From the NCBI RefSeq assembly GCF_000002985.6, contig NC_003282.8, positions 17,298,001 to 17,362,000 of the forward strand: a stretch of DNA of 64,000 bases, written 5' to 3'. A program made the translations under genes and the position numbers. The DNA comes from Caenorhabditis elegans. Its lineage: Eukaryota > Nematoda > Chromadorea > Rhabditida > Rhabditidae. Below the pieces are notes generated by a model. That model saw only the letters and a program-made list of their open reading frames with translations. It did not search any database and had not been told where the DNA came from. How positions within the stretch are numbered: position 1 is the stretch's first letter; each line of letters opens with the position of its first letter. Positions 1 through 64,000 of the stretch are shown one piece after another.

Positions 1-1
1 C

Positions 2-2720
2 GTTACACATAAATCCGGGTTTTCTGATTGTGTTGCATCTATGAAGTTTGAGAATGACACGGACGTTTCAATTTCCAATTGCATCGATCAAGCGCTTATT
101 GAGTTTGTCAACTATTCCTCAGAGTACTCCAAACTTAAATTTGTTGCGAATCGAATCAAAATCGCGAACAATTCTGATAATTATATAGTTTCTGATATTG
201 AGAACTTAATTTTGAAGCGCCAAAAACAGTTGGAAGATGCCGAAGTCAAGGAGGTAGTTCTTTGGTACTGTCAGGTTGATTAATCAACATTTTTCAGGTT
301 TTTATACAAAGAGCTGGAGGATCCTTGAGATTTGTTAATGAATTTGGAGTTTTTCGGACTGAAGTTTTGCATAATTCTGATGAATCAAGTGAATTCTCAC
401 CACCAGACAAACGTGATTTCAAACGAAGTTTGGCCAGGTAATATCAATTAACTTGTGAATTGTTACCACTTTCTCAACTTCCAGACAAAACCGCACAACA
501 TACATTTACGACTTCCCGAGAATGTTTGCCTGGGTGGCATCTGGCTCTTCTAAAGAACCTTTGGATACATGGAGTTCCACAGTTCAAGTCCAAGAACTCG
601 TAATCGACGACGAAAGCAGTGAACTTCGGTTTATCTCCGACCTAAAAGAACTTGAGGCGCGTGCTACTGAAGGTGCCAATTCATGCTCGGTTGTTGCCTG
701 GCTTTTGAACATTCATATCGATCAAAAGAACATGGAATTCGTTTTGATTGGGAATGACGTAACTCATCAAGTCGGGTCGTTTGCTCAACCAGAGCACAGA
801 CTATTTGAGATGGCTAGTAAGCTTGCCAGAGAGAAACAGGTAAATCCTCTTGAATCTTCTGATTGGTATTATGACTCTTTACAACTTCAGATCCCTCGAA
901 TCAATATTTCCTGTAATTCGGGGGCTCGAATTGGACTTGCCAGAGATGTTCTAGATGTACTGAAAGTAAAGTTGAAATCAAATGGACATGATTTTGATTA
1001 TCTCTACGTTGATGCAACGGAAAAGGAGCGAATTGGAAGTCAAATAGTCTACAAGCAGCATGAGAACGAGCTAAGGATAAAAGCTGTAAAAGGAAAGAAG
1101 GTATCCATGAAATATGTTCAATTTAATTTGCAACTTTCATTTCAGAACGAGTATATTGGCGTCGAAAATCTCATGGGGTCCGGGGCAATTGGAGGTGAAA
1201 CTTCTCGTGCTTATCGTGAGATTCCAACTTATTGCTATGTAACTGGAAGATCTGTTGGCATTGGAGCATACACTGCAAGACTTGCAAGACGGATTATTCA
1301 GCATGAAAAAGCTCACTTAATTCTCACAGGATCCGCTGCTTTGAATACACTTTTGGGAAAGAAAGTTTGTGAAACTACATACATTTACAATGAAAACAAA
1401 ATTCAATACTTTTTAGGTGTATGCATCCAACAATCGTTTGGGAGGAATAGAAATAATGAGAAGCAATGGAATAGCCCACGCTACTGTCTCATCGGACCTT
1501 GCAGGAGTTGCGAAGCTGGTTCACTGGATGCAATATTTACCTGCCACTCAGTCTGAGTTTCCATTTTTCCGATGCTTCAACGACCAATCGCCAAGCACTG
1601 AGTTAGAAGCAGTAGGAGTCACTAAAGATGAGATGCAGTTGGATGTCAAAAACTTGTTTGAAGGGTTCAACGGAAAACGTAAGAGTTGTTTACAGAAAAA
1701 ACGTAGAATTTATTCAAAAATATCGCAGAAGGATTATTTGATACTGATTCGTTCGACGAGATTCGCTCTTCATGGGCCGCTTCAATGGTGACCGGACGTG
1801 CCAAATTGAATGGATTGCCAGTTGGAGTTATTGCGTCACAATGGAAATCTTATGAGAAACTACTACTGGCTGATGAAAGTGTGGAAAACAGTGAAGAAAT
1901 GATAACAAGTAAAGCTGGTCAAGTATGGTACCCGGAATCAGCGTTCAAAACATCCCAAGCAATATCTGACTTCAATCGGGAATCTCTTCCACTTATAATG
2001 ATTGCAAGTCTTCGTGGATTCTCTGGAGGACGAAAAGACATGTCAGATCAAGTTCTTACTTTTGGAGCTCACATTATCGATGAACTGTCACAATATCAAC
2101 AACCTGTGATTGTCTACATTCCAGCTGGTGGAGAGTTGAGAGGAGGTATTCATGCTTTTGAGAGGAATTCAGGCTTTTCATGGAGAATTTTTTCTGAATA
2201 AAATGTTTTGTTTCAGGCGCGTGGGCTGTTGTTGATTCAAATGTCAACCTTCAAATAAACCTTCACTTTGCAGAGTGCCTTCAAAAAAGGGTGTGTCGAA
2301 TTCGCCGACATGCACGATCGTTGGCAGCGAATGGATCATGTTGGAGCAATTCGTCAAGTTGTGACGCTTCAAAAAACTCGAGATGTCTTCTGGAAAATTC
2401 TACGTCGAGAAATGATTCTGATAGAGATGGCAAGAAGATTCCAAAAGGCTCCAATCTATCCAAAACCTTCACTATCGGAGGCTCTTGATTGGGTTCAAAA
2501 GAAGATTGATGGCGTCGATAACTTAGAGCAATTCTACAATCAATTTTTTTCTGAAGCGGTTTCTGCGGAAATTGAGGAATCAAAGCAAAAGTTCGATCAA
2601 TTCATTGCCACCTGGCAAGATTTTTTTTTTATTTTTCTATTGAAATATTTTTCTATTTTTCTATTTTATTTTATTTTTCTATTGAACGATTTTTTGTCTA
2701 GAATACCTTTTTTCATTTAA
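2..2720 (+). CDS. Acetyl-CoA carboxylase-like protein, C-terminal part (5' end outside window)
   Basis: The reading frame is open from the left edge. Exons read as <2-253, 298-437, 485-839, 891-1100, 1146-1364, 1417-1678, 1729-2145, 2217-2230 and 2274-2720, all in phase. The product matches the carboxyltransferase half of eukaryotic acetyl-CoA carboxylase, which carboxylates acetyl-CoA to malonyl-CoA for fatty acid synthesis. Visible landmarks are NSGARIGLA, a GSGAIGGETS block, GRSVGIGAYTARL, VYASNNRLGG and IPAGGELRGG. Two things are odd. After RGGAWAV the roughly 60 residues normally before the FADMHDRW segment are missing, and the frame is rescued only by a 43-bp intron. The tail then runs into F/I/L-rich low complexity from about 2620 instead of the usual C-terminus. 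The protein is probably a divergent paralogue of POD-2; activity is uncertain. Confidence 0.85.
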
Positions 2721-2856
2721 GTTAATTATAGTGTGATTTTCATTAACTGGTTGATTCATTCAAAAACCTGTACTGATTGTATGCCTTGAACCTTCTCCCC
2801 AACAACCTCAAACATCAAAATACGTTTATGTAGATACCATTTTCGAATGAATATTT

Positions 2857-4033
2857 TTAAAAATCGTCTTCTTGTTCATCAGCATAGCCCAATCCGTGAT
2901 CTACTCCTGATCCCATTTGTCGTTGATCCATTTTCAAAACCGATGCCATGAAGCTATTGACTTCCATCTTGACTTGCATAGCCTCAGAGCCGAAATGATG
3001 AGCCACGTGGTGGACACCGCGAAGCTTTGGCAGAATTCGGAAAAACAAATTAATGTTGAAAAAATATCAAATAACAAAGACAACTCACTCGAATCCAGAA
3101 ATCTGTTCATGATTGGTCTTCTTTGCTCCTTGTTCGTTCAGAATCACCATGACACAACTCAAATCAATATTCTCCTTCTCTACAAATTCATAGAACCATT
3201 GTTGAAGGTCTGAGCCCTTGTGCTCTTCCGGATTCACAACAAGAATGACTCCTTCGGCATTTTCTTTTATTGCTGGCCAGCAGTCTTCGTACCTGGAGCA
3301 AAAAGGTTGCTGTAATTGTTTGTTTTTGTCATCACTCGCAGAGCTTGCCAAGATTAAAAGTTTTGGTAATTTTCAAAAATTTTGGTAATTTTCAAGATTT
3401 TCAAGATTCTCAAGATAATTAAAATTCTTTGACCTTTTGGGCTCATGTGCAAGTTATTTTAAACTCACTTTTTATCTCCACTAACATCCCAAAGCTGAAT
3501 CTCTGAGTCCTCCAGTCTTCTCGTTCCGCCTAACTCGTTTTGCTCCTGTTCGGTAAAAAATTCATGGGTTTCAAATTCTTGTATTCTGACTCCTAAAACA
3601 TCCAGCTTTGAAAATTTAATTATATTCGGAAAAAGTCGTAATAATAATATATATTTGAAACTTTTTGAATACCTTTTGTTGGCCTATAGACACTTGTAAA
3701 CTCGAATTCAAATTTTCTTTCTCGTTCTCCGGAATCTTCTCCTTTTTTCAATGTGTCTCCATCTTCCATAAAATCGGCGAGAAATGTGCAAAGCGTGGTT
3801 TTTCCTGCCTGAAAATGTTTTTCGAATATGTAAAAAAACAGCTTAATTGGAACAGTTATAAAACATTCAAAAATATAATACAATTTGTAAACCACAACAT
3901 ACGAACAACTATAACTCACTTTTGGAGGTCCCAACACTAAGATCTTTGCAACTTTCTTGTCCTCCTGCATATCAGATGCCATTTCGGAGAGTATGAGCCA
4001 AAGAGCCCACGTTTGAGGGTTTTCAGTTGCCAT
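2857..4033 (-). CDS. ifta-2: Intraflagellar transport-associated Rab-like GTPase (RABL5/IFT22 family)
   Basis: Five exons on the minus strand: 4033-3920, 3808-3673, 3592-3469, 3292-3089 and 3037-2857, giving 252 residues. The N-terminus has a P-loop (LGPPKAGKTT), then a block ending in RPTKGVRIQEFE typical of RABL5, a LWDVSGDKKYEDCW switch-II-like segment and VILVVNPEE. The family associates with the intraflagellar transport complex in cilia. The second methionine (codon 18, 3982-3980) is the more likely start: human RABL5 begins just before the P-loop, and a perfect X-box overlaps the first ATG. The last intron ends in CCG instead of CAG on the coding strand, although the phase is exactly right there (see findings). 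Confidence 0.9.
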
Positions 4034-4039
4034 AGCAAC
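4026..4039. promoter_or_regulatory. X-box (RFX/DAF-19 site) at the 5' end of ifta-2
   Basis: GTTGCCATAGCAAC is a 14-bp imperfect inverted repeat that fits the RFX X-box consensus (GTHNYY AT RRNAAC). DAF-19 uses such sites to switch on ciliary genes in ciliated neurons. The site overlaps the first possible ATG of ifta-2 (4031-4033) and lies 44-57 bp upstream of the second in-frame ATG, which suggests translation starts at the second one. Confidence 0.8.
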
Positions 4040-4241
4040 AGAGAATAAACGGAGAGAACACCGGAGATTTAGAGAAAGGGGAAGTCCGAATTGAGAACAA
4101 ATTGGTGAAGATATTCTTTTTTCTATTCTCTGAACACCAGAAAACCCCTTGTAACGAGATACTAATGCGCAAAACGTTTATTGAAATAGAAAATATTAAT
4201 TAACATTATCTCACAATCAGATACTTTAAAAAGAAAATCAA

Positions 4242-6369
4242 TTACACTTTTGTTTCACACGATACCCCCGAGTATCCTTTATTACAAATGCACACGTAAG
4301 CTTTTGAATTTGAAAATTCGTACTCTACATGGCCATGTCCAAGGCAGTCAGGCACTTGGCCCGTTGGTCCTGAAGAATTTAATTTAATTTTTTACAAATA
4401 ATGTGTCTCTTGAAAAATCACCTCTCATATACGGAAGTTGGTTTCGGTTGCAGTAATAATTTCCGTTTGAATCCAGGTTTCGACAGTTCGAATTAATCTT
4501 CCCAACTCCTGGCCTACACTGGAATGACCTAATCACAGTGAACTCGCCGGCTACAAATTGAATGTTATATTTGCCTAAAGTTCCCGGTACGCAGTTCTCC
4601 TCAGTTCTAGATATTTGGTCACAAAAGAATGGAACAAATGAGTAGTGAGGAAAAGTTGAGTTTCCAGTGAAAATGTAGTCGATTTGGATGTTTTGAATGG
4701 AGTCATACTTGGCACTAATTACTCCTGCACAGTCGGTGATGATAACAGAAGCCTGGAATGTTTATAACAGTGCTGGGATATGGTATTCCCTTTGAGCTTA
4801 CCGCGTGACTAGTATAACAGTCATTCAACAACTCCATTCGTAATGCAGCTCCTTGGTACTCATCGACTGTCTCTAGACTACTCATCGGGTTATTTAAAGA
4901 AACGTACGATCCATAATAAGACAATTTACTTTTTGTCCATATTCTTATCATCGGAATTGTAACGAAATTTAGACTGGCTTGGAAAAGAACTTGATATGTT
5001 GACCTTTCTTTAAGCTGAACAGTCCCGATGTAAAAGTTCGTGTCTTTGAGACTTTGCAACTTGACAACTTTTTGAGTAGTTTCGGAATCATAAAAAATCA
5101 ATTGGATGAGTTTTGAATTAATAACCGCTGAAAGTTTTAACTTATGCTTACTAAAAATGATGGAACATACATTGCGGAATCTCGACGCTAATTGTTATTG
5201 TGAAGTTGACAACATTTGATGATTCAGAATGAGGGACTTTCAACTGCCCAATTGTTTTGTTCCAAACTCCGAATACGCTTGAAAAACTGCTAGTTAAAGC
5301 AAGACTATGTGAAAATGGCGTACTCACCAGGTTTTGGAAAGCCTGAAACGATTATTCAACTTTACAGTCATAATTATAAAAAATGTACCTGAACCAAAGA
5401 TTGCCCATACTTGCCAATAAGAAAATGCCCATTGCTGTTAACAGAAAGCGAATTGAGCGGTATGTAACTTCCGATGCCAGAAGCAAATTGTTGATTAAAA
5501 TCATTGTCAGAAGTAATTGTGAATATCTTGATATCTTTGTTTGTGATGGAACTATATTCAAGATGTGTCAAGTCAGAATCAATGTCCGGCCATCTTTTGA
5601 TAAGAAGCACCACCATGGAACTTTCCAGTGGTACAGTCGGATTTGCAAGGAACTTCTTAAAAGTATAAAACATATATTCTCTATTAATATATTATATCAT
5701 CTAATACTAATTTCCGGGCACCTTTCCGACGCAGGACTAATAGGGACTGCAGTACTAATTTGCGATAGCTTGTGCCAAACTTGAGGTTACTAGTATTTAC
5801 TAACGAAAAATCAATTTGTGTCAGAATTAAAACAAAAAGCATCTTAATTGATGTTTTTTTCTGAAAAATAGTAAGGAATCCTTGGAAAATGAATAAAAAT
5901 TCAAAGGTGTCTTTGGGTGCAACTAATGGATACATAATACTAATAGAGAATCTACAGTGAATCTTTTAATGAAATAAATTTGAAATCTACTTACAGAAAT
6001 AACTGATAAAACATTCGAAGTTGTTGAGGAACCTGCCGCAATTTTAGGATTTGGAGGATTGTTTGTAAGAGCAGCGGAAAATGTTCTGAAGAAAGATTGC
6101 CAATTTATTATGAGCGTTAAATTTGCTTCAGTTCTAAATGTTTTTTTCGAAAACTCACTGAACATCATCGAAATAGGTTATATTAATTTTCGTGGGAGCA
6201 GTATCAAATTGAACCATTCCCAATTTGGAATATTTGTTTCTATTAACAGTTAAAGTTTGAACAACTACATTCTTCATTTGATTAAAAGATAAGATATCAA
6301 AATCAGCAGCATAGGCGAATAAAAATGTTGAACTTTTCATTGCAATGGTGCAATTCTCATTGTATTTTT
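4242..6369 (-). CDS. Secreted vWA-like/EGF protein, tandem copy A (5' exon not found)
   Basis: Minus-strand exons: 6369-6159, 6085-5995, 5655-5389, 5342-5171, 5127-4802, 4752-4422 and 4369-4242, all in phase. The N-terminal half resembles a von Willebrand A fold (a hydrophobic strand followed by FAYAADFD, then SSMVVLLIKRWP). A beta-rich middle region follows, then a cysteine-rich block (RSFQCRPGVG, NGNYYCNR) and a C-terminal EGF-like module (CLGHGHVEYEF, CICNKGYSG, SC). Copy B (7172-9320) has the same exon lengths except for one exon. The first exon found starts in mid-codon (phase 2) with no upstream signal-peptide exon visible, so the gene is either incomplete in this reading or a 5'-truncated duplicate. 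The gene at 22798-30633 contains the same modules in its exons 8-15. Confidence 0.75.
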
Positions 6370-7171
6370 CTGAAAAAAAAACAATTTGGGAGATTTTCAA
6401 AATGATGAGCCAAATATTTTAGTTGTATTTTAATTTGAGTGTAAGTGCTTCTGGTATGTGCCTGAAAAGGTTAGATTATTTTGAATATCAGAGATCAAGA
6501 AATGGTATCATTTACGAAAGGCTTTCGGAAAATGATAAAGAAATGTATAATTTGTAAAATACTTATACTCTCTGATTATGTCATCTTCTCGAGCAGACTA
6601 TCATCACTCTATTGCTGAAAGAAGTTATCAAAAAGTGACATACCTCGGTCCATGCTACATGTACCTAGAAGACTACGGTTTTTCAGAATCTTCCGATGAA
6701 AAAAGATGATAAATTGTTAATTTTCATCGTATTTTTTGCTTTAAAAGGAAATTCCATTTTGCTTTATATGTCAATTTATCTTAAGATGGTATTTCTTCAT
6801 ATGTTCATTTAATACATCTTCACATCACTTTCCCCAAATGAGTATGAGTTTTCTGTCTGAATAGTAATAGTCGGGCCTGGGAGTCACGAGCCGCTTTTTG
6901 TTCGTCCTCCATGCACCCTGCTCGATACGTTGTGTGCAATTTGCCGTTATGGTGCTTGTACGTTATTGATCATACTAGTTTCTCTAGATACTATTGTATT
7001 TTTTGAATGTTTTTTTTTGTTTTGTTAAAGTAATTTTTGAAGGAGAAACAGAGAGAATATTAATGGTAGAAGCGATAGTTGCGCTCTTTCAAAACTGATG
7101 AACTTCCAGAAACTAAAAGAAAATCAAAGATTTATAATTAAATATGAAACAAAAAAAACCGAATTACAGCT
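6370..7171. other. Interval between tandem copies A and B
   Basis: This is the probable promoter side of copy A and the 3' flank of copy B. Positions 6445-6467 hold a 23-bp block identical to 9421-9443 upstream of copy B; on the minus strand it reads as a TTTCAG acceptor followed by GCACATACC. A GATA-type TGATAA lies near 6534. A GC-richer stretch at about 6868-6965 stays open on the minus strand for roughly 40 codons and could be a remnant of an exon or transposase. A 43-codon plus-strand ORF is listed separately. Confidence 0.5.
6578..6709 (+). CDS. Possible small protein of 43 residues
   Basis: An uninterrupted ATG-to-TGA frame of 43 codons lies between the two minus-strand genes, starting MSSSRADYHHS and ending SESSDEKR. 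The composition is polar with several Tyr and Ser and no membrane segment. A second in-phase TAA follows at once. There are no splice sites or known domains, so this may be chance. Confidence 0.25.
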   Translation: MSSSRADYHHSIAERSYQKVTYLGPCYMYLEDYGFSESSDEKR

Positions 7172-9320
7172 TCAGTTCTTAATTTGGCAAGAATCTCCGG
7201 AATAACCATTGTCACAAACACAAATGTATGCTTCAGCAAACGCAAAATCGTACTCCACGTGGCCATGTCCAAGACAGTCGGGAATTTGACCAGTTGGACC
7301 TGAAAAAATTTACTTTTAGCGCGTCGGAAGCCGGAGAACTTTTTTTCTAAAAATGAGATTTCACAAAAAATGTGACGTCACTCCAACATTAATATTATAC
7401 CTCTCATGTATGGTAGCTGATCTCTGTTACAGTAATAATTTCCATTCGAATCCACATTTGTACAGTTTGGATTGATTTGTCCTACTCCTGGTCTGCACTG
7501 GAATGATCGATTCACAATAAACTCGCCGGCCACAAACTGAATATCGTATTTGCTTTCAGTTCCAGGAACACAGTCCATCGTGCTCTTTGGTTTAGAATCA
7601 CAAAAGAATGGGACGATTGGATAGTGTGGGAAGCTTCCTTCGTCGGCAAAAATGTAGTCGATTGGAATTGTTTGGGAAGAGTCATACTTGGAACTGACAG
7701 CACCGGTGCAATCGGTGAAGACGGCGTAGCCCTGGAATTTTATAAATGATGCATCGTGTGTCATACATGATAGAAAGTTTAAAGTTTTTTAGAAAACTAG
7801 AAAATTGAAAATTAGTCAAATTCAACACAAAACATTACCTATGAGACTTAAAACAACCCTTCGATTTAGGAAAATAAAAGTTATGTTCAAAAAAAAAATC
7901 GGTACTTATGTATAAGGTTTTGAAAAAATTTAAATCGACCTTTCTAAAGTTTCCAAAAATATGAAAGTGGGATTTCCCTGAAAACTTACCGCGTGACTAG
8001 TATAGCAATCATTCATCAATTTCATTCTCAACGCTGCTCCCTGATACTCATCAACTTTATCAAGTGTATTTCCGCCCATTGGATCTTCCAAAGTAGCATA
8101 AGATCCATAGTGGTACAAGGCACTTGTCGTCCACACTCTGACCATTGCAACCGATCCATCAATAAGACTTGATTGATAGATAACTTGATATGTTGAACTT
8201 TCTTTCAGTTGTACAGTTGCATAGTAGAAGTTGGTACCTTGCAAGCTTCCCGGCTCAAACTTTACGGTTTTCTGATTGGCTTGAGATCGGTAGAAGATAA
8301 CTTCAATTCCATTGGTGTTAGTGTAGTTGAAGTTTCCCCCTACAAAATATCGATATTTTGAATTTCTGAGAAGGCAACTTACATCCATTTAGCCCTACGC
8401 TTATAGTAATAGTAAAATTGACATAACTCTCAGTTTCTGAATGAGGAACTCTAAGTTTTCCTATTTGTTTTTGAGCAGCCTTCGTTCTGTCAGCAAAACT
8501 TCGTGTGACAGTCAAGCTATCCAAATATGCAGTACCCATCAAATATTGAAATACCTTGAATTACAACATTACTAAACGAAGTATAGAAAATTTTATGTAC
8601 CTGAACCAGAGGTTTTCCGTAATCTCCCAAGACAAAATGAGCATTACTGTTTGCGGCTAGCGTTGTAAAAATTTTGGCACTAGCTGTTGCGATTGGGATC
8701 TGTTGCACGTAGCTGTTGGCAGAACTGATTGGGAAAATCTTCACATTGTTGTTAGTAATAGTGTCATATTCACTTGATGTTAAATCTGCGTTAGCAGCTG
8801 GCCATCTATTGACAAGAAGCACTACCATTGAACTTTCCAAAGGACGTCCAGATGCAGCAAGGAAACACTAGAATTTGGAAAATCAACATAAAAAATACCA
8901 ATGCCTCAATTCATTTGTTTCAATTCTTACCGACACCACCGACAAAACATCAGAAGTCTGTGAGCTACTTGCTGCATTTTTTGAGTTTGGTGGGTTGCTA
9001 CTTAGAGCAGAGGAGAAGGATCTGAAAATAAAAACATTTTTGAGTTCTGTTAAGACAATATCTTCATTAAAAATGTTTTTTTTGAATAAAGCTTTGAATA
9101 AAAACTCACAGAACATCATCAAAATAAGTGATATTCTCTTGACCAGCAGCCGTATCAAATTGAACCATTGCCAGTTTCGTATAGTTATGCCTATTAGCGG
9201 ACACAGCTTGTATAACGACATCCTTCATTTGATTATATGTTGAGACGTCAAAATCAGCAGCATAAGCAAATAAAAATGTTGAATGCTTTTCTCCAATATT
9301 ACAGTATTCATCGTATTCCT
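7172..9320 (-). CDS. Secreted vWA-like/EGF protein, tandem copy B (5' exon not found)
   Basis: Minus-strand exons: 9320-9110, 9021-8931, 8867-8601, 8554-8383, 8339-7990, 7731-7401 and 7299-7172. Lengths 211, 91, 267, 172, 350, 331 and 128 equal those of copy A except the fifth (326 in A), so the two arose by tandem duplication. Domain order is the same: vWA-like region (FAYAADFDV, SSMVVLLVNRWP), beta-rich middle with FTITISVGLNG, conserved GAALRMKLMNDCYTSHA, cysteine block, and an EGF-like end (CLGHGHVEYDF, CVCDNGYSGDSC). As in copy A, no start codon or signal-peptide exon can be placed upstream. A canonical intestinal-type GATA site (TCTGATAAGA) lies at about 9520. Confidence 0.75.
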
Positions 9321-10524
9321 CTGAAAAATTGAAAATATAGTATTTTTTAGAGATTATAAATTCTCATTGATTTTTTTTCTGAAAATCTGAAATTTCTAGG
9401 AAATTATATGTATTTTGGTTGTGCTTCTGGTATGTGCCTGAAATGCTTTTTGAAATTAACTCAAATATAGAATAGGAATAAAGTCGAGAAGTCAGAACAT
9501 TTTGGTATTTTTATAGTCTTTCTGATAAGAGGAGCTCTTTATACTGGTGTGTGACCGGCATAAACTTTTATTACCCCAGACGTGGAAGCGAAACAGGAAT
9601 ATGAAACAGGAAAGGAATAAAAAAATAAAGTCGACGTTAGAAGTGCTCTTGTTTTTCAGAAAATTTAAGTTTATTTTTCTACTTGTACAAAATATTTATT
9701 CAATTCGTTATAATAGGATGCAGATTGATGCTCGAATGATTATTTTTCAGACTTCCGAATTTCAGTTAACTTTCCATGAGCTCAGATTTTTCCAGACAAC
9801 TTTGGCTGATTTTTCTATCAACCCTTTAAAGATAAACTGAAGTATGACAATTTAACCAGGAAGGATTATACCTTGGCACACTTGTTCGACAAATGTGCAA
9901 ACTAGAGTCGGCTTCTGATTTGATAAATCTGCTTGAGTACAAGTTGCCAGGGGCAACGACGCAACAAGCAACAAAACTTTTTTTTAATCCGCCGAAAAGA
10001 TATTTCATTGAAACATGTGCTCGCCGTTTTTTTTGCAGAGAAAACATGTTTTTAACGTTTCATTTACCTTTTTTTTTACTATTAGATTTTATGTTTTTTC
10101 GGGATTGTTGTTCAAGGCGTTCAATTTTGTTAATTTGAAACGTTATTAGCTTCATAGAACACATTTTTCAAACAATACTTTTGAATGAAACAATCGTTTT
10201 GTTTATAAAAATTACAAACCAAGCGGCTAACTGAAATTTGAGAATTGCATTTTTCCTTGGATTTCTACCCAAAATATAGTTTTCTATAAACATAAAAATA
10301 CGGCGATTTCAGTATATGTGCTCCTCTATAAAATGTGTTTTATATTATAGTTTTTATGATATTTCTACGATGAAAATTGTTTTTTGTAATTTTATCAAAT
10401 ATTTGTTGCCTCCATTATATGAATTTTTTACACCAAATGGTTGTTAGTTTAAAAAAATTATTGCGTTGACGGTTGATTGTGCAAAAACTATCGAACTCAC
10501 TGAAAATTTCAGAAAATATCTGAA
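9321..10524. other. Intergenic region upstream of copy B and of the glycosyltransferase
   Basis: The 23-bp block shared with copy A is at 9421-9443, and a GATA site plus TATA-like stretches lie at 9515-9560. A plus-strand frame open from about 9846 to 10135 is GC-richer than its surroundings over its first 160 bp (starting QEGLYLGTLVRQ) but has no start, splice signal or recognisable family. The rest is AT-rich. Confidence 0.5.
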
Positions 10525-13500
10525 ATGCCACGTATAAAACATTTCCATGAGCCCTTGGACGAAAAAGAAGCTTTGATCGATGAAAATTGTAACGATGTTG
10601 AATTTGTTCCAAACTTCAAATATCAAAAGAGAAAAAGAAAGGTTTGTGTGGTCGAAATTTATATATTCAAACTTTTTCTGTTTTCAGTTTCCAGCAGTAA
10701 CAAAGCTCTCTAAGTATTTGCTATTATTTTTTGGAAGCACAGTAATATGTTTGTGCATTTTTTATGTAACGAAACCTCAGTTAAACGACAACTTTGGTAG
10801 GTTTTATTTGTTGTCATGGCATATGAACCCGGGCTGTGCGCCAAACATCAAATGGCAAATGCCGTTTGCCGAAAATTCGGCGTTTTTTCGGCACGAGCAA
10901 AAAAAATTAGTCGCAAGATTGGCCGAAAAAATAATAGCCCTTGAAAATCCCTTTTTGCGAACTATCAACATATTTGATTTAGTAGCCATATAGTGGAGGT
11001 ATTATTTTAGTCGACACATTGTCACCCCACCATAAAACCCTCAAAGGTGTTGTCTATAGCTGCCAACAATTATTCCGAAGCATTCTTGCCTCTGGACCAT
11101 TTTTGACTATGCCAACAGTCAGGTTCTCTAAATATAAAATTGATCTTAGCTTGGAAATTTAAACCGATACACTCCCAGTAGAATAGCCAACTCTTCCGAA
11201 ATAATGAAATGAGCTCCGCATACGCTAAATAAGAAAGAAGTATGAAGGAAGTTGTCGGAAAAAAATCTGAATATTGTTAAAAGGGTACTAGAAAGTATAT
11301 ATTCTTTGTCCGCGGGGGCCGACAATTGGTGACCCAGGCAGGGACTAAATCGACAATCATGATTAGTCCCTGCCTGAGTCATCAATTGTCCGCCTTCAGG
11401 ACATTCGTCTGATTCATACCGAAATTTTATTGAAACAGTGTAGATAGAATATGCAAAAAGTAAAGCAAAGGAAAGAGGACTGTCGAGGGGGAATGTGGTG
11501 AAAACTGTCCAGAGCGGCTCTTTTATTGCCTCCAAATTTGATTGCCTTTGGGGGCGTAGAGAAAATAGAAAAATAGTGAAAGACATTTTATGTGAATAAA
11601 GAAAAAAAATCAGGATCTCGCAGAATGGAACAGAAATTTGAAAATCTGTCATCTGAAAATTGACAGAAGTTTACAACAAATTTTACGGCGGGTACCCGAA
11701 GAGTGTTGTCATCTATGTACTATAGTGAATGAGTTGGCTTTCTGCTTGCACAGCCATGAAAATTTTACTAAATCAATTTCAGATCCAAATATATCAGACA
11801 AGCGAAAAATTCGAATTTATGAGGATATTATTGATGCTATGAGAAATCGAAAAAAGTCTGGGAATTTCTATATAAAAAGGCCAGAAACACAACATGTTGA
11901 TTGTGGAAGAATATTGAACGGAGATAAAGTGAGAATAATTTTTTGATTCGATTTTCGTGATTCCATTTTTTCAGGAGTACTTACAAACAGTTTCTAACAA
12001 TAATCGAATTCCACTAATCAAAAACTCATATTTGAACATGTCATGCTCATCTCTTCAGAGCAGAATTCAACCTGAACAATTTAATTTCGAAACTTTTAAA
12101 TCTGGAAGTGTTGCTTTCGCTAGAATCGTGTTTGAGGATTACGAGTTTATCGAGAAACAAGTTCAAATGTCTTGGCACCCGGATAACGTATTTTGTTTTG
12201 TTATCGATACAAAATCATCGAAGGAATTTAAAATGAATATGAAAAAATTAGATGATTGCTTTGAAAATATAATTGTACTACCAGGTAAGCAATTTTTATC
12301 TAGACGTCCAAAATTAAACCGTGCATGTAGAGAATTCCCCACTTGAAAACATTTTACAGCTGAACATAGTTTTGATAGTAGTGGGCATAATCAAAATCTT
12401 GGCCATACCGAATGCATGCAATCTCTTCTTCAATTCGAAAATTGGACATATTTACTACTTCTTCAAAACCATGACGTCATTTCCAAATCTGTCTACGAAT
12501 TAGCTAGAATTTATGAAATACTCGGAGGAGCCAATGATGTAAATATTGGAGCAGAAATTGATCAGAGGCGGGTTCCAGGACTAAAATGGGATGCAAAAAA
12601 CTTGAAGTTGTTTCGAAACGGTCCGCATTTTTTAAAGCGTTTTTTATGATTAAAAAATTATTTTAGAATCGGGACTCGATGATGAACTTTTGAAGAAACC
12701 AATGAAAATAGCCAGTGGATATGTTCAAGCTTCACTGTCAAGAGCAGCTGTTGAATGGTTAATCAATACAGTGGATTTAACATTATTCATCAACCAGTTT
12801 GATCGAACGGTATTCATAAAAACTAGAAAACGTTTTTTAAAATTTCTTATAGAAATATGGCGGAGACGAGCAGCTGATTTCCAGTTTTCAAGTGAATTCA
12901 CAATTTGAAATGCCTGGACACTTTACGGATGAGTGTTCCAAATATCGTTATGGGCATGATCAAATCTCAAGGTAAAAAAAAACAAATTTTACGAATTTTA
13001 TTTGACACTTCAGGATGACTCAATGGTCTGGCGGTGATGTAAAAAGGTGTGCCTCAAAAACCATACGTCATGGGATTTGTCTGATCGGAATTGAAGATTT
13101 CAGAGCTGTTTCTGAAATGCCGGTTATTATGTTTAATAAGGTAATTTTAAAAGTAACCAATGAGCATAGAATGTAGGGAAAATTGATCAAGTGAAATTTA
13201 CATTTTTCTTACTGAAACTTCTTATGAAAAGATTTTGATCAGTTTAGAAACTGTTTTGGAAAAAATTTTGGACCAATTTCAATAAATTTAACTGACAAAA
13301 ATCTCTGAATCTCGGCTTTGACAAAAGCTTTGACTTCCTAACTATATTTTCTATTTTTAGATTGCGTTTTAAAAATTTCTCAAAGAAAAATTTTAATTTT
13401 TAATCAAATTTTTATATTTTTAAAGATTTTTTTTCAGATGCTGCCATCGTTCGACTATTCCATAATTGATTGTACAGCTGAACTCCTTTTTAATCGAACG

Positions 13501-13695
13501 TTTTTGAATCAGACAAATATAAAAATGAATGAAAAGTACTATGAAGAAATGGTTACGGTTAGTTTTTGGTTTAAACTTTTTTTCCGATAATTATATAATT
13601 TGTAGGTTATTTATCACAAAGATCACAAAAATCCGGGTTATCATCTGAATTGCACCCCCAGTCATCAATATTGGAAATATGAAAATTATTTGTAA
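10525..13695 (+). CDS. Core-2/I-branching-type glycosyltransferase (GT14), type II membrane protein
   Basis: Ten exons: 10525-10641, 10688-10796, 11783-11928, 11975-12284, 12360-12620, 12667-12809, 12853-12971, 13014-13140, 13438-13557 and 13606-13695, in phase throughout (513 residues). A short basic cytosolic tail is followed by one membrane anchor at about residues 46-63 (YLLLFFGSTVICLC), then a lumenal catalytic domain. Family landmarks are VDCGRILNGD, the WHPDNVFCFVID segment, LLLLQNHDVISKS, LGGANDV, ASLSRAAVEWL, YGGDEQLI and MPGHFTDEC. GT14 enzymes add beta-1,6-N-acetylglucosamine branches to O-glycans or related sugars in the Golgi; the acceptor here is unknown. Intron 2 is unusually long (986 bp) and holds repeat sequence. 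Confidence 0.88.
11321..11391. repeat. Short inverted repeat inside intron 2 of the glycosyltransferase gene
   Basis: Two arms of about 28 bp (GACAATTGGTGACCC... and its near-complement ending ...CATCAATTGTC) flank a loop of about 15 bp. The upstream part of the intron (10830-10940) is rich in TTTGCCG/CGGC words typical of dispersed nematode repeats. Confidence 0.65.
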
Positions 13696-14423
13696 ATTTT
13701 GTTGATAATTGATTTAATATTTTGATCTTGTATAAAATGAAAATACATAAACTTGCATTGTATTAAAATTGGCAGTTGTGAACCTATTTAACAAATGCAT
13801 CGTTTGTTTAATTAGGCATAAATTTAAAAATTAAAAAAAAGGCTAAATGTTCTTTTATGGTAGTAATAATAATATGATTGCCTATTTAAAGGATTTAATT
13901 AAATTAATCCTCGAAAAATAGTTACTATATAATAACAAAATTGTTTAAATAGCAATAAAATCTCACATGCAAATTTTCAGACTACCCTTCGAAATTTCAA
14001 ATCTTCCAAACTTTTCAGGCCAATATGACAACACTTTATTTTGATTTTGAGTATGCAATGTGAAAAAAAAGTGTATCAATCAAAAAATATGATTCACATC
14101 CACAACATCTTACAGGGTTTCCAAGTAAGATGAAAATATATTGTGGAAAGTGTTAGGCACATCCACGTTGTTCCAATGCCCTTTTCAAGTTGAGAAGTAG
14201 TACTGGACGCAATGAAAATGATTTAAATAATTTTTAAATTCAGCGTGTGAACTTGCAAAACTTGAATAATACGTGGAAAAATATCCCTATATAATCCCCC
14301 GAAATATCCAATTTGATTCATTCTTACACTTTCTACTTGTTTTTCTATACACACGGGATCGTTGTCGTCAAGCTACCGATTTGCGTGATTATATTGTAAA
14401 AGTATTCGTGAAATATAGAAGCG
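13696..14423. other. AT-rich intergenic region upstream of snf-9
   Basis: No convincing coding or RNA gene is seen. It contains the 3' flank of the glycosyltransferase gene and the presumed promoter of snf-9. A frame from 14273 that overlaps the snf-9 start lacks homology. Confidence 0.5.
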
Positions 14424-17400
14424 ATGAACGTGTCATCGGAAAGAATGACGTCGCCAACGCAACGGAGATCACCTTCCGACTCGTCGGCTGCAGAAGATCA
14501 GCGAATTGCGACAACTATTGTCAGGGACTCGGGAAGTTCGAAAGAGATTGAGGAGAGCCAAGCGGATCCGTGCAGAGGAGCATGGGGAAATCAGGTAAAC
14601 TTTTGAAAACAATTATGGGAAAGATCTAATGAAAGCTTTTTACAGATTGAGTTTCTACTTTCCACATTAGGAATGGCTGTTGGCCTTGGAAATATCTGGA
14701 GATTTCCGACGAGAGCTTATAATAATGGAGGATGTAAGTTATCAGTGTCAGTGTGAAGCAAAATACGAGTTTTAGCGGCTTTTCTGGTACCATATGTTGC
14801 TTGTGCTTTACTATTCGGGCTCCCCGCGGTCTATCTGGAATTTCTACTCGGTCAGTACCACCGAACAACTGCACCAATCATTTTTCGAAGATTTGCTCCA
14901 ATTTTGCAAGGTTAACAGAAATACTACAACTTTTTCTCGAACGAAATAATTTCTAGGAGTTGGCTGGATGGCTGTGGCTGTGTCATCCCTGGTTGCAATT
15001 TATTACATCATCATTATCGGCTGGAGTACCGTATACATGGCGTCAATTGTCATGGGACATACTTCCAAATGGAATCGATGTGGCAACTCGTGGAACAATG
15101 CGGAGTCGTGTGTGGATTCAGGATTACAACCGTTGTGCGCCTCGTTCAATGCAACTGGCAATGAAACTTCGCCAGTTTGGGCAAATTTGAGTTCTGAAGG
15201 TGAATAAGGCTTGTAAATCGGAATGGTTTCAAAATACCTCGATTGGGTAATAGTATCTACAACATTAATATGGCTTTTGTTTTATTTTCTTATCATTGTT
15301 CAACACCATTCCCACGATTTACGTTGTTTTTTGAAATGTGAATTAACACGTATTGCGCGTATTACGGAAAAAAATGTTATTGGAAATGTTTTTTTTTGAA
15401 ATATTATTTAAGGGAATTGGTTCAAATCTGTTTTTTCAGGTAGAGGAAAGTTCTATATTTACCTAAACACATCCTGCTATGACAAAGTGGACCTGGAGTT
15501 CAACAAAACTAAAATGATAGCGGCTACCGAGCAGTATTTTTTGTGAGTGAACTTGTTATTGAAGTTTTCAGAATAACAATTTTGTAGTGACTACGTCGTG
15601 AAACCAACTGATGGATTTCTAGAGTTTTCATCAATAAATTTCAAATCATTTTTTGGAATGAATGCATGTTGGTTAATTGTTGTCTTAATCTTGTGGAAAG
15701 GTGTCGGCTACATGGGAAAAGCGTCATATGTAAGTTAAAAACGTAGTTAATTTTAAAGAGAACAGAATTCAGGTTATTGTTACACTACCTTACTTCATTA
15801 TTATTTTGTTGTTCTTCCGAGGAATCACACTGGACGGTGCTGAGGATGGAATTTACTACTATTTAGGAAATCCTGATTGGTCCAAGGTACAGCTGTTACC
15901 TCTAAAATTGTTGACACTAAATTTTTTGAAGGTATTTATGCCAGCAACTTGGGGTGAAGCTTTGAAACAATTGTGCTTTAGTTTGGGAATAGGATATGGT
16001 GGGCTTATAGGAATGGCGTCATTCAGTAAACCAAATAACAATTGCTTTAGAGTAAGTTCCCGATAAAAATTACTTGAATTTGTTGAATTTGTAGGATGCT
16101 CTCATTGTAATAATCGGAGATACAATGATGTCGTTGGTCGGTGGTGCAGCTGTCTTCTCAACTTTAGGATTCTTAGCCAAAAAGAAAGGGTGTTCAGTAG
16201 CTGAAGTGGTCAATGATGGATTCTCTCTTGCATTTGTAGCATTTCCGGAAGCACTTGGTCGAATGCCTCTTCCAGAACTTTGGTCGTTCCTATTCTTTTT
16301 GATGCTCTTCTTTCTGGGAATCTCCACGGAAGTCGCGTATGTCAACGTGTTTTGCTCATCGATCTGTGACCAATTTGTGAACTTGCGGAAAAGAAAGTGG
16401 CTGGTTGCAGTGTTGTGGTGTCTAGTTTTGTATGTTTTAGGAGTTGTTATGGTTACTGATGTAAGTCAAAGCTTGTTAGCTGTAATCAAAGTCTTCTAGC
16501 TTTAGGGTGGCTTCTATTGGTTCATAATGTTTGATGAGTACGCTGCTGGAGTATCATCTTGCTGTGCAGTTACCGCTGAAGTTCTCATTGTTGCATACGT
16601 CTATGGTGAGCACACATATTGAGTTTTCAGCAGAGAACTGTCTTGATATATTTTTTGCATCTGTGAATGATAATCTAACTAGCCTATATACATTCAACAT
16701 CAACTCTATGCAAGCTCAAAAAATCAGGATAATACGCAGGTCGTCGAAATCAACTTGCTGATATGAAGGAGATGTTTGGAGAGTCAAAGAACAAATGCAC
16801 TAGCTGGATTGGGCAACACTCCCCCTACTTTGGGTTCAACTGGATGTTTGTCACACCGGTTCTTGGATCGGTTTGTTTCAAACCCTTTTGTACTGATAAT
16901 ACATTTATTTTCAGATCCTAATCGTTTTGGCTAGCATTCGTCAGTATCCCTACCAGACTGATGAAAATAAACCAAATATGTACCCATTGGCTTTTGATGT
17001 AAACTCTATTTGCCACAACAAGAACTTTGAACTATATTTCAGATTGTCGGTTGGGCGGTTTGTCTTCTACCAATGGCATTGGTTCCTATATTTGCATTCT
17101 GTGCATTTGTGGAGTTCAAAAGGAAGGGTCATGATCTGAGAGCTCTGTTTATGAAACAACGACAACTCAAATCGTTTGGAAGAATTTATCAAACGATGGC
17201 ATCGAAGGATCGCGCTAAACAGGTCTTTTTAAGGATGAAACGTAATTTTTAAAAGCTTTTATAGAAAATTCTACCTGATCGGGAGCCATGGGATGACGCT
17301 CCAACTGGTCATCAGTTTGTCGCTTCACCGGATTTCCAATCGTCGTCTCAAAGTACGAGAAGTGAACGGCCATCTGAAAGATCAAATTATTTGAACTCGG

Positions 17401-17429
17401 CGGCCAGCGTTCATAGCAAAACTCAATGA
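14424..17429 (+). CDS. snf-9: Sodium-dependent neurotransmitter symporter family protein (SLC6)
   Basis: Fourteen exons: 14424-14594, 14646-14733, 14776-14910, 14957-15199, 15440-15542, 15588-15729, 15773-15886, 15932-16051, 16095-16460, 16506-16605, 16740-16870, 16915-16998, 17043-17222 and 17265-17429, giving 713 residues. The signature [13 protein letters not shown] of the sodium/substrate site lies in TM1, followed by FLVPYV and LEFLLGQ. A large extracellular loop between TM3 and TM4 has cysteines and N-glycosylation sites (NATGN, LNTSC). Later helices include [19 protein letters not shown] and [10 protein letters not shown]. The cytosolic tail is Ser-rich. SLC6 proteins move amines, amino acids or osmolytes with Na+; the substrate here cannot be read from the sequence. 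The symbol comes from memory of the gene order. Confidence 0.93.
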
Positions 17430-18187
17430 ATCTGAAACCTGATAAAACTGATTTTTTTGCGGAATACATTTTAGTTGATCTTTAACTTGAACCTTTCACG
17501 TAAAGGTTTTCCAGATTAGGTTTCTTTTTAAATTAGAAGCTTTACAAGTTTGGCTGATTTTCTGAAAAAATCGATACAATTTGAGTGCAAGTGCCACAAT
17601 TAAATTGCCGGGAGAACGGTTATTTGTAGATAGAAGGAGGAATTGACGTGGCAGGTGTGGCAGATAACCTAAATAGAATTAGCCCACTATACCCCCGCCC
17701 CCATTTGTTGTATCTACAAGTTTGGCTGATTTTCTAGAAATTGGTTAATAAATTTAATTTTATGTTTGTTTAATTTCCGTAAATAAGCATTTATTATTGT
17801 ACTCAAAATCTGAAAATACGAGAACATCAAAATTTCATGTGAGGAAAATATAACTCTATTTCAACTCATTACTTTGAAAATGTTTTTATGTTGCCTTCTC
17901 ATCTAATTTAAAATTTAAAATATAAGCCGTGGAAACATGTCACTTAACCAACAGTCTGACAAAGAATTTTTCCTTGCTGAGAAAAGAAGAGCTCAAAAGC
18001 GAGCAAGGTGTGCTAGCTCGAAACAGTAAAAGGAATAAAACAGTTTATTGTTGTTTTTTTTTGTTTTTTTTTTCGTTTTTATTATATAATTTTTGAATAA
18101 ATTGCTTTTAGAATCTAAAACTTTAAGTTTTTCTCGTTTATGAATGTCAACCGCTCAGACCAAAAATTAACTCAGATCAGCATGAAT
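17430..18187. other. Intergenic region with a short direct repeat
   Basis: A 20-bp word beginning ACAAGTTTGG occurs twice (about 17545 and 17714). A C-rich pyrimidine tract lies at about 17690-17702. A 30-codon ORF (17937-18029) is listed separately. Otherwise AT-rich with T-runs at 18050-18080. Confidence 0.5.
17937..18029 (+). CDS. Possible 30-residue basic peptide
   Basis: ATG to TAA, 30 codons, starting MSLNQQSDKEFF and followed by a run of basic residues (EKRRAQKRAR). A poly(A) signal AATAAA starts five bases after the stop (18034-18039), which is what a real last exon would show. No upstream exon or homology was found. Confidence 0.25.
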   Translation: MSLNQQSDKEFFLAEKRRAQKRARCASSKQ

Positions 18188-18467
18188 TTATTGCAAATAC
18201 GAAGGACACTTTGTCATTTTTCCCTCTTTGCAATCAATTCTCTCCAGAGCATCGAGGAATTCTCTGAAATATTAATTTTGCGAACATTTCAAGATTTTAG
18301 AAGATGCTTACGTGGAAGGACGGTACCCGTTTTTGAAATTATCGCCGTAATATATCTGAATTTTTTTAATTTGAAAGATGGATTTAGCGTGGAATTTTTC
18401 AAAAACATACAACAGTTCCGAAAATGAGAAGAGCACATCCAATGAGAGCGGGGATGAGATAACTCAT
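18188..18467 (-). CDS. Small single-pass membrane protein (58 residues, three exons)
   Basis: Minus-strand exons 18467-18411, 18355-18312 and 18263-18188 join in phase with good GT-AG sites (GTATGT, GTAAGC; acceptors ATTCAG, TTTCAG). The product starts MSYLIPALIGCALLIF, a signal anchor, followed by a short polar tail with YYGDNFKNGYRP and two cysteines. An AATAAA overlaps the stop codon, and a GC-rich CCGCCCGCCCG element lies just upstream of the ATG. Each exon is too short to stand out as an ORF. I do not recognise a family; small tails of this kind are common in organelle-membrane subunits. Confidence 0.7.
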
Positions 18468-18709
18468 TTACGGGCGGGCGGGAGTTTGAAATTTACTTGA
18501 AGTTGGAAATGAAGATTTTTTTTATTTTTCCTGGTCACGTCAGAAGTTCGTCATCACTGTATATGTTCGTAATTGAAGTCGAATATATTTTATTTCCCCG
18601 TGAACTTGAGATCAAAATCTTGTTTTCACTTCTGTAAACGAAAAATACATTTATTTCTCATCAACTCAACATTTAATTCAACTCGAAAATAACAAGAAGC
18701 AGTATCGGC

Positions 18710-20246
18710 ATGAAGCAAAACAATGAGATCAACGATACTTTGGTGCCATTGGTAAGTGAGAAACACATCTATGCAGACACGTAGGTAGAATAACATGGTT
18801 TTGTGGGAAATAAAACTTGAATAATGACTCAGATACTAGCTTTTCTTGCAATAAATTTAGCTATTTGTAGTAACCATGGAATATTATCAGTGAAACAATG
18901 TTTGATGATCATATTTATCTTGCAGTTTAAGGCGTGAATTATAGGCATAATAATAGGCTTAAGTAGTTTAATCCAAATAAAGTCACCACCATCATGATAG
19001 TCCAATTTTTCAGACAGGAAAGCGCCTCCGCTTGGGAGATCATGAATACAAACTGAGCGCACCAATTGCTACTGGCCCATTTTCATCAGTTTTCCTGGTA
19101 GAGGAGGACGGAGTTCCATATGCAATGAAGGTCGAAGCTGAAAAAAGTTGTGTTCGGCCTGTTTTGAAGGTTAATTTTTGTAAAGGGGGAATCGGCTTAA
19201 GCAAGTAAATTCCAGCTAGACCATGCAGTTCTCACGGCTCTAGGAAATCAGACAGGATTCCCATCACTTATGGATTCTGGCAGAACTGATAGTTTTAAAT
19301 ATATTGTAATGCAACTCGTCGGTCCGGATCTCTCAACACTTCTCGAGTTTGCACCACAAAACCGCTTTTCTCAGTCGACAATTTACAAAATTGCACTTCA
19401 AACATTAGACCGTCTCCGCGTGCTTCATCATGCCGGGTGGCTAAATCGAGATGTTAAAGCTCAGAATTTTGCGGTAGGATTTGGAGAAGAGAGCAATATT
19501 GTGTATATGCTGGATTTTGGTTTGACCAGAAGATTTTTGTAAGCGAAATTCAAAACTTTTTCCAACAAAATTGTTATTATTTGTTATAATTTTAAATTTT
19601 CAGAGAACTGGACGGGAGTCGCCACCTTCTCCGTCCCTGGGGTCCTTCGGTTGGCACATTCCCCTATGCTCCACTGAGCTCTCTTGGATTTCTAGATCAA
19701 ACTCCAGCTGATGATGTTGAAGGTTCGTAGTAAACAAAAACTTGATATAATTTCAAATTAAAGGCTGGCTTTACATGATAATTCACTTGCTAAACGGTCT
19801 ACCTTGGCACAATTCCAAAAGATCGCTAAGTCTCGCAAAAGTTCGAGAATGGAAGATGTATTGTCGACGAGCTGGAGGCAGAACACAACTTTTCCGAGAT
19901 ATTCCGGATGGCTGGTCTGATGTTTTTGATATTATTCTGAAAACTTCGTGAGTGGAAAAAATAATCTTCTACTTTATTATATTTTTCAGTTATCAAGAAT
20001 ACCCAGATTACACCAAAATTTTGAATAAAGTCATGTCGATGCTCGTACGGAGAGAATTGACCTGACAGAGCCTTTCGATTGGCAGGTACTGTAGAAAGTT
20101 ATTGGCTATTCTAATCACTTTCATATTTTTAGGTAAATCCAGTGCTTCGTTCACTGGTCCGTCTAGGTCCATTGAGCTGTGACGAGCTGACTTCTCAAAC
20201 GTGTGGAACTCCGAGAGCGACCCGGATGGTTATTTCACCAATTTGA
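18710..20246 (+). CDS. Casein kinase 1 (CK1/TTBK-like) family kinase with a C-terminal frameshift
   Basis: Exons: 18710-18751, 19014-19169, 19216-19538, 19604-19722, 19764-19947, 19992-20084 and 20133-20246. The kinase fold is clear: a degenerate glycine loop IATGPFSSVFLV, lysine in YAMKVE, and LDFG at the metal site. The catalytic loop reads NRDVKAQNF, so the usual His of HRD is Asn. The sixth exon is 93 nt where 94 is needed: the frame meets a stop after VRRELT, while the conserved continuation (DLTEPFDWQ, then VNPVLRSL) lies in the next frame and runs into the last exon. The kinase domain is almost complete before the break. Worm CK1 paralogues are mostly sperm-enriched. Either the C-terminus is truncated or the reference differs by one base. 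Confidence 0.8.
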
Positions 20247-20669
20247 AAAATAGTTCTAGATATTTGAAAATGAAATCAGCAATACTCTCAATTAAATATG
20301 ATGAATGTCCGTGTAATTTTAATTTGGTGTTCAATTTTTAGGCTTTCTAACTTTAATCTTACGATAAATGATCAGCGAATTTTTATCTCAAATTTTTAAA
20401 ATATTTAACGGAAAGCCGTACAAAGTTGTCGAGGCTTTTCTATCTTTACGAATTATCTCAAAAACTCAAAATGATCTGAAAGGGGAATGTACGAATCTGT
20501 GAAGTGAAGGAACATTTTATATGCGGGAAAAGACCACCAGTGCGTACCTCATCCAACAAAACTGTAAAACGCCCTGAACTGCAAAATTAAAAATCAAATT
20601 CAGCTTTAATCTGGAAAAGAAAGAGTATAAAATAGAGCAGGGCTCTTCCAAAAAATGTATACACTTCAA
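20247..20669. other. 3' flank of the kinase gene, AT-rich
   Basis: No gene or RNA feature is evident. A block around 20400-20470 has mildly higher complexity but no frame. Confidence 0.4.
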
Positions 20670-20977
20670 CTCAGATAACATGAAACCACGTCTAATTAGT
20701 AAAAAATCATTTCTAATTAGCTTTTCGACCAATTCTAGAGTCACCCAAATTAGAATTGGTTTTTAGCTAATTAGAAGTGGTTTCTCGCTAATTAGAACTG
20801 GTTTTCGATCCCAAAAATGAAAAACTTTTTTTTTGACAGTTTCCTGTCTCCGCTCTTGTTCGCACCCTTTCTGACCCTGCCGTCCCATTCTGGGACACCA
20901 CTTCTCCCACATCTTGCTCTCCCTGCCATGTCCGGCTCCGTTTCTGCTCACAACCACTCTGTTAAACTCAAATGTAC

Positions 20978-21042
20978 TTACTGGGGATTGAACTCGCATT
21001 GCTTCACTCCGAACGCCTTACCTGTTGCGCTGTGGTGCCTCG
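20978..21042 (-). other. tRNA-like sequence (pseudo-tRNA or tRNA-derived repeat)
   Basis: On the minus strand the segment shows an A-box-like AGCGCAACAGGTAAGGCG followed about 20 bp later by a B-box-like GAGTTCAATCC. The acceptor stem does not pair convincingly. It lies inside the inverted-repeat element, so a degenerate tRNA or tRNA-derived repeat is more likely than a working gene. Confidence 0.35.
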
Positions 21043-21362
21043 CGTGTGATATCAATCAAAAGAAATTTAAGTAATGAGGTAATTCTCGTGGAACGCAACA
21101 ACTACGCCATCATTCAAAATTCTTTTTCGTTCGGTTTTTTACGTCATCGATACAAATTGAGCGACACCATTTCTGGAAATCATTTTGGAAAACTCCTCCT
21201 CGGAGCATTTTGTCACTATATCAAGGCAGCGAGAATCGTTTGATGTGTGATGAAAGCGCTTACACGAAATTCCAAAGTGTTATGAATCATCTCATGAACA
21301 AAGAATAATAAAAATCAATAATTTTATTTTGATTTAAGGTTAAAGATTTAACATTTAATGGT

Positions 21363-22027
21363 CTACTTCTTTCTTCCCTTCTCGCCAGAAGTGGCAGCGA
21401 CAGTAGCGGTGTCAATGACGAGGATGTTTGGACATCTTCGAAGAGATCCGCAGTGTGGTGAGCTGGGTCATGAAGGCTTCCCTCCGAATGATGGCTCATG
21501 ATATCCCTTGCTAAGACGTGTGATCTTGCCGTTCTTGTCGTTCTGAAAATATTGCAAATTGGATTTGGCACCAGATCAAGATATTCATCGTCCCTAACTT
21601 TCTAGCCAGAACTGATTTTGCTGGAAATAGCCACTTAGCTTACCTTGAAGTACTTGAGGACGGCGTACTTGACCTTCTATTTTTCCTCTTTGTAATGGTG
21701 TAGGCCTTCTTCTTCCTTTTCTTGAGTCCTCCGAGAAGCTGACAGTTGACGTGACGTGACGTAGATGACGTAGATGTAGATTAGACGTAGAGGGTAGCCT
21801 CGATTCCACAATCGCTATTTCCGAGCTGACAACTGAAACAGGGATATATTATAAATTTGTCCGGTTTTTCGAGAATCGCGTGAAAGGAAACTGACCGGCA
21901 TAGCAGAGTCTCTGCTCCTTGACTGGGATTCCGCCATGGCTTCGTTGTTTTGCTTGGTGCTCGAGACATCGTTGTTGGCGGCGACATCGAAGAACAAAGT
22001 TCTGTAGAGTGGCTTCACGAAAACCAT
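21363..22027 (-). pseudogene. Decayed copy of ubl-1 (ubiquitin-like protein fused to ribosomal protein S27a)
   Basis: Three exon-like blocks on the minus strand keep their splice sites: 22027-21896, 21832-21644 and 21542-21363. They read, with frameshifts and stops, as MVFVKPLYRTLFFDVAANN, then GIPVKEQRLCYAG (ubiquitin fold), QLGNSDCGIEATLYV, LLGGLKKRKKKAYTI (the junction), KVKYAVLKYFK, NDKNGKITRL and VIDTATVAATSGEKGRKK. Frame changes interrupt the first, second and third blocks. Retained introns show it was copied as DNA, not through mRNA. It sits wholly inside the element at 20670-22482. Confidence 0.85.
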
Positions 22028-22482
22028 AATTGACTGACCCTAGTTCCCTGAAAATATCATATTTGAGTGAAATTTCTGATCCGAAATTCAAACAACAAAA
22101 AGAAGTAACCGAACGATATATCCAACTTGAAAATAAAACTGATAAAATAAAAAACTGTGTAAATAGATTTTATAAAACAAATAAACCGATAAAAAATGCA
22201 AAAGAAAATATAATTTTTTGTTCGGTTTTGCTAATTAGAAATGATTCCGCGCTAATTAGATATGGCTTTTTCTAGCATTGCTAATTAGAAATGACACCTG
22301 GCTGTGAAAATTTGGTTTTTTCTGCCATTTCTAATTAGAAATGATTCAGAGCTAATTAGATCTGGTTTTTTTCTAGCTTTGCTAATTAGAAATGGATCCG
22401 TGCTAATTAGAACTGATTTTTCCTGTTTTTGCTAATTAGAAATGCTTTTTAACTAATTAGACGTGGTCCCATGTTATCTGAG

Positions 22483-22797
22483 AATGTTACGGTAGCAATG
22501 CCACGTCTCCAAACTGCAAACAGAAATATTCACTAGTCCCTAAAACATCAAAAATTCCAGCGAATAAATAATTAAGCAAACAAGCTGACCCGATTTTTTA
22601 ATTCTTATCAGTGAGAAGGAGAGAGCCAAAATTTTATCAGTGTGTTAAACACTTTTGTTGGCACACCCATTTTCTGACACAATTTTGTACATTTTAGCTT
22701 TGCACCATCAATTTTTAATCATTTTCCTTTTTTCTGGCAGTTTTCTTACATTAACTGTTAATTTGCATTGCTATAAATTAACTAAAAATTTCAGTTG
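22483..22797. other. Promoter side of the EGF/vWA-like gene
   Basis: AT-rich outron-like sequence ending in an AAATTTCAG acceptor three bases before the ATG at 22798, typical of SL1 trans-splicing. Confidence 0.5.
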
Positions 22798-25700
22798 ATG
22801 CTCCAAAAAACGGCCCTAATTATTGGGGCGTTGTCCCTGATCTCAGGGGTCTTTTCAGATGATTGCCCATCGTTTTTCAATAAGGATGACAATGGAAATT
22901 GCACTATTCGTCAGTGTACAAATGGAGGATACTTGGATGTTTCCAAACAAATTTGCATCTGCCCTTCCGGCTACCTAGGAATTCATTGTGAAGCTGGTAT
23001 GTATTGAATCATGAATTGAAGTGTATTTTTTCCAAATTTTTTTAAATGTTCATTATTTGTGTTCAGCCTTTTAAATTTGGAAGTTTCACAAAGCGAATCA
23101 ATTTCAGTGAAAACCTCCCTGCCACCTGACAATCATTTCAAAGTCGGTGGGACTTCCTTCAACATTATAAATATCAATTTATATACGGAGTATTGGGGAG
23201 TTTCTACTTATGCAAATATTCAAAAGGTATGATTGCCATTATTGTTCTAAAATGCAAACTAGAAAACATTAGGGATTGGAAGCGCATTTCGACGCCTATC
23301 CAACCGGATATGACAACTACAATCTTGTTGAAACAAGGGGAACCCCTTACCTTGACAACATCGATCAACCACAGTATGATAGCAGTAAGCGATTTTATGT
23401 TGCTCACGAAACTAGAATAAATTCAAGATTTCATGAAACATTGCAAAAAGCCAGGATATTCGATAGGCTGATTTTTTGGGGCCAATCCAAGCAAAAACAG
23501 TTTTTGTCAGTTTTAGCAATGAAATCTTAAAAAATGTATCCACCCACATATCCTGGTTTTTATTGCGTTGACATAACATTTTTGAAAGCCAATGATAAAT
23601 AACTTTTATAACAATATTTAACAATATTTTACATCTTTAAACTTAAAATTGTTCGGCTGATTTATCAAATATTGCTTGAATCAAATTTTTTAGAAGTTAC
23701 CCAGATAAACCACTTTTCAGTCAGTTTTAATTATGACAACATCAATTCGAACATAAGCTTCAGTCTGGCTGATCTCGAAGACACTGGCATTTATTGGTGT
23801 TATGAAGTGGCCATCTACGAGAATCTTATCCAAATGATTCAAAAGGGAGGACTCAAGAATACAGTGATCACAATCGTCACCCAGCATCCACCACTTGCTG
23901 AGTTCCACGATGAAGCACGACAAATTGCAGTGGCTTTCGGGATTCGAATCAACGTTTTGTGGATCAGTGATATTGTGTTCAATGCGTGTTCGGATGAACA
24001 AATATCTGACTTCAAGACATTTGTGGATATCACGGGAGGGCTTTTTGTTCAACTGCAAGCTGAAAATGGAGATCAGAACAACATTAACGTAAGTGAAGGA
24101 AGTTTTACAAGCACTTTGACATATCAAATTGTAGTGCGTTGTTGTAGGCTAGGTTTTATCATTAAAGTACTGTATTCGCTATCAGGGGAATATTTATTTC
24201 GACCAATTTTCGAGCAGCAGTTAGCTAACAATTTTTCAACCTGCCCAAAATTTTCAATTTTGACAGTTGGGATCTCGTGAGGCTCTTACAATATCGGCTG
24301 CTTAAGTTCTGGTCTTAAATTCAGTTTTTGTGATTTTCTGTAATTCTCGTTTCCAGCTAATTTCGCAAGTGCTTCTCACTCACTACAAACCGCAGTACGT
24401 TTCAATTCAATCATTCCCCGATTGCACTTCTGGACAGATAATTCCAGTGGTTGCTGATCCAGTTGTCAGTGGCCCATACAACTTTGTATTTTTGGGAGGT
24501 AGATTTTTACCATCTAGTAATATAAATATAAAACAAAAAATTTCAGCAAGTGCTAATCCAACTATTCCATTGTTTACTGCTTGTCACCTTCGTCAGCCAC
24601 TGCGTTCTTATGACAACCAACTAGCCATTTTCCAAAGTCCCGATCCTACTAATCCAGATTGCGCAAATCTTAACATCACAACTGCCAGCGGTGGATGCAC
24701 TGGAATTGTATTTACCAACGCTGCACCGGCGTCTGGCCCACTGGATCTTGCGATTTCTACCACATATGTCGAAAATCCATCGATTGATGCGTCTCGTTAC
24801 GCAATTGTGGAGGGTGTCCCATTTTATCCAGCTCTGCATGTGGAATCAAATCCTACTGCTCAGATCACATTGAACTCAATCTCGGCTTCATTTGATCGCT
24901 CGTGGAATCCGCAGCTTCAAAAGCGTTCGCCAGCTGCGTTTGAATGGATTCCAAGTGTATGTGCATAAATGCAACTCCCATAATTCAATGTTTCATTTCT
25001 ATTCCAGACAACAATCAAATGTGATTCCACGAAAACTTATTCATTGTTCCTGAACATATCCGTGGACTTAACAATTGTTCAACGTGCTGTAAGAGTAGCG
25101 TGTGTACCGGTCCCAGTGATCACGACGACCACGGCAGCGGCAACCACAACAGAACCTTTAGCCTCAACAACAACAGGAGAAGCTTCTTCAACAACAACAG
25201 GAGAAGCTTCTTCAACAACAACAGGAGAAGCTTCTTCAACAACAACAGGAGAAGCTTCTTCAACAACAACAGGAGAAGCTTCTTCAACAACAACAGGAGA
25301 AGCTTCTTCAACAACAACAGGAGAAGCTTCTTCAACAACAACAGGAGAAGCTACATCTGTAGCAGCCACGACTTCATCAGCTTCATCAACAGTTGTCACA
25401 TCGACAGAAATGCCTTCTAGCACATCTCAAGGTATGTGTAGGAGAAAATTAAAACATTTTTCAATTTGCAAATTTTCTAATATGACTTTGCTTCAAGTGT
25501 ACCGCACGCGTTTTTGGGTTTATATTTAGATTTCCACTCCAATTTTTTTGTGATTTTGGCGCATAGCTCAAATTGGGTTTTATCAATTTTTTTGTAAATG
25601 CACTTCCCCAAAAAATTTATGACAAAATTTTAATATTAAACCCTTTGAGAATATCTCTCCCTTAAACATAAAGCAAATTTCAGCTGTTTGCACTACACAA

Positions 25701-28700
25701 GACAACTCTGCGACTTTCTTGTTTGCATATGCTGCAGATTTCGATCCAACTACATATGGCCTTGTCTCTAGAACAATTGGCAGTTATGTCACCGCTAATT
25801 TACCAACTGGCCAAACACTGGCTAACGTTTTGACTGATTTGACAACAGAAATGGACATTAAATACACAAATGTTGCAAAGTTAGTTTTTCATTTAAAAAA
25901 AAACTATTTATTACTCGTTTTTTACTCTAAAAACTGTTTCTCCGCTCTAGTTTTGAGAAACAATTTTTGAAAAGCACTATATTTTAAGTGATTTTACCAC
26001 AAACTGTGTTACCGATCAACCAGATGCAACTTTGGCTCGAAGTGAAGTTCAGGCTTCTACTGCACTTCAGACTATTCAGGTAAAGACAAGTAACGAGGAA
26101 ATTATTAAAAATCAAATAATATTTCAGCAATTTTTAAAAAATGCTAATGCCACTATGAGACTGGAAGGGTCCATAATCATCCTCCTTGTAAATCGTTTGC
26201 CTAAGAATGATGATGACCTTATTTCCGGAGAATATGATCAGTTGACAAATTTAAATGTTAAGGTAAGGTTTGAGAATTTTAATCATATTTATCAATGAAC
26301 CAAAATTACAACAGTCGTAATAGTTAGCAAAATCTCAATCGCACAACTTCCGTTTAAATATTTTTCGAGTTTCTGAAAACAAACAATTTTAACTGAAGGC
26401 CTCAAAATCTAAAGTTTTGTACATTTTCCCCCTAGTTTCCTTATTTATTAACTTTTTAAACGTTCAGATTTTCCCAATAATCACAATCAGGAATCTAGTG
26501 GAGCACTCTGCAATCGCAAGTAGAAGTGGAGCAGTATTCAACAGAATTGCTGCTCAGACAAATGGGCATTATATTGTCGCTAATGATACAATCGGAGTTG
26601 ATGTCAACTCAGACTTCAACAAAATTATCGCAAACTTTATGAAAACTTCATATAACCAAAACTTGCTATTTGTCAGAAACATTGGTTCAAATAGATTCTT
26701 ATCACTTGGAAGTTCCATTGGAACTTTAAGAATTCCAAAATCACCAACAGAGAGTGCTACTGTTCCAGTAACAATTACAGTATCGCTCTCCGCAGTTGAT
26801 AGTGAGTTTGGATCAAAATTTGAGTGTACGCTAGTATTTATTTAGCGAATGTACCACAACTGCCACGCCGCCTGTTGCTAGCAATCTTGGGAAATTCCAA
26901 ATTCAACCAAACTAAAACTGTTCAAATCGACTTTTTGAATCCCGAGAATGTGACCAGCTTTGTAAGCAAACACGCACTGGCTCAAATTCAATTTGAAGAT
27001 TTTTTAGGCCAACTCAAATTACTACACAACGACTGTAAATTTGGATGCTGGAATTGAGAACAACTTAATTCTGTTGTACGATGCTGGACCAGATCAAAAC
27101 GACGTTTTAATTCGAATGTGGACTCCAAAGTGAGAGACTTAATTGTTGAGAAAAAAAAAGAGAATTTCGATTTTTCAGTGCTATTCATCGTTCAGCTTCA
27201 TATGTCAATGCTAAGAGTGAACCTTTGACACCTGTGAACAAAATAACTGAAAGTACTGGGGCAGCTTTGAAGTTTACTCTGGAAAACCAATGTTCTTCAG
27301 ATAAAACGGTAAGCAGAAAGTGGTATAGACATCAACATATAAATTATCTTCCCCTCAAATATGCTAAGTTTTGCACCAGTAAAAATAGAAAAGCACGTCT
27401 ATAGGTCCTAAATGCCCCGTATTTAAAGGGGGAGTAGAGTTTGTGGGTATTTTGCTTAAATAGACTAAAACTGGTCCAAAACCACCGAATTTCATAATGA
27501 GACTTCACAAAAATTTTCCAAAATTTTTTATCAAAATTTTTTTTTAAATCAAATTTTTTATCGGTCAAAATTTCGAAAAAAAAGAGCCAAATTTTGCTAA
27601 AATCTGAAATTTCGCACACTTTTCTTTGTCACAGCCGCTGGGTTTTAGTTTTTCTGAAATTATCACCCTTTAATCCTTATTTTGGTAATTTATCTCGCGG
27701 AAATTCGTTGTTTGAGACAACTTTTAGACCGATAGGCATCCAATTTTGATCATTTTTGGATGCCTATCGGCTCAAAATGTGTCTCAATCAACGAATTTCC
27801 GCGAGATAAATTACCAAAATAAGGATTTAAAGGGTGATAATTTCAGAAAAACTAAAATACAGCGGCTGTGACAAAGAAAAGTGTGCGAAATTTCAGATTT
27901 TAGCAAAATTTGGCTCTTTTTTTTCGAAATTTTGACCGGCCATAAAAAATTTTTGGAAATTTTTTGTGAAGTCTCATTATGAAATTCGGTGGTTTTGGAC
28001 CAGTTTTAGTCTATTTAAGCAAAATACCCACAAACTCTACTCCCCCTTTAATGCATTCTTCTAATTTACTAGAGCTCTAGTAAACACGAAGTCCCCATTT
28101 TTCTGTTAATGATTTTGCAGTGGAGTTAAAAAAAAATACAATTTTGGAAATTTCTGCTCAAAATTGGTTATTTATTTATTAAAAACGTCAAAATAACCAT
28201 CCTTCAGGCAACTCTTCTTATCACTGATTGTAATGGAGAAGTCAGTGCTAAATACGATTCGGATCAAATTTTCAACTGGAAAGATAATTCAACTTTTTAT
28301 CAATTTGTTCCATTCTTCTGCGACAATCAACCAACCCCAACCACGTGCATTTCTGGGGCTGAAAGCAAATATGATGCTCAGTTCGTGTCGAATGATTTTT
28401 CGGTGACTCAGTCGTTCCAGTGCAGACCGGGAAATGGACCAACAGATAACTGCAAACTGAAGGATTCAAACGGAAATTATCAGTGCTCGGGAACATCTCC
28501 TTTCATGAGAGGCCCTGAAGGAAGTCTTACTGACTGTTCAGGTCATGGACATTTGGAATACGATGAGCCTACCAAACTATTCAGTTGTATATGTGATCCA
28601 GGATTTAGTGGGCCATCTTGCGAAATTGTCACCTGCACAAACCAAAATACGGACCCATTGGCAAAAGATAATGCTTATCACACTTATACCGTTGTTGTAG

Positions 28701-30633
28701 GTCTAGAGAAGACTAATGGCTTTTTGGTATTTGACGATGCAAAAGTACTGTTTGGGCTGCCGGGTTTGAACGGAACTGTCGACTTGCCAGAAGTTTGGAA
28801 GTATCAATTGCTAACTATTTGTGCTGATGGAGTTTGTAAGTGAATTTTTGAAACCACTAAGAGTGATACCTTTTTTCAGTTGACATGATTTATTCGGGCA
28901 GTGATTTGGGCGAATTCCAACGATTGTTTACTAGTCCAAATTATGAACTACTCGCAAGAACATGCAATACACCACCGTCGCCTGGAGTTAACGACTTGAC
29001 AACAATTTATAAAGAAGCCGTGAAAGGTTTGGAATTTTTGGAGATACCGTAAACTCTTATTAATTGTAAGAAAGTTACTAGTGTATTTGCGTCTAAGTTT
29101 TATGTTTTACAAAGTTTATAAAAAATGGGTCAGAACTTATAAAACTAGTTTTCATTCGAAATATTAATAATCACAAATATCTCAATTATACTTTGTGTTT
29201 CAGGAATCGGTCGCAACGTTAAAGGAATAATTGTATATTTCTCCGAAGTTTCTAGTATGATAAATGTCACCCTTGACGAGTTCATCGCAGCTTCTCAGCC
29301 ATATCAACAACAGTTCTTTGTCTACGCTGTTGATGAGACCTCAATGCCCATTTTACCTAATGGAGAGAGAATTGCTAAAGCTGCAATGACCACCGGTGGA
29401 TTTTTGATTCAATCGTATATCACAGACGATGTTAAAGGTCATTTAGATACACAGGTAAAGTGTTTCTTTAAAACCTTTCGAAAAATCAATTATATGCCAC
29501 ATTTGAGAGCATCTGACATATTGATGTATTCTTATATTGTTTTTATTAAGCTAAAACTATGTCGTGTAATCAAAAACTAAAGAAAAAATTGATGTCTTAA
29601 AATCTAACTAGTTTTGTAATCTGTTCAGTTCATTCCTGATTTTCTACAATCTTCAACATCAATCGCATGGTATTCATCCGACCAGGTTGACGATTTTACG
29701 TATTTTACACAAAACAACATTTTTGCTTATGTGATTACATGGAATGTCGGTGATAACTTCAAAATTAGTGAGTTACATTTGCATGCACCACAAAGATGAC
29801 AAAAATTTTCAGATAATGGAGTTCCGTTTAGAAACTGTCAAATTGCTGGTAACGAAAACGTAGAATGCAAAATCCAAGGACCACAAACCGTTTAGTTTAA
29901 AATTCAATTGATCCTTAGTGACGCTACAATTTTAGGTCAAAGGAAACATCGACAGAGGGGCGTTCTACGTTGCCGTTTACTTACTAGATGACCCATTAAT
30001 TCCAAAAGTGCAGATAATTTCGGATCTTGATCGTGATAGTTCAAATGCGGTATCTACATCATCATCGGATACCAGAACCATGCTCACATTCAATATCCCT
30101 GAAGAGTATGATATTGTAGCTAACTCAGGGGATGGAGGTGTAACAAGGTGACAACGTGGATTTAAGGGTCGTGAGATATACATATTGTTTACAGAAACGC
30201 ACAAAGAAATGGTTGCACATTTGATTGGACAGCCTACAGTGTCTTCGCAACACAAAAGTACACACCTGGCCTCAATATTGCCAAGATTACTCTTCAAGAT
30301 GCTTCTTCAAACACTTACACCAGATTCTTCCCATTTGGAACATCTTCCGCTCCAGGTGAGAACCCGTGGTTTTTTTAAACATGATGTGGTTAAAGAAAAT
30401 GCTTTTTTGAGAATCCGTTTTTCTCATAAAATATTAAACTTCCAGTTTGCCAAAACGGTGGTACACCTATCCAATCGGATGGATCATGTCTATGCCCATC
30501 TGGATTCCAAGGATCAGATTGTTCTCTGGTTAACTGCTCGCAGAGCTCAACATCAAACGCCTGGTCTGATGTATGTGTTTGCAACGAGATTGACGATGCC
30601 ACTTGCGCGAGACAGTTCACATCAATTTTCTGA
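22798..30633 (+). CDS. Large secreted EGF/vWA-like protein with Thr/Ser repeat linker
   Basis: Twenty-two exons join in phase: 22798-22996, 23108-23226, 23273-23384, 23694-24088, 24357-24498, 24547-24956, 25008-25431, 25684-25879, 25989-26079, 26128-26262, 26468-26801, 26846-26961, 27008-27129, 27179-27308, 28208-28835, 28880-29026, 29204-29454, 29629-29767, 29813-29889, 29936-30147, 30195-30355 and 30446-30633 (1575 residues). A signal peptide leads into an EGF module (CTNGGYLDVSKQICICPSG), a vWA-like region, a Thr-rich linker of eight identical TTTGEASS-type units, a second vWA-like region (FAYAADFDP), a cysteine block, EGF (CICDPGFSG), a third similar region, and a last EGF (CLCPSGFQGSDC). 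Exons 8-15 match tandem genes A and B. The layout recalls the worm immune-response protein IRG-7; that is inference. A poly(A) signal is at 30643. Confidence 0.85.
25164..25355 (+). repeat. In-frame 24-bp minisatellite, eight copies
   Basis: The unit TCAACAACAACAGGAGAAGC plus TTCT is repeated eight times almost without change, encoding TTTGEASS each time, within exon 7 of the EGF/vWA-like gene. The near-perfect nucleotide identity implies recent expansion and likely copy-number variation between strains. Confidence 0.95.
27422..28051. mobile_element. Long palindromic (foldback) element within intron 14 of the EGF/vWA-like gene
   Basis: Two arms of roughly 305 bp are near-perfect inverted copies meeting at a short loop around 27745. 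The outer ends are TTTAAAGGGGGAGTAGAG and its complement, with TTAA at the borders, as in the nematode palindromic repeats that insert at TTAA-type sites. No coding capacity. The host intron is 899 bp as a result. Confidence 0.9.
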
Positions 30634-31204
30634 TCATTTCTCAATAAATTTGTGTGCATTATAGTTTTTAAATTATCGTTCGCTTATGCCAGAAATATCT
30701 AATTAATAAGAAACACCTTCGAAAAACACCACATTGCTCTCCTTGCAAGAGGTTATAGTGGAATGGAAAGTTCAGTTTAACTATGAAAGATTGCATTCAT
30801 TTTATCAAAAACTTTTTTGGTAAGTAATCAAAAATAGAAAATTCCGTTATGTTTGAAACAACATACAAATTTTGGAAGTTTTAAATTGACATCAACTATT
30901 TTAAAACAAAACCATGTAGTTCCGAAATATTGATCTTTTCATTCCTAACCTACTTATAATTACGGAATTTATTGAACTTCCCAAATGAAATTATACGGTT
31001 CAAAAATTCCACCCTTATTCCCCATTTCTCTTCTTCTCTACTTGCGGCAAAAGCGAGACATCGTGTAAAATGAGGAGAACATAATGTCTACTGGCGCGTC
31101 AGCGACGCGTTTATTGATTTCCGTATTTTTCTCAATTTCTGTACAACTTTCAATGTGAGATGCCAACTTTTAACTAAAATTGAGCATTTTCAGATTGTTC
31201 CCCA
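30634..31204. other. Intergenic region upstream of the homeobox gene
   Basis: The 3' end of the EGF/vWA-like gene is followed by AT-rich DNA. A GC-rich promoter-like patch at 31093-31111 (GGCGCGTCAGCGACGCG) is nearly palindromic. A TTTTCAG acceptor lies about 12 bp before the ATG at 31205. Confidence 0.5.
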
Positions 31205-32697
31205 ATGGATCCCAACTTTCATAATACCGGACCGTCTGGGTCAGCTCCCAGAAAGCCTGAAACGGTGACTTTGGAACTGATGCATTTTAGACAGCATAGA
31301 ATACAATTTTCAGTGGAGAAGCTGCAAGGAAGCCAATAAAGTTATAGAAATGTTTTATTCGGAAGGTAACTTTTATCACGATATTTATATGGAGGAGTTG
31401 GCGAATCTTGCAGAAACAAGCCATAAAAATGTAAGTTTCTTTAAAAAATTTAAATGGGAAAATTGGAAATTTAAACTTATCAATGGTAAGATGCATTAAA
31501 ATAGCTTTGATATTTTATGGAAAGAAATACCAAAAATTAATCTAAAAACTTTATATTCCGAATAACTATCAATTTAATTAAATTAGGTGAAATAATTTAG
31601 GTCAGAGATACCTTGTCCCGTCTCCGGAAGAAAGATGAACGAGCTGGAAAGTATGTGCCCCCGCCACCCAAGCAAATGTATGAGTTCACAAGTGAACAAC
31701 GGGGTGCTCTGGATCAAGCGTTTCTCGTTACACCTCAAATGGATTCAGATGGTGCAAGGGAGTTATCAGAAATTACTGGCTTAACTGTGAAGCAGGTAAT
31801 AGAACATAAGGACGGTCTCAGAATATTGTCGACCAGAAAAAATCACAAGAAAAAAAAACCAAAACAATTAAATTATAGCTCATTCCAAGTTTTTTTAAAG
31901 CAAAAAACAATGGCAGAGTTTCATAGTTCGTAATTTTTTCTTACATATATTTTTACCAACTTCCCATAAAATTATTATAAATGTTGGTATAAGTAACTGA
32001 TCAACATATTTCCATAGATCATACCTGTAGGCATATTTTTGGAAAAAATTAAACCGTTTTAAATTTTGAGTATGACCGAGTTTCCATTTTTGAAGCCACT
32101 TTGCAAAAGCCTACCTGGTGATTTATAGGTCGGACCAAAATTTTTTCAAGACAAAAATTTATAAAATAATTGAATTCAGATCAACAACTGGTTTTGCAAT
32201 CAACGCCGTAAAGCTGATGGACGAAGTGCGGAGAAAGACAAGAAACGAAGGGAGCGGATTCGAGAAGACATGAAAAAGAACGGCTTAGGGGTGAGAGTTC
32301 CAAAGTTTGGTAAATAATCGAAACTTTGTTTTAGAGAGTCGGAACTTTTCGATCTGAAGCTGTGGAACTTTTTGAGAAGGAGTACGAGACTATGTTGCAA
32401 CTAGAGGCGATTGGTGGAGGAAAAGTTCGAATTCCATATACGGAATTAGTGGAGAAAACTGGAATGGAGAGGAAGAAGGTAAGGAGACTTTTTGCAAAGC
32501 TTTTGGCGCCAGTTGAACAATTTTATTGTTTAAAGATTCGTGATTGGTTCTCGAAGCGAAAAGGAAGAGACAAGCGGTTCTTGGAGAATATGGAGAATAC
32601 TCGTGAAGTTTCTCCGCAAAATACGCAGCAAAATATTCAAGATATTTTGATTAAAATTGTGACTCAAAGTGGGACGCTTTGTTCAACGGACTGTTAA
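31205..32697 (+). CDS. ceh-88: Divergent homeodomain protein with two homeodomains
   Basis: Six exons: 31205-31264, 31314-31430, 31601-31795, 32180-32290, 32335-32478 and 32536-32697 (262 residues). The first homeodomain ends in the recognition helix INNWFCNQRRKADG, split by an intron just before INNWF, followed by a basic tail. A second, more divergent one (about residues 161-230) ends in IRDWFSKRKGRDKR and is likewise split by an intron just before the helix. Both keep the WF..+R core that contacts DNA. It is therefore a probable nuclear transcription factor. The 57-bp last intron reads through in frame, so intron retention would give a longer protein lacking a normal second helix. The symbol is from memory of neighbours and is less certain than the family. 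A poly(A) signal is at 32720. Confidence 0.85.
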
Positions 32698-33530
32698 TAA
32701 TTCGAAATGCTTTTCTTTTAATAAAGTAGTTCTTTGTAGTTTCTAGTGTTTTCTGATAATTTGGACAGAGATGAATCTATAATTAGGTTGTTCATGTAGT
32801 TTCGTGATATGAGCTCTTAGAATTTAAAAAAATATTGAGATTACTGTAGCATCTCTTCGCAAAAAAACATAAAACTAATCTATGAATGTCTTCGGACAAA
32901 TTTTTGGTTTCCCTGCACAGTTCAGAATTTGAAATTACATAAACTTCACAGGGCACCAGTATTTAACAACCACTATGATCGAGATCGTGGCGAGACCTAT
33001 TCAGGAAATCAGCGTGTACCTTTAAACTGACGTGTGAAATTTTTGCAAAATTATGATATTTAAAAAGGAAATTATCCAAAGCAATCCAATAAATATATTC
33101 CTATGGAAATACTGCGAATATTTATCATAGTATTTTTTGGATTCTCTTTCTGCATATCCAAACAAAACATTCTGTGAACAATTTTAGTTTGAATACAAAA
33201 ATATGATGGATCCATTTTAATCCTATAAAGTGCATATTTCAAGGCTTTTTATGTTTCTGACAAGCCTGAAAGTTTCTACAGAAAATGAAATTTAGAAGAG
33301 GAAAGTGCGCTCCAGCGTCATGCACCAGAGATGAGAGACGCGGGACAACGAGACGGATTTTGTTTGTTCGGTTTCTTTTTACGAGACTGATTGTACTTTT
33401 TTCTCTTGATTGTCTCACTTTTGTTAAATTATATCAGTTAATGGATATCAATGTGCGTGCGATGTTTTACTTTTGATTTTTGCGAAATTTTATAAATTTC
33501 CCTCACAAAATATTGGTTCTTTTCAGAAAA
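32698..33530. other. Intergenic region before the coiled-coil gene cluster
   Basis: Mostly AT-rich. A GC-richer patch at 33300-33350 contains GAGACGCGGGACAACGAG and a short frame with no homology, probably the promoter of the next gene. A TTTTCAG acceptor lies four bases before the ATG at 33531. Confidence 0.45.
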
Positions 33531-34240
33531 ATGCCACTGTCCAAGAGACGAGCGGCAGGTAGAATCAATGGACTGAAAGGCCCACCCGCAAAAAAAAGAA
33601 AGGAAATTGAACGACATGAAGCTCTTCTCATGCATCCGTTAGCGTTAGTTTTATTTAGATATTTTTGCGAAAAATTGAACGAATTTACAGGTATACTGCA
33701 GAACAGTACGAACAAGTTGCAGAGGAGTCGAAGTTCTACAAAAATTGCTTCGAAACTACTGCCGCCGAGAACGTTGAACTTCTAAAATCCAACGATCAAC
33801 TCAAAAAAGAGCTGGAATTGTTGAAAAACCAACAAGGAAATCAGTTGAAGGTCGATATGAAGTTCAAATCCCAAATCGAGAGCACCAGGCAATCAAATAT
33901 GACGTTGCTTCGTGAAAGAGAAATTTGGCAAAATCGGTATTATGATGTTCTCGCTGAGAAGCTTGCGCTAAGTGCACGAGTGAAAAGTATGATGGGCGAC
34001 ATAGTAGAATCCGTAGAAGTGCCTAATGATTCAAATGGTAACACGTGGGAACTGCGAGAAGATTTGGAAATTGATAGAAGTGCTCGTAGAAAAACGGAAG
34101 AAGAACCGAAAGCTCAAAAAATGAATTCAACTCGTGGATCTCTGCCGAGAAATCAATGCTCCACACGCTCGAACAACCAAACACCCAATGAGATGCTCCT
34201 GAAAATGGCGATAGGATTGGATACGACGTCGGTTAATTAA
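33531..34240 (+). CDS. Coiled-coil protein with basic N-terminus (paralogue 1)
   Basis: Two exons, 33531-33643 and 33691-34240 (220 residues). The first exon encodes a lysine/arginine-rich segment (KRRAAGR, PPAKKRKEIERHE) resembling a nuclear localisation signal. The second is a long heptad-rich coiled coil (ENVELLKSNDQLKKELELLKN) ending in a Ser/Asn-rich tail with NNQTPNEMLLKMAIGLD. A second copy lies at 34579. The stop codon is followed at once by a consensus donor (GTAATT) and an acceptor at about 34293, so a 3' UTR intron is likely. No known domain; function unknown. Confidence 0.7.
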
Positions 34241-34578
34241 GGTAATTTTGTATTTTACAAGAACGATTGAAAATTTTTATTGTTTTTTTTTCAGAATTCC
34301 TCAATCGACACTCAACACATTCCATCTCAACTTTATGAATCTCAGCACTCAAAAATCTGCTTCGTTTAATTTCTGTTTTGAGCGTTTTTGAAACGTTACT
34401 GCATTTATTTTATTAGAATAAACCAATAAATAGACAAAGTATTTTCGAAAAGCTTTTTTTTTTTTTGTAATTGTTGACATTTTCAAAATAATATTATTTA
34501 ATCCAAATATCTCAACGATTATTAATTTTTTTAAATTCCTGTTAAGACTTTCCATCATAGTTTTTTTTTTCCAGAAGC

Positions 34579-35459
34579 ATGCCACCCCCTAATAAAAGAC
34601 AAAAACATGCAAGAATCTGTGGATTTATGGGTACACTTGCTAGAAAAAAGAAAGAAATCGAACAACAGGAAGCTCTGATGAAACTGCACAATCTTCCATT
34701 GACGTTAGTTTTACACGGAAGCAATTCAGAACAATATAAATTATTTACAGATACACTGAAGACCAGTACAAGATCGTTAAAGAGGAGTCGACGATCTACA
34801 AAAACCGATTTGAAACAGCTGCTGCTAAAAATGTCGAGCTTTTAAAAGCCACTGATGAACTCAAAAAAGAGCTGGAATTTTTAAAGAGACAACCAGGAAA
34901 CCAGTTTAAAGTTGATAAAAAGTTGAAATCCGAAATTGACAGCGCTGAAGAGGAGTCGAAGTTCTACAAAAATTGTTTCGAGACTACTGCTGCTGAAAAT
35001 GTTGAACTTTTAAAAGTCACCGACCAACTCAAGAAGGAGCTGGAATTCTTGAAAGCACAACAAGGAAATCAGTTTAAAGTTGATATGAAGATCAAATCCG
35101 AAATGGAGAGCGCTACACAATCTAATTTGATTCTGCTACGAGAAAAAGAAATGTGGAAAGATCGATTTAATGATGTGCTCTCTGAAAAGCTTGCTCTAAG
35201 TGCACGAATTAGAAATGTGATCGGCGACAGATCGGAATCCGTGGAAGTACCCAACGATTCAAATAGAGACATTTGGGAATTGCGAGAAGATTTGGAAATG
35301 GAGAGAAGTGCACGTAGAAAGGCTGAAGAAGAGCTGAAAATTCTAAAAATGACTTCAAGTCGTGGATCTATGCATATCAGCCGAGACTCCACCAACCAAA
35401 CACCCAATGAAATTCTTCTGAGCATGGCGATCAGATTAGATTCGACGTCCAGTAATTAA
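34579..35459 (+). CDS. Coiled-coil protein with basic N-terminus (paralogue 2, internal duplication)
   Basis: Two exons, 34579-34703 and 34751-35459 (277 residues), with the same exon layout and the same intron position and phase as the upstream gene. A block of about 57 residues starting EESTIYKN and ending near KSEIDSA is repeated in tandem (EESKFYKN to KSEMESA), accounting for the extra length over its neighbour. The C-terminal NQTPNEILLSMAIRLD motif is shared. A 3' UTR intron after the stop (GTAACT donor) seems to be shared too. Function unknown; probably nuclear or cytoskeletal. Confidence 0.7.
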
Positions 35460-36236
35460 GGTAACTTTGTAGTTTCACCTTGAGCATTTAAAATTGACAT
35501 TTTTTCAAGGTTCCCTCCAACTCAGGCCAAGCCGTGTCATCTTCATGAATCTCATCACACAATCAATCATGTGTTTCGTTGCATTTATGTTTTGAACGTT
35601 TTTAGAACGTTTCTGTTGTTGAAATAAAATAAAATATTAATTATCGACTCTGAACAGTTGGCAAAAGCGCCCCAATGATCTATGAGGCCACATGATATAG
35701 AGTGAAGAGACGCAGCTATTGAAGAGAGTGTGTGTGCACGTTCGATAATTTTCTGTCAGTTTCTCCGTCTTTTGGAATGTGTTTTTTAGTAGCTTAAATT
35801 TCAAATTATGGTAAATTTACAAGATCTTGTCACACCTTCTTAAAGGCGCATGGATTTATTCAGATGGGTCTCGACGCGCAAAATGTTTATGGTAGACTTT
35901 TTTTGGATTTTTACGGCTGCTTCCGACTTGAAAACAGAAAAATGAAAAGGAAACGATAAAATTCGCTAAAAACTTATTAATTGAATTGAATTGAATTGAA
36001 TGCATGAAAAATAAACGAAACAGTACTTAGTCAAAGTAAAAAAATTATACAATAAACTTTTTTCGCGCCAAGACCCATGATATGTTACCATAGTCAAACA
36101 TAGCAAATAAGTTGAGTTCACGTCTATGTTGGTACCATCGGGATCACCGTGGCTTACGCCAAAACTAATGCTTCTTGTGTTTTTTATCACCACACAACTA
36201 TTCGGTCACAATTATGAATTTGTTTTCTTCAGAAGA
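35460..36236. other. Intergenic region with a pentanucleotide repeat
   Basis: An AATAAA cluster for the upstream gene lies at about 35620. A short GAATT microsatellite (four to five units) is at 35980-36000. A T-rich stretch ending in TTCTTCAG, five bases before the next ATG, is a probable trans-splice site. Confidence 0.5.
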
Positions 36237-37043
36237 ATGCCAAGACGGTCTGTTGCCATGCGTAAACGCATTGAAAACCTCCACAAGAATAAAGCTGCTA
36301 AAAATGAACAAAAGGACCCAAAAAGAAAGAAAGTTGAATCTCCAGCCACATCATCAACACAACAGGAACAAGCACCCAAATCTTCAGCTACAGTTGCACC
36401 AAAATCTGCAAGTCCACGAAAAATAATTGCTCGGTTCAAAATCGATAGTCGTAAACTTCAAATGGAAGTAGCAAAACAAAGTGCTGCTGAGGCTGCTGCT
36501 GTCGATGTGGCTTCAACATCAGCGTCCAGCTCCGATGCGCAAGAATTGACAATATTGAGAGAAAAATTAAAACTATCCGAGGAGAGAAATTTCAGTTTGG
36601 AGACTCGCCTGAAAATGCAAGAAGCAGCGTTTCACAGGAAACTTCAAGAAGTTAAAAACGAACAAGATGCCGATATGAAGCAAAAGTACACTATATTGGA
36701 AAACTATAGTGTTATGTGCAAAAAGAACAACTTGCAATTGGTGGCGGAGTTGAAAGAGGCGAAATGTGAAATTGAAAAGAAGACGAGAGAATGTGCTGAT
36801 TTGAAAATGGCAGCGGCTTTCTACAAATCCAGTAGCAAGTATGCATATCGAGATTTTTTTTAAAAATAAATGTTCAATTTTTCCAGATATGCTTCGACTA
36901 TTACTCCCCAGCGAAAGCAAGTTGTGAGTCCAGGCAAGGATTCGAGTCCATCAACGTCCACTGCAAAAGTCGTGAAACCTGCAGAGTCACCCTTAGCAGC
37001 AGCAGGCAAAGCCATTAATCCCAGAGACATTTTACTGTTTTAA
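36237..37043 (+). CDS. Coiled-coil protein with Lys-rich N-terminus (252 residues)
   Basis: Two exons, 36237-36838 and 36887-37043. The first third is basic and low complexity (RKRIENLHKNKAAK, DPKRKKVESPATSS), then an Ala/Ser stretch, then a coiled coil of about 100 residues beginning ELTILREKLKLSEERN. The tail is Ser/Pro-rich and ends in NPRDILLF. Its architecture resembles the two genes upstream, suggesting a distant paralogue, although sequence similarity is weak. No catalytic motif. Confidence 0.65.
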
Positions 37044-37332
37044 ATTGTACATTTTTACTGTGATTTTTAGAATTTAATAAAACAGTCCGTATATAATTTG
37101 TTCAGAAAAAAATGAAACGAAAATCAATCTAGGTTAAACATTTTTCAGATTCTTTGCAGTTATAAATATAGATACAGTTGAATCCAAACACATTGGAACA
37201 TTATGTTTTCTTTATTCGCGACGGAGCGCGTTTGCCATGTGAACACTTGGGTCCCTTTCATCGATCGTTGCATTAATACCCCTCCTCGTAATATGTACTA
37301 TTAGTATAGATTTCGCCATCAATAGATATAAG

Positions 37333-38646
37333 ATGTCCGATTTCCTTAGTGAGCAAATTCTTCAATTAACTACACCTACTATGAAGAAGTAAGTAAACTG
37401 TTTAATTATGTTAAAATTTCTTTGAAATGCGCCTTTACGATACGATTTTATAAAAAAATGTCCTGTTTGTTCTGATTTTTAATGAATAGTTCATTTGGAA
37501 ATGAAAACCGATCGTTGAAAGTAATTAGTTATCGTACTCTCTCAAAAATATACAATTTTTCGAAACTTTGTAATCGTGCTCAGCAGTTTTGAGTATATGA
37601 AGATTTTATTCTTTGACTTTATTTTTTTAAAAAGAAAAATACCACTTTATAATTGTGTAATACACAATCTACAAGCAACCAATTCACCCAATTTTCCAGA
37701 AAATCTAAATTGTCGTTTTCTCCTGAAGATGATTTCAAAATTTGGAATTTCATAGCGGAAAACTACAAAAATTGCGGAACTTTTGAAATATTCACCAAAA
37801 TGAAGGATACACTAGGATTCGAGCATGCCGATAGAAGCTTGTATTACAGGTACCAATTTGTTTTATACGGAAGTTTTTAAAGTTAAAACTAATTCAGATT
37901 CCGGAACTCTCTTTCTTCTAACCTTCATCTAACACATTTTGATATTGAGACAAAACTTGAAGTGGCCAAGAAGTTCAACTTAATTCTGAACGACCAATTT
38001 GTAAAAGAGTTAGTTTAAACAACATATATAGTCTCATGACTGGAATTTTGAATCTTACAGCTTGAACTCAACTATGAATTTGATATTTGAGCCAAATGGA
38101 TGTCTAGCCAGTTACACTTGGAAAACTGATTTTCTCGATTATACGTTAAATCCGATGGAGCTAATTATTCCTTATCAATCTGTTATTCCATCGAAGACCG
38201 TTCCGTATCGCAAGCGGCGCATGAATGATTTGGAAGATCTCAGAAAAATAAAAGAGTGTTCAAAACGGGCATTTATCTCTAACTCGGACCAATCTGAAGT
38301 TCCGAGTACATCAATGTTGAATTCTATGAAGGAAATGATAACTGAAGCTGTTGAAACATCAAACAAGAAGCTCATAGAAGAATTGAAAACTTCAAATGAA
38401 GCACTAGTGGCACAAGTCGCAAATTTTAAATCCAAACATATTGAACAAAGTTCTGGAAAACCTGGAATGAGAGCATATTTGGAAGGATTGAAAGGGTTTC
38501 TGCATCACTTAAATATGCCAGAATTAGCAGACATAAAAGTTCGATTGAATACTTTGGAAAAAGATCTAGGAGACACGGATCAACCAATTCCAGTGCAATC
38601 CATTCATTCAGTTCTTGATATTGGTTTGAAGCTGATAGGTGGGTAA
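37333..38646 (+). CDS. SPK-domain protein with coiled coil
   Basis: Four exons: 37333-37388, 37700-37849, 37898-38008 and 38061-38646 (300 residues). Residues about 20-110 fit the nematode SPK domain (SPEDDFKIWNFIAENYKN, then DRSLYYRFRNSLSSNLH). The C-terminal half has a basic patch (YRKRRMNDLEDLRKIKE) and a coiled coil (MITEAVETSNKKLIEELK). SPK proteins are a worm family often linked to chromatin or transcription. Intron 1 is 311 bp. The poly(A) signal lies about 15 bp after the stop. Confidence 0.75.
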
Positions 38647-38926
38647 TGCAATAATGTATTTTAATAAAGTATTAAATTTTCAATATAACGTCCAGTTTCT
38701 TAATTTATAGATTCTGTAAAGAACTCGGAAAAATCTGAAGTTTTAAAAAAGATTTAACACGAAACTTTCTAGATGAACAACACGATTGAAAATAATTAAC
38801 AGCGCGAGTTTTGCAAACTTCAAGATTCATTCAATAAATAAACACTGGGATCTGAATTTTTCGCACTGGGACATAAATCATAAAACATCAAGAAAAATTG
38901 ATGTACAAGTTTTTTAAAAACTAGGT

Positions 38927-40962
38927 TCAATTTTTCGATTCGTTCATAATATTATACTGATTTCCAAAGTTTTTAATCTTCTGGAAAATCTCCTCTCTCA
39001 TATCCAATGGACTCGAATAAGGTTGAAAATCGAAAAATCTGAGAAGCTCATTTGGAGGCTGAGGCTCAGGAATCACATCTTCGGCCTGGAAAATTACTAT
39101 TTCCTAAGTTTTTATTTATTCTGTTTAAAAAAAATTAGATTTCAGCAAGAATCATTTTCCTAACTTTAGTTGTTAAACATCTAATCTAACTAACCACAAT
39201 TTCGCCCCAAATCTCTCTCAAATACGGATGCGACAAAACCATTTGTATATTAAGTCGATCGTCCGGATTAATAACCAACATTCGGAAAAGAAGATCACGT
39301 GACATATCACATTCCTTTGGCTCGAATTGCAAAACTCCTTGGAATACCGTGTCGGGAAAGCGAGAGTAAAAATTGATTGGAGCCTGGTACCTGAATTCAT
39401 ATTTTATATTTGTTTGAGTAGGAAAACTAACTGATCTAGGTTATAACGGAGCAAAAAGTTTCTGGCATGCTCATTCATTTGTGAGTAGAAAGATGGTCCT
39501 GCGTTTCCTAGGAACTGAACCATTAAAATGAACTGATCAATGTGATCTTTGCCACGGAATAGTACATGACCGGTTAGCAACTCTGCGAGAATACATCCCA
39601 AGGACCAGATGTCAACTGAAAATTGAGAGAAAATTGAGAGTCAGTAAAGTAGCCTATTAAAAATGAAGTAGCGGCAATAGGGGACTTTCATGAAACCAAT
39701 ATTATACAGTTGAACTGACCAAATGTCATCGAAAACATTTAATTTTTTTTAAATTTCTTATAACTTTTCATAACTTTGGAAAAAATTTGGAGAATTCAGT
39801 TAAGATTGGTCATGTTGGACTAACTATAAAATGTGTGTATTTCAAATTATAAAAAGTTTTAAACGCATGAAATAATCATCATATTTTGGTAATTTACCAA
39901 AATCCACAGCAGCAGTAAAAGTAGCTTACCATTTGTCTTATTATTATCCGTAGTTTCACAAATTATTTCAGGTGCTCTGTAAAATCGTTGAACAATATAC
40001 GGCGTGTTTGAAGTGGGATCTTCTTTATTTGAATGACCAAAATCACAAAGTTTCACGTCTCCTTCTTGGTTCATCAGTATATTCTCTGGTTTTAGGTCCT
40101 AAAATTTGAGCTAGTCATGAGGTAATTAAGCGTCATTAAGGAAAGATTCGAAAACATTTAAAAAGGAAAAGTTAGGATTTTTAATTTAGCATTTTGAACA
40201 GAAGGTAAAGTAGAAGAAAATCTAACTTGTCGTTCAGTTACAAAATATACCAGCTTTGAAATGAAATACTAGAAATAAGTTACTGTGATAAACCTGGTTT
40301 CTTGAATAAAAACTTACTCGATGGCTTATCCTCATGGCGTGCAGGTATTGTACACCGCGACAAATGTCAAAAAATATAGATTTGACAGTTCTATGTCCTC
40401 CCTCGTTAAATGTTGACGCAGAAAGCTGTAAGTCAAATTTTTCACTATAAAATTTAAATTTCAGACTCACATTTTTCATGGTTCCATGCATATATTCTCT
40501 TACTATATAAAATTCGGTCATTTTTAGTGGATTTTCTGCAGGAGTAAATGTGCTGTACATCTTGACCACGTTGTCATCTTCAATGTTCAACATGCAATTC
40601 AGCTCGCGTTGAGCTCGTCTCCAAGGTTGACTGAAAATGTTTTAATTCCGTTATTTTTAAACTAGTCTCCAAAAATATTACTTACCGATCATGAAGACTA
40701 TCCGGCAGCATAACTTTTTTGATCACAACTGGCCGACCAAGAACTTGGTCAAAAGCATGCCTAAATAAATTTTATTTGATTTTATTATTCAATTTTGTAA
40801 CCATTTGTAATCAAAATATTTAAAATGTCATCAATCTTCTCACTACACAATTACTTACACAACAAAAGGCTTATCAAATTGAAATGGTTGCACATTAACA
40901 TATCGAACAGGAACTGTGAAAAATGTTCCATTTGGCTGTTGGAATTCGTGATATGTTTGCAT
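38927..40962 (-). CDS. JNK-like MAP kinase, divergent
   Basis: Minus-strand exons: 40962-40859, 40760-40686, 40630-40471, 40425-40318, 40098-39930, 39615-39432, 39390-39195 and 39085-38927 (384 residues). Catalytic landmarks are present: VVIKKVML (ATP lysine), SHRDLKPEN, KLCDFG. The activation segment reads TSNTPYIVQRFYRAPEII, keeping the TPY dual-phosphorylation motif of JNKs, and VDIWSLGCILAELLTG follows. The glycine loop is poorly conserved (VQPFQFDKPFVV), so nucleotide binding may be altered. C. elegans has several JNK-like genes beyond jnk-1 and kgb-1, and this is one such paralogue; pathway assignment is inference. Confidence 0.85.
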
Positions 40963-41706
40963 ATTGACAAATGCAAGCTGCAAAATTTACATACTGATTG
41001 ATTTCTGTTCTACTGTAACAAAGAGTTCATGTCATTCTAGGAGAGAAACGTGGGAGAAAAAAATAAGGAAAAATAAATCAGGAGTAAACAAAACAAAAAC
41101 ATTTAACTAAATAAATGCCCTTTTTTAAAACTGTACCATTCATTCTTCCACCTGTTTTTTATTTCAAATTCTTTTCAAACCTCACAGAAAAATTTTAAGA
41201 CAAATTAAAAAGAGCTAAAATCAATACGCGCAACGAGTGAAGCGCATTCAAATGTATAACTCTCTGCCGTCTCAAGTCGTTATCAGTTTTTATATTAGTA
41301 CTGATAATAAAGATTATTCTTCCTATTTTTCTTGTTTTACATCCTATAATACCAACGTGTGTATTACTGAAGTACTGAAAGAATCAACATATTTTAAACT
41401 TCCTGTCTTATCAATTAATTTGTTTTTTTTCGTTTCAAACACCAATTTCGACAATTCTTCATTTGACAAATGGAATTATCGGTATAAACTACATACACAG
41501 TTCACAAGCAGGTCGCTAGATTTTTTTTGCTAGTAATCGGATTTTTTTATGGACTACTTTTGGCCCGGTATCCATGGTTTTATGATTTTTGATCAGATTG
41601 AAACGTGATTATAACAATCGTATTACTAATCCAGCAAACTTTTAGTTGTTTAAGATTATTTCTCTTGATTCATAAAATATACAAGACAATTCATTTCAAA
41701 ACTCAT
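40963..41706. other. Intergenic region between the MAP kinase and the CUB-like gene
   Basis: AT-rich. Frames near 41237-41533 have no coding character. It includes the MAPK promoter and the 3' flank of the minus-strand CUB-like gene. Confidence 0.4.
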
Positions 41707-44233
41707 TCAAAGAGACAAAAGAAAAGCGCAACATAAAAAGATAGCTCCAAAAAATGTACTTATGTTTCCCGAGCTTGTTACAGTATATCGCACCAAAAAT
41801 CCTTCAGAGCCTGAAGGAATTGAGTATGTTATGTATTGTTGATATGTTGAAACAGATGTAAATGTAGTTCCTGTGTCGGACGAGCTCAAGCTGAAATACA
41901 TGCTTAGTGAAGATAAAAGTTTGATGAATTTTTAAAACTTACGTTTTATTAACATCTTGATTTGCTTTGATGTCTTGATCAATATTTAGTTTCACATTAG
42001 CCCCTATATGCACAACTTCATAGGTTACAATAATGTTTTCTTTGAAATCGTCTTTTGGAGCCTGAATCAAATGGTTGGCAAAGCGCACATTTTGCGTACT
42101 TCGGTAGGGATACGTGTTGCTCATTATAACTCCTTTCCTACCAATTCTATGACGATAATTTCCAGTTTCTAAAATTTATTTGGGCTCCTGTTAAAAGTTT
42201 TAGGAGAACATACGATATTGCACAGTTGACCACTGAAGTACTCCTCTTGTTAAAACATATGTCTTGCATGTTCCATAAATAAGGATATCCTCGTAATTCA
42301 CTGAGTTTGAAGGTCTGAAAACACTATTATATACTTTGGAATTACCCTATTGAAATTAAAGTTTCTAAAATCTTGAATTTACTTTACAAAATCATAAGGA
42401 AAACTAAAACTTTGAGGAGATGAAGATGTGTAATATAATACTCTGTCTCACTATGAAACTGTGAACACTGTGCTGGATACGCTAACGCAAATTTGCTCAT
42501 CCGTTTTTTAAAATTTCATAAGATTTCTGTGAGTAGCAGTCAATTTTCCAAGCGTTGAGCTATTCAGTGAGGACGTAGTACGTTATTCTCCCTATTGAGC
42601 TTTGAACAAAAATAATAAAAGTAATGAAAAATGTCGCAATCATTTTTGAGTTTTAGCGTAAACAGTAATTTTGAAGAAATACTCACGAAATTGTGGCAAT
42701 CTTCTTATCTTCCTCTTCACCAGTAACACATCCTGCATAAATCGTGACCTCCCCATCTCCTCTCTGAATAAAATAACTATTTAGTTTATTTCAATGATAA
42801 AATGTTCCTACAAAAGAGATGTTCCGATATGTAGTCCCAACGGTATTTAAAAGAGGGTTTGCAATGTCGTAAAAAACTGTGAGCCCATTAGTAGCTGTGT
42901 ATGTTGAAGTGTTGTTAACATAAACACTTGGAACAATGATAATTTGACTTGCACTCCAATCTAAACATAAAATTCTGAGTTATGAAGCAGATTATTTACT
43001 CACCCTTGACCTGAGAAATCGAAATTGTAAAAATACCGATGGACCCGTAATTGCTATTCACAATAGCAAATTGAGACCCTGTGCAACTTTGAAACATGTT
43101 TTGAGCCACCAACACGTCTAATAAACTGTGAAAAACTGAGCTTGAAAACAGTAAGAACAACTCACTGTCCCTTATACACTCCTCCATCATAAATGAAAAA
43201 ATTTGACAAAAGATTATAGACGAGAACGCCCTCGGTAAAAAGAGCCAAATTGATACTGTAGCTGTTTGCCTGTGGATTTTGGTTGTCAAAAGTCTGAATC
43301 ACACTCGAGTTTCCTTGAATTGAACCCCAGTCAAGTAGTGTACCCACGTCTTGAGCAACAGTGAATGTTTGACCCGTAACAGCAGGAGTAGCTGGATTTA
43401 TGGATTTTTATAAAGATAAGGCCGAACTCGATAATTACTGATAATTTATTTGTAAAACTCACAATCTTTTACTGTAATCGTAATTTGAAAAGTAACTCCG
43501 GCGGTCTTCTGTGGTAAATTTAATTCAATCGTGAAATTTACGGGAGCCAAGTTTAGCAACAAATCTTCCGAAATACTGAAAAGATTATCGAAGATGAAAT
43601 ATATAACAACAAAACCTACTCAAAAGATTTCGATCCACCAAAATCGCTGTATTGCGTTGTTGTTATTTTATTGACACCGTTCAGATGAATTCCAATAAAA
43701 GAAATTGAAGGAACAAAATATTTTGGAACAGTGAACTGAAAGCATGTTTGCAATTAAACATATAAATAGTTTGAAAAACACCAACTGTATATTTGCAGTT
43801 TTTAGATGCTAAATCATTTGGATCCGACAAAATATTGAATGAAGTATTTGTTGCGTCAAAGGAAACTGCTTGACTTGAACATTCTGAAATTAAAACTGAT
43901 TATGTGAGTATTTAAATGTTTAATTATAATGAACTATTTTTGAGATTTTTTGTAAATCTAAAAAAGGCTATAAAGTCAAAAATTTAAGTACTAAGCGTTT
44001 TATTGGAACTTCCATTTGGTCATTACAAACGCCTGTAATACATTTAAACTTATAGTTTTGTTAAAGTTTTCAAGCGCACGAATATGATGCGTGTTATTTT
44101 TCCTGTATCTATGTTCGGTCTTATTTTTAAACAATTTTCAGTACAAAGCCTCTAGAATTTTAAACTCACCTTGAGCAATCGAAAACTTGAATACAATAAA
44201 AAGAACTAGAAAACTGCGTATTAAATGAAACAT
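41707..44233 (-). CDS. Secreted or GPI-anchored protein with two probable CUB-like domains
   Basis: Minus-strand exons: 44233-44170, 43883-43786, 43735-43620, 43575-43463, 43391-43166, 43125-43004, 42960-42812, 42763-42687, 42314-42214, 42168-41943 and 41890-41707 (491 residues). A signal peptide (IRSFLVLFIVFKFSIAQ) precedes an extracellular region that looks like two copies of the nematode CUB-like (DUF141-type) fold. The first has ECSSQAV and CKYTFTVPKYFVPSI; the second begins around TCKTYVLTRGVLQW. The C-terminus is hydrophobic (FFGAIFLCCAFLLSL), fitting a GPI anchor or membrane tail. Related C. elegans genes are often pathogen-induced, which is family knowledge. One intron is only 40 bp (43126-43165). 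Confidence 0.75.
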
Positions 44234-45057
44234 TTCTTCTGAATAAATGAAAACTGAAGAATGACTATTCTGATTCTCTAGAACTATTTATATATATTGA
44301 TTCGATAAATGACATAGAAACTGATAACCTCTCCCATTTAATCGCTTAAACCTAAAACTTTCCGTTTTCCTACGAGTGTATGTGTTTGCATAATGATTAA
44401 CATTGAAAAAAGCGTCTGGACATCAAAAGTTCTTATCAAAAATTACTTGAACACAGTATTGAATGACGATAGTAAAATTTTAGAACGAATGCTTTTTTTT
44501 TCAAATTATTTGAACCGGAGTAACATAGTTTGACAATTTTCTTCGCTCCAATCTAATGAAGTACTATAACCTCGCTCAAAACTGCAATAACTGTGACGTC
44601 GCTTTTGTTCATCTTTGAGAATTATATTACTGAAATTTTTTGTTTCACTTTACAGTTTAAAAAATCAAAAGTTAAAACTACTGAAATGGTAGTAGACGGA
44701 ATAGCTGGAACCGGTAATTGTTTACTATTAGATTATCGACATCACAATTTTCAGATATGCATTTCATTTTCTATGAAAATATAGTTCTGAGTAGTAATAT
44801 TATTTCATTTAGTAGCGATTAGAAAAATGATACTCCATGATCTCTATGCAATATCAACTTGCAAATTTCCCTTAAAACGTGCAATGATATAGATATCAAT
44901 TCAGTGCATGCTTCATTGACTTACGGCAAGAAGTGATAAATTTGGCATCATACCTCAATTTTATATCCTAATGAAATTAATATATATGCTTGTGTTTCCT
45001 TAAACTCAAACCTTTCAATACTTTTCATTTGAGCTATTAAACCATTTAGGAAGTTAA
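44234..45057. other. Intergenic region with a possible tiny spliced ORF
   Basis: AT-rich, divergent promoter space. A candidate two-exon ORF (44686-44713 joined to 44755-44822, 31 codons, starting MVVDGIAGTD) has good GT-AG sites and an upstream TTTACAG acceptor but no recognisable product. Confidence 0.4.
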
Positions 45058-45493
45058 ATGACGGCATTTTATGATAATGAATCACTAACAAATTTCCTAA
45101 TAATCGACTACTATGATGACTCATCTGATGATGAAGACTATATGACTGACGTTCCTGAAAAGGTTTCTGTAACAAAAAAGAAAAAGAAAGTTCGAAAATG
45201 TGTCAAAAGAGGATTCATATGTTGCTTCAAATTTTGCAAATACACGTTTTTGTGCTGCCGGTGCGGTGAGTAGTTTTTTGCAGTGTTGTACATACACAAC
45301 ATTCTAAGAAAATTTAAATATTTCAGTAATAGTGTGGAGATGCCTATGGCTTCTGATAATTTTCTTCGTCGGATGCCTAATATTCACTTTGTTCTATTAT
45401 GACGATGTTCGCAAAATAATTCAATTCATTTATATCGTTATTGATACTTCAATTCATTTGTATAAAAGATTAGAAGATCAGAATAAAGAGTAA
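45058..45493 (+). CDS. Small membrane protein with Cys-rich basic segment (124 residues)
   Basis: Two exons, 45058-45265 and 45327-45493. An acidic N-terminus (DYYDDSSDDEDYMTD) is followed by a lysine run (KKKKKVRK), a Cys-rich stretch (CCFKFCKYTFLCCRCG) that could be palmitoylated, and one membrane helix (CLWLLIIFFVGCLIFTLFYY). The end is short and charged. No family recognised. Confidence 0.65.
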
Positions 45494-45806
45494 TTTTTTC
45501 GAAATTTGAAATCGAGTTGTAAGCAAATACTCAGAAGCGTGACGTCATAAAATAATTATAAATATAGAAAAAGGGTCATGTCATAAAACATATAATTGCC
45601 AGAGATACATTCTGCAAATTCAACTATTTTCCAAGAGAAGTGTCTCTACCAAAACTATCCTGAAACCGTACAGCAGCATCAATAAACTGCGTGTTGCAAT
45701 AAACTTTTCAAACTGTTTCAACCCCGCACAATCATCCAGGTTTTTCATATATAAAAAGCCAGTTTCACCATCTGAAAGAGTCGTTTTATACCGTTTCCTT
45801 CAAACT
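45494..45806. other. Promoter region of the first C-type lectin gene
   Basis: A TATATAAAA box lies at about 45750, some 55 bp before the start codon. A CTGTTTCA word at about 45712 resembles the core of the upstream motif of C. elegans piRNA genes, but alone it is weak. Confidence 0.4.
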
Positions 45807-46759
45807 ATGAGGTTTCTCTATATTTCTGCAGTAGCTCTCGTTATTTCCGTTGCAGCTATCGGAAATCCATTTGGAGGAGACGATAAGTGTGAAGAAGGAA
45901 AGCCGACTTGTCCACCTGGATATAAATTTCAAGAAAGAGAGGGTAAACGTGGATGGTGCTTGAAGGCAAGATAAATTTTATTAATATTCTTTTAAATTTT
46001 AAATATTGGCATTATAGTACTTCCCTGGAAATACAACATTCGAAGAGGCCGAGAAAATTTGCAGATGTCAAGGAGGAGCATCACTCTCTGGAATTGAAAA
46101 TATGAAAGAGTTGACTTGGGTTATTGGTTAGTTTTTTAAAAGTTGCGGCGGTTCTTAATAAAAGTCATGTTCAAGTCCAAGCCAAGGCTTCGTTTGCTGA
46201 AGAAGGAATCCAAACAGGAGGAATTTGGGTCGGAGCGTACCGTCGCAAAGCGTGCTGGGATAAAAAGAACTTGAACAAAACCGAGTGCTCAAAAGAGCTT
46301 CAATACCAGTGGACCGATAGAAATACTGTTGGAAATCTGATGTGGAAGAAGAGATGGACTGCGGGAGCACCACATGACAATACTGTTGGGTTTGTGAAAA
46401 GTTTGGAGAGTCAATTTTCCAGTTTAATACTTTCAGAGATCACCACGAGTATTGCGTCCAGCTTCAAGTCACCGTCGACCCAGCTTTGGCGAATAAGAAC
46501 CTCACTGGATTTTTCGATAACAGAGTGTGAGTATTTTTTTTTCAAATTTGGTGAAAAATAATACTGATCAAGATTTGCTAAACTTTTATGATACTTAACC
46601 TTTTACAGATGTGTGAACCCAGCTGCTGAAAATCAATTCCCATCAGAAGGATTCCTTTGTGGACGTCCACCAAAATACACTGGAGGCGGAAATGGCGGAT
46701 ATGGTGGTGGTGGTGGACTTGTAATCATTGGAGCCGGCAAACCAACAAAGAAACCATAA
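45807..46759 (+). CDS. Short secreted C-type lectin-domain protein
   Basis: Five exons: 45807-45965, 46018-46126, 46176-46389, 46437-46526 and 46609-46759 (240 residues). A signal peptide (RFLYISAVALVISVAA) is followed by one C-type lectin domain: KYFPGNTTFEEAEKIC, GGIWVGAYRRK, HHEYCVQL, SEGFLCGRPP. A Gly-rich tail (GGGNGGYGGGGG) ends in KPTKKP. The first intron starts with GC instead of GT (GCAAGA donor at 45966); no GT in range keeps the frame. The convergent gene at 47598-48680 is a paralogue with the same Gly-rich tail. This pair probably corresponds to clec-197/clec-198, but which is which is not certain. Confidence 0.85.
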
Positions 46760-46917
46760 TTTTAGAAGTTGCATTTTCGGTTATTGGATTAAAATTATAA
46801 ACTGATTCTGTGATTCTGTGAAAATATTTGCATTCGAAAAATGTTCATCACCTTAATGAAAACCTAACAAAAAAGTAGTGTTTGGTTTTTTTGAAGTTAT
46901 CGGTCACATGCTGATTG

Positions 46918-47268
46918 TAAATGCGAAAAGGGGAAATACGAAAAGGGGAATTACAAAAAAGGGAAATACGAAAAGGGGAAATACGAAAAGGGGAAACTGG
47001 CACCGTGCCAACGCACGAAACGCTTTTTTTCTCATTCAACGCACGACTTTTTCGAAATTTTCTTCTTGAAAATACGCTTAACAACACGCGACGCGTAATT
47101 TCGGAGCATCGTTGTATCGTTTTCTTCGAGAAAAAGTGCGTTTTGTGCGTTGGCACAGTGCCAATTTTCCCTTTTCGTAGTTCCCCTTTTCGTATTTCCC
47201 CTTTTTGTAATTCCCCTTTTCGTATTTCCCCTTTTCGCATTTCCCCTTTTCGTTCAGTTCCCCTTTTC
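46918..47268. mobile_element. Foldback element with tandem-repeat ends
   Basis: Each end is an array of a 15-bp unit (GGGGAAATACGAAAA and variants; about five on the left, inverted copies on the right). Inside these, further inverted segments share GTGCCAACGCAC and run toward a central loop of about 80 bp. It lies midway between two tail-to-tail lectin genes. No coding capacity; apparent ORFs here only translate the repeat. Confidence 0.85.
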
Positions 47269-47597
47269 GTGGGGCCTCAAATTATTAACACACAAGCGTT
47301 TAAAACCAACATGTTTAAAAAATCCATGTTGGATTTTTCATTAGTATTCAATTTCTGATCAATTTTAATTAAAATTTCATTTTGATCACAAACTAATCAC
47401 CTTCTTCAAATTCCGCAAACTCAATCTGATTGCTTGAACCATGGCTCCACTGATCCGGTCTTTCTATAGTTCAGAGCGTACTCAACTAACCTGCCTCACT
47501 ATTCGACTAATGTTTTTTTAAAAGGTAAACTCGATACAGCATAATAGAAAAGACATAACATTTCATCTTTATCAGAAATTAATAATTTAGGAAGTAT

Positions 47598-48680
47598 TTA
47601 ATGTTTTGGCTTGGCTGCACCGATAACCATAAAATCTCCACCTCCGTATCCTCCATAGTTTCCACCTTCTTGAGCTGCTTTCACGCCACAAACAAATCCA
47701 ACGGATGAGAGAATTGGAGTTGTTCCTTGAACATGAAGGCAGTTTTTGACAGCTGCCTTTCCAGATGCTTCACTGTTTGATCCAGAAGCTTCGGTGGATG
47801 CAAGTAAAACTGCGCAGTCGTCTCCGGCATTGTTGGTCGGCTGATTGGCAGCCCAGTCCTGGAAGATGAGAGTCTTGCATGTATGCTGGTCTGTGAACTG
47901 GAAGGTTTTCTCGTCGTGGCAAATGCTGTCGGATGATACTTTTCCTGATGGGCATTCCTTGCGTCTATAGGCTCCAAGCCAAACTGCTCCATTCTTGATG
48001 TTTTTATCGTCAAGAATGCTCAACGTTTGTTCTGGAATTATACTCGGAAATTATATGAAAAGCTTTCTTTTGTTTCTAACACTCTACGAAATTAGTATTG
48101 AAGTATTAAAGACTAGTCTTGCATGACTAATTGTAAGGCAACATTTAATAAACAGTTTCTGTTATAAAAAATTGTCAATAAATAGACTTTCAAATTGATG
48201 TAATACTATATAAAATCTGACAAGGCCGACACGATTCTGTTTTCACTGTTTTCATAAAAATTAAAAATAATCAAAATTCAGTTTCAGTATTGCATTCCAC
48301 TTTCAAGCACCCTTCTTGAACTATTAATCAAAATCAAAACTAACCTTCCACATATCTCTTCTCGGAGTTACTCTCAATTCCTGACAGATGACCACCTTTG
48401 ATGGTACATCGGCATTCACGTTCAGCCTCCCACCAAGTCATGTTTCCTGGGTAAACCTAGAAAAAGTCGAGATTGTTTCAAATGACAATTTTGCAAGCTC
48501 GACTACAATAAACGAAAAAAAAACCCTGACCTTGATGCACCATACTCCATTAACTCTATTCGATTTGTGGAAGTTCGGTGGGCACTTGAACTCTGCACCA
48601 CAATCTCCATTACCCATTGGTACTCCCATTGCCTGAAGTGCCACAAAGCAAAGTGCCAGAATTAACAGTTGGCGAATCAT
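47598..48680 (-). CDS. Short secreted C-type lectin-domain protein, convergent paralogue
   Basis: Minus-strand exons 48680-48531, 48456-48345 and 48031-47598 (231 residues). Signal peptide (IRQLLILALCFVALQA), then a C-type lectin domain with KVYPGNMTWWEAEREC, GAVWLGAYRRKEC, WAANQPTNNAGDDCAVLL and GFVCGVK, and a Gly-rich tail (GGNYGGYGGGDF). It shares its first two intron positions with the gene at 45807, but the domain is otherwise encoded in one large exon and all introns are GT-AG. The calcium/sugar motif is NQPTNN rather than EPN or QPD, so classical sugar binding is doubtful. Confidence 0.87.
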
Positions 48681-49180
48681 AATGATGTGGCAAGAAGAAT
48701 CGAAACTTGCTGGTTTCAAACGCATTGTTTGAGGTTTTATATGATACTCACGCAATTTTATGGTTATAGTTTTCTTCGGGGGATATTTTATTGCAGTCTT
48801 ACCTACCTCCTCGGTTTCACAAAAAATATATTCGAACGGGCTTTGGAAGACTTTTCCGGTTTTAAATATTATTTGAGATTTTAGAAATAATTCTGCCTAG
48901 ACTGAAACTACACTTCATGGCATGTATTGAGTTATACAATAAGTAAAAACTAAAATTGAACAATGTTTAAAGTAAATTAAAAGTTAAAATCATAAGAATC
49001 GAACATCAGTTACAACAAATTAAATTTGTCATCATCCCACATTTGTGTCATCTGTGCCCTGTAATAATAAAAATTCAAGCGCGAAAATTCGCAGGTGCAG
49101 AGATTACCCTTTTTGAATCTATAGTCTCTTTGTATGAGAACTGATCAAAAACGGTAATTTGAGTGTCATACCAGTGAGAA
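48681..49180. other. Intergenic region between lectin genes
   Basis: No gene recognised. This is divergent promoter space for the minus-strand lectin and the plus-strand lectin array. Confidence 0.4.
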
Positions 49181-52100
49181 ATGGTTGTCTCGATGCGGTG
49201 GCTTTTGTCGGTATTCACTTTTTTATGCATGAAATACAGCGAAGCTTCTAATCCTAGAGCAATTATTTTACAAAATTTTATGGATAGCAATAAGGAGGCT
49301 GTGAAAAATTTGAAGGATGACAGTGAGTTTCGAAGGACAATAAGATTCCTAAAAATGTGCCATGTTTGTTTGAAGTTACGCTTTCTTTTCTGAATGGGTC
49401 TTGCCATCATCTAGCGGTGGTTACAGAAGACAAATTTTGCAAATGCGTTCATCTGTTGTAGAAAATGAATTGTATGAAACTTCAAAGTTGTGTATGATTT
49501 TTCGTAAAACATTTTGCGCCTATTTTTATTGTTTCTATAAACGGACTTACCTTTGCTAAATTTTGACGGCTCAAACTTTTGACAATTCATGTTGGAAGTG
49601 TTTTGATATAATTTTTTAACTACGACAACTTCTGTAAAAACAGGTTAAAAGGACAGCAGGACTGACTGGAAAATTCGGGAAAAGGTTTTGTCCATTTTAT
49701 CAACAAAAAAATTTGAATCGGTTATTTTGACCCCTATAGCAGCCGATTTGTTCTCGGATTCCATGTTTCAAGTGTTAGATATCATTTTTCAAATTTTATG
49801 GTTTCATTAAATAATTGACATCAGGTTAATCTATAGCGTCTACCAAAAACTGAAAAATAACTTTCGTTTTCAACGAACAAATTTTGATTGTAACTTTTGG
49901 TGTTGTTAAAAAAACAACTACTTTTTAATCAGAGTCAATTGAAAAATCTCTACTTAAAATTGGATTTTCAGATGTTTTATCGAAAGCCCTAGTCAAAACC
50001 TTTGGCCTAAATTCGAGTTCATCCTCTTCGTTGAGTGATGAGTCATCTTCCAACTTGGTACTCATGGGTAATCAAATAACTTCTCAACAAACTGTTAACT
50101 TTGAATATTTTAGATTCCACAACACCATGCGACTCCGGCTGGACAAAATCCACAGTAAACGGGATGTGCTATAAAGTTAGACATTTTTCAACTCAAACTG
50201 TTGAATTTCGTTTTTGTAGATTGCAACAGCAGATACTACGTGGTATGCAGCAGAGGATTGGTGTTATAGTCAGAGATATGGGTCACATTTAACATCTGTT
50301 CATAGTGAAGCGGAAGCACAATGGATTGCAGGTTAGCATAAAAGAATACTGTTCAAAAACTAAAATAATTTTCGTTTTTAGCGACTTATGTGTCCACGGG
50401 GTGGTTTCCATATATGGACAATTGGCTAGGCCTCAGAAGAAGTGCAAGTTTTTTTTAGTTTTTAAAGTTCTACAATTATACAGAATATTCCAGTGCGATA
50501 ATAGTACGTATATTTGGACTGATGGAACACCAGTCGACTACTTGTGGTGGCAACCTGGTTATCCTGGATCAGGGGACCCAGAAAAAAGTTGTGTCACTAT
50601 TTGGGTCACTTCTTTGTTGAAACTTAATCCGGGCTACGTGCAAGGACAGTTCGACGACATTTGGGATTGTGGAACCAATCTGGCTACACCTACTTGTCGT
50701 TATGACCCCACGTCAAGTAGAAATTTATGAAATCATACAATCAAAACTTAAATAGTTTTTCAGCTGCGCCCCATATTAAATACGATACGAGTTACACATG
50801 TGCGTCGACAACTACAGTTTCAACAACTTCAACCGTTACTACAACTAAACCTACCACCACTACAACGGTTTGTAAAATTGAGTTTAAAAAGTAGTCGTAA
50901 ACCAAAAATCGTGGAGTTTTCTACTTTTTCCAAAACTTCCAGTTTTCAAGTTGGCTAGAAATAATCAAACTCTATAACATGATGAAAAATGTCTCCTACT
51001 GTTTGTCATTCATCTGGCATTTCATTTTCAGACTCCAACTACGACGACAACCACACCCACAACTACAACTACAACTCCAACAACGGTGTGATAGTCTCCA
51101 CAAATTTTAAAAATACTGCTTTAATATTTTCAGACTCCTACAACCACAACAACAACCCCGACAACGACCACAACGGTAAGAGTAATAAAAATGGGTTGCC
51201 ATTAGTAGAAATTTTGTTTAACACTTTCTGCTTAAATTTAGATGAATCGTGTTGAAGGCAGAAATCTACGAGCGAATTATCAGCCGGGAAACTGTTTTAA
51301 GCTTCATAGTTTAAAAATTGTAAAAAAAACTAGATAATACAGTTTAATTATACTGTTAGTTAATCGTGATGCAAAAAATAGAGCTCAAAATATGCATACA
51401 GTGCCACGACTGTTCATTCATTTTCAATTGTTTTTTCAAACATAAACTTTACTTAATTTCCAGGAAAGCACAACAACTGAAACAACATCAACTACGGTAA
51501 GTGACTAAACCTATACATTTTTCGTTGCAATGAAACTATTCACGCTCCATGAAAATAGCAGAAAAGCGCTATGCCGAATAGTTTTGAAACTTGAATGAAT
51601 GTGGGGTAATTCTGAAAATACTTTCTGAATCTGATTTTAATGAGCTCGACAGTACTTTTCCCACGATACAGAGCCGCAGATTGTAGAACTTAAAGTGAAA
51701 GCAAATTATTAGCAACAGAAATTACAGCATCGGAATAATTAACAAAAATGTATTAGTTATCTATATTTAAAAAAATATTTAAAGGTTTTCTCAAACATTC
51801 AAACTTCAAATAATTTTCCACGAAAATTCAGACTCCAACAACCACGACCACAGCGCCAACTACCACAACCACGGTTAGAAAATTTGAAAATTGTTTTCTT
51901 AGCCTGTGACCAGTAAAAAAAAGTTCAGGCATCCACAACAACTTTCAAAACTACAACGATAACTACTACAACACAAACCACAGTAAGTTACAGACGAGAA
52001 AAAAACTCAGTGCCTGATATTAACTATCTTTCGTTTATTAGTCTTCCATGCAAAACTAATAGTGGAAATCCTTTTTTTTTCAACAATATGTCTCCATACA

Positions 52101-52991
52101 AAGCAGCATGCAATATATGTATTTTACAAAGAAACACAACATCATTAAGTTCAAAACTTTAATCAAACTTTAATAAAGCAAGAAATAGCTTTCAAAATTC
52201 TATATTCCTAAGGAATCAACTCTCATTACGGAAATGAGTTGAAAAACACTTAAAAAACTTTTTCGCTCAAAAAACAGTAAATTCTTGAAAATTACGCAAG
52301 AAACCCAGAAACGCCGAAAATAAATACATGCGAATGTCTGATACAGACCCCAACAACTACTGCAACCACTACCAAGCCGACGACAACAACGCCAACTACA
52401 ACGAGAACACCTGTCGATTGTTCAGCAAAGTGTGACCCATTTTGGGTTAGTTATAGTGATGGATGTTATGCGGTGAGTTTTTTAAAAAAATATTTACAAC
52501 TGTTTGAAACCACTAATACTTTTCAGAAGATTCAAGGAACAGCTACTTTTGAAACCGCCAAACTGGGCTGTCAATCGGTTGGGGGAGAAATGGCAGTAAT
52601 CACTGACGCAGCGATGAATGAGGCTATAAGATGTACAGAAGTTAAAATTTTATATCCCAATTGAACACAATATATTTTTAATTACAGTAGCCTTCAGTAC
52701 AAATATTGATTCAAGTGTTTCGAATCAGGCATGGATCGGAACATCTTCATATTCTAACTGGGCGCCCGGCAAACCTGACAAAGCACAAGGAGTTGCATAT
52801 TCCAGTTATTGCAATGTGGTTGGTTCACATTTTCAATATTTTGTTGTATGAAGCTTACTAAAGATGTGTAATTCTTTCAGATTGCGTTGTCAGTTGTTAA
52901 TAAAGGAAAAGACTTTGGATTTTCACGAGGTGTATGGACCGATTATCCATGTTCATTGAAACAAGAATTTGCAATTTGTAAACGTATTTAA
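49181..52991 (+). CDS. Mucin-like protein with two C-type lectin domains (array member 1)
   Basis: Sixteen exons: 49181-49322, 49972-50067, 50114-50175, 50220-50331, 50382-50443, 50494-50716, 50764-50867, 51032-51085, 51134-51175, 51464-51496, 51832-51873, 51929-51982, 52347-52472, 52527-52632, 52688-52818 and 52881-52991 (499 residues). Signal peptide (MRWLLSVFTFLCM), first lectin domain (WYAAEDWCYSQRYGSHL, DNWLGLRRS, WTDGTPVDYLWWQPGYP), Thr/Pro linker encoded by exons 7-12, and a second lectin domain (VSYSDGCYAKIQG, AWIGTSSYSNWAPGKPD). The usual QPD position reads QPG. Intron 5 has a GC donor (GCAAGT after 50443). Intron 1 (649 bp) might hide a further exon. Confidence 0.8.
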
Positions 52992-53939
52992 TTATGAATC
53001 GTTTAATTATGATTTCGTTGCACATCATGCAGTATTTCTTGTTTTTAACTGCGGTCTAATAAATAAGACTAAACAAGTTTTCCATAGCAACAATCATCTC
53101 GACCGGCTCGTGCGCATATTCCTTTCTCGAGATGCAACTCAATTTTAGTTTTTTTGCGACTTTTTCAAAAATTCCCCAGAAAGTATTATCATTTTTCTTC
53201 TGTCAGTTAATCAACCGAAACAAAATAACTTGAGCAAAACAATGTTTTATTCAAAATTCAATATTTTGAAAAATGTTCAACACAAAACGCTTTTAGATTT
53301 TTTTCTTTAACTCTTCGATTTTTCGATGACACCATATCTCCGGATTAATTTAACTATTTTTTTTTAGAAAACAGAAAAATTATACAGTTTCAAGTGCTAA
53401 TTGTTACAAAAATTGAAAAATTTTACAAAACGCCTGTTACGATGTTTTGTAAAACGTTATTGTATTTAGTGTATCTGACTGGAGCCAATTTTTTCATGTC
53501 GCAAACTTTCTCTGAGTTTAAAAATAGAAATAAGATGTAGGAAAACAAAATCTAAAAGCCCGCAAGCGTAATAAGTGCAACAGGATACATTTCCAATTAT
53601 CAGGCTGAGAACACTCAGCAGGACTGTTTTTGGGAATACGATGTTTGATCATTTGCAAACAAATCGACTGTCTGGTAGTGGTGAGTGATTATTTAACCAA
53701 AAAAGTAGACTGTTTTCGAAGTACATAGATCGACAATTCTGCAAATCCTTAACAAGTCCGGAGATGAGATGAAATCAATACGTAGTTCTGTGTTAACTTT
53801 GGTCAATTGATCCTATGTAGTTCCGTTCTGACAGTTCTTTGTTAAGTCCGCATCTTTGAACTGAAGAGGATTACGTTTATTCGAAACCTGTGTCACGTAG
53901 ATGTGAGCGAATGTTAGGCTTTGCCACTTGGTTCAAAAA
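52992..53939. other. Intergenic region between array members 1 and 2
   Basis: An AATAAA at about 53060 ends the upstream gene. The rest is AT-rich with no recognisable gene. Confidence 0.45.
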
Positions 53940-56900
53940 ATGAATCGGTTTTTTTGTTTGACTGTTTTGTTTTCCTACTTATACAGATTTACATTTTCTG
54001 CAAATGATAATGCTAAAATTGGTGAGTGATTATGTTTTCAAGGGTTTGTTGTATCAATAATTAAAAATTACTAACTGATAAAGTTAATTTCAAATTGTAC
54101 TCTTTAGGGAAGTTTTGATACACATACATATTCGATTTTTCAAACAGACCATCTAACAATTTTACGAGAGAAATATGAAATTCGTGCCAGAATTTTAAAA
54201 TTAAATTGAATTGCTTATTGAAACAACATTTTTTTTCCAATTTCAGATAACCTTGTCGCTCGTCAATATTTATTCTCGAACTTTGTTGCGAACAACAGAG
54301 AAGCTTTGAAAAAATCGGACGGTTCTGATGAACGCTGGCTATTTAAATTTATGAACGAAAATTCTATAATTCCACCAACTTCAAACTCAAAAAGTGGCAG
54401 CCTAGCAGACTCTGGCCAGGCTGGTCTTGTTCTTGCTGATGCTATTGGAACAGCAAAATGTGCATCTGGTTGGACGAGATGGACTGGAAATGGATGTTGC
54501 TATAAGGAAATGGCGTCTCCGATGCTTTCGTGGTATGCTTCAGAAGATTGGTGTTATAGTCAAAAAGCTGGAGCACATTTAGCTTCAGTTCATAGCAGGG
54601 CAGAAGCTGAGTGGCTAAATTGTATGTTGCTTATTTAGGACTTTAGCAAAACAAATAGAAATTGTTGTCAGACCAATATAAACTTTGGTGGTCTAAAATG
54701 GACGATTGGATCGGGTTGAGAAGAAACGCGAGTTTTTTCACGTTAGGTTTCAAAAAAAAAAATGTTAACGTTTGCAGTGTGACAATACAGCTTGGGCATG
54801 GACCGATGGCACTCCGGTGGATTTCCTCTGGTGGCAACCGAATTATCCGATTTATGGCGGAATAGAGGACAGTTGTACTGCTGTGAGTTATATTTGCATT
54901 TTTCTTGAGAGCAGTTTGAATATTTTGAAGTTTTAAGTTTGAATAGAGTAACAACAATCATTTAGAAAACCGCTTTGAACTGTGAACATTTTAAATGTTT
55001 TATGATTCATTCACTGTACAAATTTACAAATTTTAAGATCAAGAAACGTATTGCTAGTTCTTCGGAACAATATTGAATTAAACATGATTTTTTTTTAATA
55101 TTTAAAGGGCTAGCAGTAGCCAAATTTGTACTAAATAAACAAATTTAACTAAATATTCGCTTATTTCAACTTTGTGAAATATGAAATCCAATGAACCTAG
55201 CTTTATCGCTCAGATGTGGGACTCTACGGTTCTCCGTGGAATGTATGATTTCTACCCAGGACAAATGGATGATGGAAGATCGTGCACGGGCAGTGTTGCA
55301 TGGGCGCTGTGCAAATATGATCCAAATACTTGTAAGAATAATGTGATCTGAAAATCATTTGTCAGCTTGTTTTTCAGCAATTATTTCTCCAAAATGGGTT
55401 AAGGCAGATTGTACTACTACATCGACGACTACTACGTCCACAACAACAACCACAACTCCAACGGTATGTTAAAGCAATAAAATAGATTTTTCAACGAGTT
55501 ATCGCAATTGACGGCGTATTATTTAGACCACCACTATGCCCACAACCACTACAACGGTAATGTCGTTTGACACAAGTTTAGGCAATCTAACAACTTTAAT
55601 TTTAGACTCCAACGACCACGACCACTACGCCAACAACAACTACAACGGTAAGAATCATAGTGTCGAATCTAAAAAGGATTTTATCAACTCAATACTGTAA
55701 TAGTGCGCCCAACTGCTACACCTTTTTGATTTCGGTTTTTAACGCCTCTTTAAATTGAGAAACTGGCTTCATTCAAATTTTTTTTATTTTTTCACTATAA
55801 GTTATGGTAGAAAAAGTACATGTAGAACGGCTATAAGATTTGCTAGAAAGGGACGATATATATATTTTTTTAGACTCCAACAACCACAACAACCACACCA
55901 ACAACTACAACGGTAAGAAGACAACTAGATTCACGTATTTCATGATCTCACTTACAGGAAACCACCACAACGCCAACAACGGTTTTGAATAAAAATTTAA
56001 AGGAAACGTGATGACAAAAAATGTATGTTTTAGGAAACTACCACCACTCCCACAACCACAACGCCGACAACTACGACAACGGTTTGATAGTTTTAAAAAC
56101 GTGATAAAAACAGTCTTTATAATTTCAGACTCCGACAACAACTACGACGGTTTAGTTATTATTATTACCGTATTTCTTCTAATAGTATGGCTGGAATACC
56201 ATTCATTTTTCGAAGGTCTTCGCGGTTGCAATACAGATAGAAAATGCAATTTTAATTGTTTTTTGTTCAAAATTAATAGTTTTCGTTTACAATAGACAAA
56301 AAAAGTGAACGCAAGATTATTAGGGAGTGCAAGTCTAATAGGGAGGCCATACTAATAGAAAAATATGGTATTTCAATAATTCAAAATATTTTTTACTAAT
56401 TCTTCAGGAAACCACTACAACTCCGACAACCACTACTACGGTATGTATATAAACTGTTTAATTTGTATTTATGTCTATTAATCTATTAAAGGTGAAATAC
56501 GGTCCGTGGGGAAATGATTGAAAACCATTCCGATGGTAATGAAAATATCAAATATTATAGCACGACTTTTCAAATAATTCTGGAAATCTTTCGATTCTAG
56601 TCCAAAAGTGTCACAAACTCAATTTTCACCCGTTTTAACTAAAAACAAAAATGTTTATAATTTTTTAAAAAGTCATTGTGATATTTGGTCATCTTTTAAA
56701 TTTTTTCATTTATTTTCCCACTTACCTTACTTCACCTAATTTTCTATTTAAACACGCTTGTTCGTGGAATTGGAGTTTGCAAAGTTTCATAATTGAACCT
56801 GCTCAAAAAAGGTAAAATAAAAAATTATTCTTCGAGTTCTTATATAATGCAAAATAGTTTGTACTCATTTAAAATAACGTTTTTGAACAAAAACAGTGCT

Positions 56901-59895
56901 CAACTTTCAGGAAACCACTACAACTCCGACCACTACAACCACAACACCAACAACAACTACTACGGTACGTAATTGAACTTATAGACAATTTTGTTTATTT
57001 CATAACGTTTTCTGGAAAAAACTAGCACCATCCAATAAGGTTCAAAATTTTCAAGTAATGTTTGGTCAGAACTACTATAAACTGAAGTTAGTTTTCACTG
57101 ATTTAAAGTTGTTACTTTCCTGAAAACGTTAAAAAAAACATTTCATATACTTCTCGATGGTAGCAACAACAGGTTTACACAATTTACTTTCTTGTACCCA
57201 TGCGTGCAAAATCTGTTTTATCAAATTCTGAGAAAAACATATGAAGCTTTGAAAAACTTATGCCAGATACATTTTAAAGGAAACTACAACAACAACACCA
57301 ACGACGACGACAACCGTATGCAACTTCATTATTTCTATAATAAATCTAAGATTAATTTTGATTAATTTTGTAAAAATTTCAGACTCCAACTACCACAACG
57401 ACAACACCAACAACTACCACGACGGTAAAAAAAAAGTTATGCAAAAATACCGTTGTATATTTTCAGACTCCTACAACAACAACTACTACACCAACTACCA
57501 CTACGACGGTTCGTCTATTACTTGAGTAGTTTTAAATTAGAGTTGGTCATTTTATTAGAATCGTTGTTCTTATAACGTACAATTCAGAGCTTACCAATGA
57601 GTGATAGTACTGAAAATCTTTGTTAATTATAAAACTCTCTAAAAAGCTACTCCACCTCAAATTATTCTTGTTTCAATACAATCTAAATAGTATATTAATG
57701 TTTATTACCAATTCCAGGCACCGACAACAACAACCACAACTCCAACGACTACCACTACGGTGTTTTTGAAAATAAAAATAATTATAATTTTTGATAAACT
57801 TCCAGACTCCTACAACAACTACTACCGTACCAACAACTACAACAACAGTAAATTTTTGAAAAATGTTGCATGCAGAACTAAGTTACTAAATTGTACTAAA
57901 TTGTAGAGACTACAACACTATTAAAAGCTGGGATTGAATTTTCACTCGACAGTGATACAATATTATAGTTTAACTTTCAGACTCCCACTACTACAACCAC
58001 TACAACCACTACACCAACAACAACAACAACGGTGCGTGATTATAATTTCAATTTTATTATCTATGTGAACATGTAACTGAATTTTTGGGGACATATTAAA
58101 AACTTTACTTTTAGTTTTATTTTGATTTCAGACACCGACAACTACAACCACTCCAGCAACGACTACTAGCGTAGGTTTTCTAAACATGTTGATATTCAAA
58201 TTCAACTTTTCCAATGAGTTAAATATTGAAAAAAAAACGCCCATAATGAAAAAAATCAGCGAGCATCGATTTGTAAACTAGCACTACTCAGATTTGATTT
58301 TTGGGGTTTAGTTTCTAGTAAGAGGAACGCCGGAATATGTTTTCAAAAACTGAGGGAAGAGGCTCACCAAAATATCCCTGAAAACATCAAACAATCATGC
58401 TTTTCTCACTGATAATAATTCATTTTTCAGGAAACAACTACAACGACGCCAACTACTACAACTGTGAGTTTCAGTTTTCATTTGATTTTTTTGCTTGAAA
58501 CTTCCATCCAAAATGCGTTTTCGAATTATTTTGATTTCAAAAATTCAGCAAACCACAACGAAGCCTACAACTACTACAACTACACCAACGGTAAGATTTA
58601 CGAAACAATTCTAGTAAATATAGAATGTTACTATTTTTCAAATGCCCTTCGAAAAATTAATTATTCTTTAACAACATCTTGATTAAATATTTTACAAAAC
58701 TCATAGAGCAATTTTAAAACCTCTCTGATCATGAAACTTTTCACAAAGTAATGCAGGACTGCGAACAAGTAAATTAAAGACTATGAAAAGCCTGCGGTGA
58801 TATAAGAGTTGATTTGGTACGAACCTTTGGTTTGAGACATAACATTTCCTGGATCCAACTTTTGCGGTTTTTTTTCTCAAGAAATCTCTGATAAAATAAT
58901 TTTAGACAACGCCCACTACGACAACAACTCCAACAACCACAACTACAGTGAGAATTTTATGCGTTTGATGCTGTAGAAAATGCATCATTTTTAAATACCT
59001 CAAAAATTATAAAAAATTAAGGTCACTACCGATAGCATTTTCCATCAATTTCACACTTTTAAATTCAATTTATTTACAACACATGAAATATGACCTTACC
59101 AGTATACTGTTTAATGCATTAGGGACTGTAACACTGTTAATGCGCAAAATTTTCTGTAACATTCAATATGTGTGTGAAAAATTAAAAAATGTTTAATACC
59201 ACCTATTCAGACAGCAAAAACTACAAAGTCCACGACAACCACTACAAAAACTACAAAAACCACATCTACCCCAACTACAACCACTACAACACCCAAAACT
59301 CCATTCGACACGTCAAAGTGTACTGTCATGTGCTCAACTGGTTGGGTGTATTATAATAATTTATGTTATGCGGTACCAATATTTTTTTGAACATTGCAAA
59401 ACTAGCAAAGATTTTGTAGAAACTTCAAGGTCCTGGTAGACTCAATGATTTCAATAAAGAATGCATCAGTTATGGTGGAAAAATTGCTGAGATACCGGAT
59501 GCTCAAGTAAATGATGTGTTGAGAAGTGAGTGGAACGGGTCATAAAACTAGATCATTTTAAAACTTCAAGACCTAAAAACAATTAATTTTAACTGCACAG
59601 AATCATTCGGAACAAATATCAATGACGAAGAAGCGTGGGTAATTTCTAGTGGGTACAACAACGTGGCAAGTGGATATACTGCTGCTGCTGATTCATGTAT
59701 TGCTGTAAGTTTGAAAATTACTGTGTCTCATGGGAACAAAAGCATGAAAATTAATATAAAATCTTCAACGACTTCCGCAACTTCCAGATGACTCTATCTC
59801 AAAAAATCAGTGGTTCAGTGGCGCAACGAGGAACTTGGAGACCTTATGCATGCTCACTTGCCAAGAATTTTGGAATTTGTCAGAAACCTATTTGA
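53940..59895 (+). CDS. Mucin-like protein with two C-type lectin domains and a mini-exon Thr linker (array member 2)
   Basis: Twenty-eight exons (667 residues). The first lectin domain lies in 54247-54621, 54672-54727, 54778-54882 and 55214-55331 (SWYASEDWCYSQKAGAHL, DDWIGLRRN, WTDGTPVDFLWWQPNYP). After 55378-55463 come 18 mini-exons of 21-54 nt, every one a multiple of three with phase-0 borders: 55527, 55606, 55874, 55958, 56034, 56129, 56408, 56911, 57280, 57383, 57467, 57718, 57806, 57981, 58132, 58431, 58549 and 58906 (starts). They encode TPTTTTT- or ETTTTPTT-type units. The second lectin domain is in 59211-59372, 59420-59525, 59601-59704 and 59788-59895. Signal peptide at 53940. Intron 3 uses a GC donor (GCGAGT after 54727). 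Confidence 0.82.
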
Positions 59896-60138
59896 AATTT
59901 TTTGTATTGATCTATAAATTATTAATCTTACCTGTCAATTTGTATACAGTTCTACGCAATGATCGTGAACTTTACCGAATTTGAACTTGGAACCCAAGTT
60001 TGGCATTCAAACTGGTTTGAATAGTTTAAATCCGTTTAATACAAACTTTGTCTTCTGTTATGGGATTTATGATCAAATAAACACTTGTAAACCCAAATAA
60101 ACACTTGTAAATAGAAAAGTATTTTAATAAATTCAATC

Positions 60139-62635
60139 ATGTTGACTAAATATTGTTCAATTCAATTTGTTCTCATAGCTACCAGTCTCCATGAAATCTT
60201 TGGTAAAGCAATTGGTAAATTGTTTATTTTTTAACAACATTTTTTCTTTGCGTTTAACAATTATACTGACTATAATAAAATAATGTCGCGTGTATGCACA
60301 TATTAAATGTAACTTTTTTGTAATTTTTTGTAACTTGTAACTTTGAAAAATGTTTTTTTTTCACCTATGCACACGCCTGTTTATTGTTCTCAGTGTAGCA
60401 GTCTACTGTTTAGACAAATCTTGAAGTTGTGGACTATTTAAAATGTGGAATTTTGTTTAGAATTTAACATTAAAAACTTTTTCGCTTTGAATAATGCAAA
60501 ACGCAAACTCCAAAACTCTGAACAAAGCTGGAAAGAAGCGGGATCGGGGGTGCTGAAAAAGTGGTTTTTGATTAGGTCGCTTCTGGTGGTAAAACAACTT
60601 AATCCAGCTGTATATGAAAATATTGGAAAAACAATGTTTTTTCCAAGATTCTGATACGGACTTTAAAAAACTTTTTTCAAAAAAAATGGGGGTTATAAAA
60701 AATCTATAACAAATTTTTTCAATTTTAGTAAAATTTATTCTCAGATGATTTGAATGCACGAAAGGAGATATTGCAAAACTTTGCAAAAGAAAATCAAATT
60801 TCGATCAGAGGAGAAAATGATGAGCGTAAGTCTTTTCACTGCAAAATAAAAGCTGTATGTATTTGTGCTCACAAAATTCACTTGAGGATTTATGTTCAAA
60901 TTTATGAATGCCAATTCCCTTCTGCCACCGGAAACTGCACTATCAGATGCACCATCTCCAGACCTTATTGTATTATCGGATGCAGTTGGCAACACAGCGT
61001 GTGTTTCCGGTTGGACGAGATACACAGTAACAGGGATGTGCTACATGGAGTCTACGAGTTCCATGAGTTGGTACGACGCTGAAGATTGGTGTTGGAATCA
61101 GAGGAGTGGAGCACATTTAGCATCGGTACATAGTCAAGCTGAAGCTCAGGGGATAAATTGTGAGTTCATTGCAACGAACTTGTCTCAATAAAGTGTTAAA
61201 GAAATCCACATTCAGCTCAATTCAAAGTGTGGTACCTACCATTGGATGATTGGATTGGCTTGAAACAGGAGGCAAGATCGTTTTTCTTTTATTGTAACAT
61301 TTTTAAAGATTTAAACTATAGTGTGAAATGAATGCTTATTATTGGACTGATGGTTCTCCTGTGGATTTTCAATGGTGGCAGCCAAGCTACCCGCAGGCTC
61401 AATATGCTGAACAAAGTTGCACAACTGTAAGTTCGATGAAACTACTTATAATATAAAAAAAAGATTCAGATATGGAACACTGCACTGCTTCTATTGATAT
61501 CCGGGTATACTCCTGGACAGTTTGATGATATGAAAGAGTGCTCAGAAGCAGCTGGATCATATGCACTTTGCAAATATGATCCAAATACATGCAAGTTTTT
61601 GTAGACATGTTTATAGAATTATATAACTTTCTACATTTTAAGCTATTATTGGAGAGAAATACGTACCAGTCGTAACAGTCTGTGCGGAAACTGAATCGAT
61701 CGGCAACCGGTTTATGCCGAGTCCCCAATTTTTTTTAAATCAAAGGTTGCCACACGGCCGCAGCTTGCAGAGCCTAAAATGAGAAAACTAACTTGTATTG
61801 ATTTAGTATGCTTTCAAATTTACGATTGTGAAATATGTTCAACTCTCAAAAACAATAGAAATGTTTTCCAGAGTCGGACTTCAACTACATCAAAAACTAC
61901 AACAACAGTGCCAATTAGTACCTTTATCATCACTACACCTACAACTTTGCCCGTTACGGTTAGTAGTAAAATTTTGAAAAGTAATTAATACCTACTTCAC
62001 AACCATTAATATTCAGAAAACGATCAAGACTACAACAGCTTCCGAAGCTATTACTTTTACCACTCAATTCGATGCTTCAAAATGTCCTGTTACATGTCCG
62101 ACAAACTGGGTGTACTACAGTAATTTATGTTACGCGGCAAGCAAGCTTTCTAATGAATAGTCGTTAAAAAATATTATTTCAGAAAATACAAGGCCCTGGA
62201 AGACTGAGCGATTTCGCTGTAGAATGTGAAAGTTTTGGCGGGAAACTAGCCAGAATACAGGATGTCCAAACAAACGAAATGTTAACAAGTAAGTTTTTGA
62301 AAGAAAACCAAATTCTCCAAATAATTATTATTCGCTTTGTAGGATTCTTCAGCACTAACAACAACGATGACGGAGAAGCTTGGGTAGTTTCCTCTGGGTA
62401 CAGTAATGTTGCAAATGGGTATGATTATGAATCAGACTCGTGTTTAGCCGTAAGTTGTGTTTAATATGATGAAGTTTAAAACAAATTTTATAATTGACCA
62501 TCTGACTAGAAAAATTTTCAGTTGACTTTGTCACCAGAAATTGACGGAGTAGTTGCTGACAGAGGAACCTGGAGGCCATATTTGTGTGATGTAGCCAAGG
62601 ACTTTGCCATCTGCCAGAAATCAGCCGTAACATAA
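60139..62635 (+). CDS. Protein with two C-type lectin domains, short linker (array member 3)
   Basis: Twelve exons: 60139-60214, 60745-60825, 60887-61159, 61216-61271, 61322-61426, 61470-61590, 61643-about 61677, 61872-61958, 62017-62136, 62183-62288, 62343-62449 and 62522-62635. First lectin domain: SWYDAEDWCWNQRSGAHL, DDWIGLKQE, WTDGSPVDFQWWQPSYP. The Thr linker is only two exons (SRTSTTSKTTTTVP). Second lectin domain: YYSNLCYAKIQGPGRLSDF, EAWVVSSGYSNV, RGTWRPYLCD. Three introns have GC donors (after 61271, 61590 and 62136). The donor of exon 7 is ambiguous (61671 or 61677, both in phase); the repeat-like stretch at 61690-61775 lies just after it. Domain exon lengths 56, 105 and 106 nt equal those of array member 2. 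Confidence 0.78.
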
Positions 62636-63442
62636 TTCATTTCTTGATTTTGTACCGAACATAAACATATGAACTTTTAAATGTTTTGTCCATTTTCTTC
62701 TTGCCGATTTTTAAAACAGACTTCGGAAATTGCCGGAGTTTTTTACACATATCAGCGTATCATTTTCAAAAAAAAAACATTTTCACATAAAATGTGACTG
62801 CACTCTAATAATAAGACGCGCAATATTATATTTTGAAATATGTTCAGATGCAATACTATTTGAAAAATTCGGACCAAACGGACATATTTCATTACTCATA
62901 CACAAAAAGTGCCAAAATTGTATCCATCTCTTACAAAATTTGAGTTACTTTTTAAAGTCTGTAATAGGTTTCCTTACTTACACTGACATTTTTGGAATAC
63001 CAAATATGAATGAAGGGACGCAAAACTATTAGGGTTCAAAACTAGCATAGGGTTCGATATTATTTTTTGGGAGTTTTTGTGGTTGCAATATTATTCATTC
63101 AAATTATTCATTCAAAAATCGAAAGTTATTCATTCAAAAATAATTTCAAAAATAATTCAAATTATTCATTCAAAAATAATTATTCATTCAAAAATCACTC
63201 TCAAACATGATACTTAACACATTATTTTCAAGAAGGAAGTACACAATTTGATCTCCAAATACATACATTTTGATTATTTTCATTCAACCTATATTCAAAC
63301 TTCCTGTTTGCATTGGGGATTATCACAAAGGATCATTCATGAATGTTCAAATTATTTGCAATATTAGAGGAGGTCTGTTTAATGTCTATTTAAGTGGTCA
63401 TGGTTCACGGTTTTATGATAGGTTCACGTTCAAAAACCTAAA
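62636..63442. other. Intergenic region with ATTCATTCAAA-type simple repeats
   Basis: A repeat-rich tract at about 63090-63205 consists of many variants of TTATTCATTCAAAAAT. Otherwise AT-rich; this is the promoter side of the next lectin-like gene. Confidence 0.5.
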
Positions 63443-63639
63443 ATGTCAGTTTTTGCCTTCTCTTTCTGTGCGGTCGTCATCATGCCAAATCTCCTTGCTA
63501 TGTCTGATGGTAAATACAATATATTTTTACTAGACTTATATTCAAGAGAGATTTTCAGAGGAAACGCGGGGACGACAAGCAATGGTAGCTAATTTTGTCA
63601 AAGATAACCAAAAAACAATCAGGAATGGAAAAGGAGATA
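63443..63639 (+). CDS. Start of a fourth lectin-array gene (partial or broken, runs to window edge)
   Basis: Exon 63443-63509 encodes a signal peptide (MSVFAFSFCAVVIMPNLLAM) and joins in phase to 63559-63639, 81 nt, encoding a segment (TRGRQAMVANFVKDNQ) that aligns with the second exon of array member 3, also 81 nt (LNARKEILQNFAKENQ), and with NFVANNREALKK of member 2. The next obvious acceptor (about 63678) leads to an immediate stop, so the rest either lies beyond the window or has decayed. Confidence 0.6.
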
Positions 63640-64000
63640 GTAGGTTTTAGAATTGCATTTGTGTAATCATTTTACAGAGCATTAGCCGTTTTTTACTACT
63701 AGATTAGTTGGGATGCATAGCAAGTTTAATAGTTTAAAAATTAAGCTAGAACCATATGGGGTTACAGTACACCAATGGGTTTGTAAATTTAATGACGATA
63801 AAGCTCGGTCTGAAAATGTAGATTAACCCGGCATAAAAATTGATATAGGTTTCCTCGTAAGCAATTAATGCTCCACAATCAATCAAATCACCGTATTTCA
63901 TGTTCAAACTCCAGGTCCTTCAAACTTGAAAATTCTACATAGAAATTTTGGTGTTATGTGTCCTTGTGGAGTTTTTTGAATAAAAAATAATATAACCTGC

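Follow-up and report, generated by a model that had tools for sequence, protein, structure and literature searches.

Six predicted GC-AG introns in lectin-type genes of Caenorhabditis elegans and the probable common origin of three of them

Does a group of GC donors in neighbouring lectin-type genes mark a weak splice site held by selection, or can it be explained by descent from a shared ancestor together with chance? The question was raised by a first-pass annotation of a 64,000-nucleotide stretch of Caenorhabditis elegans DNA (hereafter the window; G000:C4:17298001-17362000, in a genome of 100,286,401 bases and 7 contigs), which we take to lie near the right end of chromosome IV. The gene C49C3.12 (clec-197) presumably lies in this area. 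The available text of PMC4714518 places C49C3.12 (clec-197) on chromosome IV. A literature search that excluded supplementary tables found no published account of this cluster of GC donors; the introns themselves may well be already listed in genome annotations.

The lectin-type genes and their GC-AG introns

Six lectin-type genes (S1, S2, A, B, C, and D) were modelled, of which gene D extends beyond the end of the window:

45807..46759, + strand, gene S1: single lectin-type domain, 5 exons, open frame of 240 amino acids with paralogue matches; GC introns 1 of 4
47598..48680, - strand, gene S2: paralogue of its neighbour S1, 3 exons, 2 introns, both GT, open frame
49181..52991, + strand, gene A: 16 exons; GC introns 1 of 15
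53940..59895, + strand, gene B: 28 exons; GC introns 1 of 27
60139..62635, + strand, gene C: short linker, 12 exons; GC introns 3 of 11
63443..64000, continuing to L009:2583, + strand, gene D: fourth tandem paralogue; GC introns 0 of 12

Genes A, B, C, and D are arranged in tandem and share one architecture, consisting of a signal-like N-terminus (judged by eye), CTLD1, a Thr-rich linker, and CTLD2. The boundary of the linker in gene C (61710/61874) was one choice among several. A Pfam scan conducted on CTLD1 of genes A to D, CTLD2 of A and C, and S1 revealed the Lectin_C domain (PF00059) above the curated cut-off in all four CTLD1 sequences and in CTLD2 of A, while CTLD2 of C remained under the cut-off (15.1 vs 22.6). 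The same scan gave no Lectin_C match in S1, which could be linked to the family through its match at C2:3578579-3578917, where a Lectin_C match over the cut-off overlaps. S1 and S2 are small adjoining genes of one subfamily; the paralogue matches that support S2 are located at C4:17345664-17346014 and 17346349-17346456.

The first-pass annotation had reported six introns starting with GC in these genes. All six could be located, as listed below, with frames that are open and match the paralogues (a slash marks the exon-intron border, and x stands for a variable residue):

45966..46017, + strand, GC-AG intron 1 of S1: AAG/GCAAGA; the 7 paralogues read at this place carry GT
50444..50493, + strand, GC-AG intron of gene A at the LRRx/C site: AGT/GCAAGT
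54728..54777, + strand, GC-AG intron of gene B at the LRRx/C site: AAC/GCGAGT
61272..61321, + strand, GC-AG intron of gene C at the LRRx/C site: GAG/GCAAGA
61591..61642, + strand, GC-AG intron of gene C at the end of CTLD1 (NT/ site): CAT/GCAAGT; GT in A, B, and D
62137..62182, + strand, GC-AG intron of gene C in CTLD2 (CYA/K site): GCG/GCAAGC; GT in A, B, and D

Open frames were obtained for S1 and the four tandem genes, whose models together contain 69 introns, distributed as 6 GC and 63 GT; when the two GT introns of S2 are included, the proportion becomes 6 of 71. Splicing at all six GC donors leaves S1, A, B, and C open from ATG to stop, and retention of any one of the GC introns results in a frameshift and a stop (6/6). 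From the reading frame and the homology we infer that the GC donors are the donors used in the animal. The reading that we consider likely is that the six are U2-type GC-AG introns, that the three at the LRRx/C site go back to one ancestral GT-to-GC change, and that the other three arose separately.

Competing splice choices and the make-up of the donors

According to the first-pass annotation, splicing from GT donors near these introns would bring a stop codon or break the phase. This was too strong a statement, as frame-keeping GT-AG pairs could be found at five of the six sites. The numbers of such pairs at 45966, 50444, 54728, 61272, 61591, and 62137 were 25, 24, 14, 11, 0, and 19, respectively. 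The search for donors covered the upstream exon and the 120 bases beyond it, and that for acceptors the last 60 bases ahead of the downstream exon and that exon itself. Pairs such as 62088/62183 (94 nt) and 54731/54791 (59 nt) would be expected if the GC sites were not true donors and nearby GT sites were spliced instead, giving lectin variants short of some residues. However, the site at 61591 offers no frame-keeping GT-AG pair within the searched range, and the pairs found elsewhere would delete residues conserved among the paralogues (judged by eye on the alignment), namely the W-x-G-L core, the Cys following the intron, or LCYA.

The scores of the sites point the same way. The donor score table was derived from the GT introns of these genes and position +2 was counted as T, so that a GC donor is not penalised; on this scale the GC donor was the top-scoring one among the frame-keeping choices at all six sites, and no GT pair outscored the GC model. 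The margin was narrow in S1, where the GC model received 11.5 and the best GT pair 11.3. The modelled donor-acceptor pair was the best at five of the six sites, with the exception of 61272, for which the acceptor at 61397 scores 10.3 compared to 9.4 for the modelled acceptor at 61322; the latter was retained in gene C on homology despite its lower score. Splicing from nearby GT sites in place of the GC sites is considered extremely improbable.

The GC donors were found to differ from the GT donors of the same genes outside position +2. R-A-G at +3 to +5 was present in 6/6 GC donors compared to 23/63 GT donors (Fisher P 0.004), and the difference held when only introns outside the linker were counted (6/6 vs 13/33, P 0.008). 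The number of consensus matches outside +2 was also higher in the GC donors (median 5.5 vs 4, P 0.002). All six carry G at +5 and A at +4, while AG at -2/-1 was seen in two of them (S1 and the LRRx/C donor of gene C) and was absent in the other four. The duplex with the 5' end of U1 was modelled at -1.4 to -4.9 kcal/mol for the GC donors (median -2.65) against a median of -5.5 for the GT donors (P 0.01). Acceptors of the GC introns tended to be weaker as well (median 5.2 vs 8.1, P 0.06). The C at +2 costs pairing with U1, a loss for which the intact R-A-G at positions +3 to +5, where the donor pairs with U6, probably compensates.

This make-up fits known U2-type GC-AG introns, and a new mechanism is not needed to account for it; the standard spliceosome probably removes all six introns. 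As far as the C. elegans GC-AG introns of Farrer et al. (2002) are described in PMC2490688 and PMC7242645, they share with the present ones the GC...AG ends, the strong +3 to +5 positions, and the presence of GT at the homologous sites of relatives. Unlike those introns, three of the present ones occupy one position in tandem paralogues, and four of the six are without AG at -2/-1. A U12-type identity was rejected, as the donors do not resemble ATATCC, given in PMC3033335 as the U12 consensus; C. elegans also seems to be without U11, U12, and U4atac RNAs, according to the available part of the same source, which counts against U12-type splicing. Gene C, which holds three of the GC introns, was also considered as a pseudogene, and this was ruled out on account of the open frame that spans its 12 exons; CTLD1 of B and C differ by a dN of 0.38 and a dS of 2.0.

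Origin of the shared and the lone GC donors

The introns at 50444, 54728, and 61272 had been described as lying at one homologous position, and this proved correct: in A, B, and C they interrupt an identical codon boundary in phase 0, immediately before a Cys. Comparison of the corresponding intron ends in further lectin genes revealed GC in A, B, and C only. Gene D carries GT at this site (GAT/GTTAGT, at L009:688, beyond the end of the window and so outside the view of the first-pass annotation), and so do all three members of a distant tandem trio (C4:12433k, 12439k, and 12442k), in which the intron occurs at the equal place and phase. The seven homologous introns thus consist of 3 GC and 4 GT. 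Genes A to D share seven intron positions over the two domains, amounting to 27 introns since A is without one of them, and GC was present in 5 of the 27: three at the LRRx/C site and one each at the NT/ and CYA/K sites, the last two in gene C only.

CTLD1 sequences of A to D are 49-58% identical. For CTLD1, dS could be computed in one of the six pairs (B-C, 2.0), the other five being saturated; for CTLD2 it could be computed in two of six (1.9 and 2.2). The dN values ranged over 0.32-0.46 in CTLD1 and 0.26-0.79 in CTLD2. Over the six pairs, four-fold silent sites of CTLD1 were identical at 45/162, which is near random. Saturation of the silent sites among the tandem paralogues means that the shared GC is old and has persisted longer than the silent sites around it.

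Most likely, on the comparison of these sequences, the GC at the LRRx/C site was inherited once from the common ancestor of the tandem genes, in which a single GT-to-GC change would have taken place. A rough two-state turnover model was applied to the four tandem genes, arranged as a star tree, with the distant GT homologues left out. Its equilibrium was set at 0.6% GC, and a dS of 1.8-2.0 between C. elegans and C. briggsae entered the turnover estimate. The turnover was taken from a figure cited in PMC2490688, by which C. briggsae retains 5 of 26 GC-AG introns of C. elegans. Under this model the probability of an ancestral GC was 0.994 to 1.000 for the four tandem genes. The joint chance of GC in at least three of the four copies at a given site was 9e-5 to 1.3e-3, and given a GC ancestor the chance of GC in at least three of the four copies was 0.014 to 0.23.

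An alternative is that the GC donors at the LRRx/C site had separate origins in A, B, and C, or that they spread through gene conversion. GT-to-GC changes do occur here, as gene C gained two further GC donors. However, three hits at one site are very improbable on a background of 0.6%, and conversion is opposed by the near-random identity of the four-fold sites and by the four introns, which are unalike by eye; recent gene conversion was ruled out by the silent-site divergence. Repeated origin or spread by conversion is judged to be very unlikely.

The GT of gene D may represent a reversal, or D may have been the first to branch. In the best tree, constructed with the distant trio, D joins C (ultrafast bootstrap 57) and B is nearest to the root. 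A tree with D beside C requires a gain of GC and a reversal; trees in which D branches first were not rejected (best AU P 0.40).

The other three GC donors are not shared. The matches of S1 were inspected in 21 of 55 cases, and 13 of the 21 were without an intron at the site homologous to 45966. Donors at this site were examined at nine places, six of which were readable by eye, without full gene models; together with S2 (AAG/GTCAGG), 7/7 carry GT. The donors homologous to 61591 and to 62137 are GT in 3/3 tandem paralogues each. No relative with GC at 45966, 61591, or 62137 was found among the paralogues read (7, 3, and 3, respectively). As the readable paralogues all carry GT, GC is derived at the three sites, and the comparison identifies them as separate, gene-specific GT-to-GC changes in S1 and C. 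The proposal that the GC donors were kept through duplication is supported, as inheritance, for the LRRx/C trio; it does not extend to the other three, which are separate, nor to gene D, which carries GT.

The trio represents a well-supported case of GC-AG introns persisting by descent and is not evidence for a new splicing mechanism. The site also provides a natural series of donors at one intron position, with 3 GC and 1 GT in the tandem genes and 3 GT in the distant ones. C. elegans is readily manipulated genetically, and the series would allow what a GC donor costs, and any use it may have, to be measured at a single intron position.

Chance, selection, and a regulated donor

The number of GC donors is high for a block of this size. 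GC-AG introns had been put at less than 1% of worm introns; the available text of PMC7242645 gives 0.6% of C. elegans protein-coding junctions. At the rate of 0.6%, the probability of at least 6 GC introns in 71 is 4.8e-6, and at 1% it is 8e-5. When the LRRx/C trio is counted once, four origins remain, and the probability of at least 4 in 71 becomes 9e-4 (6e-3 at the 1% rate). Over the 110,000 introns of C. elegans, approximately 1.4 four-origin blocks per genome are expected by chance; with the scanning of many windows, such a block will turn up. The 3 of 11 GC introns in gene C alone are somewhat above expectation, with 0.34 such blocks expected per genome. A cluster-wide excess of GC donors was also considered: GC was found in 0/30 linker introns and 0/12 introns of D, which the background rate predicts likewise.

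Selection may nevertheless have acted on the shared site. The first-pass annotation had suggested selection, or inheritance, of a weak and possibly regulated donor, and one could suppose that the LRRx/C GC donor is held as a weak regulated site that sets the amount of lectin, following the logic of let-2. In favour of this, GC is present in three of four tandem genes despite saturated silent sites, the acceptors of the GC introns tend to be weaker and their modelled U1 pairing is weaker, and let-2, in the account given by PMC2490688 and PMC7242645, offers a precedent. The consequences of donor failure also fit. When the intron is retained, a stop follows the donor by 4 codons in A and D, by 19 in C, and by 45 in B; when the 56-62 nt exon is skipped, a stop lies 1-2 codons past the junction in all four tandem genes. 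Since retention and skipping both end the protein early, failure of the LRRx/C donor would give less output and no variant. However, the stops after skipping stem from conserved C-D-N/C-E codons and for that reason are not independent evidence, and gene D carries GT at the site. Furthermore, sharing of GC at homologous sites is frequent: PMC7072748, in its available text, reports 9,830 GC matches against 13,045 GT matches in plants.

Intron 10 of let-2, as far as it is described in PMC2490688 and PMC7242645, is likewise a C. elegans intron with a weak GC donor after an exon. Its regulation was tested, whereas regulation of the present introns is hypothetical. A further difference is that the exon preceding the shared intron has a length not divisible by three. 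By this analogy, regulation through a weak donor is possible. The turnover model bears on the matter from both sides: the chance of 0.014 to 0.23 leaves room for selection, and the modelled pattern is uncommon yet does not demand it. From the model and the genome-wide expectation, neither of which requires it, we infer that special selection on the GC donors is unneeded, and a selected, regulated donor is regarded as unlikely.

A narrower form of selection was considered by analogy with splice sites that depend on METT-10, which show some resemblance to the present donors. According to the available text of PMC11347140, //GURAG 5' splice sites with a weak U5 match are sensitive to loss of METT-10 in C. 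elegans, METT-10 is also needed at weak 3' sites, with an overlap with SNRNP27K, and G at +5 is associated with less change in mett-10 mutants. An ancient, selection-held LRRx/C GC donor of U6 type might tie the production of lectin to the methylation of U6 snRNA by METT-10. If the donor were used poorly, the intron would be retained or the exon skipped, and the protein would end early; in that case the quantity of a family of secreted lectins would be set by a housekeeping modification. The present donors resemble the sensitive sites of PMC11347140, within what its available text covers, in having R-A-G with A at +4 in 6/6 and in missing AG at -2/-1 in 4/6. They differ from them in carrying GC and not GU, in having G at +5 in 6/6, and in the AG at -2/-1 of 2/6. 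A dependence on METT-10 was judged less likely because G at +5, linked to less change in that source, occurs in all six donors, and we regard such a dependence as very unlikely.

Age of the shared intron and possible growth of the linkers

The phase 0 intron position LRRx|C, which precedes a Cys in the tandem two-domain C-type lectin genes A–D, was also present in a distant trio of tandem lectin genes on chromosome IV (G000:C4:12433482-12442960). The occurrence of this position in both groups suggests that the intron predates the A–D cluster. Gene models of A and B further revealed the following Thr-rich linkers:

50764-52430, forward strand: Thr-rich linker of gene A
55378-59330, forward strand: Thr-rich linker of gene B

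Both linkers were encoded by a long series of short TPTTTTTT-type exons, most of them in phase 0, and this repetition suggests growth by exon duplication. GC donors were found in none of the 30 linker introns of A–D.

Gene models of C and D

The first linker junction of gene C is uncertain because the acceptors near its GC donor are unusual, namely TTTTAAG (intron 61591-61642) and a boundary ending in CCAGAG (61710-61873), the latter being one choice among several. The fourth paralogue, gene D, begins at 63443 in the window and ends with a stop at L009:2581-2583; in B and C the second lectin domain continues past this point with Gly or Ala followed by I-C-Q-K. Since the stop precedes this stretch, the final conserved Cys is missing from gene D, which may be in the course of degeneration or may carry a strain-specific stop.

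Inverted repeat beside the small lectin-type genes

Between the neighbouring small lectin-type genes S1 and S2, an inverted repeat could be observed at 46919-47242, with 115 nt arms of 93% complementarity, which may represent a palindromic mobile element.
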